A stretch of 51,098 bases of DNA. Source: Marinifilum caeruleilacunae. GTDB lineage: Bacteria; Bacteroidota; Bacteroidia; Bacteroidales; Marinifilaceae. A program made the translations under genes and the position numbers. Of the stretch, positions 1 to 51,098 are shown one piece after another. The first letter of the stretch is position 1; the number at the start of each line of letters is the position of its first letter. Under the pieces are notes generated by a model that was given only the letters and a program-made list of their open reading frames with translations, was not told the DNA's origin and did no database searches. Location of the stretch: contig NZ_RZNH01000039.1 of NCBI RefSeq assembly GCF_013141825.1, positions 1 through 51,098 on the forward strand, in the 5' to 3' direction.

Positions 1-108
1 GCTACAAGGGAAGCTACAAAGAAATGGACGATGCCAATCAGAAACTGGGGAGTGATCTTAAATCAGTTTTTAACTATATTTGAAGAAAGGGTCAGGCTCA
101 ACGCCTAA
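1..108 (+). CDS. IS256-family (Mutator-type) transposase, C-terminal fragment
   Basis: The first frame of the window is open from base 1 and ends at a TAA at 106-108, giving 35 residues. The stretch KKWTMPIRNWGVILNQF is the conserved C-terminal signature of IS256/Mutator-family transposases (W-T-x-P-x-R-N-W). The N-terminus and the DDE catalytic core lie left of the window, so I cannot say whether the gene is intact. It is followed within 20 bp by a candidate terminal inverted repeat, as expected for the 3' end of the transposase in this family. Another frame is also open here up to 83, but its peptide is not recognisable. Confidence 0.75.
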   Translation, partial: ATREATKKWTMPIRNWGVILNQFLTIFEERVRLNA

Positions 109-148
109 CCCTCTAAAATTTCATTTACACACTTTGTGGGACAGTGTC
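1..148 (+). mobile_element. Right end of an IS256-family insertion sequence
   Basis: The element comprises the transposase tail plus about 40 bp of downstream sequence. Read inward from base 148, the end begins GACACTGTCC and continues to TGTGTAAA, which resembles from memory the IS256 terminal repeat pattern (GAtaaaGTCC...TGTGTAAA). The likely inverted repeat is 123-148. The left end and the 8-9 bp target duplication are not in the window. The element ends about 22 bp beyond the stop codon of the next gene, so it probably landed in that gene's 3' flank. Confidence 0.65.
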
Positions 149-169
149 GGCTTTTTTCGTATCATGATT

Positions 170-943
170 TTAGAATACAATACGACATTCAATACTGCGT
201 TTCTTACATTCGGCCTGAATGCAATTTGCCGCTTGCCTGAAGTATTCCTTTCTCAGATACTGCTCTCTATTTAGCTTCTTAAAAATATGATCGGCATAAT
301 GATAATTCAACTTATCTACTATGATATAATCAACCACTCCTTCCAAACTTGTTACCAGGTTTTCGGTTCTTGGAAGAAGAGGAGCAATCATGGCATAAGT
401 TCTTAGTCCGGCAACATGCAATTCTTTCAAAGCCTTAATTCTCTCATCAATTACAGGTGCCGATGGCTCAAAAATTTCTCTTACACGATCGTTCCCCGTT
501 GGTATAGATAATCCAATTTCGATTTTAGTGAATTGTTGAAACAGATCCAGATCTCGCAAAACCAGAGGAGAGCGAGTTTGAATAATAACAGGCCAATCCT
601 TCTCTGCCAAAACCTGCAAACAAGCCCTGGTAATTTCATATTCCTTTTCTAGTGGCTGATATGGGTCGCAAGTGCCACTAATCCACACCTTCCCTTTTTG
701 TTTCTTTAGAACTTCTTTTTTTAATAATTCTGCAGCATTTGTTTTTACATCTACAAATTGTCCCCAAGGCTCCTCATGCTTTGTGTACTTCATCATGAAC
801 CTGGCATAACAATAAGAGCAAGCATGCTCACACCCGTTATAAGCATTTAATGCATAAGTATGAACTTTTGAATTGGAAAGGATACTTCTGGCAGTTTTTT
901 CTGTTACCAGGATATCAGATTTTCGATATTCGACTGTTTGCAT
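170..943 (-). CDS. Radical SAM protein, SPL (spore photoproduct lyase-like) family
   Basis: A 257-residue protein with a CxxxCxxC iron-sulfur motif (C38, C42, C45 in NGCEHACSYCYARF), the SAM-radical [4Fe-4S] site. Downstream GTCDPYQPLEKEYEITR and RSPLVLRD are typical of the SplB/COG1533 family found widely outside spore formers. The substrate of these non-spore homologues is mostly unknown, so photoproduct repair should not be assumed. It is monocistronic on the minus strand. Its 3' flank is occupied by the IS256 end. The length fits the shorter members of the family. Confidence 0.87.
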   Translation of the reverse strand: MQTVEYRKSDILVTEKTARSILSNSKVHTYALNAYNGCEHACSYCYARFMMKYTKHEEPWGQFVDVKTNAAELLKKEVLKKQKGKVWISGTCDPYQPLEKEYEITRACLQVLAEKDWPVIIQTRSPLVLRDLDLFQQFTKIEIGLSIPTGNDRVREIFEPSAPVIDERIKALKELHVAGLRTYAMIAPLLPRTENLVTSLEGVVDYIIVDKLNYHYADHIFKKLNREQYLRKEYFRQAANCIQAECKKRSIECRIVF

Positions 944-1011
944 TATAATTTACCTTTAGCAATTTTATTTCTTGAAGATTCAACCAACTCCAAAACTATT
1001 TATAAAAATAA

Positions 1012-1045
1012 CTTAGCCAGTGCAATTTTTATCGCACTGGCTAAG
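1012..1045 (-). terminator. Rho-independent terminator for the NTF2-like/DJ-1 operon
   Basis: A perfect 12-bp stem (1012-1023 with 1034-1045, CTTAGCCAGTGC and its complement) encloses a 10-nt loop. On the minus strand it is followed by a T-rich tract. It lies about 30 bp beyond the stop of the 1075-1617 gene. Confidence 0.7.
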
Positions 1046-1074
1046 GTTTATTTAAAAGAAATTTTTAATCTCTG

Positions 1075-1617
1075 CTATTTCTCTTCTGCGATAATATTTC
1101 GCATCTCCACTTCATTCAACCATTTCCCATCTTTCTTCACATAAATTGAGATATATTTTCCAAGCTTTACCTTCTCATTTGGCATTTTCCATCGTACCAA
1201 TCCGTATACATATCCCATTTTTGCTCCTTCGCCTACATGTGCTTGTATTGGCTCCCAGCTTAATTCAAAACCTTCCATTGTAAGTAGCTCCTTAAACATC
1301 ATCTTTTGGTTTTCTCTTCCAAAAATAGCTTCTACTCCGGGAGGATTTACCATAGCATTTTCTGTCAGATAAGTAAATGCTTTATCAAGATTACCTTCCT
1401 CAAACAAACGCATAATTTCTCGCTCTAAGAATAGCAACAAATGCTCGTCTCCATTATGATCTGCAAGTGGTTTTGTTCTTCTCTCGTCTGATAATTCAAC
1501 AAGTGTTTTACCATTAAATGTTTCTTTTGAATTTTCTTTTTTTGCGTATGCAGATACACTTAGCATTAGTGCAAAAACTGCCACAACGATTTGTTTCATA
1601 TGTGCTTTCATTTTCAT
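1075..1617 (-). CDS. Secreted NTF2-like (SnoaL/DUF4440-type) protein
   Basis: A 180-residue protein with an N-terminal signal peptide (hydrophobic IVVAVFALMLSVSAYA). The mature part resembles the cone-shaped NTF2-like fold: an N-terminal helix region (LLLFLEREIMRLFEEGNLDKAFTYL), then FGRENQKMMFKELL and beta strands ending GKWLNEVEMRNI. I infer the family from pattern, not from a catalytic motif, and the function is unknown. The first ATG lies 2 nt after the stop of the upstream DJ-1 gene, so the two are probably co-translated. An alternative start six codons in gives a cleaner signal peptide. Confidence 0.65.
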   Translation of the reverse strand: MKMKAHMKQIVVAVFALMLSVSAYAKKENSKETFNGKTLVELSDERRTKPLADHNGDEHLLLFLEREIMRLFEEGNLDKAFTYLTENAMVNPPGVEAIFGRENQKMMFKELLTMEGFELSWEPIQAHVGEGAKMGYVYGLVRWKMPNEKVKLGKYISIYVKKDGKWLNEVEMRNIIAEEK

Positions 1618-1619
1618 AA

Positions 1620-2147
1620 TTAATTTAATATTTCAACTAATTTGGGTAGTAACAAATGCAAAGATTTCTCCGTTTGAGCAGTGTAGTAATTTCTGTCTAC
1701 CTCAATTTCCTGACTACTACCCTTAACATTTTTCACCATATCCTTAATGTAAGGGTGGAGCGCAATGGTACTTCCTTTGGCTGCTTCTAATCCATCAAAA
1801 AGAAGTCCAGCCACACAATGACCAGCCATAATTTTACCTTTATCGCTAAAACTTTTCATCAGCTCTAACATCTCATCGTAACAGTCATTTCCTCCTTCCT
1901 GCAAATACTTTGGCATTGCATCTCCACATGCAAAAACCAATGCATCAAATTCTTCAACCTGCTCCTTAAGGTTTGCAACAATATCATCGGTTTCGAATGT
2001 TATGCCCGAATTGGTTTTTACTTTCGTTGATTTTGCCACTGCAAAAGTTTTGTAAGAAATCCCTTTTTCATAAAATGATTCCAGGTACTGAAACAGTCCC
2101 ATCCCATTTACAGGGTTCACCACTAGAATCGCTACTCTTTTTGCCAT
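1620..2147 (-). CDS. DJ-1/PfpI family protein
   Basis: A 175-residue protein beginning MAKRVAILVVNPVNGMG, typical of the DJ-1/PfpI Rossmann-like fold. The candidate nucleophile elbow is MAGHCVAGLLFDGLEAAKG, which places the conserved cysteine. Members include glyoxalase III-type deglycases, chaperones and proteases, and the sequence does not separate these. I chose the start at 2147 because AGGAGT lies 8 nt upstream. The open frame runs further to 2333, but that extension is not protein-like. It is first in an operon with the NTF2-like gene and divergent from the AraC gene, which may regulate it. Confidence 0.82.
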   Translation of the reverse strand: MAKRVAILVVNPVNGMGLFQYLESFYEKGISYKTFAVAKSTKVKTNSGITFETDDIVANLKEQVEEFDALVFACGDAMPKYLQEGGNDCYDEMLELMKSFSDKGKIMAGHCVAGLLFDGLEAAKGSTIALHPYIKDMVKNVKGSSQEIEVDRNYYTAQTEKSLHLLLPKLVEILN

Positions 2148-2412
2148 TTTTTTTACTCCTTTGTTATGTTCTAATTCATTATATACCAACATCAAAAAAA
2201 CTACACATTCACTGTTTTTGATTGTATGAGCAAAATTAGAGTCTATCCTGCCCTTGAACTTATACAGATCATAGTTTGTCAGATACAGATTACAGATGCG
2301 TATGAAACAGCTGAGACTTAGATAAAACTTCAAGAAAACAGAGATATGCCAATTCTGTAATCTGTATCAGGAAATCAGTAAAATCAATCAATTTTAAGTT
2401 GGAAGAATTCAA

Positions 2413-2420
2413 TACATTTG
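2413..2420 (+). promoter_or_regulatory. Bacteroidota -7 box for the AraC gene
   Basis: TACATTTG matches the TAnnTTTG -7 consensus of the Bacteroidota primary sigma factor. It lies 26 bp before the ATG. The -33 element is weak. Confidence 0.5.
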
Positions 2421-2445
2421 TATAATAAGGAAAGAAGTACAAGTC

Positions 2446-3366
2446 ATGAGAGATATCGTTTTCATCAAAACAATTACACAGCTTAACGAATTAATGGGCA
2501 CCAATAAACCCTCCCACCCTTTAATTTCCATCGATTATTTTGACCTAAGCAAACCAGGCAAATCGTGCTGCAATTCGCTTGATAAAAAATATGTTCTCGA
2601 ATTGTACCAGATCGTTCTTGAAGAAAATGCCGAAGGAAAGTTAGGTTATGGTCGAAGTTCATATGATTTTCAGGAGGGATCTCTTATTTTTTTAAAACCC
2701 GGGCAAGTATTTTACAGCGATGGATCATACAAAAATTATAACGATAAAGGTTGGTCCTTAAGCTTTCATCCCGATTTGATTCGAAAAACAGAATTGGGTG
2801 ATAAAATTGATGAATATTCATTCTTTTCCTATGATGCTAACGAAGCTCTTTTTCTTTCAGATAAAGAGAAAAAGTTTATTCTCAATATCGTTCAAACCAT
2901 CGAACAAGAGTACACTCACATTATAGACAAACACAGTAATGAACTAATCATTACAAATTTGAAATTATTGCTTGACTACAGTAAACGATATTACGATCGA
3001 CAATTCTATACCCGAACGAATCTTAATAAAGATGTTGTAAGTCGTTTCGAAAAGCTTTTAAAGGACTATTACAATCAGAACAAACAATTGGAACTAGGCA
3101 TACCAAGTGTGAAATACTGCGGGGAAGAACTTCAAATGTCGCCCAACTATTTAAGCGACCTTCTCCGGAAAGAAACAGGCCGAAATGCACTTGATCACAT
3201 CCATTTTTTTGTGATAGAAAAAGCCAAGACTGACCTGCTAAATTCGGTAGGTGGAATTAGCCAGGTTGCCTTTGATTTGGGCTTCGAACATGCTCCTTAT
3301 TTTAGCAAGCTCTTTAAAAAGAAAACTGGCATGAGTCCAAGGGAATACATCCAACAGGCAGAATAA
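2446..3366 (+). CDS. AraC-family transcriptional regulator
   Basis: A 306-residue protein. The first ~170 residues form a cupin-like sensory half (SYDFQEGSLIFLKPGQVFYSD is typical of the N-terminal arm). The C-terminus carries two helix-turn-helix units: the first includes ELQMSPNYLSDLLRKETG, the second ISQVAFDLGFEHAPYFSKLF, followed by the family signature KKKTGMSPREY. The effector is unknown. It is transcribed away from the DJ-1/NTF2-like pair, a common arrangement for a regulator and its target, so it may control that operon and itself. This target assignment is inference. Confidence 0.92.
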   Translation: MRDIVFIKTITQLNELMGTNKPSHPLISIDYFDLSKPGKSCCNSLDKKYVLELYQIVLEENAEGKLGYGRSSYDFQEGSLIFLKPGQVFYSDGSYKNYNDKGWSLSFHPDLIRKTELGDKIDEYSFFSYDANEALFLSDKEKKFILNIVQTIEQEYTHIIDKHSNELIITNLKLLLDYSKRYYDRQFYTRTNLNKDVVSRFEKLLKDYYNQNKQLELGIPSVKYCGEELQMSPNYLSDLLRKETGRNALDHIHFFVIEKAKTDLLNSVGGISQVAFDLGFEHAPYFSKLFKKKTGMSPREYIQQAE

Positions 3367-3449
3367 TAAACCTCTATCTGATACAATTAAAAGCCATCCA
3401 ATTCGGGTGGCTTTTTGCATAAGTCCTCCCTCCTATTCAAAAAATCTTT

Positions 3450-3457
3450 TATTTTTG
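3450..3457 (+). promoter_or_regulatory. Candidate -7 box for the PAP2 gene
   Basis: TATTTTTG matches TAnnTTTG and lies 21 bp before the GTG start. No clear -33 TTG was seen. Confidence 0.4.
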
Positions 3458-3478
3458 TTGGATTCTAAAATTTAACCT

Positions 3479-4222
3479 GTGAAAAATAAGCTTTTACCAC
3501 TCATATTGCTTCTGCTGATATCCATACAATCGAAGGCATTTGAATTGAATCAGAAAGATTCTATTCCTTATTTTAAAAACTCCCGAAACATCCTAAATCC
3601 CGGTTTGGGCAAAGAAGTGTTTAGCAGCAAAAACCTCATTGTTTTTGGTGGTTTATTAGGAGGCGCATTCTTAATTGATGAATGGGCAAATGACAGAATC
3701 AAAGACAATCAAAGTTCAGCTGCGGAAAAGTATACCGATTTTTTCAATGAATTTGGTGAAAAGAAAATAATAGCACCATCGATAGTAGCCACCTGGGCCA
3801 TTGGCACAATTATTAAAGATGAACGCCTTTCGAACACCGCATTAAACTCAGCCAAAGCATTGGCTACAGGAGCCATATTAACCGAAAGCATCAAGATTTT
3901 GGCAGGACGTTCACGCCCCGATCAAATGCATGGCAATATGCATTTCGATGCTTTTGGAGGAAAAGACAACAATAGTAAATCTTTTCCCTCGGGTCATGCA
4001 TTTGTGGCATGGTCTGTGTTCACTCCATTTGCCGAAGAATACAGCAAGTGGATATACGTAATTCCAGCATCGGTAAGTTTGGCCAGAATGTATCGAAACC
4101 GACACTGGTTCTCAGATGTTGTTTTGGGTGGAGGAATTGGCTATTTTGCAGGCCTTTATTTTCACAAGCGGAAGAACCAAAGGGTGATCTTCAATGGAAA
4201 TGGAATTGTAATTAAATTTTAA
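3479..4222 (+). CDS. PAP2-superfamily phosphatase (secreted or membrane-associated)
   Basis: A 247-residue protein starting with GTG and a signal peptide (LLPLILLLLISIQSKA). The three parts of the phosphatidic acid phosphatase type 2 signature are present: K139...R146-P147 (KILAGRSRP), PSGH at 170-173, and R203-x5-H209-x3-D213 (RMYRNRHWFSD), with H173 and H209 as the expected catalytic histidines. Family members dephosphorylate lipid phosphates such as undecaprenyl diphosphate or lipid A precursors on the periplasmic side. The exact substrate is not determined. It precedes the POT transporter by 30 bp and could be co-transcribed with it. Confidence 0.88.
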   Translation: MKNKLLPLILLLLISIQSKAFELNQKDSIPYFKNSRNILNPGLGKEVFSSKNLIVFGGLLGGAFLIDEWANDRIKDNQSSAAEKYTDFFNEFGEKKIIAPSIVATWAIGTIIKDERLSNTALNSAKALATGAILTESIKILAGRSRPDQMHGNMHFDAFGGKDNNSKSFPSGHAFVAWSVFTPFAEEYSKWIYVIPASVSLARMYRNRHWFSDVVLGGGIGYFAGLYFHKRKNQRVIFNGNGIVIKF

Positions 4223-4252
4223 GCAACTAACACAACCAAAAAAATAAAAGTA

Positions 4253-5692
4253 ATGAGTATCGTTAAAGTATTTAAAAAATTCCCAAGAACCTTTTGGGTA
4301 GCAAACACAATTGAGCTTTTCGAAAGATGGGCCTGGTACGGCTTTTTCATGTTATTTGCCAATTACCTTACTGGTTCGACCGATATAGGAGCCCTTGGAT
4401 TATCGCAGGCACAAAAAGGGATCATCATGGGTGTAGGTACAGGTATTTTGTACTTTCTTCCAGTAATTACAGGTGCAATTGCAGATAAATATGGATATAA
4501 AAAGGTATTGGGCATTTCCTTTGTGGTATACAGTACCGCTTTTATTGCATTGCCATTATTCAACACCTTTGCAGGCGTTTTTGCCATGTATTTGTATTTG
4601 GCATTAGGTGCTGCACTTTTTAAACCAATTATTTCGGCAACTGTTGCCAAAACTACCGACGAAGAAACCTCATCTATTGGGTTTGGAATTTTTTACATGA
4701 TGGTTAATGTTGGTGCATTTATTGGTCCTTTGGTAACCCTTGCTTATAAAGATAGCGGATACACTACCGTTTTCTACATTTCTGCAGCTGTAATTTTAGT
4801 CAACTTTATCTTGATTCTTTTCTATAAAGAACCCGAAAGAGAGATTAAACAAGAGTCATTGGGCCAGGCAATCGGAAATGTATTCAGAAATATCGGAACA
4901 GCACTTAGCGATTTTAAATTCGTAATATTCCTTCTTCTTGTTGCCGCATTTTGGAGCATGTATTATCAATTGTTTTTTACCTTACCGGTATTCATTACCC
5001 AATGGGTAGACACCTCTTCAATTTACAACTTCTTTGAAGGTTTTATGCCAGCGGTTACCGAAACCTATGGTAAAGATGGACAAATGGATTCAGAGTTCAT
5101 TGTGAATTTCGATGCCATGTTCATCATTATATTCCAAATTATTATTTCATCTATCGTGATGAAATTAAAGCCATTAAAGGCAATGATGGGTGGAATTTTA
5201 GTTTGTACCATTGGGATGGCACTTACATTATACACACAAAATGTATTGTTCGTGATTGTAGCAATTTTCATCTTCTCGGTGGGTGAAATGGCTAGCTCTC
5301 CGAAAATTACAGAGTATATTGGTAGAATTGCACCAAAAGATAAGGTAGGTTTGTACATGGGCTGTTCATTCTTGCCAGTATTTGCAGGTAGTACACTTGG
5401 TGGTATTATTTCCGGTAATGTGTATGGTAGCATGTCCGATAAGGTAAATCTCCTGGTAACAGAGGTTGAGAAAAGAGGCTTGGACATTCCAGCCATTTCG
5501 AAAGATTTCTCGGCAACCGAATATTTCAATCGAGCTGGTGAATTAATGGGCATGAATCAAACCGAATTAACCCAATTCCTGTGGAACACTTATCATCCAG
5601 GCAGTATCTGGTATGTAATTTTAGCAATTGGTTTATTCGCTGTAATTGCACTTTATTTTTACGATAAATTATTACTGAATAAAAAGTCTTAA
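4253..5692 (+). CDS. Proton-dependent oligopeptide transporter (POT/PTR family)
   Basis: A 479-residue polytopic inner-membrane protein. The N-terminal ELFERWAWYGFFMLFANYL is the POT ExxER(F/W) region of helix 1, which takes part in proton coupling. The fold is MFS with a longer central loop (around residues 255-280) and a final hydrophobic helix (IWYVILAIGLFAVIALYFY). Such proteins import di- and tripeptides with protons. The length fits the DtpT/DtpA type. A strong terminator follows directly. Confidence 0.93.
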   Translation: MSIVKVFKKFPRTFWVANTIELFERWAWYGFFMLFANYLTGSTDIGALGLSQAQKGIIMGVGTGILYFLPVITGAIADKYGYKKVLGISFVVYSTAFIALPLFNTFAGVFAMYLYLALGAALFKPIISATVAKTTDEETSSIGFGIFYMMVNVGAFIGPLVTLAYKDSGYTTVFYISAAVILVNFILILFYKEPEREIKQESLGQAIGNVFRNIGTALSDFKFVIFLLLVAAFWSMYYQLFFTLPVFITQWVDTSSIYNFFEGFMPAVTETYGKDGQMDSEFIVNFDAMFIIIFQIIISSIVMKLKPLKAMMGGILVCTIGMALTLYTQNVLFVIVAIFIFSVGEMASSPKITEYIGRIAPKDKVGLYMGCSFLPVFAGSTLGGIISGNVYGSMSDKVNLLVTEVEKRGLDIPAISKDFSATEYFNRAGELMGMNQTELTQFLWNTYHPGSIWYVILAIGLFAVIALYFYDKLLLNKKS

Positions 5693-5722
5693 TTGACTTC
5701 AAATAAAATTTAATATTTCTTA

Positions 5723-5747
5723 ATCCCGCTATGGCGGGATTTTTTTT
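5723..5747 (+). terminator. Rho-independent terminator after the POT gene
   Basis: ATCCCGC and GCGGGAT pair around a short TATG loop, followed by eight T residues. Confidence 0.85.
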
Positions 5748-5922
5748 GCCATTTTCATCAAAATATTATTGAAAAATAAGGCTATCTAGCAGATATTTCA
5801 TAATTTGGCCTCAATATTCCGTGCAACAACAGTCACTTTTCTGTGATTTGTTCGTAGTATATACAACCACAACCATTTTATGCTATCAACCAAAACATTA
5901 CAAATTTGATAAGGCATACTAT

Positions 5923-7638
5923 ATGACAAAACTTTTACGCGTAAAATCTCTTTTCATTCTTCATGCACTACTTTTGTGGAGCAGCATTCTGTTTGCACAA
6001 GTAAGTGTTGATGAATATTACCAGTCTGCTACTGGAAAAACTGGTGGTGAATTAAAATTTGCTTTGTACGAAATTATTAAAGAGCAAACGGTTATTCCTT
6101 ACACCACAAAACAGGCCGGCGACGAGTACAATGTTTGGGAAGCTTTAAAAGAAGCAGATCAAGATCCAGCCAATGCAGACAATGTAATTTTAATTTACAC
6201 CGGACGCAGTGAAGCAAAGTCTTCGAGCGATTGGAATCGTGAACACATTTGGGCGAAATCCTATGGTTTGGGCGATCCTTATGACGATCCGGGGGCAGCA
6301 ACAGATGTGCATGCGCTTCGTCCTTGCGATGGAAGTGTAAATACCGATAGAAGCAATAAATTTTTCGACAATGGTGGCACGCCTCACGACGAAGCTACAG
6401 AATGTAAGTACGATGACGATTCATGGGAACCGCGCGATGAAGTTAAAGGTGACATTGCCAGAATCATTTTCTATATGGCCGTAAGGTATAAAGGAGAAAA
6501 TGGCGAACCGAACTTATCTGTTACTGATGATATGGCAGATTACAGAAGCGGAAAGCCTGTTCATGGAAAATTATCAAGCCTGATAGAGTGGAATACTCAG
6601 GATCCTGTGGATGATGCCGAACGTGCACGAAACGAAAAAATTTACGAAATTCAAGGCAATAGAAACCCTTTTGTTGATCATCCTGAATGGGTAAACATTT
6701 GGACGGGAACAGATTCCAGCAGTCCTATATTTAATGATCTTTTACCTGAAAACGGAGCTACTTCAGTATCGCTTACAAGCAATTTAACCATTAGCTTTAA
6801 CGAAGAGGTGAAAGAAGGCATGGGAACAGTTCGTATTTACAATTATGATTCTGATGTTGAATTTGAGTCGTTAGATGTAACTTCGAACAGAGTAACATTT
6901 TCGGGCAACAAAGTACGAATTAATCCTGAAGCAATGCTAGAAGAGGGTGTTAAGTACTATGTATTAATCGATAATGGTGCAATTACCGATGCTTACTCAA
7001 ACACATACGATGGCATTACAGATAAAGAATTCTGGACCTTTACAGCGACTTACACTGCTCCTGACTTGGTTGATTTTAGTCCTGAAGATGACAGCAATGG
7101 CATTTCCATTTCAACAGATTTGGAATTGACTTTCGACAAAGATGTACAGGCTGGCGATGGTAATATTGATGTATACAACAACTCAGGCTTAGTTGAAAGT
7201 ATTAGTGCATCTTCGTCTGATGTTACTTTTAACGGTGATATGGTAAGTGTTGATATCACTGACGATTTGGAAGGAGCAACAGAATACTATATTCTGATTG
7301 ACGACAATGCTTTTATCAGTGCAAACGGAGTTGCTTATGAAGGTATTTCGGACAATACGGCATGGACATTCACAAGCGAGGTAATTACCGGCATTGATGA
7401 TTTATATGCTAAAGGTGTCCCTTCTTTCTACCCGAATCCGGCAACACGAGAAATCAAATTAACCAATATGGATAAGGTGGTTTCTATTCACATTACCAAC
7501 CTTACGGGAAGAAACATTATGGAAGTAAAATCTCCTGATACTCGCATCTCGATTGCGAACCTGCCAAAAGGAATGTACTTTGTTACCTTTATTTCGAACG
7601 ATGGCAACAGGGTAACTAAAAAACTATTGAAAAGATAA
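5923..7638 (+). CDS. Secreted endonuclease I with two Ig-like domains and a T9SS sorting domain
   Basis: A 571-residue protein starting at the internal ATG in front of a good signal peptide (SLFILHALLLWSSILFAQ). The endonuclease I (EndA/NucM) core spans about residues 30-260: NREHIWAKSYG with the catalytic His near 108, DVHALRPCDGSVN, and WEPRDEVKGDIARIIFYMA. Two related SbsA/Big_5-type Ig-like repeats follow, each with the pattern P-E-(N/D)-G/S...SxDLxxTFxxxVxxGxG and ending WTFT. The last ~75 residues (SFYPNPATREIKL ... KGMYFVTFISNDG) are a type A T9SS C-terminal sorting domain. It probably acts as an extracellular or surface nuclease that scavenges DNA. The 34-codon upstream extension is unlikely to be translated. 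Confidence 0.92.
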   Translation: MTKLLRVKSLFILHALLLWSSILFAQVSVDEYYQSATGKTGGELKFALYEIIKEQTVIPYTTKQAGDEYNVWEALKEADQDPANADNVILIYTGRSEAKSSSDWNREHIWAKSYGLGDPYDDPGAATDVHALRPCDGSVNTDRSNKFFDNGGTPHDEATECKYDDDSWEPRDEVKGDIARIIFYMAVRYKGENGEPNLSVTDDMADYRSGKPVHGKLSSLIEWNTQDPVDDAERARNEKIYEIQGNRNPFVDHPEWVNIWTGTDSSSPIFNDLLPENGATSVSLTSNLTISFNEEVKEGMGTVRIYNYDSDVEFESLDVTSNRVTFSGNKVRINPEAMLEEGVKYYVLIDNGAITDAYSNTYDGITDKEFWTFTATYTAPDLVDFSPEDDSNGISISTDLELTFDKDVQAGDGNIDVYNNSGLVESISASSSDVTFNGDMVSVDITDDLEGATEYYILIDDNAFISANGVAYEGISDNTAWTFTSEVITGIDDLYAKGVPSFYPNPATREIKLTNMDKVVSIHITNLTGRNIMEVKSPDTRISIANLPKGMYFVTFISNDGNRVTKKLLKR

Positions 7639-7660
7639 GTTTTAAGACTTTATAAATGCA

Positions 7661-7694
7661 AAAGACTGTTCCTTTACGGAGCAGTCTTTTTTTT
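7661..7694 (+). terminator. Rho-independent terminator after the endonuclease gene
   Basis: AAAGACTG pairs with CAGTCTTT, with an inner TCC/GGA pairing, and is followed by a run of T. Confidence 0.8.
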
Positions 7695-8020
7695 GCTCCT
7701 GTACCCACTAAAACCAGTAAGATTAACTACTTCAACTCAGCTACAATATCAATACTCACATTTTGTAAATAGGCAGAAACACTTTTGTTCGTATCTTATA
7801 TTGAATCACCAAAGAATGAAATCATTATCATGATTAATTTGTAGATCAATAGACTTCTCATTCATCCTGAATTACAGCCTTGATTTGTTATTACCCTTAG
7901 ATTCCAGAAGAACCACTTAAAGAATTTCGACGTCCGTAATGACTTTAAAAAGATATAAAACTTGAACAATTCATTCGATAAGACAATAACACGATTTAGA
8001 TCGAAATATTAAAGCATAAA
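7695..8020. other. Intergenic stretch without a recognisable gene
   Basis: About 325 bp lies between two converging terminators. I see no open frame with protein-like composition, no tRNA and no strong repeat. Confidence 0.6.
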
Positions 8021-8049
8021 AAACCCCGAATCGATATGATCCGGGGTTC
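8021..8049 (-). terminator. Rho-independent terminator for the TonB receptor operon
   Basis: AACCCCG (8022-8028) pairs with CGGGGTT (8042-8048). On the minus strand it is followed by a T run, about 20 bp beyond the lipoprotein stop. Confidence 0.82.
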
Positions 8050-8069
8050 TGTATTTTATGGATAAAAGA

Positions 8070-9314
8070 TTATAAATCTTCTACAGCTTCAAGAGTAATT
8101 GTAGCGCTACCGTTAGATCCATCGTAGTAATCGTAAGTTACTGCGAAAACATCGCCAACTGCAACTTCGAAGTTTGCTTTCAAAATCTTGGTGATTTTTT
8201 CAATTCTTACTTCAATAGACTCTTCATCTTTTCCTTCGCGAATATCGAAATTGCTGTATCTACCGTTTCCAACCAATTCGTAATCTGCATCAGTTAAAGT
8301 GTAAGTAATCGTAGCTGTTTTGTCAGACTCAATCATTTTGATTGGTGGAACAAATACCCAAGCTCTGTTTTTGTATGCTACCAATGAAGTTGCATCAATT
8401 GTGCTTTGGTACTCTACCCATTCTCCGTCAGTTAAAGTGTACTCTTTCATTCTTGTTTCAGTAACACCACCACCTGCATAATGCTTGTAAATGGTTGCAT
8501 ATTTAGCACCATCTAATGCATATGGGAATTTCTGACCTAAGAAAGTTGACAAGTAGTTTTCTGCTGGAGTTGAATCAGAGAAGTTGTTATATCTTCCTGG
8601 CTGACCGCTTTCTTCTCCCATTGAATCATAATCTGAAGAAGTCAATTCATATACAGTTACATCACTTGGAACTTCAGGAGCTTGCTTATCTGATTCTGAC
8701 CATACCGATCCGTCGAATGCCCAAAATTCAGTAATCTCGCTTACACCGCCATCGTAGTACTTATAAGTAACAGCTAGCTCATCACCTGTTTCAGCATCTG
8801 GGAATTTACCCAAAAGGAAGTTTGGTAAATAATCTTCTGCTGGAGTTGAGCTAGAAAAGTTATTGTATTTTCCTGGCTCATCATCACCTGTACCCATTGA
8901 GTCATAATCAGCAGTAGTTAAGGTGTAAGAATCCATTTCTGCCAATTCTTCCAAATAATCTAAATAATCGTAGATATAAGAAAGACTTCCTCTGTAGAAC
9001 TTGTATTTTACAGTGTACTCTACACCTGCTTCACCATACAATTTCATATTGTCAAGGATTTCAGGCAAGAAATCAGCAACAGGAGCGTATTTAGAGAAGT
9101 TCTTATAGTTCTGAACACCTTCGTCAGACGACAAAGCATAGTCAGCATCGGTTAATTCGTAACCATTTTCAATAAGAGTTTTGTCAGAGAAAAATCTCTC
9201 TTCTTCTAATTTATCGGCATTTGCCTTATCCACTTCTTCATACACATCCTCCATTGGATCACAAGCGGTAAATACCAATGAGAATAGCGATGCGATATAT
9301 AATAATTTTTTCAT
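8070..9314 (-). CDS. Four-repeat surface lipoprotein encoded after a TonB-dependent receptor
   Basis: A 414-residue protein with a lipoprotein signal (LYIASLFSLVFTAC, lipobox Cys at 18). After an acidic linker it holds four tandem units of about 70-100 residues with a shared pattern: Y-x-L-T-x-x-D-Y near the start, then Y-x-N-F, x-P-A-x-x-(Y/F)-L, and a closing V-T/K-Y-x-(Y/F)-Y-x-G. Units start near residues 53, 128, 217 and 340. Units 2 and 3 are closest to each other, and unit 4 is the most divergent. It lies 32 bp after the TonB-dependent receptor, so it is probably its outer-membrane partner. I do not recognise a named family, and the ligand is unknown. Confidence 0.8.
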   Translation of the reverse strand: MKKLLYIASLFSLVFTACDPMEDVYEEVDKANADKLEEERFFSDKTLIENGYELTDADYALSSDEGVQNYKNFSKYAPVADFLPEILDNMKLYGEAGVEYTVKYKFYRGSLSYIYDYLDYLEELAEMDSYTLTTADYDSMGTGDDEPGKYNNFSSSTPAEDYLPNFLLGKFPDAETGDELAVTYKYYDGGVSEITEFWAFDGSVWSESDKQAPEVPSDVTVYELTSSDYDSMGEESGQPGRYNNFSDSTPAENYLSTFLGQKFPYALDGAKYATIYKHYAGGGVTETRMKEYTLTDGEWVEYQSTIDATSLVAYKNRAWVFVPPIKMIESDKTATITYTLTDADYELVGNGRYSNFDIREGKDEESIEVRIEKITKILKANFEVAVGDVFAVTYDYYDGSNGSATITLEAVEDL

Positions 9315-9346
9315 CTGTCTATTTTTTAAGTTTAAACCAAGTTAGA

Positions 9347-11899
9347 TTAGAATTTAACTTTTAAACCTGTTGACCAATTTCTTCCAAATCCGTAGTAAAC
9401 CAAAGCATCGCTTGATACGTGAGTAGTACCATCTTGAGCTTTTGAGATGTATTCAGTATCGAATACGTTGTTCATGTTACCATAGATAGAAGCTTTTAAA
9501 CCAGCAATTTCAAATCTGTAGTTGAAACCCAGGTCAACCAAACCAACATCTGGCATTTCCCAAGCATCACCAGGAACAGAGTTCAAACCACGCTTTGTAG
9601 CATCAAAGTTAGCATAGTGCTTGCCATAGTACAAGTAGTCTCCGCTAATTGTAAGCTTAGGCAATACTTCATATCTAACTGAAACAGATCCTGTCATTTG
9701 AGCAGAGTTACCAACGTGAACATCTTTAATGATTGCATTAAATTCACCTTCTAATTCATTAGTTTCCTCATTAAATACAGCAGCATTTACATCATCTTCG
9801 TAAATCCAGTCTCCTAGAGAGAACATTGCATCAATAGTTAACTTCTTAGATGGCTTGTAGCTAGCTTCAAACTCAATACCTTGGTGCAATTGGTTCAATC
9901 CACTGATATTAACTTTACTTCTACCAATTGTCTGAACTAATCCTCTGTCTTTCCACTGAGTTCTATACAATGTAACTTTTGCATCGAAATTAGAAGCAGT
10001 GTATTTGTAACCAAGCTCCGAAGTAATGATTTTTTCGTACTTCACATCGTCGTTCACATCATTCTTATAGTTCAAGAATACATTTGTGAAATATGGAGTT
10101 CTTTGTACGTAACCAGCGTTACCAAATACAGAGTGAATAGAGTTGAACTTATAGCTAACACCAGCTTTTACGTTCCATGGGAAGAAGTGCTCCCAGTCAG
10201 TTTCCTGTTCTGCAGGTGCATACTGGAAGTAATCAACACGCTTGTATGATTTTCTTGAAAGAGCAGCAGATACGAAACCTGTTACATTGTCACCAGCATA
10301 TTCTGCCTGACCGAAAAGACCAGTATACAATACTTTACCGTCATTGTGGTAAGAGTACTTGTCACCTTTTTTCAACCAAGTGTCAGCATCACGATTAATA
10401 TTTGAATCATCAAGGAAGAATTTACCACCTAAAAGATCTTCTACTTCTCTGTAGTGCTCACCTTTGTAATATCTTAAATCAAGACCACCAGTATAAGTAA
10501 TTGCTTGTTTAGTCATTGTTAATGAAGACAACAAACCAATCCATGAGTGGTTGTTTACCGAGTTACCAATAATTGCCTGAGATCCTTCAGCAGTATAAGT
10601 AGCATTTCTTGCAGAAACTTCATCAAAATCTAGCAAACCATCAGCAGTTCTTAGAATATTAGGATCATCTTCACCTGTTTTACTATCTACTCTTAACCAA
10701 CCTGATTGTTCACCTGATACACGACGACCTCCACCAGAACCAACAGAAGCATATACCGAAGTTGTCATCAAAGTTTCTTCGTTAATGTTCCAGTAGTGGT
10801 TCAACTGAGCCTGTGGCTTATGGTAGTAGTTGTAACCATATCCACCACCGTAAACTTTACCTTCACGGATACCGTAGTCAGAGTTGTATTTCTCTTCGTG
10901 CTTGTGGTTTCTGTACTGCTCAATTGTATGTTTTGTTCCACGCTGGTTGTGCCATTGTGGAGCACCAGTAATCATGAAAGACATGGTGTGCTTATCGTTG
11001 ATCTTTTTAGATACATTCGCATAGTAAGACCAAGCATCATAATCAGTACCTCTGATATAACCATCAGCATAAGTATGAGAACCTAATAAAGTAACAGCCC
11101 AACCATTATCCATCATACCTGTTGAGATAGAGAACAATTGTTTTCTGTAACCATCGTTACCAATACCAGTTTTTACAACACCACCTTTTTTAGCATCGGT
11201 AGATTTTGTAAGGATATTGATTGTACCACCAACTGAAGAAAGACCTAATTTAGAAGCACCTAAACCACGCTGAACCTGCATTGTTCTTGATACATCAGAA
11301 AGACCTGCCCAGTTTGACCAGTATACTTTACCATTTTCCATATCGTTAACAGGAATACCGTTAATCAATACTCCAACGTTGTTTGAGTCGAAACCACGAA
11401 CGTAAACAGAAGCATCACCGAATCCACCACCTTCTTTCGAAGTATAGATAGATGGAGTAGTTTTCAAAATCTCTGGATACTCTTGAGATCCCAATTTGTT
11501 CTCAATGATGTCAGCGCTAATTGTAGAAACAGCTACTGGTGTTTGACGGTCGGTTACAACCGATGCCATAACACTTACTTCATTCAAACCAACAGCATCA
11601 GATTCCAGCTTAATCTCACCTAAATCCTGAGCTCCTGATAAAGCGATTTCCTTGTCTAGGAAACCAACAAAACTTACAACAACTTTTGATGCTCCCTGAG
11701 GCACTTGCAAAGCAAATGAGCCATCAAAACCTGAAACTGTACCCGAAGTTGTTCCTGGTACAACAATTGAAGCTCCTGGTAAACTCTCACCAGAACCTCC
11801 GTCTACGACCACACCTTTTACGGTGGTTTGAGCAATAGCTGCAACGGACAGCATTAACACAGCCGCCATTGTCAAAATACTTCTCATAGCATTTTTCAT
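9347..11899 (-). CDS. TonB-dependent outer-membrane receptor
   Basis: An 850-residue protein with a signal peptide (ILTMAAVLMLSVAAIAQ). Residues ~25-95 are a carboxypeptidase-regulatory-like beta-sandwich (VKGVVVDGGSGESLPGASI). The plug follows (VRGFDSNNVGVLINGIPVND, GASKLGLSSVGGTINILTK), then a 22-strand barrel ending in the terminal aromatic pattern RNWSTGLKVKF. At 850 residues it is shorter than typical SusC proteins and has no SusD-like neighbour, so it looks more like an iron-chelate or small-ligand receptor than a glycan importer. The ligand cannot be read from the sequence. It is first in an operon with the repeat lipoprotein. Confidence 0.93.
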   Translation of the reverse strand: MKNAMRSILTMAAVLMLSVAAIAQTTVKGVVVDGGSGESLPGASIVVPGTTSGTVSGFDGSFALQVPQGASKVVVSFVGFLDKEIALSGAQDLGEIKLESDAVGLNEVSVMASVVTDRQTPVAVSTISADIIENKLGSQEYPEILKTTPSIYTSKEGGGFGDASVYVRGFDSNNVGVLINGIPVNDMENGKVYWSNWAGLSDVSRTMQVQRGLGASKLGLSSVGGTINILTKSTDAKKGGVVKTGIGNDGYRKQLFSISTGMMDNGWAVTLLGSHTYADGYIRGTDYDAWSYYANVSKKINDKHTMSFMITGAPQWHNQRGTKHTIEQYRNHKHEEKYNSDYGIREGKVYGGGYGYNYYHKPQAQLNHYWNINEETLMTTSVYASVGSGGGRRVSGEQSGWLRVDSKTGEDDPNILRTADGLLDFDEVSARNATYTAEGSQAIIGNSVNNHSWIGLLSSLTMTKQAITYTGGLDLRYYKGEHYREVEDLLGGKFFLDDSNINRDADTWLKKGDKYSYHNDGKVLYTGLFGQAEYAGDNVTGFVSAALSRKSYKRVDYFQYAPAEQETDWEHFFPWNVKAGVSYKFNSIHSVFGNAGYVQRTPYFTNVFLNYKNDVNDDVKYEKIITSELGYKYTASNFDAKVTLYRTQWKDRGLVQTIGRSKVNISGLNQLHQGIEFEASYKPSKKLTIDAMFSLGDWIYEDDVNAAVFNEETNELEGEFNAIIKDVHVGNSAQMTGSVSVRYEVLPKLTISGDYLYYGKHYANFDATKRGLNSVPGDAWEMPDVGLVDLGFNYRFEIAGLKASIYGNMNNVFDTEYISKAQDGTTHVSSDALVYYGFGRNWSTGLKVKF

Positions 11900-11925
11900 A
11901 AAACGAATTGTTAGGTTAGTAATAG

Positions 11926-11943
11926 TGTAGCAACCTTGCTACA
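11926..11943 (-). promoter_or_regulatory. Palindrome in the 5' region of the TonB receptor gene
   Basis: TGTAGCAA and TTGCTACA form a perfect 8-bp inverted repeat around CC, 27 bp before the receptor ATG. It could be an operator for the receptor operon or an mRNA hairpin. No regulator can be named. Confidence 0.4.
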
Positions 11944-12478
11944 AAATCATCTCACATTTCCTTGGAGAAAAGGATTACAAAAATGGTTCGTTTAAAACTT
12001 ATTAACAAATAATCAACAATCATTTGTTTAAGGTTCATCCGATAAAAAAGTATGTTCGTCGAAAAAATATTTAGATGATTAAAAATCGAGGCAATTTTTT
12101 TCAAAAAACATGTAAAATTTTATCGAATTATAAGTTCATCACTTTTAAAAATTAGGATTCGGAAGATAATATTTTTTATTCAATTTCCACAATCAAAAAC
12201 CTCCCAAACATTTAGTTTAAAAGCAATTCCACTTCATGTACAAAACAATGAAAGTCTCGAATTCGCCAATAATTCTGCGAAGGTACTGTTTTTTCTTTTT
12301 ATCGCAGCCTTAATTGATTTGATTCTAAATTACATTCCCTTGTTTTCACACCTGCAAATCTATGCGAATATCCAGCATGATCTGTTAAGTTAATTTTAAT
12401 AAAGCAATAAGTTAAGTTGTACTTTTCGCCATTTATAAATTATTCCTTCCAAAAGGATTTAATCCCAAAAATAAACCG
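11944..12478. other. Long divergent intergenic region between the TonB receptor and typA
   Basis: About 535 bp of AT-rich DNA. It should contain the receptor promoter on the minus strand, but I see no clear TAnnTTTG box there. No open frame looks coding, and no tRNA or repeat array was seen. Confidence 0.55.
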
Positions 12479-12486
12479 TACTTTTG
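12479..12486 (+). promoter_or_regulatory. Bacteroidota -7 box for typA
   Basis: TACTTTTG matches TAnnTTTG. It implies a 5' leader of about 150 nt before the typA ATG. Confidence 0.55.
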
Positions 12487-12644
12487 CAGCCGCATTTTTA
12501 ACAGCGCAATCGATTCAGTCACAATTATTTCAAAAACATGAGATTGAATCTTGACTTTTTCTGGGATAAACTTTACTATAGGAAATCCCGAGATTAATGA
12601 TTTAGACAGATTTGCAAGACAGAGAGTCATAAAGAAGATACGAG

Positions 12645-14444
12645 ATGAAGAAACTAAGAAACATTGCAATTATTGCTCACGTTGACCACGGAAAAACAAC
12701 TTTGGTTGATAAGATGATAATGCACAGCAACATTTTTAGAAAGAATGAAAATCCAGGCGATTTAATCCTGGATAACAATGATCTGGAAAGAGAGAGAGGT
12801 ATTACCATTTTATCGAAAAACGTATCTCTTGAATACAAGGATGTAAAAATTAATATTATTGATACACCTGGTCACTCCGATTTTGGTGGAGAGGTTGAGC
12901 GTGTATTAAATATGGCCGATGGTGTTCTTCTATTGGTAGATGCCTTTGAAGGAACCATGCCTCAAACTCGTTTTGTATTGTCCAAAGCTTTGGCATTGGG
13001 ATTGAAACCAGTTGTAGTGGTAAACAAGGTTGACAAACCAAACTGTCGCCCCGAAGAAGTACAGGAGCAGGTGTTTGAATTGATGTTCAACCTGGAAGCT
13101 ACAGAAGAACAGCTTGATTTCCCAACCATTTACGGTTCGGCAAAAGAAGGCTGGATGTCGAAAGACTGGAAAAAACCTACCACCGATATTACTGCAATTC
13201 TAGATGCAATTATTGAATACATTCCTGAACCAAAAACTTTGGATGGAACACCTCAAATGCTGATTACATCTTTAGACTACTCTAATTACGTAGGTCGTAT
13301 TGCAGTAGGTCGTGTTCACCGAGGTGAACTTCGCGAAGGCATGGATGTGAGTCTTGCCAAAAGAGACGGCAGCATTAAAAAATCAAGAATTAAGGAACTT
13401 CATGTTTTCTCTGGATTGGGCAAAGAACGTGTTTCGAAAGTGGAGTCGGGCGAAATTTGTGCCTTAGTAGGTATTGAAGGTTTTGATATTGGCGATTCAA
13501 TTTGCGATATCGAAAATCCGGAAGCATTGGATCCAATCGCCATCGACGAACCAACAATGAGTATGTTATTTACCATTAACAACTCTCCGTTCTACGGACA
13601 GGATGGTAAATACGTAACTTCTCGTCACTTGATCGACCGTTTGGAACTTGAGCTTGAAAAGAACCTTGCATTGAGAGTTGTTCCAACCAATTCGGCCGAT
13701 TCATACAATGTATTCGGACGTGGTGTACTTCACTTGTCGGTTCTTATTGAAACCATGCGTCGTGAAGGCTACGAAATACAAGTTGGCCAGCCACAGGTAA
13801 TTATTAAAGACATTGCCGGAGAAAAATGTGAGCCAATCGAGATTCTTTACATCGATCTTCCGGAAGATGTTTCAGGAAAAGCAATCGAGCTAATTACTCA
13901 GCGCAAAGGTGAAATGTTGACCATGGAACGTAAGGCTGATCGTGTTCACCTTGAATTCCATATTCCTTCGCGAGGAATTATTGGCTTGAGAAACCAAATA
14001 TTGACCGCTACAGCAGGTGAAGCTGTAATGTCGCACCGTTTCCACGAATACCAGCCACATAAAGGAGAAATTCCTGGACGTGTAAATGGTTCTTTAATTG
14101 CAATGGAAACTGGAACTACATTTGCTTATGCATTAAATAAACTTCAGGACAGGGGAAGATTCTTCGTACCGCCACAAACTGAAATTTATGCTGGTCAGGT
14201 AGTTGGAGAAAACAATCGTGCAGGCGATTTGGTACTGAATGTGACCAAAACCAAGAAATTAACCAACATGCGTTCTTCGGGAGCTGATGATAAGGTAAAA
14301 CTTGCTCCTCCAATTATTTTCTCTTTGGAAGAGGCTTTGGAATACATACAGGGTGACGAATATGTTGAAGTAACGCCAAACAATATCAGACTTCGTAAAA
14401 TCTTACTGTCGGAGCATGATAGAAAAAGAGCGTCAAAAGAATAA
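12645..14444 (+). CDS. typA: Translational GTPase TypA/BipA
   Basis: A 599-residue protein. G motifs are clear: G1 AHVDHGKTT (residues 11-19), G2 region RERGITI, G3 DTPGHSDFGGEVERVL, G4 NKVDKPNCRP. The EF-G-like domains II, III and V follow, and the BipA-specific C-terminal domain (SRGIIGLRNQILTATAGEAV, then the R-A-G-D-L region) completes the usual length. TypA binds ribosomes under stress and supports 50S subunit assembly. It is transcribed alone, from a TACTTTTG promoter to a hairpin terminator. Confidence 0.97.
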   Translation: MKKLRNIAIIAHVDHGKTTLVDKMIMHSNIFRKNENPGDLILDNNDLERERGITILSKNVSLEYKDVKINIIDTPGHSDFGGEVERVLNMADGVLLLVDAFEGTMPQTRFVLSKALALGLKPVVVVNKVDKPNCRPEEVQEQVFELMFNLEATEEQLDFPTIYGSAKEGWMSKDWKKPTTDITAILDAIIEYIPEPKTLDGTPQMLITSLDYSNYVGRIAVGRVHRGELREGMDVSLAKRDGSIKKSRIKELHVFSGLGKERVSKVESGEICALVGIEGFDIGDSICDIENPEALDPIAIDEPTMSMLFTINNSPFYGQDGKYVTSRHLIDRLELELEKNLALRVVPTNSADSYNVFGRGVLHLSVLIETMRREGYEIQVGQPQVIIKDIAGEKCEPIEILYIDLPEDVSGKAIELITQRKGEMLTMERKADRVHLEFHIPSRGIIGLRNQILTATAGEAVMSHRFHEYQPHKGEIPGRVNGSLIAMETGTTFAYALNKLQDRGRFFVPPQTEIYAGQVVGENNRAGDLVLNVTKTKKLTNMRSSGADDKVKLAPPIIFSLEEALEYIQGDEYVEVTPNNIRLRKILLSEHDRKRASKE

Positions 14445-14469
14445 TTGAACATTCAATTCATATAGTATC

Positions 14470-14502
14470 AAAAGGAATCTTTTTAAAAGGTTCCTTTTTT
14501 TA
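14470..14502 (+). terminator. Rho-independent terminator after typA
   Basis: AAAGGAA pairs with TTCCTTT around a 13-nt loop, followed by a T tract. Confidence 0.7.
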
Positions 14503-14524
14503 TTCACCTGACTTATTACAAAAT

Positions 14525-14755
14525 CTACTCTATCCTGATACAATTAGTTGGGCAAATCTCTGCAGCTTTCCTATTTTGCTCCACCTCATCCTCAAAAATT
14601 TCGAGCACATGCTCCTTCTTCAAAAGGTGTGAACCTAGCAAATCACATTTCCCATCTCTCTCGTTCATCGCCCAAAATCCTGGCGCAATACTCACACAAT
14701 ATGCACAACCTATGCATTTTTCCCTTCGCTGATATACCTTTTTCATCCCTTTCAA
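14525..14755 (-). CDS. Small single-cluster ferredoxin
   Basis: A 76-residue protein with C14-x2-C17-x2-C20 and a distal C68-P, the ligand pattern of a monocluster [4Fe-4S] ferredoxin (also seen in [3Fe-4S] types). The segment between holds an acidic helix (HVLEIFEDEVEQNRKAAEIC), typical of the soluble electron carriers of this size. An internal ATG at codon 4 is an equally good start. It converges on typA and has no obvious redox partner nearby. Confidence 0.9.
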   Translation of the reverse strand: MKGMKKVYQRREKCIGCAYCVSIAPGFWAMNERDGKCDLLGSHLLKKEHVLEIFEDEVEQNRKAAEICPTNCIRIE

Positions 14756-14874
14756 CTCTACCCTGAATTCATTTTTTTCAAGAAATCCAAATATAGTACA
14801 AAAAAAGTTTAAATTTTTTATTGTTGATTTCCAGCATTTTAAGGATTTATTTTCAAATAATATGGTACTATGTA

Positions 14875-14906
14875 TTGCATATTACCTTTTTTTCTATGTA
14901 TATTTG
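14875..14906 (+). promoter_or_regulatory. Promoter of the PadR/PspC operon
   Basis: TTG at 14875-14877, a 21-nt spacer and TATATTTG at 14899-14906 fit the Bacteroidota -33/-7 consensus. It lies about 47 bp before the first ATG at 14954. No other promoter is evident before the PadR gene. Confidence 0.65.
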
Positions 14907-14953
14907 TAATACAAACTTATAGGTTAGAGATAGTATTATTTAAAAATGTAATC

Positions 14954-15376
14954 ATGAAATCCTTGTTCAAAGACAAAATATTGAGAATCACAATACTGTT
15001 ACTTACAGTCATGACCATCTCCATTGAGTCTAAGGCTCAAATCTTACAAATGGATCAATTTCTAATATCGGTTGCAAATGTGATTCCTTCGGCAAACAAT
15101 TCTGAAGATTCTCCTGAAGACGAAATCACAAATGAAAAAGGCTATTTGGATAATGGGATATTGATTTTTAAGGAGAACCTTAAAGTATGTAAAGACATTG
15201 TTTCTGGAAGTTCAAGTAGTAGTTCAATTGAAGAATCAACAGATAGCATAAGATCTGAAAAATGTGAAGTTTGCCAGGATTCAATTGCAACAAAGCAAAA
15301 CACAACAACAATTACGAAAAAGAAAAGATCTAAAAACTTCAGGAATTTTCCTGGAAATATCAGATCAAGAATATAA
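14954..15376 (+). CDS. Small secreted protein of unknown function, first gene of the PadR/PspC operon
   Basis: A 140-residue protein with a signal peptide (ITILLLTVMTISIESKAQ). The mature part is low in recognisable motifs: an acidic linker, a Ser-rich patch near residue 97, a CEVCQD pair and a very basic tail (KKKRSKNF...RSRI). I do not recognise the family. I chose the start after the predicted transcription start; an in-frame extension upstream to 14870 would overlap the promoter. It ends 21 bp before the PadR gene, so the two are probably co-transcribed. Confidence 0.55.
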   Translation: MKSLFKDKILRITILLLTVMTISIESKAQILQMDQFLISVANVIPSANNSEDSPEDEITNEKGYLDNGILIFKENLKVCKDIVSGSSSSSSIEESTDSIRSEKCEVCQDSIATKQNTTTITKKKRSKNFRNFPGNIRSRI

Positions 15377-15397
15377 ACAGTATAAAATATTCCAAGT

Positions 15398-15721
15398 ATG
15401 AAGATAGAAAATACAAAAGCCCAAATGCGAAAAGGAGTGCTGGAATATTGTATTCTTTCCATTCTCTCTAAAAGTGATGCTTATGCATCCGATATCATTA
15501 AGGAGCTAAAAGAGGCCAAGATGATTGTAGTGGAAGGGACACTTTATCCCTTACTTACCAGACTTAAAAATGCTGGTTTATTAAGCTACAGATGGGAAGA
15601 GTCGACACAAGGACCTCCTAGAAAGTATTACACAAGTACTGAAGTAGGCAACGATTTCTTAAAAGAACTGGATGGTTCGTGGCAAGAACTGGTTGATGCC
15701 GTAAATACGATTAAAAAGTAA
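15398..15721 (+). CDS. PadR-family transcriptional regulator
   Basis: A 107-residue winged-helix protein. MRKGVLEYCILSILSKSDAYASDIIKEL and VEGTLYPLLTRLKNAGLLSYRW are the PadR helix-turn-helix and wing signatures, followed by GPPRKYY and a short C-terminal dimerisation helix (the short PadR-s2 type). PadR proteins usually repress their own operon. Here the next gene is a PspC-domain protein 20 bp downstream, a pairing common in Bacteroidota, so the operon is probably autoregulated in response to envelope stress. Confidence 0.93.
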   Translation: MKIENTKAQMRKGVLEYCILSILSKSDAYASDIIKELKEAKMIVVEGTLYPLLTRLKNAGLLSYRWEESTQGPPRKYYTSTEVGNDFLKELDGSWQELVDAVNTIKK

Positions 15722-15741
15722 GTCCAAAAACTGTTAACACT

Positions 15742-17319
15742 ATGAAAAAGACATTAACAATTAATATAAGCGGAAGTATATTTCACATCGATGAAGATGC
15801 TTTTGAGAAATTACAAGATTACCTGCGAACGATCAACAGCCACTATGGCCCAGGCGAAGAAGGAAGAGAAATTATTTCTGATATCGAATCCAGAATTGCC
15901 GAGATTTTCCAGGAAAAATTAAGTAGCAAAGACCAGGTCGTAAATGTTGACATGGTTGAAGAGGTAATTACCATTATGGGACGACCTGAGGAGATTTTTG
16001 AAACCACAGAAGAAACTTCTGAGGAATCACAAACTCAAACGCAAGCCACTGTGAATGGTAAAAAGAAGCGCAGGTTGTACCGCGATCCGGACAAAAGAGT
16101 TTTCGGTGGTGTTGCAAGTGGTTTATCGGCCTATTTTGGTATCGATGTAGTCGTTTTTAGATTACTGTTTGTGCTCTTCTTCTTCCTTGGTTATGGTTTT
16201 GCATTCCTTCTTTATATCATTCTTTGGATAGTTGTTCCTAAAGCCATTACAACCAGCCAAAAGCTTGAAATGAAAGGCAAAAAGGTCAATATATCCAATA
16301 TCGAGGAATCGATAAAGGATGAATACAAGGAAGTGAAGGATAGCTTTGATAAAATGAGGGAGAAAAGTAGCCCCCAGGTAAGAGATGGTTTCGACCGAGT
16401 AATTGATTTCCTTGGATCGGCATTGCGCCTTTTACTAAAAGTGATTATTATTCTCCTTGGAATTGGATTCATTTTTGCAGGCTTCGTATCACTCATTAGT
16501 TTTATTGGCTCACTGATATTTGCTCGAACATTTATTGGACCATTTGCAGATTTCCATTTCTCGGGCATGATGTTACCTGAACTATTTCTTGATGGCACCA
16601 ACATTACCCTATTTACCATTGGAGTACTTATTGTTATTGCCATTCCATTAATGCTGTTGATTTTTGCAGGCATTAAATTACTTTTCAATTTCAAAACCAA
16701 TAATAAAGCCATAGGTTTTAGTGCACTGGCAGTGTGGTTGGCAGGTATTATCCTGTTGGTTGCTTTAAGTTTCTCGCAAATGAAAGCATACATGCACAAG
16801 AAAACGGTATACACCGATAGCATTCTATTGGAAGCTCAGGATCAAAACATCTTATACCTTCAAACTTATAACAGATTAAAAGATGGTTGGTACGAAGACA
16901 GCGAGGAAATTGAAGGTATCGAAATCATTAAAAAAGATGGCGAAGAACTTTTAATTGGTGAAGTTACCCTTGATATTGAAAAAAGCTACTCCGATAAATT
17001 TGAAATCAAGCTAAAAAAAAGTGCGCGTGGCAAAACCTCAAGCATTGCTGCCGATAATGCCCAGGAAATAAAATACAGTTGGAATTTAAGAGATTCGGTA
17101 TTGGTTTTTGACAAGAGCTTCATCCTGCCGGACGATACCAAATGGAGAAACCAGAAACTACATGTTACCCTAAAGGTGCCTGAAGGAAAAGTAGTTTACC
17201 TGGATGATTCAATGAGAGGAGTCATTCACGACATCGATAATGTAAGCAACACCTGGGATTTCGACATGCTTGGCGAAAAATGGATCATGAAAAAAGAAGG
17301 CTTAAGCCTAGTTGAATAA
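15742..17319 (+). CDS. PspC-domain membrane protein
   Basis: A 525-residue protein. Residues 1-95 are a soluble N-terminal part (FHIDEDAFEKLQDYLRTI, REIISDIESRIAEIF, VITIMGRPEEIF). The PspC domain follows at about 108-165 (KKRRLYRDPDKRVFGGVASGLSAYFG then hydrophobic helices ending VVPKA). Several further membrane segments lie at about 230-350, and a periplasmic tail of about 165 residues forms the C-terminus. PspC domains sense or respond to membrane stress in the phage-shock response, but the exact role of this long Bacteroidota form is not settled. Confidence 0.9.
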   Translation: MKKTLTINISGSIFHIDEDAFEKLQDYLRTINSHYGPGEEGREIISDIESRIAEIFQEKLSSKDQVVNVDMVEEVITIMGRPEEIFETTEETSEESQTQTQATVNGKKKRRLYRDPDKRVFGGVASGLSAYFGIDVVVFRLLFVLFFFLGYGFAFLLYIILWIVVPKAITTSQKLEMKGKKVNISNIEESIKDEYKEVKDSFDKMREKSSPQVRDGFDRVIDFLGSALRLLLKVIIILLGIGFIFAGFVSLISFIGSLIFARTFIGPFADFHFSGMMLPELFLDGTNITLFTIGVLIVIAIPLMLLIFAGIKLLFNFKTNNKAIGFSALAVWLAGIILLVALSFSQMKAYMHKKTVYTDSILLEAQDQNILYLQTYNRLKDGWYEDSEEIEGIEIIKKDGEELLIGEVTLDIEKSYSDKFEIKLKKSARGKTSSIAADNAQEIKYSWNLRDSVLVFDKSFILPDDTKWRNQKLHVTLKVPEGKVVYLDDSMRGVIHDIDNVSNTWDFDMLGEKWIMKKEGLSLVE

Positions 17320-17335
17320 TAAATAGTTGTTCTAT

Positions 17336-17390
17336 CCATGTTTTGCACCGATACCTTTTTCATCACACACAAAAATCGGTGCAAACATGG
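17336..17390 (+). other. Strong intra-operon stem-loop
   Basis: A 16-bp stem with one bulge (17336-17352 with 17375-17390; the core GCACCGAT pairs with ATCGGTGC) closes a 22-nt loop. It sits in the gap between the PspC gene and the next gene. There is no T run, so it looks more like an mRNA processing or stability element than a terminator. Confidence 0.55.
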
Positions 17391-17410
17391 TTCATTTTAA
17401 AACAAAAATT

Positions 17411-17905
17411 ATGAGAAAATTATTAGTAATTCTAATTGCATTTGCTTTGCCTTTACTTTCTCAGGCTCAAACCAAAGGAGAAAAATTACACGCCAAATAC
17501 TCAAATCTCGATGGTTTTAACAGCTTTAGCTTTGCAGGATCATTTTTAAAAAATCTTGATTTTGACATCGACGAAGATGAATTGGAGAAGAACGTTACCG
17601 GCGATTGCAAAAACATTAAATTCTTAAGCTTTAAACACGAAACCGGCGATGAATCGAAATTTAAAAAGATTGTTGTATCGCAGCTTTCGAAAGGAAACGC
17701 TTACAAAGAAGTATTAATTGAAGAAAGAGATAAAGATGATGACGATGTTCATTTCTTTGCAAAAGGAAAAGGAAAAAGATTTAGCGAATTCCATATCCTT
17801 CATTACAACGAACACAGAACATCACTAATTTCATTTTTTGGAGACTTTCATGTGGACGAATTGGAAACTTTGTCGCATTACAGCATCGACAAAGATGAAG
17901 AGTAA
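17411..17905 (+). CDS. Secreted DUF4252-like protein
   Basis: A 164-residue protein with a signal peptide (LLVILIAFALPLLSQAQ). The mature part is rich in Lys and Asp, with a run of acidic residues (ERDKDDDDVHFF). Size, signal and position beside PadR/PspC genes suggest the DUF4252 group of Bacteroidota exported proteins, but I rely on general resemblance only. Its start at 17411 follows the stem-loop; the longer frame from 17327 lies inside that stem-loop and is unlikely. Confidence 0.65.
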   Translation: MRKLLVILIAFALPLLSQAQTKGEKLHAKYSNLDGFNSFSFAGSFLKNLDFDIDEDELEKNVTGDCKNIKFLSFKHETGDESKFKKIVVSQLSKGNAYKEVLIEERDKDDDDVHFFAKGKGKRFSEFHILHYNEHRTSLISFFGDFHVDELETLSHYSIDKDEE

Positions 17906-17919
17906 AAAATACAAATAAT

Positions 17920-18117
17920 ATGAAACGATTATTCAGATCAAAAGATAAAAAGATAGCAGGTGTTTGCGGAGGTATTTCTCAATACATCAATCCGGAACTA
18001 GATCCAGTCATTATCAGGGCAGGATATTTAATCCTTACATTATTTAATCCATTAATGTTATTGGTTTACTTTATTCTTGCAATGGTATTGCCAGATGCAA
18101 ACTGCGAAACGGTTTAA
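17920..18117 (+). CDS. Small PspC-domain protein
   Basis: A 65-residue protein consisting only of a PspC domain: a basic N-terminus (KRLFRSKDKKIAGVCGGISQYI), then two hydrophobic segments ending ILAMVLPDA. It lies 14 bp after the DUF4252-like gene and closes the operon. It is likely an inner-membrane protein that works with the longer PspC protein of the same operon. Confidence 0.9.
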   Translation: MKRLFRSKDKKIAGVCGGISQYINPELDPVIIRAGYLILTLFNPLMLLVYFILAMVLPDANCETV

Positions 18118-18203
18118 ATTTGAATGCGATCTTTACCCCAATTTGGTGAAGAAGGGTTTGGTCTTTTTCACCTGCTTTACCAAAAGTATTCAAATAAGTA
18201 TGA

Positions 18204-18239
18204 GGCTTCTGTTGCTAACTGGCACAGAAGCCTTTTTTT
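18204..18239 (+). terminator. Rho-independent terminator of the PadR/PspC operon
   Basis: GGCTTCTGT pairs with ACAGAAGCC around an 11-nt loop, followed by seven T. Confidence 0.85.
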
Positions 18240-18264
18240 ATAACCCCCAAAAACATCTAATCAA

Positions 18265-19161
18265 ATGAAAAAAACAACTCTCATTATTGCAATAATAATC
18301 ACGATTCTCTTGCTTCCTTTAATCTACAAAAAGAAGGGCAATCTTCCTTTACGTGGCCCAGATTTATCAGAATTTCAATACACTGATATTTCTTTTAAAA
18401 ACAGCGCCGAAAATATCGAATTAGGAGGCATGCTAATGCTACCTGAAAATACATCATCCTACCCTGTAGCTGTATTAATTCATGGTTCAGGACCAAGCCA
18501 TAGAAATAGCGTTTGGTACTTATCTGTTGCCAAACATTTAACTGAAAACGGAATAGCCGTCTTGCTTCCCGACAAAAGAGGTTGTGAAAAATCGGAAGGA
18601 GAATGGCTGGGTGTAAGTTTTGAACTCTTGGCGAATGATGCGCTTGCCTGCATTGAATATTTAAAACAAGATACCTCTTTGCAATACACTAAAATTGGAT
18701 TGATTGGCATGAGCCAGGGTGGATGGATCGCTCCAATTGCTGCAACAAAATCGGACGATATTGATTTTATTGTATCAATGGCAGGATCGACCGTAACAAC
18801 AAATGAACAATTGCTGCACGAAGAAATTTACAACATATCCCCCTATACCTATGAATTTATTGCCAAACAAATTGCACCAATAACATCAAAGAAAATTTTA
18901 AAAATGCCTCATGTTAAGGCAAGCGCTGGGTTCGATCCAATTCCATTTTGGAAACAAGTCGAGGAACCTGTGTTTATTGCTCTTGGCGAAAATGACACAA
19001 ATGTTCCTGTCGAACAATGCATTGAGCGCCTGAAAGAACACAAGCTGGATTCCAGGTTTAAGATTAAGGTCTATCCTGATGGAGGACATGCAATTCGCGA
19101 TCCTAAAACCGATAAAGTAAGTGAGTTATATCTAAACGATCTGGTTGATTTCATAAAATAG
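18265..19161 (+). CDS. Membrane-anchored or secreted alpha/beta hydrolase
   Basis: A 298-residue protein with an N-terminal hydrophobic segment (LIIAIIITILLLPLI) that may be an anchor. The hydrolase triad is readable: Ser150 in GMSQGG, Asp244 in ENDTNVP, His275 in GGHAI. HGSGPSHRNS forms the oxyanion-hole strand turn. The sequence resembles the serine aminopeptidase / dienelactone-hydrolase-like group of Bacteroidota (COG1073 type). The substrate is probably a small ester or amide but cannot be assigned. No clear promoter was seen between the preceding terminator and the ATG. Confidence 0.87.
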   Translation: MKKTTLIIAIIITILLLPLIYKKKGNLPLRGPDLSEFQYTDISFKNSAENIELGGMLMLPENTSSYPVAVLIHGSGPSHRNSVWYLSVAKHLTENGIAVLLPDKRGCEKSEGEWLGVSFELLANDALACIEYLKQDTSLQYTKIGLIGMSQGGWIAPIAATKSDDIDFIVSMAGSTVTTNEQLLHEEIYNISPYTYEFIAKQIAPITSKKILKMPHVKASAGFDPIPFWKQVEEPVFIALGENDTNVPVEQCIERLKEHKLDSRFKIKVYPDGGHAIRDPKTDKVSELYLNDLVDFIK

Positions 19162-19184
19162 CTTAGCATTTATAGCACAAAAAA

Positions 19185-19225
19185 AACATTTGCTAACCTC
19201 ATAATATATGAGGTTAGCAAATGTT
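19185..19225 (-). terminator. Rho-independent terminator between convergent genes
   Basis: A perfect stem of about 19 bp (left arm begins AACATTTGCTAACC, right arm is its complement) closes a 3-nt loop. On the minus strand it is followed by a long T run, so it ends the M16 peptidase transcript. It may also stop the hydrolase transcript from the other side. Confidence 0.85.
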
Positions 19226-19270
19226 AACTGCACTTAGTAGTTCTATACAGAACTAGCTATATAACCCAAA

Positions 19271-22207
19271 TTAATAATTAAATACTTCCTCAAGACTCAA
19301 TTCATGAACATTACCTAATTTCTTAAGTACATTCATATTGATATCTTTTTTATTCCCAACAACCAGGTAACAATGGTTTTTATTGGCTATATGCTTCTTA
19401 AAGAATTGGTTCAAATCATCAATATTCTGATTCTGTACCTTCTCGTAAACATCTTTACGATAATCGTGCTTCACCCCTTTTCTAAGGTTACTTAAGTAGG
19501 TCCAGTAAACTCTTTCTTTGGTGATTCGCTCCGACTGAATTTTCTTCAGCATGTTCGATTTGGCTTCATTAAACTGCTTTTCCTCGTAAGGCATTTTGTT
19601 TAGCAATTCAAGCAACGCATCGGTCGCATCTTTTACCTTATCGGTACTTGTGGCAACAAAAGAGAATGAATAACCCGAATCATCTAATTTTGCCGGCGTT
19701 CTGTACGATGAGAAGGCTGAGTAAGCCAAGGCTCTCGATTCGCGAATTTCCTGGAAAATGATGGAAGCCATGCTACCGCCGTAGTACTCATTAAACAACC
19801 TAATTTCAGGCATCAATTGCATATCCAGTTTTTCATCCTTGGCCAACATGATGATGTTTGCCTGAACCATATCATAGTCAACAAAGAAAATTTCATTCCT
19901 GTTGTAATCCAATTCTGGATATTGAGTTGGTTCCGGAATGTCTTTCAGCTGTTCAGCAAGCTGATGATTCACCTTTAAATTTTCTGCAACCTGCTGTTTT
20001 GCATCAGATCCGTAATAGAATACTCTGTGCTTGTAACCCTTTAGCTGCGAAAGCATTTCGGTCAGATGATCAGGATTTACACCTCTCAACTCTTTCTCCA
20101 TCAGGATATCAGTATAAGGCGATTTTTTTCCATATTTTGCGTAGTTAAACATCGCACCCCACAAAATTTCATCTTTATTTAATTTGCTATCTGCACGCTC
20201 TTTGATAATTCCATCAACATATTTTGAGTAGGAATCTTTATCGGCTTTGGCATTGGCCAATACATGCTCCATCAACTCCACACCTTTATCAAAAGATTTT
20301 TTCAATCCGGAAATGAATACGTAACATCTGTCGTCGCCAGCCTGAACACCAAAGGACAAACCATACTTAAACAGCTCCTTCTGCAATTCGGCAGCTGAAT
20401 ATTTATCGGTACCGATATATGGCAGGTAATTTACAGCAATAGGCAACATTTTGTCATGATTCTTACCCATTTCGTAAATGTAAATCAGCTTAAACAACTC
20501 GTTCGATTTGTTTTCCAGGTAATCGTAAGTAACACCCGGCTTTAATTCTTCCGACTGAATTTCTTTTTCGAAATCAACCCAAAGTGGTTTCAATGCAGGT
20601 GTTTCCTTAGCAGTAAGATCTTTGTAAAACTCCGATTGCTTCTTGCGATCAATTTTAACCGGTGTAATGGCTGGCTTTTCAACCTTAACCACTTTATTGT
20701 CGTCGCCTTTGCGCTTGTACACTACTACATAATTATTATTGTAGTGCTTGTTGGCAAACTCAACCAATTGCTCTTTGGTCACACCTTCCAATTCATCAAG
20801 CATTTTCAAATTATCGGCCCAAGCCACATTATTGGCAAATGTTACCGCAAATTCGTGGGCTCTTCCGTTAGATTCCTGTCCCCTGATTTTACCAAGACGG
20901 TAATCATTAATTACAGCTTCAAGCATCCAATCTTCGAACTCGCCTTTTTTAATTTTTTCAATTTCACCAAGAATCAGTTCTGTTACCTCTTCCATTTTCT
21001 GTCCCTGGCGAGGAACACCATAAAATCCGTGCATTCCATAGTCAATATTAAAACTTGGGTAACATCCGGCTCTCAATACTTTTTGTTTCTGATTTAAGTT
21101 CAAATCCATTAATCCAGCTTTCGAATTGTTTAGGATACCATCAATAAGAGTAACAAATTTCTGATCTTCAGAACCAATACCATCAAATCTGAATGCCATT
21201 GATAACCTTTCAGCATCGGGACCAAACACTTCTTTTACAATTGGTTTTGTGATTGGATCTTCAACAGGAGCAACAAATTTCGGAACATCTTTTGATTCCA
21301 ACTGCCCAAAAGTTTTATTAATCAGCTGAATGGTTTCTTCAAAATCCAGATCTCCCGACATGGCAATGGCCATATTGTTTGGCACATAATAAGTATCGAA
21401 ATACTTGTGAATATTTTCCATCGATGGATTTTTCAGATGCTCTGCTCTACCTAATGTAGTCTGCGTACCGTAAGGGTGTTTTTTGTACAAACCAGACATA
21501 AGAGCATAATTCAATTTTCTGAAATCATTATCCTGCGACATGTTAAATTCTTCGTAAACCGTTTCCAGCTCGGTATGGAACAAACGAAGAACCAATTTGC
21601 TAAATCTTTCCTTTTCGATATTCAACCATTTTTCAAGTTCATTCGAAGGAATGTCGTTCATGTAAACAGTTCGTTCGTAGGTAGTATAAGCATTTGTTCC
21701 TTTCGCACCAATGGATGATACCAACTTATCATACTCATTGGCTACAGCAAATTTCGAAGCCAAAGCCGAAACACTATCAATTTTCGCATAAACCTTTGCC
21801 TTACCCTCTTTTGTTGCTGCCAATTTATGCTCTTCGTATAAATTGGAGATTTCATTTAGCAAATCCTCTTCTCTTTGCCAATCTACAGTACCGAAATCAT
21901 CTGTACCCTTAAACATCATATGCTCCAGGTAGTGAGCTAAACCTGTTGTTTCAGCAGGGTCGTAAGTAGAACCAGCCTTTACAGGGATAAAAGTTTGAAT
22001 TCGTGGGGCATCACGATTTACCGACAAGTAGACTTTCAATCCATTGTCGAGTGTGTAAATTCTCACTCCCATTGGATCGTTGGTTACCGTTTCGTAACGA
22101 AAACCATTTTCGTCGGTGTTTTGAACAGTTTGATACTTTTCCTTTGGTGCACAGGCAAACAAAATTGCCCCAAGCACAAAGGCGTAAATAACATTTACTT
22201 TCTTCAT
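19271..22207 (-). CDS. M16-family metallopeptidase lipoprotein
   Basis: A 978-residue protein. The start at 22207 gives a lipoprotein signal (IYAFVLGAILFAC, Cys19). The inverted zinc motif HxxEH is H92-Y-L-E95-H96 (GLAHYLEHMMFKG), and the downstream Glu ligand lies in ELETVYEEFN. Two M16 halves are fused: an active N-terminal half and a C-terminal half without the motif (RESRALAYSAFSSYR), as in pitrilysin-type and Bacteroidota M16 proteins. It probably degrades peptides in the periplasm. The frame is open 14 codons further upstream, but that would spoil the signal. Confidence 0.93.
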   Translation of the reverse strand: MKKVNVIYAFVLGAILFACAPKEKYQTVQNTDENGFRYETVTNDPMGVRIYTLDNGLKVYLSVNRDAPRIQTFIPVKAGSTYDPAETTGLAHYLEHMMFKGTDDFGTVDWQREEDLLNEISNLYEEHKLAATKEGKAKVYAKIDSVSALASKFAVANEYDKLVSSIGAKGTNAYTTYERTVYMNDIPSNELEKWLNIEKERFSKLVLRLFHTELETVYEEFNMSQDNDFRKLNYALMSGLYKKHPYGTQTTLGRAEHLKNPSMENIHKYFDTYYVPNNMAIAMSGDLDFEETIQLINKTFGQLESKDVPKFVAPVEDPITKPIVKEVFGPDAERLSMAFRFDGIGSEDQKFVTLIDGILNNSKAGLMDLNLNQKQKVLRAGCYPSFNIDYGMHGFYGVPRQGQKMEEVTELILGEIEKIKKGEFEDWMLEAVINDYRLGKIRGQESNGRAHEFAVTFANNVAWADNLKMLDELEGVTKEQLVEFANKHYNNNYVVVYKRKGDDNKVVKVEKPAITPVKIDRKKQSEFYKDLTAKETPALKPLWVDFEKEIQSEELKPGVTYDYLENKSNELFKLIYIYEMGKNHDKMLPIAVNYLPYIGTDKYSAAELQKELFKYGLSFGVQAGDDRCYVFISGLKKSFDKGVELMEHVLANAKADKDSYSKYVDGIIKERADSKLNKDEILWGAMFNYAKYGKKSPYTDILMEKELRGVNPDHLTEMLSQLKGYKHRVFYYGSDAKQQVAENLKVNHQLAEQLKDIPEPTQYPELDYNRNEIFFVDYDMVQANIIMLAKDEKLDMQLMPEIRLFNEYYGGSMASIIFQEIRESRALAYSAFSSYRTPAKLDDSGYSFSFVATSTDKVKDATDALLELLNKMPYEEKQFNEAKSNMLKKIQSERITKERVYWTYLSNLRKGVKHDYRKDVYEKVQNQNIDDLNQFFKKHIANKNHCYLVVGNKKDINMNVLKKLGNVHELSLEEVFNY

Positions 22208-22482
22208 ACGTTTGTTTGGTTTTAAATGATTATGCCAACCACACAACATTCGACACCTCGCAATCCGCAGAAGACAACAAATCTCATGCGATCCGCATAA
22301 CCTGTTTTGGTTTAGTTTATTGACCTTACAATTCCATTGAATTATAATTCATCAACTGTTAAATTTATGAAATCGGAATTATTTACATATCATTTTTTAC
22401 ATTTTTTAACTAAAGCCTTCGTTATTTAAACTCGATTTAAACTTTTTATACATTATTAACAAGTGATGATCAGAGATAATTG

Positions 22483-22490
22483 TATTTTTG
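22483..22490 (+). promoter_or_regulatory. Bacteroidota -7 box for the barrel protein gene
   Basis: TATTTTTG matches TAnnTTTG, 25 bp before the ATG at 22515. It rules out the TTG at 22488 as a start. The rest of the ~305-bp divergent gap (22208-22514) shows no gene. Confidence 0.6.
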
Positions 22491-22514
22491 CAACGAATTA
22501 ACGAAACCAAACAG

Positions 22515-23648
22515 ATGAAAAAATTAAGTACACTGATTTTGATATTGTTTCTTACAGCATTCATCAATCTCTCTTTTGCCCAAATCGATACTCCCTATCA
22601 ACACTACAAGGAGTTTAGCAAAGCAGACAGCAATAAGCTATTTCTTCGATTTGAGAATTTGAACTTTGTTAAAAACAATGAATACAACGGAGAGTTTTCT
22701 GATGGTGCTACCTGGATTGGATATGTAGCTACCCCGAAATTGGTATACTACCCTTCTTCAAATTTTAGAATTGAAGCTGGTGTTCGCCTTCAAAAATATT
22801 CGGGAAGAGAAGATTTTACCGAAACCGAAGCTATCTTTTCTGCCATCTATAAACCATCCGACAAGATGGAATTTATCATGGGAAGCTTAAATCAGGATAA
22901 CAATCATGACTTATCGGAACCCATGTTTGAGCCGGAACGATATTTTATGAATACTGCTGAAAATGGTTTTCAGTTTCTTTACAAGAGCAAAAAATTACAG
23001 TTCCAAACCTGGATCGACTGGGAACAGTTCATCTTGGAAAATGATCCATTTCAGGAGAGATTTACCTTCGGACTATCTGGAGATTGGAAACTAAATACAT
23101 CAGACAAGTACAGTCTTTCCATTCCGATGGAAGCAATCCTTACCCATCGAGGTGGGGAAATTGACAGTTCTGATGGATCGGTTCAAACCGTTGGGAACTA
23201 TGCTTCTGGACTTGCATTTAAAAAGCAGGTGGAAGGTTCAAGAATTACATCCTGGTATGCAAAAGCAATGGCCTACTACTTTGTCGATAACTCATCTGAA
23301 AAAGAATTCATGTTTGATAAAGGACATGCTATTTATCCGCAAGTTGGTTTCACTACCAAAAAATCAAAACTGAATTTCGGTTACTGGAACGGATATCATT
23401 TTGCTTCATCGCGTGGGTCAAAACTATTTCAATCAGTAGCCATCGATACTCCTGGCTATTTTGAGAATAGAAGAGAATTAGCAACATTAAATTACTACCA
23501 CGAGCATAAAGTAGCCAATGGCATTCATTTTGGTGGCAAACTAGATGTATACTACGATTTGAAAAACTCCAAAGAAAATTTTGCGGCTGCCATTTATCTA
23601 AGAATAAACGGCGATTTCTTCCTGAAGAAAGTTAAGTGGAACAAGTAG
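22515..23648 (+). CDS. Outer-membrane beta-barrel-like protein of unknown function
   Basis: A 377-residue protein with a signal peptide (LILILFLTAFINLSFAQ). The mature part alternates short amphipathic strands rich in Tyr, Trp, Phe and Lys (LFLRFENLNFVKN, FRIEAGVRLQKYSG, FQTWIDWEQF, FTFGLSGDWKL) and ends in strand-like AAIYLRINGDFF. This pattern suggests a porin-like barrel. I do not recognise the family, and no conserved neighbour hints at a substrate. Confidence 0.7.
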   Translation: MKKLSTLILILFLTAFINLSFAQIDTPYQHYKEFSKADSNKLFLRFENLNFVKNNEYNGEFSDGATWIGYVATPKLVYYPSSNFRIEAGVRLQKYSGREDFTETEAIFSAIYKPSDKMEFIMGSLNQDNNHDLSEPMFEPERYFMNTAENGFQFLYKSKKLQFQTWIDWEQFILENDPFQERFTFGLSGDWKLNTSDKYSLSIPMEAILTHRGGEIDSSDGSVQTVGNYASGLAFKKQVEGSRITSWYAKAMAYYFVDNSSEKEFMFDKGHAIYPQVGFTTKKSKLNFGYWNGYHFASSRGSKLFQSVAIDTPGYFENRRELATLNYYHEHKVANGIHFGGKLDVYYDLKNSKENFAAAIYLRINGDFFLKKVKWNK

Positions 23649-23651
23649 TAC

Positions 23652-24164
23652 TCATTTCAGCACATACCTGAAAAGTTTCTTTTTCCAGATTTCACCAGCA
23701 TAATCGATATTGATCCGAGGATGACAGGTAAAGTCCGATGGGCTCCCATCATCCTCTATCCATATTCGATTGGATTTGCTTAAGTCCTCGCCATAAAAGC
23801 TTTTGTCCAATTGTAAAGAACGTCCCACTCTTCCAGGACCATCAATCTTTTCTACACCGCGAATTAAAATGGCCTGAGGCTGATTTTTGAGACCGGTTAC
23901 AATATTCAGTAACCAATACATCCCATAAATCAAATACACATACACCAACCCACCCCTTTCGTACATTACCTCGGTTCTTGCAGTTCTGCCTTTAGAGGCA
24001 TGACAAGCCAGGTCTTCTTCACCAATATACATTTCAATATCAGTAATTCTGTATGTCTCGGTTTTTCCATCATCAGTTTTGCGCACCAATAACTTCCCAG
24101 GAAGTTCTTCGGCCACAAGCATAATGTCTCTTTGAAAAAAATCTGCCTTTAATTTTGTACTCAT
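23652..24164 (-). CDS. DNA-3-methyladenine glycosylase (AAG/MPG family)
   Basis: A 170-residue protein. The family core is clear: DIEMYIGEEDLACHASKG followed by TARTEVMYERGGLVYVYLIYGMYWLLNIVT, matching the conserved D-x-A-(S/C)-H-x-x-x-G and the Y-V-Y-x-x-Y-G-M region around the DNA-intercalating tyrosine. GPGRVGRSLQLD is the next conserved block. It removes alkylated purines in base excision repair. It is slightly short at the C-terminus compared with the usual 180-200 residues. It converges on the barrel gene with 3 bp between them. Confidence 0.92.
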   Translation of the reverse strand: MSTKLKADFFQRDIMLVAEELPGKLLVRKTDDGKTETYRITDIEMYIGEEDLACHASKGRTARTEVMYERGGLVYVYLIYGMYWLLNIVTGLKNQPQAILIRGVEKIDGPGRVGRSLQLDKSFYGEDLSKSNRIWIEDDGSPSDFTCHPRINIDYAGEIWKKKLFRYVLK

Positions 24165-24306
24165 ACTTATCGAATTCTTCGGATTAGCATCGGCAAAATA
24201 AAAAAATCCAATTTAAAAACAGGTTAGCAATTGCATATCAGGCCATACGAAATGAAATTGTCACAAAAAAAGGCGAAAACTTACAGGTGATGCAAAAATT
24301 ATTTCA

Positions 24307-24314
24307 TACTTTTG
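24307..24314 (+). promoter_or_regulatory. Possible distal promoter of the rplM operon
   Basis: TACTTTTG matches TAnnTTTG and is followed by a ~270-nt stretch without a gene before rplM. If used, it would give a long leader containing the 24432-24484 hairpin. Confidence 0.4.
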
Positions 24315-24431
24315 CAGTGAAATTGTGACGATGGGCTTTCTTGAGAACGAATCCCTCCCCAACAAGTTGATTTGACTACCCTTAGCAAGTACCAAATTCA
24401 ATAATGGGTAATATATCAATTTTGATTTTTT

Positions 24432-24484
24432 GATACACTTAATCACTCCACATCATCCCGATTATCCACAACTGATTAAGTATC
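24432..24484 (+). other. Inverted repeat upstream of rplM
   Basis: GATAC-CTTAATCA (24432-24445, with one extra base) pairs with TGATTAAG-TATC (24473-24484). It lies between the distal and proximal rplM promoter candidates, in a 426-bp gap (24165-24590) that has no gene. It may be a leader structure of the distal transcript or a protein-binding site. Confidence 0.4.
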
Positions 24485-24506
24485 CATCAATTAATCAAGA
24501 AAAAAA

Positions 24507-24537
24507 TTGGTGTATTTGGGAGATTCTTGTACTTTTG
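24507..24537 (+). promoter_or_regulatory. Proximal promoter of the rplM operon
   Basis: TTG at 24507-24509, a 20-nt spacer and TACTTTTG at 24530-24537 match the Bacteroidota consensus closely. The start codon is 54 nt downstream of the box. Confidence 0.75.
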
Positions 24538-24590
24538 CAAGCCAAATTGGAATAATTGTATTAAAGTATTAATTATTAAAAGTTTTAGAA

Positions 24591-25046
24591 GTGGATACAT
24601 TAAGTTACAAAACTGTTTCTGCTAACGAAGCAACCGCTAACAAAGAGTGGGTTGTTATCGATGCAGAAAACGAAGTGTTGGGTAGACTTGCTTCTAAGGT
24701 AGCTAAGCTACTTAGAGGTAAATACAAGCCGAACTACACTCCTCATGTTGATTGTGGAGACAACGTGGTTATTATTAATGCTGAAAAGGTTCGTTTGACT
24801 GGAAACAAGATGACAGACCGTCAGTTCTTCTCTTACACCGGACATCCAGGTGGACAAAGAATTAAATCTCCTGCTGACCTTATGGCTAAGCACCCAGAGA
24901 GATTGATTGAAAAAGCTGTTAAAGGTATGCTTCCTAAAAACCGTTTAGGTAGAAAGCTTTACACTAACTTATATGTTTATGTAGGTGGTGAGCACAAGCA
25001 CGAAGCACAACAGCCAAAGAAATTAGATTTAAACACTATTAAATAA
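24591..25046 (+). CDS. rplM: 50S ribosomal protein L13
   Basis: A 151-residue protein starting with GTG and reading MDTLSYKTVSANEATANKEW, the usual Bacteroidota L13 N-terminus. The core WVVIDAENEVLGRLASKVA, GDNVVIINAEKVRLTGNK, YTGHPGG and AVKGMLPKNRLGR are L13 signatures. It is an early-assembly large subunit protein. It is followed 5 bp later by rpsI, the conserved rplM-rpsI pair. Confidence 0.98.
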   Translation: MDTLSYKTVSANEATANKEWVVIDAENEVLGRLASKVAKLLRGKYKPNYTPHVDCGDNVVIINAEKVRLTGNKMTDRQFFSYTGHPGGQRIKSPADLMAKHPERLIEKAVKGMLPKNRLGRKLYTNLYVYVGGEHKHEAQQPKKLDLNTIK

Positions 25047-25051
25047 GAGGT

Positions 25052-25438
25052 ATGGAAGTAATTAATGCTATCGGACGTAGAAAAGCAGCAGTTGCTCGTG
25101 TATACGTTAGCGAAGGTAAGGGTCAGATTACCATCAATAAAAAAGAGCTTAAAGAGTACTTTACTACCGGAACTCTACAGTACATCGTTACTCAGCCATT
25201 AAACCTTCTTGAGGTTGCTGATAAGTATGACATCAAAGTAAACCTTGATGGTGGTGGTGTAAAAGGTCAGGCAGAAGCACTTCGTTTGGCTATCGCTAGA
25301 GCTCTAGTTAAAATTGATGAAGAATCGAAACCAGCTCTAAGAGCTGCAGGTTTCATGACTCGTGATCCTCGTGAGGTTGAGCGTAAGAAGCCAGGTCAGC
25401 CTAAAGCACGTAAAAGATTTCAATTTAGTAAACGTTAA
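25052..25438 (+). CDS. rpsI: 30S ribosomal protein S9
   Basis: A 128-residue protein with the S9 signatures INAIGRRKAAVARVYV, GGGVKGQAEALRLAIARAL and the basic C-terminal tail ending KARKRFQFSKR, which reaches the P-site tRNA in the ribosome. Full length. It follows rplM by 5 bp. Confidence 0.98.
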   Translation: MEVINAIGRRKAAVARVYVSEGKGQITINKKELKEYFTTGTLQYIVTQPLNLLEVADKYDIKVNLDGGGVKGQAEALRLAIARALVKIDEESKPALRAAGFMTRDPREVERKKPGQPKARKRFQFSKR

Positions 25439-25464
25439 TGTTTTTGTGGCAGGTTTAGTATCTA

Positions 25465-25502
25465 AATTGTTGAGACTTCGTTTTTCGAACTACTTGACAA
25501 TT
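25465..25502 (+). promoter_or_regulatory. Candidate leader hairpin upstream of rpsB
   Basis: AATTGT (25465-25470) pairs with ACAATT (25497-25502), enclosing an inner TTCG/CGAA stem with a five-T loop. It lies in the ~100-bp rpsI-rpsB gap. Ribosomal protein S2 genes in several phyla have autoregulatory leaders, so a role in feedback is possible but unproven. Confidence 0.35.
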
Positions 25503-25540
25503 GCCATAAAATGAATGTAAACGATTAAAAAAACAAAAAA

Positions 25541-26356
25541 ATGTCAAATACTACATTTGAAGAATTGTTAGAAGCCGGATGTCATTTCGGTCACTTAACA
25601 AGAAAATGGAATCCTAAAATGGCTCCTTACATTTTCATGGAGCGTAACGGAATTCACATTATAGACCTACACAAAACAGCGGTTAAAGTTGACGATGCTG
25701 CAGCAGCATTGAGACAAATTGCTAAATCAGGTAGAAAAATTCTTTTTGTTGCAACGAAAAAGCAAGCAAAAGCTATCGTTTCAGAAAAAGTAAGTGCTGT
25801 AAACATGCCATATGTAACTGAGCGTTGGCCAGGTGGTATGTTAACTAACTTCCCTACCATCAGAAAGGCAGTAAAGAAAATGACTTCTATTGACAAAATG
25901 GAAGCTGATGGAACTTTCAACCACCTTTCTAAAAGAGAAAAACTACAAATCTCTCGTCAGAGAGCGAAGCTAGAAAAGAACTTAGGTTCTATTGCTGATC
26001 TGACCAGATTACCAGCAGCTTTGTTTGTAGTTGATGTAATGAAAGAATACATCGCAGTGAGAGAAGCTAACCGTTTGGGTATTCCTGTATTTGCTATGGT
26101 AGATACTAACTCAAGCCCAGAAGGTGTTGATTTCGTAATTCCAGCGAACGATGATGCTTCTAACTCAATTTCTATTATCCTTGATAAAGTTACCGGAGCA
26201 ATTAAAGACGGTTTAGCTGAAAGAAAAGTAGAGAAAGATAAAGAATCTGCAGATAAGAAATCAGCAAAAATCAAAAAGGCAGCAGCCAAAGAAGAAAAAG
26301 CTCCAGCTGCACCAGAAGCTCCAGCTACTGAAGCAGAAAAGAATGATAAGGAGTAA
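25541..26356 (+). CDS. rpsB: 30S ribosomal protein S2
   Basis: A 271-residue protein with the S2 signatures LLEAGCHFGHLTRKWNPKM, ERWPGGMLTNFPTI and GIPVFAMVDTNSSPEGVDF. Compared with the ~240-residue core it has an extended low-complexity C-terminal tail of Lys, Ala, Pro and Glu (residues ~230-271), as is common in Bacteroidota. S2 is added late in small subunit assembly. It precedes tsf by 33 bp in the conserved rpsB-tsf order. Confidence 0.97.
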   Translation: MSNTTFEELLEAGCHFGHLTRKWNPKMAPYIFMERNGIHIIDLHKTAVKVDDAAAALRQIAKSGRKILFVATKKQAKAIVSEKVSAVNMPYVTERWPGGMLTNFPTIRKAVKKMTSIDKMEADGTFNHLSKREKLQISRQRAKLEKNLGSIADLTRLPAALFVVDVMKEYIAVREANRLGIPVFAMVDTNSSPEGVDFVIPANDDASNSISIILDKVTGAIKDGLAERKVEKDKESADKKSAKIKKAAAKEEKAPAAPEAPATEAEKNDKE

Positions 26357-26389
26357 TTAATTTATTCACATAAAAAAATTCTAAATATC

Positions 26390-27214
26390 ATGTCTATTAA
26401 AGCAGCAGACGTAGCCAAATTGCGTAAAGCAACTGGCGCAGGAATGATGGATTGTAAAAAAGCTCTTACTGAAGCAGAAGGAGATTTTGACGCAGCAGTA
26501 GAAATCATTCGTAAAAAAGGTATGGCAATTGCTAACAAACGTGCCGACAGAGAAGCAACTGAAGGTGTTGTATTAGCAAGAGTTTCTGAAGACAAGAAAA
26601 AAGGTGCTATCATTACTTTGAACTGTGAAACTGACTTCGTTGCTAAGAACGATGGTTTCGTTGAGTTCGCAGGTAAAATCCTTGATCTTGCATTGGCAAA
26701 CATGCCAGCTGACCTTGAAGCTTTGAAAGCTATCGAAATGGATGGTAGAACTATCGCTGATCAAGTTACTGAACAAACAGGTGTGATCGGTGAAAAAATT
26801 GATTTGAGCTTCTTCGATAAAATCGAAGCTGAAGCAGCAGTTGCTTATATCCACGCAGGTAACAAATTGGCTACTTTGATCGGTTTCAACAAAGATGTTG
26901 AAGATCAAATGGGTCGTGACGTTGCAATGCAAGCAGCAGCTATGGCTCCTATCGCGATTAACGAAGATGCAGTTCCTGCTGACGTTGTAGCTAAAGAGCT
27001 AGAGATTGGTAAAGAAAAAGCTCGTCTTGAAGGTAAGCCAGAGCAGATCCTTGACAAAATTGCTCAAGGTCGTTTAGGTAAATTCTTCAAAGAAGTTACT
27101 TTATTAAACCAGGACTTCGTTAAGGACGGTAAGAAAACTGTTAAGCAGTACCTTACTGAAGCTGACAAAGATTTAACTGTGGTTGAAATGAAGCGCTTCA
27201 CCCTAAATGCTTAA
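26390..27214 (+). CDS. tsf: Elongation factor Ts
   Basis: A 274-residue protein. The N-terminal UBA-like domain (AADVAKLRKATGAGMMDCKKAL) and the TDFVAKND motif that contacts EF-Tu are intact. The C-terminal dimerisation subdomain is present (LEGKPEQILDKIAQGRLGKF). It is the nucleotide exchange factor for EF-Tu. A strong terminator follows, so pyrH may be transcribed separately. Confidence 0.98.
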   Translation: MSIKAADVAKLRKATGAGMMDCKKALTEAEGDFDAAVEIIRKKGMAIANKRADREATEGVVLARVSEDKKKGAIITLNCETDFVAKNDGFVEFAGKILDLALANMPADLEALKAIEMDGRTIADQVTEQTGVIGEKIDLSFFDKIEAEAAVAYIHAGNKLATLIGFNKDVEDQMGRDVAMQAAAMAPIAINEDAVPADVVAKELEIGKEKARLEGKPEQILDKIAQGRLGKFFKEVTLLNQDFVKDGKKTVKQYLTEADKDLTVVEMKRFTLNA

Positions 27215-27233
27215 TACAATTATTATTACATAT

Positions 27234-27265
27234 AAAAAGAGTTCCTATTTCGGAACTCTTTTTTT
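27234..27265 (+). terminator. Rho-independent terminator after tsf
   Basis: AGAGTTCC pairs with GGAACTCT around a 6-nt loop, flanked by A and T runs. Confidence 0.88.
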
Positions 27266-27300
27266 GTGTCTTTTTCAATAATTTTTCACAACTTTAGAAT

Positions 27301-27383
27301 GCTTGAAGCTGATGGCTTGACGCTTACAGCTATAAATAGATAACCAAAGCTTGAGGATTGAAATCTGAAGCTTACAGCTGATA
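27301..27383 (+). repeat. Heptanucleotide short tandem repeat array (GCT-type), tsf-pyrH gap
   Basis: From 27301 to 27335 five consecutive 7-mers all begin GCT (GCTTGAA, GCTGATG, GCTTGAC, GCTTACA, GCTATAA). A second block at 27349-27383 keeps the 7-nt period with GCTTGAG and GCTTACA as clear members. The array ends 5 bp before the pyrH ATG, so it may influence pyrH translation. Related arrays lie at 28100-28213, 34133-34160 and 34693-34720. Confidence 0.7.
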
Positions 27384-27388
27384 AAAAA

Positions 27389-28099
27389 ATGGCTAAATAC
27401 AAAAGAGTACTTTTAAAATTAAGCGGCGAATCGTTAATGGGAGAACAACAATACGGAATCGATTCGCAACGATTAAACGATTATGCAGAGCAAATTAAAG
27501 AAATTACAGAACTTGGCGTCCAGGTAGGTATTGTAATTGGCGGTGGTAACATTTTTCGCGGTTTAAGCGGAGCAGCCAAAGGTTTCGATCGTGTAAAAGG
27601 AGACCAAATGGGAATGATGGCAACCGTTATCAACAGTCTGGCCCTAAATTCTGCCCTGGATGCAATCGGATGTAAATCGAGAGTACTTACAGCCATTAGA
27701 ATGGAACCAATTGGAGAGTTTTATTCGAAACAAAAAGCTGTTGATTACCTGGAAGAAGGTTACGTAACCATTTTCTCGGCAGGAACAGGAAACCCATATT
27801 TCACAACCGACACAGGCTCATCGCTACGAGGTATCGAAATTGAAGCCGATGCCATGCTAAAAGGAACTCGTGTAGATGGTATTTACACTGCAGATCCTGA
27901 GAAAGATCCGACAGCAACCAAATTTGAAAGCATTACTTTCGATGAGATTTACAACAAAAATCTGCGTATTATGGACCTTACAGCCACAACCATGTGTAAA
28001 GAAAATGACTTGAACATTGTTGTATTTGATATGGATACCAAAGGTAACCTAAAGAAAGTAATCGAAGGAGAAAACATTGGAACTGTAGTTCATAATTAA
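27389..28099 (+). CDS. pyrH: UMP kinase
   Basis: A 236-residue protein of the amino acid kinase fold. LLKLSGESLMG is the phosphate-binding N-terminus, VIGGGNIFRG the UMP-binding loop, KGDQMGMMATVINSLAL and FTTDTGSSLRGIEIEADAMLKGT the later signatures. It phosphorylates UMP to UDP in pyrimidine synthesis and is the bacterial hexameric type. The pyrH-frr order is conserved across bacteria. Confidence 0.98.
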   Translation: MAKYKRVLLKLSGESLMGEQQYGIDSQRLNDYAEQIKEITELGVQVGIVIGGGNIFRGLSGAAKGFDRVKGDQMGMMATVINSLALNSALDAIGCKSRVLTAIRMEPIGEFYSKQKAVDYLEEGYVTIFSAGTGNPYFTTDTGSSLRGIEIEADAMLKGTRVDGIYTADPEKDPTATKFESITFDEIYNKNLRIMDLTATTMCKENDLNIVVFDMDTKGNLKKVIEGENIGTVVHN

Positions 28100-28213
28100 G
28101 CTTTTAGCTATTGGCTCTTAGCAAATAAAAATAGTATCTTTAAGAGAAGTTAAATTCGTTTAGCATGTTTTATGGAGCACTATGAGCGAAACACATAAAG
28201 CCAATAGCTAAAA
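28100..28213. repeat. Inverted heptad element in the pyrH-frr gap
   Basis: The left side reads in heptads (GCTTTTA, GCTATTG, GCTCTTA). The arms TTTTAGCTATTGGCT (28102-28116) and its exact complement (28199-28213) form a perfect 15-bp inverted repeat around ~82 bp. It looks like a small non-autonomous palindromic insertion built from the same GCT heptads as the 27301 array. Confidence 0.68.
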
Positions 28214-28218
28214 ATTTA

Positions 28219-28226
28219 TATTTTTG
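28219..28226 (+). promoter_or_regulatory. Candidate -7 box for frr
   Basis: TATTTTTG matches TAnnTTTG directly after the inverted heptad element, 44 bp before the frr ATG. Confidence 0.45.
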
Positions 28227-28270
28227 TAAACACATACATTGATCAATAATTACAATAAAATCTTTCTCCT

Positions 28271-28834
28271 ATGACCGAAGAAGTTCAAATGTATCTGGAT
28301 GATGCAAAGGAAAAGATGGAAGCTGCAGTTGACCATCTTGAAAAAGAGTTACTTAAAATTCGTGCTGGAAAAGCTAGTCCAAGCATGTTAAACGGTGTTA
28401 TGGTAGACTACTATGGTAGTATGACTCCATTGGCACAGGTTGCTAATGTTAGTGTACCAGACCCAAGAACAATTGCTGTTCAGCCTTGGGAAAAAGCGAT
28501 GATTTCTCCTATTGAAAAGGCCATTATGAATGCCAACCTGGGTTTCAACCCTGATAACAACGGTGAAATTATCCGTATCAATATTCCTGCCTTAACAGAG
28601 GAACGCCGTGGCGATTTGGTAAAACAATCGAAAGCAGAATGCGAAAATGCAAAAGTAAGTATTCGTAATGCTCGCCGCGATACCAACGTTGAGTTGAAGA
28701 AATTGATTAAAGAAGGTTTATCTGAAGACCTTGAAAAAGACGCTGAAGCAGAAGTGCAAAATATGACCGACAACTACGGTAAAAAAATTGACGCTATGCT
28801 CTCAGAAAAAGAGAAAGATATTATGACCATATAA
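28271..28834 (+). CDS. frr: Ribosome recycling factor
   Basis: A 187-residue protein of normal length. The three-helix bundle and domain II are recognisable: LLKIRAGKASPSMLNGVMVDYYGSMTPLAQVA, VQPWEKAMISPIEKAI, and the final helix ERRGDLVKQSKAECENAKV...IRNARRD. It splits post-termination ribosomes together with EF-G. The gene is intact, but its last ~80 bp and terminator occur a second time at 29601-29712. Confidence 0.98.
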   Translation: MTEEVQMYLDDAKEKMEAAVDHLEKELLKIRAGKASPSMLNGVMVDYYGSMTPLAQVANVSVPDPRTIAVQPWEKAMISPIEKAIMNANLGFNPDNNGEIIRINIPALTEERRGDLVKQSKAECENAKVSIRNARRDTNVELKKLIKEGLSEDLEKDAEAEVQNMTDNYGKKIDAMLSEKEKDIMTI

Positions 28835-28838
28835 TAGA

Positions 28839-28870
28839 GAAAAAGCTGCCAGTAGGCAGCTTTTTTTTTT
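28839..28870 (+). terminator. Rho-independent terminator after frr
   Basis: AAAGCTGCC pairs with GGCAGCTTT around AGTA, followed by ten T. Confidence 0.88.
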
Positions 28871-28941
28871 GCTTTATATTGGCTTTTATCTTTCCTAAAC
28901 TTAGTTTCCTATCATTGAATAATGGGAAGTAATTCCAACCA

Positions 28942-29274
28942 TTAAATCAGACCTTCTGCTTCTAATGATTTCTTTAAAGAGTAGTAGTTTTCCAACTTCC
29001 TATCCTTTTCTAACTTCTTATGGATTTTCTTCATTTTTACAGGAGTTGAAAGCTCTTCAATGTTTTTAATTTTAATGGTGAGTTCATCCCCATCTTTTAG
29101 CTGCTTACTTAGCCAATAAATATGTTCGTGGTCTTTTGTATTCAAGCCCGAAAAATCAAGGTTTATCGCATCTTCATGCTCGTTTGTTAGCTTGGTAATT
29201 ATTAAAGACAAAACACCATCTTCTATTGAAGCAGAGGTTTTTTCCCCATTTAATTTCAATTCGAATCCAATCAT
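28942..29274 (-). CDS. Hypothetical 110-residue protein
   Basis: A small soluble protein with a beta-rich N-terminal half (FELKLNGEKTSASIEDGVLSLII) and a basic helical C-terminal half (MKKIHKKLEKDRKLENYYSLKKSLEAEG). It has no signal peptide, membrane segment or cysteine. I do not recognise the family. It lies between the two copies of the frr 3' end and on the strand opposite frr, which suggests it arrived with the segment that carries the duplication. Confidence 0.6.
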   Translation of the reverse strand: MIGFELKLNGEKTSASIEDGVLSLIITKLTNEHEDAINLDFSGLNTKDHEHIYWLSKQLKDGDELTIKIKNIEELSTPVKMKKIHKKLEKDRKLENYYSLKKSLEAEGLI

Positions 29275-29303
29275 TTTCTATTATTTATTTTATTATAGTC
29301 TTA

Positions 29304-29573
29304 TCATCTTTTTTTAAAAAACCGATTATAGAGCATGGCAATTAATCCCAGAAAATAGAAAACCAAGCATCCAATCGACAAGTAGGATTTTAAATGAAAT
29401 GCACCTAGAAGCCAAAGAATCAATCCAAACGATAAGTAATGCCAAATTTTTAAATACGTTTCATGCATCTTGTAATCTTTATTAAAAGTAATAAATACTA
29501 TTGGGTTAATAAACTGTACGGAATAAATCCAATTCACAAGCGATATGGACAGAACTGATGCCAGAATCGACAT
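29304..29573 (-). CDS. Small membrane protein of unknown function
   Basis: Read from the ATG at 29573 it has 89 residues with two clear C-terminal membrane segments (LSFGLILWLLGAF and YLSIGCLVFYFLGLIAML) and a basic end (NRFFKKR). The frame is open to 29729, but that part is antisense to the duplicated frr tail. A second ATG at 29468 gives 54 residues. I cannot decide between them; the first choice would translate the 21-nt repeats, which appear non-coding at the other site. No family recognised. Confidence 0.45.
   Translation of the reverse strand: MSILASVLSISLVNWIYSVQFINPIVFITFNKDYKMHETYLKIWHYLSFGLILWLLGAFHLKSYLSIGCLVFYFLGLIAMLYNRFFKKR
29530..29571 (-). repeat. Two 21-nt direct repeat units (GTCGAT-type), site A
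   Basis: On the minus strand GTCGATTCTGG starts at 29571 and GTCCATATCGC starts at 29550, exactly 21 nt apart. The second unit and its flank (ATATCGCTTGTGAAT) match the third unit at 31265-31285. See the three-unit copy at 31265-31327. Confidence 0.6.
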
Positions 29574-29600
29574 TTGTTTAACTTTAGTCCAAAAAAAAAA

Positions 29601-29712
29601 TGCAAAATATGACCGACAACTACGGTAAAAAATTGACGCCATGCTCTCAGAAAAAGAGAAAGATATTATGACCATATAATAGAGGAAAAGCTGCCAGAGG
29701 GCAGCTTTTTTT
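29601..29712 (+). pseudogene. Duplicated 3' end of frr with its terminator
   Basis: This stretch repeats 28755-28867: the last ~27 codons of frr, the stop and the hairpin terminator. I count about five differences over 106 bp, including one A lost from a run of seven that shifts the frame. The hairpin is still complete (GCTGCC-AGAG-GGCAGC, then seven T). The copy starts abruptly at TGCAAAATATG after a run of ten A, so the left junction is visible. It cannot encode a functional factor. Confidence 0.9.
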
Positions 29713-29741
29713 ATTAATAAAAATGGCATTAGGATATTTAC

Positions 29742-29939
29742 TTACTGTCTTTCTAGACTTTTCTTTTGTTCTCTTGAGAACAATACAATCAATCCAACAA
29801 TATCAAAGGCAGATCCTATAGAAATTAAAATTTTATAGTGTATATTTTCTGGAGCAATAACCATTATAGCTGAAATTTTCAACAGGAAACCTATCAGAAA
29901 TAAAGTAATTATTAGACGATAGTTAAACAAGTATTTCAT
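29742..29939 (-). CDS. Small two-helix membrane protein
   Basis: A 65-residue protein reading MKYLFNYRLIITLFLIGFLL, then a second segment (ILISIGSAFDIVGLIVLF) and a charged end (SREQKKSLERQ). It has two membrane segments and no motif I recognise. The open frame runs 13 codons further upstream. It could be an immunity-type or accessory membrane protein of the neighbouring lipoprotein gene, but this is inference from position only. Confidence 0.5.
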   Translation of the reverse strand: MKYLFNYRLIITLFLIGFLLKISAIMVIAPENIHYKILISIGSAFDIVGLIVLFSREQKKSLERQ

Positions 29940-29952
29940 AATATGTAGATTT

Positions 29953-30063
29953 TTATAAACAAGAGACTGCACAAGCAAAATAAACAGCTGCAGCAGCCCC
30001 CTTCTCTCCTAATTATTTTTTCTGAAGACAAGACAACACCAAAGTACAAGGAATACTGGTCAT
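29953..30063 (-). pseudogene. Possible decayed small gene with an Ala/Cys-rich tail
   Basis: From an ATG at 30063 the minus strand reads MTSIPCTLVLSCLQKK, a TAA stop, then in the same frame LGEKGAAAAVYFACAVSCL and a stop at 29953. The Ala/Cys-rich end resembles in composition the tail of the lipoprotein at 30515-31213. It may be the 3' remnant of a related gene. Chance is possible with so short a stretch. Confidence 0.3.
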
Positions 30064-30075
30064 AAAAATGGTTTT

Positions 30076-30222
30076 CTACTTTAGTTTATCTTTTAACTCA
30101 AAATATATCAAACCAAAAATAAGACCACAACAATGAGAGAGTATGCATATTTGCAATTTGAAATCGTCTTTTCAATACCACTGTACAAATTGTATGAAGA
30201 AATTAAAACCATTACACGACTT
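30076..30222 (-). pseudogene. Frameshifted remnant resembling the C-terminal half of a rhomboid-type membrane protein
   Basis: One minus-strand frame reads RVMVLISSYNLYSGIEKTISN, and after a one-frame shift another reads LQICILSHCCGLIFGLIYF followed by ELKDKLK and a stop at 30076. Together they recall the N-L-x-x-G ... H-x-x-G-L-x-x-G-L region of rhomboid proteins. No upstream half was found. The call rests on a short, frameshifted match. Confidence 0.28.
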
Positions 30223-30279
30223 ATTCAAATAGCGTAGGTATCTTGCATTGTTTGATTTATTCTATCTCCTGACTAAAGC

Positions 30280-30504
30280 TTAATCCAAATAGATTTTTTT
30301 TAGATATGTAAGACCTGTAAAGGGTATGAAACATTTAAAAAAATCTTTCCAACTCATTTTTAAAAACCTTAATCTTATAACTAATATTATTATCAAATAA
30401 GGAACAATAAAGTAGAGCATTGTATATACAGGAATAATCCCTGCAAACATATTTATTAATACGAATGGCAATACTGTTAAAATGATAAAAAGGTAATTGT
30501 TCAT
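30280..30504 (-). CDS. Small hydrophobic membrane protein
   Basis: A 74-residue protein with two or three membrane segments (YLFIILTVLPFVLINMF, YTMLYFIVPYLIIILVI) and a basic C-terminus (WKDFFKCFIPFTGLTYLKKIY). It starts 10 bp after the stop of the lipoprotein gene and is probably in the same transcript. The size and topology suit a small immunity or partner protein, but no family is recognised. Confidence 0.5.
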   Translation of the reverse strand: MNNYLFIILTVLPFVLINMFAGIIPVYTMLYFIVPYLIIILVIRLRFLKMSWKDFFKCFIPFTGLTYLKKIYLD

Positions 30505-30514
30505 GATCTTTATT

Positions 30515-31213
30515 TTAATAATTATAAAAAGTTGCTCTTCCAGCACAACCTATACTTGTTCCGATCGCACATGATGGTCCAAATGCAACACAAAACATTG
30601 CCTCAACACTACCAGCAACTGTACCACTAGACATTCTATCCATTGCTCTTCCAATACATTTTCCCCACCTTCCAAACCAACCTTTTGTATTGGACAAATT
30701 CTCAATATCATTAAAAGTTGTCAATGAAAGTATCTCCTCATCTTTTATATGAATTTTAAAAAGGAGGTCATAGTTATCATTATAAATCCCCGTTATAACT
30801 TCCTGATTTGAAATAAATTCTTGTGATATGAAAATACTTTCTTCAGAAATCTTATTATCTGAATTTATTAAAGAGGCAAGTGTATATTTATTTGCAGAAC
30901 TTCCACATCCTTCTACCAAAATTGCTTTTACATCCGAATTGTCATATTCATAAATTGTAGCATCCTCAAAATCCCAAGTTACAATCTCTTCAGTAGATTT
31001 CGTGCTATATTCATTTAATGAAACAAACATACAATTATTCATATCAGCTTTTTGCCTAATTGCTTTTAGCAAAGCATCATTATTTAATTTAAATGAATCA
31101 ACTACTTTATATTCTATCAAAGAATTATCTTCTTTCTTTTCTATTTCAGTTTGACGATCATCACAAGCATAAAACAATGCAAAACAAAAGAGTAATAAAT
31201 TTAACTTTTTCAT
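30515..31213 (-). CDS. Lipoprotein with a Gly/Ala/Cys-rich C-terminal tail
   Basis: A 232-residue protein. The start at 31213 gives a lipoprotein signal (LNLLLFCFALFYAC, Cys at 17). The middle (~residues 25-170) is acidic and beta-rich without a known motif. The last ~55 residues change character: GWFGRWGKCIGRAMDRMSSG, then small and hydrophobic residues with three cysteines (MFCVAFGPSCAIGTSIGCAG). Such a tail resembles bacteriocin-like or membrane-inserting peptides. The function is unknown. The 21-nt repeats at 31265-31327 lie upstream and a small membrane protein gene follows. Confidence 0.62.
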   Translation of the reverse strand: MKKLNLLLFCFALFYACDDRQTEIEKKEDNSLIEYKVVDSFKLNNDALLKAIRQKADMNNCMFVSLNEYSTKSTEEIVTWDFEDATIYEYDNSDVKAILVEGCGSSANKYTLASLINSDNKISEESIFISQEFISNQEVITGIYNDNYDLLFKIHIKDEEILSLTTFNDIENLSNTKGWFGRWGKCIGRAMDRMSSGTVAGSVEAMFCVAFGPSCAIGTSIGCAGRATFYNY

Positions 31214-31264
31214 ATTTCTCGACTTTAATATTATTATTGTTTCATAATTTATATCGTACAATTC

Positions 31265-31327
31265 TGATTCACAAGCGATATCGACAAACGATAGCTGAGC
31301 ATCGACAAAGCTGGTGCTGGCATCGAC
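31265..31327 (-). repeat. Three 21-nt direct repeat units (GTCGAT-type), site B
   Basis: On the minus strand GTCGATG starts at 31327 and 31306 and GTCGATA at 31285, so the period is exactly 21 nt, two helical turns. The array lies 50-115 bp before the lipoprotein ATG. A two-unit version lies at 29530-29571. The layout suits side-by-side binding of a regulator, but the repeats could also be an insertion-linked sequence. Confidence 0.62.
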
Positions 31328-31383
31328 ATGTGAATAGTTTTTTGTTGAAAATGACCGATTGAGCCTGGAAAAAAAATGCACAA

Positions 31384-31413
31384 AAAAAGAGCTACCTATT
31401 GGCAGCTCTTTTT
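31384..31413. terminator. Bidirectional hairpin downstream of the M56 sensor gene
   Basis: AAAAGAGCT pairs with AGCTCTTTT, with inner CC/GG pairs, flanked by A and T runs on both sides. It ends the M56 gene transcript on the minus strand. Its centre (GCTACC-TATT-GGCAGC) resembles the frr terminator (GCTGCC-AGTA-GGCAGC). Confidence 0.65.
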
Positions 31414-31437
31414 AATCTATTTGATCTCTAAATTATT

Positions 31438-32721
31438 CTATTGCAATCTGAATTGAAGTTGAAACTGAAGTTCCTGCCCAATCCATTCCTGCTTGGTCAA
31501 TTGCGGCAAGGCATTTAGAATTCGAAGTGTTTCTTTCTCCAGACTTTTTATCCCTTTCTGCTTATCGGCCAGTTTAGTTCCCGCAGTTTTGTATGAGGTA
31601 ATTACTACCTCTTCAATTTTCACCGCACTCTTTTTCTTTCGTTTTGCAATTACCACATCCTTTACTTTTCCATCGTCACCCACCTTAACAAGAGCAATTA
31701 CTTTTGCTTCTGTGTGGCTCTCTTGCGCTACTAGCGGATATTTCACTCTTCTGGCAATATATTTTTGCAAATCCAATTTACTCGAAATGGTCTTTTCAGC
31801 TTTCTTTTCCATCGAATCCGTAGCTTTTGGCTCTGGATTGGTAAATGCCAACATGCTAAAGGCCAAAATTGGCAGTAGCAGTAAAATTTTAAATCGATCT
31901 ATGGTTCTATGATTATCTAATTTGTTCATCATTATAATTCTTTTTTTAGTTAGACTTTGATTGTAATTATTAACCAAGTGACTTTGTCCCTGCTGTCGCA
32001 CAAGCTGCAGTAAGGAGTATTGATAATCTTTCGGATCGGGCACACTCTTTAGCATGATGTTGTCAACACAAAATTCATGATTATTGGCAATTAAACTTCG
32101 TAACCACCATGCAAAAGGGTTCCACCACTGAAAAATCAGCATGCATTCAACTAAACTAAGGTCAACAGAGTGCCAATCGGCGCAATGGGTTTTTTCGTGC
32201 TCTAAAATCAGTTGCCTGTCTTTACTTTCCTCTAAGTCTTCAGAAATAAATATGGTCCTGAAAAATGAGAACGGCCCCAGATTTGAATCTGGCAAAACAG
32301 CCAACGAAAAGCCTTTATAGGATTTTGATTTAGCTTTCTTTTTCAGACTCCAAATGGACCGATAGCCATATAAAAGCCGAAGCAGGAAAACTAAACTAAT
32401 CAATCCGTACAAAGCAAATCCCAATAGTTCTGCTGAAAAGGAAAATTGATTTACGACCATAGGTGCATCAGAATTGTTTTGGGCTCCAAATACCAGGTTT
32501 TGCACGGGTGCAAATTCGCTTTCGTTCGCAAAGATTAGTTTTTTAACCCATACAGGCATGGCAAGCAATGGCACAATCCATGGCAATAAAAGGCTACCAA
32601 TTAGCCAATACCTGTTGCGTTTGTAAAAATGGTCGTTCGATAATACCAGCACATATAAAAGAACTGATATGGCCAGAACAATTCCACCTTTAATTTGATA
32701 TTCCCAAAACATTTCGATCAT
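31438..32721 (-). CDS. BlaR1/MecR1-type M56 metallopeptidase with a TonB-like C-terminal domain
   Basis: A 427-residue membrane protein. Three N-terminal membrane segments (about 12-30, 38-58, 98-118) precede the zinc site H175-E176-K-T-H179 (LILEHEKTHCADWH), and another segment lies at about 278-293 (FKILLLLPILAFSMLAF). The C-terminus (RRVKYPLVAQESHTEAKV...VGDDGKVKDVVI) resembles a TonB C-terminal domain rather than the penicillin-binding sensor of BlaR1. It starts 3 bp after the BlaI-type gene and should release that repressor by proteolysis after a periplasmic signal. The signal is unknown. Confidence 0.9.
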   Translation of the reverse strand: MIEMFWEYQIKGGIVLAISVLLYVLVLSNDHFYKRNRYWLIGSLLLPWIVPLLAMPVWVKKLIFANESEFAPVQNLVFGAQNNSDAPMVVNQFSFSAELLGFALYGLISLVFLLRLLYGYRSIWSLKKKAKSKSYKGFSLAVLPDSNLGPFSFFRTIFISEDLEESKDRQLILEHEKTHCADWHSVDLSLVECMLIFQWWNPFAWWLRSLIANNHEFCVDNIMLKSVPDPKDYQYSLLQLVRQQGQSHLVNNYNQSLTKKRIIMMNKLDNHRTIDRFKILLLLPILAFSMLAFTNPEPKATDSMEKKAEKTISSKLDLQKYIARRVKYPLVAQESHTEAKVIALVKVGDDGKVKDVVIAKRKKKSAVKIEEVVITSYKTAGTKLADKQKGIKSLEKETLRILNALPQLTKQEWIGQELQFQLQFRLQ

Positions 32722-32724
32722 AGC

Positions 32725-33099
32725 TTACTCTTTATCTTCTTTTTTTTCAATCAGATCAATGAGCTCCTTAAGGTCATCAACATTTAGTTTTTCTTCCTTT
32801 ACAAAGTAGGAAACCACACTTTTGTAGGAAGACTCAAAATAGTCCGATACCACATTTTTAATGAATAACTTCCGATATTCCTCTCTAGTGATCACGGGAT
32901 AATATTCGTGTGTATTCCCATAGGAGTTGTGCGCTACAAATCCTTTTTCCTCTAATCCGCGAATTAGGGTGCTAAAAGTATTGTAATGTGGCCTTGGTTC
33001 CGGATGCTCTTTCAATAAGTCCTTTACGAAACCCTTACCGGCATTCCACAATATTTTCATCACATCCTCTTCCCGTTTCGTTAGTCGTTTTGTATGCAT
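32725..33099 (-). CDS. BlaI/MecI-family transcriptional repressor
   Basis: A 124-residue winged-helix protein: KRLTKREEDVMKILWNAGKGFVKDLL is the family N-terminus, then HYNTFSTLIRGLEEKGFVAH and YYPVITREEYRKLF, with a C-terminal dimerisation helix. The start at 33099 gives the usual length. An in-frame ATG at 33123 is possible, but the TTG at 33138 lies upstream of the predicted transcript start. It forms an operon with the M56 sensor. The promoter is covered by four tandem candidate operators, so it should be autorepressed. Confidence 0.93.
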   Translation of the reverse strand: MHTKRLTKREEDVMKILWNAGKGFVKDLLKEHPEPRPHYNTFSTLIRGLEEKGFVAHNSYGNTHEYYPVITREEYRKLFIKNVVSDYFESSYKSVVSYFVKEEKLNVDDLKELIDLIEKKEDKE

Positions 33100-33140
33100 T
33101 ACATTGCCTTTTTTATTTACCATGAATCTAGTTGACAAAT

Positions 33141-33170
33141 CAAATATAACTATTTTTTTCGTTCGGCCAA
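33141..33170 (-). promoter_or_regulatory. Promoter of the BlaI/M56 operon
   Basis: On the minus strand TTG at 33170-33168, a 19-nt spacer and TATATTTG at 33148-33141 match the Bacteroidota consensus. The transcript should start about 33134. Confidence 0.7.
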
Positions 33171-33224
33171 CTATTTTTCTCGTTGCTTAACTATTTTTCT
33201 CGTTGTTCAACGAATTTTCTCGTT
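33148..33224. promoter_or_regulatory. Four tandem operator-like sites over the BlaI/M56 promoter
   Basis: Four 16-bp units start at 33148, 33169, 33189 and 33209. Each has the form AAC-N10-GTT with a shared T-rich centre (AACTATTTTTCTCGTT is present twice exactly). Spacing is 21, 20 and 20 bp, so all units lie on one face of the helix. The first fills the spacer between the -33 and -7 boxes and the second overlaps the -33 TTG. They are the natural candidates for BlaI-type repressor binding. Confidence 0.68.
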
Positions 33225-33273
33225 ACAATAGATATATCCCCTCTAAATCAGAAACATTCACTACCTAAAAAAC

Positions 33274-33308
33274 AAAAAGTCCAAGAGATCTCTCCCTCAG
33301 ACTTTTTA
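33274..33308 (-). terminator. Rho-independent terminator for the BtpA-like gene
   Basis: AAAAAGTC pairs with GACTTTTT with an inner AGAGATCTCT palindrome. On the minus strand a T-rich tract follows. Confidence 0.68.
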
Positions 33309-33331
33309 TCATATCATCAAGTGCTATGGAT

Positions 33332-34120
33332 TTACTTTCTTAAGTGCTTCACCTGTTCCATAAACAATTTGAGTCGTTCTTCAGATATCGGATTCTTCCA
33401 AAATCCATCTTCCTTAAAATGCGAACCTACTATAAATCCCGAAGCATATTCCCAATATTCAGCCAGGTTATCAGCGGTAACGCCCGATCCTATTAAAACA
33501 GGTAAGTTTACTTTGTCCTTTAAACTTTTCAGTTCGTGCAAATATACCGCCTTGCCGGTAGAAGAGCCCGTTACAATTACACCATCGCTCAAAAAGAATT
33601 CTGCTGCCTTTGCTGTCTCGTCAATATCCACATCGGAAGTAATGGCATGCGAACTGTGTTTCTTTTTAATATCAGTATAAATTTTAACCTCTTCGGCCCC
33701 TATTGCCTTACGGTAACGCAATAATTCACCTGCGCACGAGTCAATGTAGCCCTCATCAGCTACATGACCAAATACGAATCCTTCGGCCCTGATAAATTGA
33801 AAATTTGCCGCTTTTGCCACAGCCAGGGCTTCTTTGTTTGCTCCGGCAAGAATTTGTATCCCCAATGGCAAATCAACCGCTTCACGAATGGCTTTAGCCA
33901 CCACAGCCATACTTGCAGTAATTTCGGGTCCAACCGCTCCTTTTAAATAAGGAACATCGTGCATGTTCTCAATCATGATGGCATCAAGGCCTGCTTGGGC
34001 ATAAGTTTTGGCTTCCTGCACTGCCATATCACAAATTTCACTAATATCGTGCTTGCTATTTGGTGTTCCGGGCAAGGCTTGCACATGCACCATGCCGATG
34101 ATGGATTTATTTAGACTCAT
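33332..34120 (-). CDS. BtpA/SgcQ-family protein
   Basis: A 262-residue TIM-barrel-like protein. IIGMVHVQALPGTPNS is the family N-terminus, and AGLDAIMIENMHDVPYLK, GIQILAGANKEALAVA, FIRAEGFVFGHVADEG and LIGSGVTADNLAEY are its later blocks. The family includes BtpA (photosystem I biogenesis in cyanobacteria) and SgcQ of enteric bacteria; in Bacteroidota its role is not established, probably a sugar-related enzyme. The start at 34120 is chosen because the frame upstream runs into heptad repeats. Confidence 0.88.
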   Translation of the reverse strand: MSLNKSIIGMVHVQALPGTPNSKHDISEICDMAVQEAKTYAQAGLDAIMIENMHDVPYLKGAVGPEITASMAVVAKAIREAVDLPLGIQILAGANKEALAVAKAANFQFIRAEGFVFGHVADEGYIDSCAGELLRYRKAIGAEEVKIYTDIKKKHSSHAITSDVDIDETAKAAEFFLSDGVIVTGSSTGKAVYLHELKSLKDKVNLPVLIGSGVTADNLAEYWEYASGFIVGSHFKEDGFWKNPISEERLKLFMEQVKHLRK

Positions 34121-34132
34121 AATATTAAATTT

Positions 34133-34160
34133 AGCTTCAAGCCTCAAGTTACAAGTTTCA
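34133..34160 (-). repeat. Heptad array, left flank of the S23/IVP element
   Basis: Four consecutive 7-mers (AGCTTCA, AGCCTCA, AGTTACA, AGTTTCA on the plus strand) lie immediately upstream of the BtpA-like ATG. Read on the other strand they match the TTGAAGC-type array at 34693-34720, so the two arrays are in inverted orientation. Confidence 0.68.
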
Positions 34161-34201
34161 AGAACATGCTTGCAACGCTTGTGCAACTAATATCTGGCTT
34201 A

Positions 34202-34270
34202 TTATTTCAATTTACCAATCAATGCCTGAAGCATTTTTTGAACTTCACTGGTTTGATCAGTTATATGCAT
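34202..34270 (-). pseudogene. Remnant of a second S23/IVP four-helix-bundle gene
   Basis: The minus strand from 34270 reads MHITDQTSEVQKMLQALIGK, then LK and a stop. The end EVQKMLQALIGKLK matches the end of the intact neighbour (EVQKMLQSLIKKLY) at 11 of 14 positions. Only the C-terminal ~20 residues are visible, so this is a 3' remnant left after duplication, replacement or deletion. Confidence 0.7.
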
Positions 34271-34320
34271 TTTTAAAGCTGTCAACATACAGCCCACAGC
34301 TATTTCAAAGATCTTTTCTA

Positions 34321-34668
34321 TTAATAGAGTTTCTTTATTAAAGATTGTAACATTTTCTGTACTTCAAGAACAAGTTCTATAATGCCATCTACTTCTTTAT
34401 CAGATAACTTTAAGTCTTTCACCAACAACAATTGCGTTTCCAATTCAAAGGAAGAACCGAGAGCAATTTCGAGGAATCTTTTAAAATCTTTATCAGTTGA
34501 TCTGCTACTTCCTTCGGCAATATTACTTGGGATAGAAATTGCAGATCTTGTGATTTGACTTTTTAATCCGTACTTCTCTTCTTTAGGCAAAACGTTTACC
34601 AGTGAATAAACATTTTTCACCAAAATCATACTTTTTTGCCAAACCGTTAATTTCTTAAAATTCTTCAT
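34321..34668 (-). CDS. Four-helix-bundle protein (S23 ribosomal / 23S rRNA intervening-sequence protein family)
   Basis: A 115-residue protein: KLTVWQKSMILVKNVYSL, PKEEKYGLKSQITRSAISIPSNIAEGSSR and FLEIALGSSFELETQLLL are the standard blocks of the family first described in 23S rRNA intervening sequences and related to the Avd protein of diversity-generating retroelements. Here it is free-standing. The role of free-standing members is unknown. It lies with a remnant of a sibling between inverted heptad arrays. Confidence 0.93.
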   Translation of the reverse strand: MKNFKKLTVWQKSMILVKNVYSLVNVLPKEEKYGLKSQITRSAISIPSNIAEGSSRSTDKDFKRFLEIALGSSFELETQLLLVKDLKLSDKEVDGIIELVLEVQKMLQSLIKKLY

Positions 34669-34692
34669 ACTTAAACTTTTTGCACTTCCCAA

Positions 34693-34720
34693 TTGAAGCT
34701 AGAAGCTTGAGCCTTGAAGC
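34693..34720 (+). repeat. Heptad array, right flank of the S23/IVP element
   Basis: Four consecutive 7-mers (TTGAAGC, TAGAAGC, TTGAGCC, TTGAAGC) lie between the S23/IVP gene and the OmpA gene. They are the inverted counterpart of 34133-34160. Confidence 0.7.
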
Positions 34721-34726
34721 TACAAT

Positions 34727-35737
34727 TTAATTACTCTCCAAAATCTTAAACAACTCGTCCAATTTTGGTGTCAGAATAATTTCTGTTCGGCGATTTTTGC
34801 TTCTGCCAAGCGAAGTAGAATTACTTTCGACCGGAATGTATTTGCTGCGACCTGCAACAGTAAGTCTTTTGGGTGCAACTCCTTTGTTTTGAATGATGAT
34901 TCTGACAATGGAAGTGGCTCGTTTCACACTCAGGTCCCAATTGTCTTTTAATACACCGCTGCCATTATAAGGAACATTATCGGTATGTCCTTCAATCATT
35001 ACATTGATATCTTTGTTTTGAGCCAGCACTTTCGACAATTGTCCCAAAGCCTGAACTCCACGCTGATCAACCTGGTACGAACCCGATTTGAACAACAATT
35101 TCTCATCCATCGAAACATATACTTTTCCATTCCTGGTACTGATCGACAAGCCATTGCCTTCAAAACCAGTTAAAGCACTCATCACCTTATCTTTTAGAGC
35201 TTTTACAGCCTCATCTTTCCTTCTTAGTGCCGATTCCAATTCACGAAGTCGCTGGTCTCTCCTGCCCAGTTCTGCATGCAAAGCATCCAGTTTTCTTTTT
35301 CGGGCATCCATCTCCTTCTCAAGGGTCAAAACCTCATCCTCTCTCAATTGTAAATCGTTTTGTGCTTTACGAATCTGTTCCAACAAGGCTTTTGTTTCCC
35401 TGGCATTACCTGCCTGCATGCCTGCCAATTGATCCAATAAATCGCGATTGCTTCTTTCTGCCCTGCTTAATCGTTCACGAGCCGATTGCAAGCGTCTCGA
35501 AAGTGCGACAGTGTCTGATAAAATTTGATCGTATTTTCCATTTAGCACTTCCAACTTTCCATTGAGCTCGTTATTCATTTCGCTCAACTCCAAATTCTTT
35601 TCTTTTTGCATTTCCAATTCTTCCATGCAATTGGCCTGTTTGTTTTGCAATTCCTGAAACTGACGGGTTGGCACACAAGAAAATAGACTTATCGCCAGTA
35701 GTAAGGCGAATATTGATGGGCTTAATTTTTTGAACAT
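34727..35737 (-). CDS. OmpA-family lipoprotein with a long coiled coil
   Basis: A 336-residue protein. The start at 35737 gives a lipoprotein signal (FALLLAISLFSC). Residues ~25-190 are a continuous coiled coil rich in Glu, Leu, Arg and Lys. The C-terminal ~130 residues are an OmpA-like peptidoglycan-binding domain: LLFKSGSYQVDQRGVQAL, NVMIEGHTDNVPYNG, NWDLSVKRATSIVRII, and SLGRSKNRRTEI. It probably links the outer membrane to peptidoglycan across the periplasm. Confidence 0.92.
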   Translation of the reverse strand: MFKKLSPSIFALLLAISLFSCVPTRQFQELQNKQANCMEELEMQKEKNLELSEMNNELNGKLEVLNGKYDQILSDTVALSRRLQSARERLSRAERSNRDLLDQLAGMQAGNARETKALLEQIRKAQNDLQLREDEVLTLEKEMDARKRKLDALHAELGRRDQRLRELESALRRKDEAVKALKDKVMSALTGFEGNGLSISTRNGKVYVSMDEKLLFKSGSYQVDQRGVQALGQLSKVLAQNKDINVMIEGHTDNVPYNGSGVLKDNWDLSVKRATSIVRIIIQNKGVAPKRLTVAGRSKYIPVESNSTSLGRSKNRRTEIILTPKLDELFKILESN

Positions 35738-36011
35738 TATAAATTGTACTTTAATTAGTAATGGAACTATAGCTTCTGTAAACAAATATAAGAATACAGC
35801 GTTTTATACACGAATACCATGCCAAGAATACACGGGAATTTTGGATAGAAACAGTTCAGATTTTATTCAAAAAAAAGAATTATGATGGCTTTTGAACTAT
35901 TCGATGTAATTTCAAGAGCTATGTGCATCATGAAATTGAGAAAATTTAAGGCTGTTTGAACGAAAAACATGCATAATTAAATGATGTATTAAAATTTAAA
36001 CAGTTTCTTAC

Positions 36012-36019
36012 TATCTTCG
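36012..36019 (+). promoter_or_regulatory. Candidate -7 box for dxs
   Basis: TATCTTCG is a common variant of TAnnTTTG and lies 40 bp before the dxs ATG. The rest of the 321-bp gap 35738-36058 shows no gene. Confidence 0.42.
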
Positions 36020-36058
36020 TGCAATATTTAAGAACGACAAAAAGGGGGAAATTCATAC

Positions 36059-37972
36059 ATGGGGCAGTCAGATAAAAAATTATTGGATCAGATTAATTAT
36101 CCGGAAGATTTGAAAAAAATCTCTGAAGATGATTTGATTCAGGTATGTTCTGAACTGCGACAAGAGATTATCGAACAAGTATCGAATAACCCTGGACACT
36201 TTGGAGCCAGCTTAGGTGTAATTGAACTTACCGTTGCTCTCCACTATGTCTTAAATACTCCATACGATAACCTAATTTGGGATGTTGGTCACCAGGCTTA
36301 TGGTCATAAAATCCTTACGGGAAGAAAAGATGCATTCCACACCAATCGTCAGTACAAAGGAATTAGTGGATTTCCAAACAGACAGGAAAGTGAATATGAT
36401 GCTTTTACCGTTGGACACTCATCAACTTCTATTTCGGCTGCCTTAGGAATGGCAGTTGCAGCCCAGTTAAAAGGTGAAACTGATCGAAAAACTGTAGCAG
36501 TTATTGGCGATGGATCTATGACAGCAGGATTGGCATTCGAAGGATTGAACAATGCTGCCTGTAACAATGCCGATCTTTTGGTGATCCTGAACGATAATAA
36601 TATGGCCATCGATCCGAATACAGGTGGTTTAAACGATTATCTTTTGGATATCACCACATCGCAAACCTATAACAAGGTTAAAAACGATGTATGGAGAATA
36701 CTTGGAAAGTTCAACAGAATTAATCCAAACACTCAAAAACTGTTTCAAAAGGTAGAAAATGGAATTAAAACCATTTTACTAAAGCAAAGTAACCTTTTCG
36801 AAGCATTAAACTTTAGATATTTTGGTCCGGTAGATGGTCATGATGTAAATCACATGGTGAAAGTCTTAAACGACCTACAAAAAATTCCAGGACCAAAAAT
36901 CCTGCATTGCATTACAAAAAAAGGAAAAGGTTTTAAACAAGCCGAAATTGATCAGACCTATTGGCATGCACCGGGCAAATTCGATAAAGAAACGGGTGAG
37001 ATTATCCAGTCCAAAAACAATGGTCCCCAGCCTCCAAAATTTCAGGATGTTTTTGGGGAAAGCTTGGTAGAACTGGCAAAATCCAACGATAAAATTGTTG
37101 GGATAACCCCAGCAATGCCTACCGGTAGCTCAATGAATATGTTGATGGAAGCCATGCCCGAAAGAGCATTCGATGTGGGAATTGCAGAACAGCATGCAGT
37201 AACATTCTCGGGCGGTTTGGCTGCCCAGGGAAAAATACCTTTCTGTGCCATCTATTCTTCATTCATGCAACGCGCTTACGACCAGGTAATTCACGATGTG
37301 GCTTTACAAGGTGTAAATGTGGTATTCTGTTTGGATAGAGGTGGATTGGTTGGAGCCGATGGTGCAACCCATCATGGGGTGTACGATCTTGCATTTATGC
37401 GTTGCATTCCAAACCTTACCATTGCTGCTCCATTAAACGAAATAGAGTTGCGTAACCTCATGTTTACCGCTCAACAGGAAAATATGGGTGCGTTTTCCAT
37501 TCGTTATCCTCGCGGAAAAGGTCGAAATATCGATTGGAAAAAAGATTTTGAGATTTTGCCGCCTGGTAAAGGTCAAAAGCTTAAAGATGGTGAAGATTTG
37601 GCCATCCTATCGATAGGTGCCATTGGTACCGAGGCGATGGATGCCATCGAAGAACTGGAAAAAGAAGGCATGTCGATTGCGCATTACGACATGAGATATC
37701 TGAAGCCAATTGATGAAGATCTGCTTCACGAAGTATTTGCCAAGCACAAACAAATCATTACACTCGAAGATGGTTGTATTGTAGGCGGATTGGGATCGGC
37801 AGTATTGGAATTTATGAGCGATCACGGCTACCAAAGCAGTATAAAACGTCTTGGAGTTCCTGACAAGTGGGTAGAGCAAGGAACTCAACAAGAGCTTTAC
37901 AAAGAATGCGGTTACGACAAGAATGGCATTATTGCAACTGTACAGCAGGTTTTGGCCAAACAGAGCAGCTAA
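36059..37972 (+). CDS. dxs: 1-deoxy-D-xylulose-5-phosphate synthase
   Basis: A 637-residue thiamine-diphosphate enzyme. The N-terminal domain has [35 protein letters not shown] and the TPP/Mg site [17 protein letters not shown] with NDNNMAI. The central domain has [20 protein letters not shown] with the catalytic Glu and the RYPRGKG block, and the C-terminal transketolase domain is complete. It makes DXP from pyruvate and glyceraldehyde 3-phosphate, the first step of the MEP isoprenoid pathway. GGGGGAAA upstream of the ATG serves as ribosome-binding site. No isoprenoid gene is adjacent. Confidence 0.97.
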
Positions 37973-38235
37973 GGATTATCCCTATATCCGTCTGAATAAG
38001 GATCCAAACCTTCAAAATCACCTGTAAATGAATCCATTTGCGACTGCATTTCCTTGTCCATTTTAATTAGATAAACCGTATCATCGGTGCGCAATTCTAC
38101 CACATTAATTTTCTTGCCGTCTGGCTTTGTAATGCTTATTAAATCGTCTTCATAAATTCCATCAGGAAAAGAATTGATTAACAATTGTAACAAATCCATT
38201 CCAATGCTTTTATAGTCCTTAATTACTCTTTTCAT
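37969..38235 (-). CDS. Conserved small protein of unknown function
   Basis: An 88-residue soluble protein with a helical N-terminus ([24 protein letters not shown]), a small beta domain ([30 protein letters not shown]) and an acidic tail. I recall similar small proteins in other Bacteroidota but cannot name a family. Its stop overlaps the dxs stop by 4 nt in convergent orientation. Confidence 0.75.
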
Positions 38236-38479
38236 CTCTTACTGATAAATCAATTTTTATCAATCTAAAATCCAATATTCCCTTACGGGCAAGAGTGTTT
38301 AAATCAGGATTGTTTTGTTGATATCAATTTAAGGAAATTCGGAATAGCAGAAAAAAATATTTTCTACAAGCTTTGAATCTTAGCCTCTTCAAATCTTAAT
38401 TCATTGTCTCTCCATCGTTTTCGCTCAAATTATTTACAATTTATTGATATAAAGTGCATGCCAGTTCAAACAAAAAGCC

Positions 38480-38487
38480 TAATTTCG
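38480..38487 (+). promoter_or_regulatory. Candidate -7 box for the SulP gene
   Basis: TAATTTCG is close to TAnnTTTG, 32 bp before the ATG. Confidence 0.38.
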
Positions 38488-38518
38488 CGCCCTTAATCAA
38501 AATTTTAGGTTTTAAAAC

Positions 38519-40129
38519 ATGGTAGATTTTTTCAAAAAGAAAGCTAAGAATTCTAAAGATGATATTTTATCCGGTTTAACCGTTGCTTTGGCTTTGGTGC
38601 CAGAGGCAGTTGCGTTTGCATTTGTAGCAGGTGTAGATCCTTTGGTAGGTTTATATGCAGCCTTTATGATCGGATTAATTACTTCGGTATTTGGTGGTCG
38701 TCCTGGTATGATTTCGGGTGCAACCGGTGCAATGGCCGTAGTATTGGTTAGCCTTGTAAAAGAAGGTAACGAAATGGGAATGGCCATGGCTACTCCTGTC
38801 GAAAATATGGGATTAAATTACCTGTTTGCAACCATTGTTCTTACGGGTGTTATTCAGTTTCTTGCCGGTGTATTCAAATTTGGTAAGTTCGTTCGTCTGA
38901 TTCCTCATCCTGTAATGATGGGATTCGTAAATGGTCTTGCAATTGTTATTTTCCTTTCTCAATTGGGAATGTTTACCGAAAAAATAGCTGGTGAAGCGGT
39001 ATGGTTACATGGTACCGAACTTTATACCATGATTGGCCTGGTAATGCTAACCATGGCAATTATGTTCTTCCTGCCAAAATTAACATCTAAAATTCCGGCA
39101 GCCTTAACGGGTATTGTTGTGGTTTCGGCCATTGTAATTTTTGGTGGATTGGATGTAAGTACGGTAGGGTCATTCATTAGAGATGGTGGTGGATCTGGCT
39201 TAAAAGGAGGTTTGCCTACTTTCCAGTCTCAACTGTTTAATATGGTTCCCTTAAACTGGGAAACCATTACATTTGTTCTTCCTTATGCCTGTATTTTGGC
39301 TGCAATTGGTTTGATTGAATCGCTGATGACCTTGAACTTGCTTGATGAGATTACCAACAGTCGTGGGAATGGTAACCGTGAGTGTATGGCGCAGGGTGCG
39401 GCCAATATCGTAACCGGATTTTTCGGTGGTATGGGTGGATGTGCAATGATCGGACAATCACTAATTAACGTGAAATCTGGTGGTCGAGGTAGATTGTCAG
39501 GAATCGTTGCTGCCCTAACTCTATTGGCATTTATTTTATTTGCAGCTTCCTATATCGAAATGGTACCTATTGCAGCCCTGGTGGGTGTAATGTTTATGGT
39601 GGTAATTGGAACTTTCGCCTGGTCGAGCTTCCGCATTTTAAATAAAATTCCAAAATCGGATGCATTTGTTTTGATTTTGGTATCCGGTTTAACCGTGATT
39701 TTTGATTTGGCTATTGCCGTACTTGTAGGTGTTATTGTGAGTGCATTGGTATTCTCGTGGGAAAATGCAAGAAGGATTCGTGCTCGTAAATCCATGAAAG
39801 AAGATGGAACCAAAGTTTACGAAATTTGGGGTCCTCTGTTTTTCGGATCAATTACTACCTTTATGAACAAGTTCGATGTTGCCAACGATCCTGAATCAGT
39901 TGAAATTGATTTTATTGAATCGAGAGTTTCTGATCATTCAGGAATTGAGGCGATCAGCAATTTGGTAAAGAAATACGAAAATGCTGGTAAAACCATTAAG
40001 CTAAAACATTTGAGTGAAGACTGTATTAAATTGCTTCATCGTGCCGATGACCATTTAAGAACAGTAATCATACGCGATATTGATGATCCTCGTTACTACG
40101 TTGTTACCGATAAAGTAAAAATTGAGTAA
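38519..40129 (+). CDS. SulP-family anion transporter
   Basis: A 536-residue inner-membrane protein with about 11-14 helices. The conserved N-terminal DDILSGLTVALALVPEAVAFAF and GLYAAFMIGLITSVFGGRPGMISGATGAMAVV are the SulP substrate-binding region, and NIVTGFFGGMGGCAMIGQSLIN is the next conserved block. The last ~110 residues are a cytoplasmic STAS domain (YEIWGPLFFGSITTFMNKF). The family carries sulfate, bicarbonate or other anions. The shorter bacterial form often carries bicarbonate, but the substrate is not proven here. Confidence 0.93.
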   Translation: MVDFFKKKAKNSKDDILSGLTVALALVPEAVAFAFVAGVDPLVGLYAAFMIGLITSVFGGRPGMISGATGAMAVVLVSLVKEGNEMGMAMATPVENMGLNYLFATIVLTGVIQFLAGVFKFGKFVRLIPHPVMMGFVNGLAIVIFLSQLGMFTEKIAGEAVWLHGTELYTMIGLVMLTMAIMFFLPKLTSKIPAALTGIVVVSAIVIFGGLDVSTVGSFIRDGGGSGLKGGLPTFQSQLFNMVPLNWETITFVLPYACILAAIGLIESLMTLNLLDEITNSRGNGNRECMAQGAANIVTGFFGGMGGCAMIGQSLINVKSGGRGRLSGIVAALTLLAFILFAASYIEMVPIAALVGVMFMVVIGTFAWSSFRILNKIPKSDAFVLILVSGLTVIFDLAIAVLVGVIVSALVFSWENARRIRARKSMKEDGTKVYEIWGPLFFGSITTFMNKFDVANDPESVEIDFIESRVSDHSGIEAISNLVKKYENAGKTIKLKHLSEDCIKLLHRADDHLRTVIIRDIDDPRYYVVTDKVKIE

Positions 40130-40163
40130 TAAGCTAAGTTCGATTAAAGATACCTGTTTGAGG

Positions 40164-40189
40164 AAGTCTTTTTCCTCAGACTTTTTTTT
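40164..40189 (+). terminator. Rho-independent terminator after the SulP gene
   Basis: AAGTCT pairs with AGACTT around an 8-nt loop, followed by T. An overlapping GAGGAA/TTCCTC stem could form as an alternative. Confidence 0.65.
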
Positions 40190-40222
40190 CACCTCCTTCC
40201 CACGCTGGGAGGAGGTGTTTTT
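40190..40222 (+). terminator. Second hairpin after the SulP gene
   Basis: CACCTCCT pairs with AGGAGGTG, plus CCC/GGG, and is followed by five T. It acts as a back-up terminator. Confidence 0.65.
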
Positions 40223-40227
40223 GTATC

Positions 40228-40254
40228 AAAAAATGCGCTCCAATGGAACGCATT
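40228..40254 (-). terminator. Terminator of the C1 peptidase gene
   Basis: AATGCG pairs with CGCATT, with inner TCC/GGA pairs. On the minus strand a run of T follows. Confidence 0.68.
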
Positions 40255-40278
40255 CAATTCATTTTATTTACAAAAAGG

Positions 40279-41472
40279 CTATAATCCTAATTTCTTTTTA
40301 ATCTCGGCAGGTATTGCATCTTTGTGCATCAGTAAACCAACAGTTTTGTACTGTACAAATGCCTTCGAAGCATAAAAATATCCTTCGTAAGAGTTCATAT
40401 CGGTTCCCCATGAATTTTTAACCAGGTAGTATTTTGTTCCGTTTTGATCTTTTGCAATCCCAGTCATGTGCATCAGGTGATCTTCGGTCGATTGATAGTT
40501 ATCGAAAGCCTTTTGGCGCATTTCCTGCGTAATTTCTTTCTCCTTTACAGGATATTCGGTTCCGTATGCCGATTTTTCGTCTCTGCTCATATTCTGCCAC
40601 TTCGAAATTTCCGAACCAGCCATATTTTTTACTTCAGTATCAGGAACCACAGCAACTCCTTTTCTAAAAGCAAAACCTTTCTCGCTTACATCGCTTCCCC
40701 AGGCAATGCTGTAGCCATTTTCGATAGCTCGATCTACGCATTCCATCATTTCATCCATTGGCAGGTTGTAAACCTCTCCTAAAGACCAGTTATCAGGACC
40801 TTCGAAAATAAAAGACTCATAGAATGGATGATGATTATAAGATGTAATGGTGATGTAATCATCGGGATTGATTCCCAATTCTGCACCAAATGATTTTGGA
40901 CTGTACTCTTTTCCTTTGTATGTAAAAGTCTCAGGAATTTTCCCCAGGTAAGCATCCAAAATCCCATCGAATCCCTTCATCCACACCGGTGTGAGTTTCC
41001 TGTTCCTGTTTTTTACCACAGCATCTACGTAGGCTTTCAGCACTGCATCCATCTCTCCATGAACCGGCAAAGTTTCATCAAAGGTGTTTCCGGTATAAGC
41101 CTCTTGAGGAATCATTCCAAATTGTTTCACCACATTCATGGCATCCCATCCTTCGGCTCCGGCCGAAAAGCTTTTCTTGCCATGGAAACGTACATAGTCT
41201 TTTGCTCTTAGGTGATAATTTCTGTTCACAATGAACATTTCTGACAAATCGAACTCTCCCTTGCCCATTCTCAACAATTCCGATTCGATAAAGGAAACCG
41301 TTGCAAAAGACCAACAAGTACCTGAACGGTGCTGATCTTTTACCGGAGTTGCATCCAACTGTTTTTCAATGCTAAACTGGTATGACTTTTTCTCTTCCTT
41401 TTTCTTTTTTGCACTTACAGGCAGCATAAAGCTTACTGCAAGCAAACTGGTAATTACGAATTTTACATTCAT
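40279..41472 (-). CDS. C1-family cysteine peptidase (bleomycin hydrolase/PepC-like)
   Basis: A 397-residue protein with a signal peptide (FVITSLLAVSFMLPVSA). The catalytic Cys53 lies in DQHRSGTCWSFATVSFIESE, the His in DHLMHMTGIA and the Asn in YLVKNSWGTDMNSYEGYFY. The NSYEGYF end and internal layout follow the C1B (aminopeptidase C / bleomycin hydrolase) branch of the papain family. It is exported, so it probably cuts peptides in the periplasm or outside. It is monocistronic. Confidence 0.92.
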   Translation of the reverse strand: MNVKFVITSLLAVSFMLPVSAKKKKEEKKSYQFSIEKQLDATPVKDQHRSGTCWSFATVSFIESELLRMGKGEFDLSEMFIVNRNYHLRAKDYVRFHGKKSFSAGAEGWDAMNVVKQFGMIPQEAYTGNTFDETLPVHGEMDAVLKAYVDAVVKNRNRKLTPVWMKGFDGILDAYLGKIPETFTYKGKEYSPKSFGAELGINPDDYITITSYNHHPFYESFIFEGPDNWSLGEVYNLPMDEMMECVDRAIENGYSIAWGSDVSEKGFAFRKGVAVVPDTEVKNMAGSEISKWQNMSRDEKSAYGTEYPVKEKEITQEMRQKAFDNYQSTEDHLMHMTGIAKDQNGTKYYLVKNSWGTDMNSYEGYFYASKAFVQYKTVGLLMHKDAIPAEIKKKLGL

Positions 41473-41530
41473 GATTGCTTTGTTTGTTGTTTATAAAAAA
41501 TCAAAACTATATGCTTTAGATACATAAATC

Positions 41531-41561
41531 TTGATAATACAATTCTTTGCTTGTATTTTTG
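41531..41561 (+). promoter_or_regulatory. Promoter of the M49-like peptidase gene
   Basis: TTG at 41531-41533, a 20-nt spacer and TATTTTTG at 41554-41561 fit the Bacteroidota consensus. It implies a leader of about 95 nt. Confidence 0.6.
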
Positions 41562-41660
41562 AGTGTTTTGAAAGATCATGCAAGGTAAATATAATCGATT
41601 GACTTTTACCCTTATTTCAAAAACCAAAACAACATTTTCTAACTAAATATCATTGTAAAA

Positions 41661-43301
41661 ATGAAAAAAATCGCATCTATTACATTGCTATTGGGGCTTA
41701 TTATTGGCCTTGCAGCTTGTAATCAAAAAGAAAAGAAAGAAGTTGTGGTTTCTCCTACTCAGAAGCTGGTAGATCAGTATGCTGAATTCGAGTTAACCAC
41801 CGACTTAAATCTCCTTACCGAAAAAGAGAAGCAAATGCTTCCAATCTTAATTGAGGTTGCTGATATCATGGAAGAATTATTCTGGAAAGATGCCATTGGA
41901 GACAAAACAGAATTTCTTTCTCAGCTAACTGATCCTGCTGAAATTGCATACTCAAAAATTAACTATGGCCCTTGGGACAGATTAGATGACAACAAGCCAT
42001 TCCTTAACGGATTTAATGCAAAACCAAAAGGTGCTAATTTTTATCCAAAAGACATGACTCCTGAGGAGTTTGAGGCAATCGAGGATGAAATGAAAACCGA
42101 CTGGTATACAAAGATTGTTCGCGATGAAAATGGCAAACTAAAAGTTGCTCCCTACCACCAGGTATATCCTGAACAAACTAAGAAAGCTGCTGAATTGCTA
42201 AGAAAAGCAGCTGAATTGGCCGAAGATGCTGGCTTGAAAAACTACCTTGAACTACGTGCCGAAGCATTATTGACAGATGACTATTTGGCTTCTGATTTGG
42301 CTTGGATGGACATGAAATCGAATACCATTGATTTTGTTGTTGGTCCAATCGAAACCTACGAAGATGCATTGTATGGTTACAAAGCTTCTCACTCTGGCCA
42401 GATTTTGGTGAAAGACAAAGCATGGAGCGAAAAATTATCGAAATTTGCTGCTTTACTTCCACGCTTACAAGAAGGTCTTCCTGTACCGGCTGAGTACAAA
42501 GCTGAAAAAGCAAATGCCAATGCAGATATGAATGCTTATGACGTAATTTATTACGCAGGTGACTGTAATGCAGGTAGCAAGAACATTGCTATTAACCTAC
42601 CAAACGATCCACGTGTACACGCTGCAAAAGGAAGTAGAAAGCTTCAGTTGAAAAATGCTATGAAAGCAAAATTCGACAAAATCTTACTTCCAATTTCTGA
42701 TTTACTGATCGACGAAAGTCAGCGTAAAAACGTTACTTTCGATGCTTTCTTCGAAAATGTAATGTTCCACGAAGTAGCTCACGGATTGGGCATTAACTAC
42801 ACTTTAAAAGATAAAGTAAGCGTACGTAAGGCTCTAAAAGATACCTATACTTCTATTGAAGAAGGAAAAGCTGATATTTTAGGATTGTACATGATTACTC
42901 AGATGGCTGAGTGGGGCGAAATGGACAAGAGCAAGCTAATGGATAACTATGTAACTTTCATGGCTGGTATTTTCCGTTCGGTTCGTTTCGGAGCTGCAAG
43001 TGCTCACGGGAAAGCAAACATGATGCGTTTCTATTTCTTCGAAGAACAAGGTGCTTTCACCAGAAACCCAGAAACCGGAACTTACAAGGTTGATTTCGAA
43101 AAAATGAAAGCAGCTATGAACGAATTGGGAAGACAAATCCTTATTGTTCAGGGTGATGGCAACTACGAATTGGCAAAACAAATGATTGCTGAGAGAGGAT
43201 TTATCCGTGAAGATCTTCAAAACGATTTGGATCGTGTAAACTCTGCTGGTATTCCTAAAGATGTGATCTTTAAACAAGGAACTCAAGTGTTAGGATTGTA
43301 A
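41661..43301 (+). CDS. Dipeptidyl-peptidase III-like (M49-type) zinc peptidase lipoprotein
   Basis: A 546-residue protein with a lipoprotein signal (ITLLLGLIIGLAAC, Cys20). The zinc motif is H370-E-V-A-H374 (NVMFHEVAHGLG), and the third-ligand motif EExxAD follows at 400-405 (EEGKADILGLY), as in M49. Classical M49 enzymes have HExxGH with an extra residue, while this group has the shorter HExxH. These enzymes are predicted to release dipeptides or act as general peptidases at the membrane. The terminator is directly downstream. Confidence 0.85.
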   Translation: MKKIASITLLLGLIIGLAACNQKEKKEVVVSPTQKLVDQYAEFELTTDLNLLTEKEKQMLPILIEVADIMEELFWKDAIGDKTEFLSQLTDPAEIAYSKINYGPWDRLDDNKPFLNGFNAKPKGANFYPKDMTPEEFEAIEDEMKTDWYTKIVRDENGKLKVAPYHQVYPEQTKKAAELLRKAAELAEDAGLKNYLELRAEALLTDDYLASDLAWMDMKSNTIDFVVGPIETYEDALYGYKASHSGQILVKDKAWSEKLSKFAALLPRLQEGLPVPAEYKAEKANANADMNAYDVIYYAGDCNAGSKNIAINLPNDPRVHAAKGSRKLQLKNAMKAKFDKILLPISDLLIDESQRKNVTFDAFFENVMFHEVAHGLGINYTLKDKVSVRKALKDTYTSIEEGKADILGLYMITQMAEWGEMDKSKLMDNYVTFMAGIFRSVRFGAASAHGKANMMRFYFFEEQGAFTRNPETGTYKVDFEKMKAAMNELGRQILIVQGDGNYELAKQMIAERGFIREDLQNDLDRVNSAGIPKDVIFKQGTQVLGL

Positions 43302-43322
43302 TCCAAACAAAAAAATACATCA

Positions 43323-43360
43323 AAAAGGCTGAATCAAATTTGATTCAGCCTTTTGTTTTT
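43323..43360 (+). terminator. Rho-independent terminator after the M49-like gene
   Basis: A perfect 16-bp palindrome (arms AAAAGGCTGAATCAAA and its complement) is followed by GTTTTT. Confidence 0.85.
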
Positions 43361-43465
43361 ATAATCGATCTTAAAAATGGGTATTTTACAGCATAGTAAA
43401 TCATGATTAAGCTTTGTATCTTTCCAAACATTCAGCTAAATTAAAGCCTACATTACCAGAAGAAA

Positions 43466-46189
43466 ATGAACTTGTTAAGAAAAATATCACTAGGAATACT
43501 ACTCGTTAGTGTTTCCATCATTTTATGCAGTTTTAAAACTTCTGCCAGGAAAAAGCAGGTTCTGGTTCTTCACTCCTATCACCAGGGCTTAAATTGGACC
43601 GATAATGTAAGTGCCGGAATTTTATCCGTTTTCGATAAGCACGATGATGTGGAAATCATCTTTGAATACATGGATACCAAAAGGCATTCGGAAGCTGAAT
43701 ATTTGGCTGAGTTCGCAAAACTTTACGATTTAAAACACCAGAAAAACCTTTTCGATGTGATCATTGTTTGCGATAACAATGCCCTGGATTTTGCAAGAAC
43801 CTATTACCAGGAATATTTCAACAAAATTCCAATTGTTTTTTGTGGGATCGATCAGTTTGAGAACAAGTTAATTCAAGGGATTGATCAGATCACAGGTGTT
43901 ACCGAAGAGATTGACTCCAGAAAAACCATCGAAATTGCGCTTGAATTGCATCCCAATACAAAACAATTGGTGGTAATTAACGACAATCAGACCAAATCGG
44001 CCATACTAAATCGAAATAACATTCGTGATTTTTGGTCGGAGATCGAGACAAATGCCAAGCTCATTTTCCTGGAAAATTTATCCATTGATGAATTGATTTT
44101 CCAGGTGGAAAACCTCGATTCGGAAAGTATCATCTACCTGATTAATTTTAGTCGCGACAAAGAAGGGAATTACATCTCTTACCAGGAGAATATCGAAATT
44201 ATTCGTGAAGCCACCGATTTGCCCATTTACAGTAGCTGGGAGTTTTACTTTAACGAAGGCATTGTAGGTGGAATGATAACGAGTGGCTATAAACAAGGAG
44301 AACTATCTGCCAAATCGGCCTTGCGAATTTTAAGTGGAAAGAATGCTTCACAAATTCCGATTATTCGCCGGGGATACAATCAATTCAAGTTCGATTTTGA
44401 GCAGATGAAACGCTTCAAAATCTTGCCAAAACAATTGCCTAGCGGTAGTTTTATCAGCAATCAGCCACCTTCTATTATTAAGCAATACCAAACTTCACTG
44501 GTTGTTATTGGGATTTTCATTATTGTAATTGTTTTTATTCTTCGCTACACCACTATTAAACGCGAACGTAACGAAAGGCGATTGAAGAAAATTAATGAAG
44601 AACTTGACCGAAGAGTAGCCGAGCGTACCAAGGAAATTATTTTCGCCAATGAAAAACTGGAATTGCAAACCGAGCAAATTGTGAAACAAAACAGGGAGCT
44701 TGAGCATCACAGGCATAACCTTTTGGAACTGGTAAAAGAAAGAACCGAAAACCTTGAACATGCCAACGAAGAGCTAAAAAGCAGCCGCGACAGGTTATTG
44801 CACATGCTCGATTCCAATTCGGATGGAGTTTGGGAACACAATTTTAAAACCGGTAAAATTTTTATCAGTAAAATCATTTGGGACAAACTTGGATACCATT
44901 CCATTACCGCAAAAGATACGCGAGATTTACTTTGTAAACTTATTCACCCTGAAGATCTTATTATCATCAAACAAAAAGACAAACAAAACCGAATGGGCAA
45001 AAGCGAAATGTTTGTCATTGAATTTAGAATTTGCGATAAAGAAAAATCGTGGATGTGGTTTAAAGCCAAAGGAAAAATTCTGGATTATGCAGAAGATGGT
45101 AGTCCATTAAATATGGTTGGAACGCTTATCGATATCAATCAGCGTAAAATTGCCGAAGAAAAAATCAGGGAAGAAGAGCAAAAACTCAGGGTATCGGAAA
45201 AACGCTGGCGCTCATTAATTGAACAGGCATCAGACGAAATCCTGATTTACAATACCGATGGCACCATACTTGATGCCAACTCGGCCGCATGCAAATGGTT
45301 GGGCTATAAGCAAAGTGAATTGCTTGAGCTAAATTACAGTGAAATCGATATGAATCACAGTAGTTCAGAACTGCACTCTTATCGTAAAAAATTAAGTTCT
45401 TCCAACCCTTCGATTTCTTTCGAGTCGGTGCAAAGAAGAAAAGATGGAAGCACATTTCCTGTAGAAATTCACCTGAGCTTAATTGAACTTCAGGATAGTA
45501 AATTAATTCTTTCGGTTGGTACCGATATCAGTAAAAGACAGGAAACCGAACGTAAAATTCTAAATGCAGTAATTAATACCGAAGAGAGCGAACGTAAACG
45601 ATTTGCTACCGATCTGCACGATTCCATTGGTCCATTACTATCGAGCATTAATCTCTACCTTTCTTCTTTGGGAAAAGTAAAAACAGACAACGATAAAGAG
45701 AATATCATTACCGCATCATTAGATGCCGTAAACGAGGCGTTGGTAAGCATTAAAGAAATATCGAACAACCTGAGCCCTCATATTTTAAATGATTTTGGCC
45801 TGGAAAAAGCAATTCAATCATTTACCAATAAGATTAATGTTTCGCAGGCCATAAACATTAGTTTTTATGCCGAAAACATGAACGTGCGCTTGAATCACCA
45901 GGTAGAAGTTGTTATTTTTAGAGTGGTAACCGAGTTAATCAACAATACGATTAAACATGCCAAAGCCACTAATATTGAAATTAACCTTGCACTCGAAGGC
46001 AATTTATTATCATTAATTTACATTGATGATGGCATTGGCTTTGATTCGAAAAAAATTAATGCAGGAACCTCTAGTGGAATGGGACTTTACAATGTTTTAA
46101 GTCGCATTAGATCCTTAAACGGAACGCATAAAATTAAAAGTAATCCAGAACGCGGTGGCATGATGGCCGTTGTTGAAATAAATTTATAA
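43466..46189 (+). CDS. Sensor histidine kinase with ABC-type substrate-binding input domain
   Basis: A 907-residue membrane kinase. A signal anchor is followed by a periplasmic ABC substrate-binding-like domain (~residues 30-330: KKQVLVLHSYHQGLNWTD, NKIPIVFCGIDQFE, YSSWEFYFNEGIVGGMITSG). One membrane segment (~342-362) leads to a coiled coil, two PAS domains (~450-570 and ~580-690) and the HisKA_3 helix with His718 (RFATDLHDSIGPLLSSINLYL). The HATPase_c domain has N (ELINNTIKHAKA) and G boxes (DDGIGFD, SSGMGLYNV). The domain order predicts sensing of a small periplasmic ligand. It is 6 bp upstream of its response regulator. Confidence 0.94.
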   Translation: MNLLRKISLGILLVSVSIILCSFKTSARKKQVLVLHSYHQGLNWTDNVSAGILSVFDKHDDVEIIFEYMDTKRHSEAEYLAEFAKLYDLKHQKNLFDVIIVCDNNALDFARTYYQEYFNKIPIVFCGIDQFENKLIQGIDQITGVTEEIDSRKTIEIALELHPNTKQLVVINDNQTKSAILNRNNIRDFWSEIETNAKLIFLENLSIDELIFQVENLDSESIIYLINFSRDKEGNYISYQENIEIIREATDLPIYSSWEFYFNEGIVGGMITSGYKQGELSAKSALRILSGKNASQIPIIRRGYNQFKFDFEQMKRFKILPKQLPSGSFISNQPPSIIKQYQTSLVVIGIFIIVIVFILRYTTIKRERNERRLKKINEELDRRVAERTKEIIFANEKLELQTEQIVKQNRELEHHRHNLLELVKERTENLEHANEELKSSRDRLLHMLDSNSDGVWEHNFKTGKIFISKIIWDKLGYHSITAKDTRDLLCKLIHPEDLIIIKQKDKQNRMGKSEMFVIEFRICDKEKSWMWFKAKGKILDYAEDGSPLNMVGTLIDINQRKIAEEKIREEEQKLRVSEKRWRSLIEQASDEILIYNTDGTILDANSAACKWLGYKQSELLELNYSEIDMNHSSSELHSYRKKLSSSNPSISFESVQRRKDGSTFPVEIHLSLIELQDSKLILSVGTDISKRQETERKILNAVINTEESERKRFATDLHDSIGPLLSSINLYLSSLGKVKTDNDKENIITASLDAVNEALVSIKEISNNLSPHILNDFGLEKAIQSFTNKINVSQAINISFYAENMNVRLNHQVEVVIFRVVTELINNTIKHAKATNIEINLALEGNLLSLIYIDDGIGFDSKKINAGTSSGMGLYNVLSRIRSLNGTHKIKSNPERGGMMAVVEINL

Positions 46190-46195
46190 TTCGAA

Positions 46196-46840
46196 ATGGA
46201 AGATAATAAGGTAATAATTGTTGATGATCACAAGATGTTTCGAAGCGGATTGCGCTTCCTGTTAAGCAATATCCCAAATATCCAAGTAATTGATGAAGCC
46301 TCGAACGGAAAAGAGTTTCTGGAAATGGCAGAAAATGAGCCCATCGATATTGCCTTAATGGATATCAACATGCCCGAAATGAATGGCATTGAAGCCACTC
46401 GAATTGCCATGGAAAAATATCCCGACCTAAAGGTGATTGTTCTTTCGATGCACGGTGAAGAAGAATATTACGACCAAATGCTGGACGCCGGTGTAAAAGG
46501 TTTTCTCCTGAAAAATTCGGATGCCGATGAGCTGATCGCTGCCATCGAAGCTGTAATTGCCGGAAAATCGTACTTTTCGCAAGAGCTATTGGTAGATATA
46601 CTAGATCAAAAGAGGCTACAAAAATTAAGAACCGATGCCGTAAAACTTTCCACACGTGAACTGGAAGTCTTAAAATTGATTTGCGATGGATTCAGCAATG
46701 CAGAAATTGCCGAACAACTTTTTATCAGCCATAGAACAGTAGATCGCCACCGTGCGAACCTATTGAGTAAAACGGGTTGTAAAAACTCTACTTCGCTGGT
46801 AATGTACGCCGTTAAAAATAAAATTGTTGAAATTGATTAA
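46196..46840 (+). CDS. NarL/LuxR-family response regulator
   Basis: A 214-residue protein. The receiver domain has the acidic pair D10-D11, phospho-acceptor D56 (IALMDINMPEMNG) and K106 (GFLLKNS). The C-terminal LuxR-type helix-turn-helix is LSTRELEVLKLICDGFSNAE with IAEQLFISHRTVDRHRANLL. It is encoded 6 bp after the HisKA_3 kinase, the natural partner type. The targets are unknown. Confidence 0.95.
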   Translation: MEDNKVIIVDDHKMFRSGLRFLLSNIPNIQVIDEASNGKEFLEMAENEPIDIALMDINMPEMNGIEATRIAMEKYPDLKVIVLSMHGEEEYYDQMLDAGVKGFLLKNSDADELIAAIEAVIAGKSYFSQELLVDILDQKRLQKLRTDAVKLSTRELEVLKLICDGFSNAEIAEQLFISHRTVDRHRANLLSKTGCKNSTSLVMYAVKNKIVEID

Positions 46841-47005
46841 ATAAAGGACAATTCGTGGCTTAAAGTGAATTATGTTTTGTATTTTTAAAAGCAATTACCA
46901 TTCAAAACACTTCTCTTCTTAACCATTTTAAAAATGCATAAAAGGATCATACCGTAATTTTCCTTGCGGGATATGGTATCTTCCTGTTCTAAAGAATTGT
47001 ATCAA

Positions 47006-49459
47006 ATGGAATCAAATTCACAACTCAAACTCGCGCACCAATTTGTAAGAAATACCAATACAACCATTTTCCTGACCGGAAAGGCTGGTACTGGTAAAAC
47101 AACATTTCTTAGACAGCTTCAGACCGAATTGCCTAAACGAATGGTAGTAGTTGCACCAACTGGTGTTGCTGCCATAAATGCTGGTGGAGTAACCATTCAT
47201 TCCTTTTTTCAGTTGCCATTTGGTCCAATTCTACCCGGGCAGATCCTAAACGAAAAAGCAAATGCTAATGAAGCCTCGGTACGAAAGTACAGGAAGGAAA
47301 AAATCAACCTGATTAAATCTCTAGACCTCCTGATTATTGATGAAATTAGTATGGTTCGAGCCGATTTATTGGACGGAATTGATGAAGTTTTGCGCAAATT
47401 CAAAAATCGGAACTTGCCATTTGGAGGAGTGCAGGTTTTAATGATTGGTGACTTGCAGCAGCTCCCTCCTGTTGTTAAAAACGAAGAGTGGAGTTTATTG
47501 AGTCAGCATTACGAAACTGCGTTTTTCTTCAGCAGTCGTGCTTTTCGATCCTGCCAACACATTAGTATCGAATTAAAGCATGTATACCGCCAAAAAGATC
47601 AGGATTTTATCAAAATTCTTAATGAAATCAGAAACAACCAACTATCCCGCTCTTCATTCATGGAGTTGGAAAAAAGATACCTCCCCAATTTTGACCCAAA
47701 TCAGGAAGAGGGTTACATAACACTGACTACACACAATGCCAGGGCACAAAAAATTAATGATGAAAAGTTGGGGAAACTCAATAGTAAAACAGAATCCTTT
47801 AGTGCGATAATCGACGGACAATTTCCAGAGTATTCCTATCCTACCGATCAGGATTTGAAACTGAAAGTTGGAGCCCAGGTAATGTTTGTAAAAAACGACA
47901 GTTCGCCTGAAAAGCTATTTTACAATGGTAAAATTGGAAGCGTAACAGGTTTCAATGAAGATGCCATTTTGGTACAATGCGATGGCAGCGATTCCGAGAT
48001 TGAAGTTCACCCGGAAGAGTGGCAAAGTATAAAATACAGCATCAACCAGGATTCGAAAGAAATTCAGGAAGATGTTGTTGGCCAATTTACCCAATATCCC
48101 TTAAAATTGGCCTGGGCCATTACCATTCATAAAAGTCAGGGTTTAACTTTCGAGAAGGCGATTATCGATGCCAATGCCGCCTTTGCCCACGGCCAGGTTT
48201 ATGTCGCCTTAAGCCGCTGCAAGTCTTTGGAAGGATTGGTACTCAAATCAAAATTAAGCGAAAGTGGAATGATTTGCGATCGTTCTGTTTCTCAGTTTAC
48301 CCAATATATCGAGAATAATCCTCCCAAACAGGAACAGTTGGAAATTGCAAGAAGACAATTCCAATTTCAGCTGCTGGAGGAGTTGTTTTCCTATTCCGAT
48401 ATCAATAGGATTTACCGAAATTTAAACAGGCAACTGCAGGATAACCTGAAAGCTTTCCAGGGAAATCTGCCAGAAAAGATCAAAACCGGTTTTGCCGATT
48501 TCCAAACCGATATTCTTACTGTTGGCGATAAGTTTGTGCCAAGCTTAAAAAATTACTGCTTTGGCAACGAAAAATTAGATGATAATAAGGAAGCACAGGA
48601 AAGAATCAGCAAAGGATGTAAGTATTTTGCTGATAAATTAGACAAACACGTATTTTCAGTTCTTAATGATTATTCACTGGATACCGATAATCAAGCCATT
48701 GAAAAAGTCATTGCTGAATACATCAAACAATTGTACGAACTAACATCGGTAAAACTTACTTGTATAAAAGCCTGTTTCGAAGGCTTCAAGCTGGATTCCT
48801 ATTTGGATATCAGGGCCAAGGCACATCTCGAAAAATACTCGTTCAGAGCAAAAAGAAAACGCGATGTGGTAGATGAAAACGTGGAACATGCCGCCTTACT
48901 TCGAAAACTAAAAAACTGGAGAAAAGAACTTTCGGAAAAGATGAGTGCCCCTGCATACATGATTGCATCGCAACGAAGTTTGGTCGATATTGCCAACATG
49001 TTGCCATGCTCAGCTGAACAGCTTAAATCGGTAAAAGGATTTGGTAAAAAGAAAATAGAACGATATGGAGCTGATGTAATAAAGTTAGTAATGGAATATA
49101 GGCAGGAAAAAGGTTTGGGCATGCTTAATTTTGCACCAGAACCCGAAGTAAAAGTCAAAAAGCCCAATACAAAAGAAGTGACTTACGATATGTTTAAGGA
49201 AGGAAAAAATGTAAGGGAAATTTCCGCACTTCGTAATCTTTCGCAAACTACTATAGAATCGCATCTGGCACATTACGTTGGCCTGGGCATGCTCGATTTA
49301 AAAGATTTTGTTGAATCTGATAAAATTGAAAACATCAAAAAACAATTTAAAGTTCATGGTACCGACACCATAAATCCCGTTAAGGAAGCCTTAGGAAGCA
49401 AATACACTTATGCAGAACTGAGATATGTGCAGGCTTTTTTGAGGAATTCGAAAGAGTAA
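47006..49459 (+). CDS. PIF1-like helicase with RecQ-type C-terminal domains
   Basis: An 817-residue protein. The superfamily 1B helicase core spans about residues 1-470: Walker A GKAGTGKTT (25-33), ATGVAAINAGGVTIHSFFQLP, Walker B LLIIDEISM, QLPPV, and the final motif WAITIHKSQGLTFEKAIID with ALSRCKSLEGL. A long middle follows, then an HRDC-like segment (LPCSAEQLKSVKGFGKKKIERYG) and a helix-turn-helix like that of RecQ tails (FKEGKNVREISALRNLSQTT). The role is likely DNA unwinding in repair or at structured DNA. The start at 47006 matches family N-termini; in-frame TTG and ATG lie 14 and 11 codons upstream. Confidence 0.9.
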   Translation: MESNSQLKLAHQFVRNTNTTIFLTGKAGTGKTTFLRQLQTELPKRMVVVAPTGVAAINAGGVTIHSFFQLPFGPILPGQILNEKANANEASVRKYRKEKINLIKSLDLLIIDEISMVRADLLDGIDEVLRKFKNRNLPFGGVQVLMIGDLQQLPPVVKNEEWSLLSQHYETAFFFSSRAFRSCQHISIELKHVYRQKDQDFIKILNEIRNNQLSRSSFMELEKRYLPNFDPNQEEGYITLTTHNARAQKINDEKLGKLNSKTESFSAIIDGQFPEYSYPTDQDLKLKVGAQVMFVKNDSSPEKLFYNGKIGSVTGFNEDAILVQCDGSDSEIEVHPEEWQSIKYSINQDSKEIQEDVVGQFTQYPLKLAWAITIHKSQGLTFEKAIIDANAAFAHGQVYVALSRCKSLEGLVLKSKLSESGMICDRSVSQFTQYIENNPPKQEQLEIARRQFQFQLLEELFSYSDINRIYRNLNRQLQDNLKAFQGNLPEKIKTGFADFQTDILTVGDKFVPSLKNYCFGNEKLDDNKEAQERISKGCKYFADKLDKHVFSVLNDYSLDTDNQAIEKVIAEYIKQLYELTSVKLTCIKACFEGFKLDSYLDIRAKAHLEKYSFRAKRKRDVVDENVEHAALLRKLKNWRKELSEKMSAPAYMIASQRSLVDIANMLPCSAEQLKSVKGFGKKKIERYGADVIKLVMEYRQEKGLGMLNFAPEPEVKVKKPNTKEVTYDMFKEGKNVREISALRNLSQTTIESHLAHYVGLGMLDLKDFVESDKIENIKKQFKVHGTDTINPVKEALGSKYTYAELRYVQAFLRNSKE

Positions 49460-49495
49460 GTGAGTGATTTTTCAAATAGGGTTGAAAGCAATATT

Positions 49496-49687
49496 ATGGA
49501 TTATTTTTTAAAAAAATTATTAGGAGGAATCATAAGATATAGCGTGGAAGTTATTCGCTCAATATTTCGTAAAGAGAAATTACCTTCTTACATAGAAATA
49601 TCGAAGAGATCAGATAATGGATTTCTAGGTTTTGGTTTCATAATAATTCTATTAATTTTTCTTCATTTCTTTAATGTCATTGGCTGA
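49496..49687 (+). CDS. Small single-helix membrane protein
   Basis: A 63-residue protein with an amphipathic, basic N-terminal half (MDYFLKKLLGGIIRYSVEVI, RKEKLPSYIEISKR) and one C-terminal membrane segment (FLGFGFIIILLIFLHFF). The frame can start with GTG at 49460, directly after the helicase stop. No family recognised; a chance open frame is possible. Confidence 0.4.
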   Translation: MDYFLKKLLGGIIRYSVEVIRSIFRKEKLPSYIEISKRSDNGFLGFGFIIILLIFLHFFNVIG

Positions 49688-49692
49688 TTAAT

Positions 49693-49730
49693 CACCATAT
49701 AGTTTGTCGGCAGTTTCACTCACAGGGAAA
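49693..49730 (+). repeat. Degenerate left half of the 131-bp palindromic repeat
   Basis: CACCATATAGTTTGTCGGCAG and the following TTTC...GGGAAA match the left arm of the repeat at 50246 with several changes. It lies just before the DUF559 gene, which is thereby enclosed between repeat copies. Confidence 0.5.
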
Positions 49731-49761
49731 AATCAACCTGAAAATATTCGAATCATTAAGA

Positions 49762-50190
49762 ATGATGAATACAGTTTCTTCCATTATGAAGTACGCAGAA
49801 ATTAAAAAAATTAAGCAAAAACTTAGAAAAAGAGTTACCCCTGCGGAACAAGTACTTTGGAGACATATTAGAAGGCGACAACTAAAAGGACGGAAGTTTC
49901 TGAGGCAACATGCAATTGTTTATGATTCGAATGTCAATGAATACTTTTTCTTTATACCTGATTTTTACTGCAAAGACGAACAACTAGCCATTGAATTAGA
50001 TGGAAAAATCCATGATTTTCAAAAAGCAAAAGATCATAATCGCGATGAAATTCTAAAGAATATGGGAATCACAGTACTAAGAATTAAAAATAAAGAACTA
50101 AAAGAGCTTAATAAAGTACTGGAAAAAATTACAAGTCATTTCAAGCGCGAAGACAATGATCCTATTTTCAAAAGAGAGATACGAAAATAG
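49762..50190 (+). CDS. DUF559-family (Vsr-like) endonuclease
   Basis: A protein of up to 142 residues. KLRKRVTPAEQVLWRHIRRRQLKGRKFLRQHAIVYDS is the family N-terminus and FIPDFYCKDEQLAIELDGKIHD carries the PD-(D/E)xK-like nuclease core (D of PDFY, E and D of ELDG), followed by GITVLRIKNKEL. The family is related to the very-short-patch repair nuclease Vsr. The start may be the ATG at 49762, 49765 or 49786. It sits between a degenerate and an intact copy of a palindromic repeat. Confidence 0.92.
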   Translation: MMNTVSSIMKYAEIKKIKQKLRKRVTPAEQVLWRHIRRRQLKGRKFLRQHAIVYDSNVNEYFFFIPDFYCKDEQLAIELDGKIHDFQKAKDHNRDEILKNMGITVLRIKNKELKELNKVLEKITSHFKREDNDPIFKREIRK

Positions 50191-50245
50191 AAAACTTATT
50201 TTCGCTAAGCTTAATTTTAGGTTTAGAAAAATGAATTATCCAATT

Positions 50246-50376
50246 CACCCTTTAGTCTTTCGACAGTTTCCCTTTAAGGGAAACAACTCATATTTTTCTG
50301 CATACCTTAATTCAAAGGCTTCCCCTCCAAGGGGAAGTGCCGACAGGCGAAAGGGTGATATAAAATAGTACCAAAA
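50246..50376. repeat. 131-bp palindromic repeat, copy 1
   Basis: A 112-bp core (50246-50357) starts CACCCTTTAGTC and ends GGCGAAAGGGTG, imperfect inverted ends of about 27 bp. It contains two inner hairpins (GTTTCCC...GGGAAAC and CTTCCCC...GGGGAAG). A 19-nt tail (ATATAAAATAGTACCAAAA) is shared with copy 2 at 50968-51098. It has the shape of a MITE or REP-like element. Confidence 0.78.
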
Positions 50377-50605
50377 CCCCACCTTTTAAGCTTCCTTAAC
50401 TTTTGTTCAGACCATTTTGCACATTTCTAAGCTACATTTGTAATGTACAAAACAGAAAAAGTTTTTTCATATCGAAATGATTATCATATCAAGGTGATAT
50501 GGAAGCCGAAAGAAAATTAAATTTTCAATTATTCATTTTTTAAAATTCAATTTTCTTTCTCGTTTCATAGAATTAGATTTAGGTTAGTAAATAGTGGTTA
50601 GAAGA
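50377..50605. other. Intergenic DNA between repeat copies
   Basis: AT-rich sequence without a supported gene. No RNA gene was recognised. Confidence 0.5.
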
Positions 50606-50635
50606 AAATCCCGAGCTTTTGAGTTCGGGATTTTT
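50606..50635. terminator. Hairpin with flanking A and T runs
   Basis: ATCCCGA pairs with TCGGGAT, with A before and T after, so it could terminate in both directions. No gene that it serves is evident. Confidence 0.55.
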
Positions 50636-50747
50636 CTTTTCTTATAATCCGTTATAAGCTTTAGCTGTGCGAAAAGGAAATGCTTTGTGCAGAATTTTTC
50701 TTGTGCCTTGGATTTTAACCTGGGGCATTTATACCGTCTTATCCTTC

Positions 50748-50854
50748 GGTACGCTGTACCTCGCTTCTCTTCAATTAATCTTGCTATAAATACTGTGGTG
50801 CTACGCACCTTAACTCTTCCCTGGCGAAGCAGCAGAGCTGCGAAGTATTTATAG
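50748..50854. repeat. Cluster of trinucleotide-loop hairpins with closing stem
   Basis: Three 5-bp stems with exactly 3-nt loops follow one another: GGTAC-GCT-GTACC (50748-50760), GGTGC-TAC-GCACC (50797-50809) and GCAGC-AGA-GCTGC (50829-50841). The last two are enclosed by an 11-bp stem (CTATAAATACT at 50784-50794 with its complement at 50844-50854). The nested design resembles a palindromic mobile element or structured RNA, and it breaks the only open frame here. Confidence 0.55.
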
Positions 50855-50967
50855 AAACATAGGCCAATTTTTTTTAATGAGGTACAGAGCACCGAAGTAT
50901 GAATTGTTTAAGTCATTTAAGTTTCCAAAACCAGTCTTCACCGCATCGATAACGATGGATACAAAAC

Positions 50968-51098
50968 CACCCTTTAGTCTATCGACAGTTTCCCTTCAAG
51001 GGAAACAACCCGTAATTTTCCGCAAAATTAAACATTTATACTTCCCCTTTTAGGGGAAGTGCCGACAGGCGAAGGGGTGATATAAAATAGTACCAAAA
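50968..51098. repeat. 131-bp palindromic repeat, copy 2 (reaches the window end)
   Basis: The core is the same length as copy 1 (112 bp, 50968-51079) and the shared tail reaches the last base of the window. Arms and inner hairpins are conserved, while the middle differs more (for example CCGTAATTTTCCGC against CTCATATTTTTCTGC). Confidence 0.78.

What the first reader, a model, noticed from the sequence alone, without database searches (positions are those of the whole stretch)
28755..29712. Duplicated frr 3' end and terminator bracket a foreign-looking segment
The last ~27 codons of frr with stop and terminator (28755-28867) recur at 29601-29712 with about five differences over 106 bp, one of them a frameshift. 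Between the copies lie about 730 bp with genes on the opposite strand that look unlike the translation cluster. Integration at the 3' end of a conserved gene typically leaves such a copy (an att-like direct repeat), so this may be the scar of a small element using frr as its target. No integrase is visible, so unequal recombination remains possible.
Basis: partly seen in the sequence, partly recalled or inferred. Interest (0 to 1): 0.75.

Follow-up and report, generated by a model that had tools for sequence, protein, structure and literature searches.

The report
Gene-insertion scar behind frr
A small piece of foreign-looking DNA was added just behind an essential ribosome gene and left a second copy of that gene's end; related bacteria show the place is a repeated landing spot, and the scars fit one-sided recombination better than a dedicated integrase.

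Summary
The repeat is real: 28752-28870 recurs at 29598-29715 (94%; 6 substitutions and one frameshifting 1-base gap); the genome holds no third copy at E <= 0.001. The host is a Marinifilum (Bacteroidota). The distal copy plus the gene after it is collinear with the intact frr-tail/gene junction of M. breve, so 28871-29597 (two small minus-strand genes, 30.8% GC) plus one extra tail was inserted. Relatives show empty sites: frr abuts M56-BlaI in M. flexuosum and M. fragile, and btpA in seven others. The spot is a turnover hotspot; partial gene ends beside cargo occur at frr in four more relatives, and the same architecture brackets dinD behind polA in M. flexuosum. In four of four informative cases the repeat stops at or within about 16 bp of the terminator T-tract, while its start inside the gene varies. 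No tyrosine recombinase lies on the contig. This argues against a fixed att site and favours homologous joining in the shared gene tail with illegitimate joining at the other end: a new example of insertion with long target duplication at an integrase-less hotspot. The donor was not seen; the mechanism is inferred.

The parts
28271..28834 (+). frr (ribosome recycling factor), intact, 187 aa
   Evidence: ORF; Pfam RRF; a match in 58 of 58 genomes searched, own included
28752..28870 (+). proximal repeat copy: last 83 nt of frr with the stop codon, plus the terminator
   Evidence: 94% identical to 29598-29715 over 119 columns
28840..28870 (+). terminator hairpin and T-tract; similarity of the two copies ends here
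   Evidence: sequence and comparison of both right ends
28871..29597 (.). inserted segment between the copies, 30.8% GC
   Evidence: no X1 or X2 match behind frr in the 19 loci plus L039 laid out; the distal junction is the older one; GC
28942..29274 (-). X1, 110-aa protein of unknown function
   Evidence: ORF; relatives in 4 of 57 family genomes including this one, none in the five other Marinifilum of that search
29304..29573 (-). X2, 89-aa protein, membrane-like (hydrophobic by eye; no predictor run); its start codon lies 24 bp from the junction
   Evidence: translation; found in 1 of 57 family genomes, this one
29598..29715 (+). distal repeat copy: frameshifted frr tail plus terminator
   Evidence: with what follows it is collinear with the frr tail and X3 of M. 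breve (29598-29995 to L046 10482-10887)
29742..29978 (-). X3, 78-aa ORF, membrane-like by eye; counterpart of the gene directly behind frr in M. breve (63% over 52 aa)
30280..31381 (-). X4 (88 aa) and X5 (288-aa ORF, lipoprotein-like from an inner start, by eye), further accessory ORFs
   Evidence: ORFs; no Pfam or PADLOC match
31382..31413 (.). frr-like terminator just before the M56 end; candidate third and oldest trace of an frr/M56 junction
   Evidence: aligns in place with the M. fragile frr-terminator/M56 junction; scores 33-39 against 6 of 10 relatives' frr terminators, but only 26 and 23 against the window's own two; of 88 other hairpin terminators from M. flexuosum one scores 38 and the next 28
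31438..33138 (-). M56 peptidase (427 aa) and BlaI-type repressor (137 aa), another occupant of the same junction
   Evidence: Pfam PF05569, PF03965
33332..34186 (-). btpA, the neighbour of frr in relatives with an empty site
   Evidence: Pfam BtpA; synteny

Best explanation
The junction behind frr, where convergent genes meet over a terminator, is a hotspot of gene turnover in Marinifilaceae with no integrase seen. Shown: X1-X2 and one extra frr tail were added to an older frr-tail/X3 junction, and comparable scars exist here and behind other genes. Inferred: DNA from a close relative carrying its own frr tail, terminator and X1-X2 paired with the resident frr by homology at one end and was joined illegitimately at the other end, inside the resident frr tail (homology-facilitated illegitimate recombination, or the equivalent single crossover of a circularised fragment). 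The repeat therefore runs from an arbitrary point in the gene to the point where donor and recipient stop being homologous, the terminator T-tract. The mirror version (tail copy plus X3 arriving, anchored further right) gives the same product and is not excluded. A likely reason for seeing duplications rather than deletions is selection: an illegitimate joint inside an essential gene end survives only if an intact copy remains. The cargo's function is unknown; X1-X2 may have been cut off from an upstream promoter by the joint (inferred; no promoter test made).
For: Distal copy plus X3 collinear with the M. breve frr tail plus X3 over 414 columns, 74.6%. Both copies share three substitutions that none of six other Marinifilum frr tails has, so both come from this lineage or a very close donor. 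Empty sites and different cargo in relatives. Other scars at frr: D737 frr-tail/M56-tail remnant, Labilibaculum MAG11 decayed frr tail after BlaI, Labilibaculum OB13 about 190 bp of btpA end between frr and M56, Ancylomarina L059. Elsewhere: M. flexuosum polA/dinD and a 228-aa gene; at polA too the distal copy is the one collinear with an empty relative, D737. Right limit at or within about 16 bp of the T-tract in four of four informative cases (window, polA, 228-aa gene, L059), left limit variable. No tyrosine recombinase on the contig. A ComEC-type gene is present (weak).
Against: No donor with frr-X1-X2 was found. The proximal tail does not look foreign, so the donor would have to be conspecific or nearly so; substitutions do not tell which copy came in. 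In D737 the last 116 bp of the copy are much more like the gene than the part before them, and that step lies close to where the window's copy begins, which could hint at a fixed site. MAG11 and D737 do not show the T-tract limit (decay, or a longer shared stretch). Four cases is a small sample. Natural transformation of Marinifilum is not demonstrated here.
Confidence: 0.6

Rival explanations
1. Site-specific integration: the frr tail is an att core and X1-X2 is a small element mobilised in trans by a recombinase encoded elsewhere in the genome.
For: Direct repeat at a gene 3' end that keeps the gene intact; 14 tyrosine-recombinase matches elsewhere in the genome; in D737 the similarity of copy to gene rises near the position at which the window's copy begins.
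Against: Different repeat starts at frr, partial ends of btpA and M56 as well, the same scar behind polA and a 228-aa gene; no tyrosine recombinase on the contig; no recurrent cargo.
Confidence: 0.12
2. Insertion with long target duplication by a cut-and-fill or template-switch route: foreign DNA was joined at a widely staggered break in frr, with no donor frr involved.
For: Long, variable duplications of the host's own sequence, as described for restriction-modification genes (PMC3031569 passages); both copies look like the host's own.
Against: A staggered break predicts arbitrary limits on both sides, whereas the right limit lies at or within about 16 bp of the T-tract in four of four cases.
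Confidence: 0.15
3. Tandem duplication of tail plus downstream genes, followed by loss of one copy of the genes.
For: A real example of the first step exists in relative G010: an 820-bp unit of helicase tail plus a ferritin-like gene in two copies that encode the same protein.
Against: X3 follows the distal tail at nearly the spacing seen in M. breve, leaving no place for a lost copy of X1-X2; X1 and X2 are absent from the five other Marinifilum searched.
Confidence: 0.07
4. Assembly artefact.
For: The genome is a draft of 202 contigs.
Against: The copies differ in 7 columns, the distal one is joined to DNA collinear with another species, and comparable scars occur in other assemblies.
Confidence: 0.02

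Closest known systems
Insertion with long target duplication (Nobusato et al. 2000, Helicobacter pylori; paper not seen, known here from citing passages in PMC1643837, PMC3031569 and PMC4978471)
   Same: Foreign gene(s) flanked by a long direct repeat of variable length that is single in a related empty genome
   Different: Described as frequently associated with restriction-modification genes; here the cargo is other small genes, and the repeat ends at the terminator of the invaded gene
Homology-facilitated illegitimate recombination (Prudhomme 2002; de Vries and Wackernagel 2002; Meier and Wackernagel 2003; seen only as references and discussion in passages of PMC5361080 and PMC2884548)
   Same: One homologous and one non-homologous joint fits the terminator-side limit and the variable gene-side limit
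   Different: Known from laboratory transformation and conjugation; here inferred from natural genomes, with duplication, donor unseen
T6SS effector-immunity arrays of Vibrio cholerae (PMC5361080, passages)
   Same: A new module lands behind a conserved anchor, older modules are pushed away and a gene 3' end can be left behind
   Different: The anchor there is the upstream part of the module itself; here it is the end of an essential housekeeping gene
HGT hotspots without recognisable mobile elements, flanked by core genes (PMC5635113, abstract and passages)
   Same: Core-gene-flanked spot with different cargo in related genomes

Membership tests
Insertion with long target duplication | Insert flanked by a long direct repeat that is single in an empty relative | tested here: met
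Insertion with long target duplication | Duplication length varies between insertions | tested here: met
   83, 119, 187 and 209 bp in the gene copy, terminators included (L059, window, polA, D737)
Insertion with long target duplication | Cargo is often a restriction-modification system (an association, not a strict requirement) | tested here: not met
   no Pfam match above cut-off and no PADLOC match for X1-X5; M. flexuosum dinD matches PADLOC candidate models only
Homology-facilitated illegitimate recombination | One joint lies at the end of donor-recipient homology | tested here: inconclusive
   right limit at or within about 16 bp of the T-tract in four of four cases, but the donor is unseen
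Homology-facilitated illegitimate recombination | The other joint is non-homologous and variable | tested here: inconclusive
   left limits differ between cases; the donor side of the joint is unknown, and D737 shows a step near the window's limit
Homology-facilitated illegitimate recombination | Arises from uptake or transfer of linear DNA | not testable with these tools
   needs an experiment; a ComEC-type gene is present
Integrase-mediated element at a gene 3' end | Integrase encoded by the element, or at least on the contig | tested here: not met
   0 of 14 PF00589 matches of the genome lie on contig C129; serine recombinases not searched
Integrase-mediated element at a gene 3' end | Constant att core | tested here: not met
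   different starts at frr in four genomes; scars behind other genes
Transposon or IS | Short constant target duplication and terminal inverted repeats | tested here: not met
   the repeat is 119 columns long; at the insert ends the inverted-repeat list has only a 12-nt T-run/A-run pair (I21); transposase families not searched
HGT hotspot without mobile-element genes | Core-gene-flanked spot with different cargo in related genomes | tested here: met
   19 loci behind frr; polA junction in six Marinifilum genomes, one of them a short contig

The most novel reading that the evidence does not exclude
Marinifilaceae capture genes behind housekeeping genes through a recurrent terminator-bounded process: each arrival brings a fresh gene tail and terminator and pushes the old tail outward, so that decaying tails form a datable stack of acquisitions. 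In the window this would be the intact tail, the 94% copy at 29598 and a bare terminator at 31382.
Probability: 0.2. Interest if true: 0.65.

Novelty: new member of a known kind. Interest (0 to 1): 0.45.

Why it matters
Many gene-acquisition hotspots in bacteria lack integrases, and how genes enter them is open (PMC5635113 passages). A scar with one limit at the end of shared sequence and the other arbitrary points to one-sided homologous joining, and stacked tails of different age could give the order of arrivals at one site. The pattern (a duplicated gene tail plus terminator bracketing accessory genes) can be searched for in any set of related genomes.

Tried and rejected
Site-specific att at frr: set aside because of different starts, partial ends of the opposite neighbours, the polA case and no tyrosine recombinase on the contig. 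Tandem duplication with loss: set aside on the M. breve spacing. A reverse-transcribed copy of the frr mRNA end was considered because the repeat ends at the terminator, and dropped because the distal copy carries the older right flank. Domain searches of the window cargo gave nothing above cut-off in Pfam and NCBIfam (X4 was not given to NCBIfam) and nothing in PADLOC; Rfam found nothing in 28000-34500. A profile search for further frr tails found the known copies, L049 only at E = 0.094, and weak matches (E 0.01-0.9) in L045, L046, L048 and L051-L056 that lie far from the frr junction and were not pursued. Which copy is the incomer could not be told from substitutions for frr or polA.

Background and controls. 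DNA search of 57 family genomes with the window tail: a second tail copy in 2 of 57 (this genome and D737); the other extra rows are short, mostly terminator-only matches. Of 80 frr-centred loci 75 could be tested for a copy downstream with their own tail (5 too short): clear copies in L049 and L059; short or inverted matches in L045, L050 and L061, and two extra short ones in L059. D737 (L044) was among the 75, but its contig ends before the copy. Over 82 sources and 1240 ORFs five genes at the frr junction gave partial-end copies (window frr, L049 frr, L059 frr, L033 M56, L050 btpA); the other rows were in L080, L120 and L057 (read as repeats or paralogues), opposite-strand matches (L098, L096, L045, one in the window), short ones (L087, L065) and a 24-nt row in L059. 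These loci are centred on frr, so the concentration there is partly by design. In 2.0 Mb of sampled chromosome (1537 ORFs) 17 of 70 rows passed the paralogue filter: polA, the 228-aa gene, window frr, the G010 tandem duplication, and 13 rows from four genes in repeat families (G033, G001, G010). A further 400 kb of M. flexuosum (319 ORFs) gave none after the filter. The 5'-end control over the same samples gave six filtered rows: two upstream copies at one G033 gene, two other G033 rows, the window tail itself read as part of an ORF, and one beside a tandem paralogue; none in the extra 400 kb. So there is no unexplained 5' case in the Marinifilum samples, but the numbers are too small to claim a 3' bias.

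Full report
Observation. The last 83 nt of frr with the stop codon, plus the terminator, recur 846 bp downstream: 28752-28870 and 29598-29715, 119 columns, 94% identical, with a one-base gap that frameshifts the copy. Searching the whole genome with this tail gives only these two places at E <= 0.001. Between them are 727 bp with two minus-strand ORFs, 30.8% GC.

Host and relatives. The closest frr loci belong to Marinifilum, then Labilibaculum and Ancylomarina. In 19 loci laid out (L042-L060) frr is followed directly by btpA in seven (L048, L051-L056) and by M56-BlaI within about 110 bp in four (L042, L047, L049, L058); the other eight hold other or additional DNA: L043-L045 carry large genes with a GLPGLI-type neighbour (Porph_ging match for the L045 protein; the 885-aa gene in D737 had no Pfam match), M. 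breve L046 has an X3-like gene, L050 has M56 at +323, and L057, L059 and L060 have other genes. The spot is a turnover hotspot.

What was inserted. Window 29598-29995 aligns with M. breve 10482-10887, i.e. the frr tail, X3 and what follows (414 columns, 74.6%). The distal tail/X3 junction is therefore the older one, and X1-X2 with one additional tail was added. The two tails share three substitutions not found in six other Marinifilum frr tails, so the duplication is recent in this lineage or came from a very close donor. X1 has relatives in 4 of 57 family genomes and X2 in 1 of 57, both counts including this genome. Before M56 lies a terminator resembling those of relatives' frr genes and aligned in place with the M. 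fragile frr/M56 junction. It scores 33-39 against 6 of 10 relatives' frr terminators, 23-31 against the other four and only 26 and 23 against the window's own two; of 88 other hairpin terminators one reaches 38 and the next 28. I read it, with moderate confidence, as a third and oldest trace.

Other scars at frr. In D737 (two contigs that share a 50-base end; adjacency inferred) a remnant of about 208 bp of frr tail and about 55 bp of M56 tail sits between two cargo blocks and matches the empty junction of M. flexuosum. In Labilibaculum MAG11 a decayed frr tail lies between BlaI and a sensor-kinase gene. In Labilibaculum OB13 about 190 bp of the btpA end lie between frr and M56, while btpA itself is intact further on. 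In Ancylomarina L059 the last 19 nt of frr plus its terminator recur behind an endonuclease I gene.

Elsewhere. M. flexuosum carries polA, dinD, then a copy of the polA tail and terminator (97104-97290 and 98184-98367). The distal copy and its flank align with the D737 junction, where no ORF of 80 aa or more lies between polA and the S41 peptidase gene; acetyltransferase genes occupy the place behind polA in three other Marinifilum genomes (two of one kind, one of another), and the sixth genome's contig is too short. A 228-aa gene without a Pfam match shows an older scar around a glycosyltransferase-like gene (below Pfam's cut-off) and a Kdo/WaaP-type kinase gene. Relative G010 has a true tandem duplication of a helicase tail with a ferritin-like gene, a useful contrast.

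Limits of the repeat. In the window, polA, the 228-aa gene and L059 the similarity of the two copies stops at the T-tract of the terminator or, at polA, about 16 bp past it in a weak gapped stretch, whereas the start inside the gene differs. At frr alone the starts lie 83, about 176, about 104 and 19 nt before the end of the stop codon (window, D737, MAG11, L059). An att core predicts two fixed limits; a staggered break predicts two arbitrary limits; one-sided homology with an illegitimate second joint predicts one limit at the end of shared sequence and one arbitrary limit, which is what is seen. The sample is small, and MAG11 and D737 do not show the T-tract limit. One result leans the other way: in D737 the last 116 bp of the copy are far more similar to the gene than the part before them, and that step is close to where the window's copy begins.

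Integrase and uptake. None of 14 tyrosine-recombinase matches in the genome lies on this contig; serine recombinases and transposases were not searched for. A ComEC-type gene is present, weak evidence because the same search rings in 10 of 14 control genomes.

Comparison with what is known. 'Insertion with long target duplication' was described in Helicobacter pylori by Nobusato et al. 2000; I saw it only through passages of PMC1643837, PMC3031569 and PMC4978471. Homology-facilitated illegitimate recombination is discussed in passages of PMC5361080 and PMC2884548, and hotspots without mobile elements in the abstract and passages of PMC5635113. Searches for frr with genomic island and integration site and for target duplication with transcription terminator, illegitimate recombination and gene insertion gave no paper; seven papers mention Marinifilum and horizontal gene transfer, of which I saw only the listing. 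The finding is a new member of this known kind; the terminator-side limit and the stacked tails are what it may add, as far as those searches and passages show.

Status of the steps. Shown: repeat, insertion, hotspot, several partial-end scars, other genes affected. Inferred: one homologous and one illegitimate joint, a near-conspecific donor, selection for duplications at essential gene ends, and the third trace. Unknown: cargo function.

Noticed in passing
L163:2104-3367 (M. flexuosum, G001:C1:97104-98367): polA is followed by dinD and a second copy of the polA tail and terminator; the place behind polA holds acetyltransferase genes in three other Marinifilum genomes and no such gene in D737.
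   Followed up: partly
L183:15862-18543 (M. flexuosum): A 228-aa gene has a decayed tail copy behind a glycosyltransferase-like gene and a Kdo/WaaP-type kinase gene.
   Followed up: partly
L262:4492-6455 (G010): Tandem duplication of a DEAD-helicase tail plus a ferritin-like gene (820-bp unit); the two ferritin-like ORFs encode the same protein.
   Followed up: partly
L152, L153: Relatives of X1 lie near small Cys-rich ORFs; in L153 two X1 paralogues are in tandem. X1 may belong to small peptide/partner modules (by eye).
   Followed up: no
window 30515-31381: The 288-aa ORF has an inner lipoprotein-like start and a Cys/Gly-rich C-terminus (by eye), with no Pfam, NCBIfam or PADLOC match; M. breve has a 184-aa ORF in a comparable place.
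   Followed up: no
window 31438-32721: M56 here is about 69% identical to that of four other Marinifilum loci, close to its identity with two Labilibaculum loci (66-67%), while frr is 97-98% within Marinifilum; this suggests horizontal exchange of the M56-BlaI pair.
   Followed up: partly
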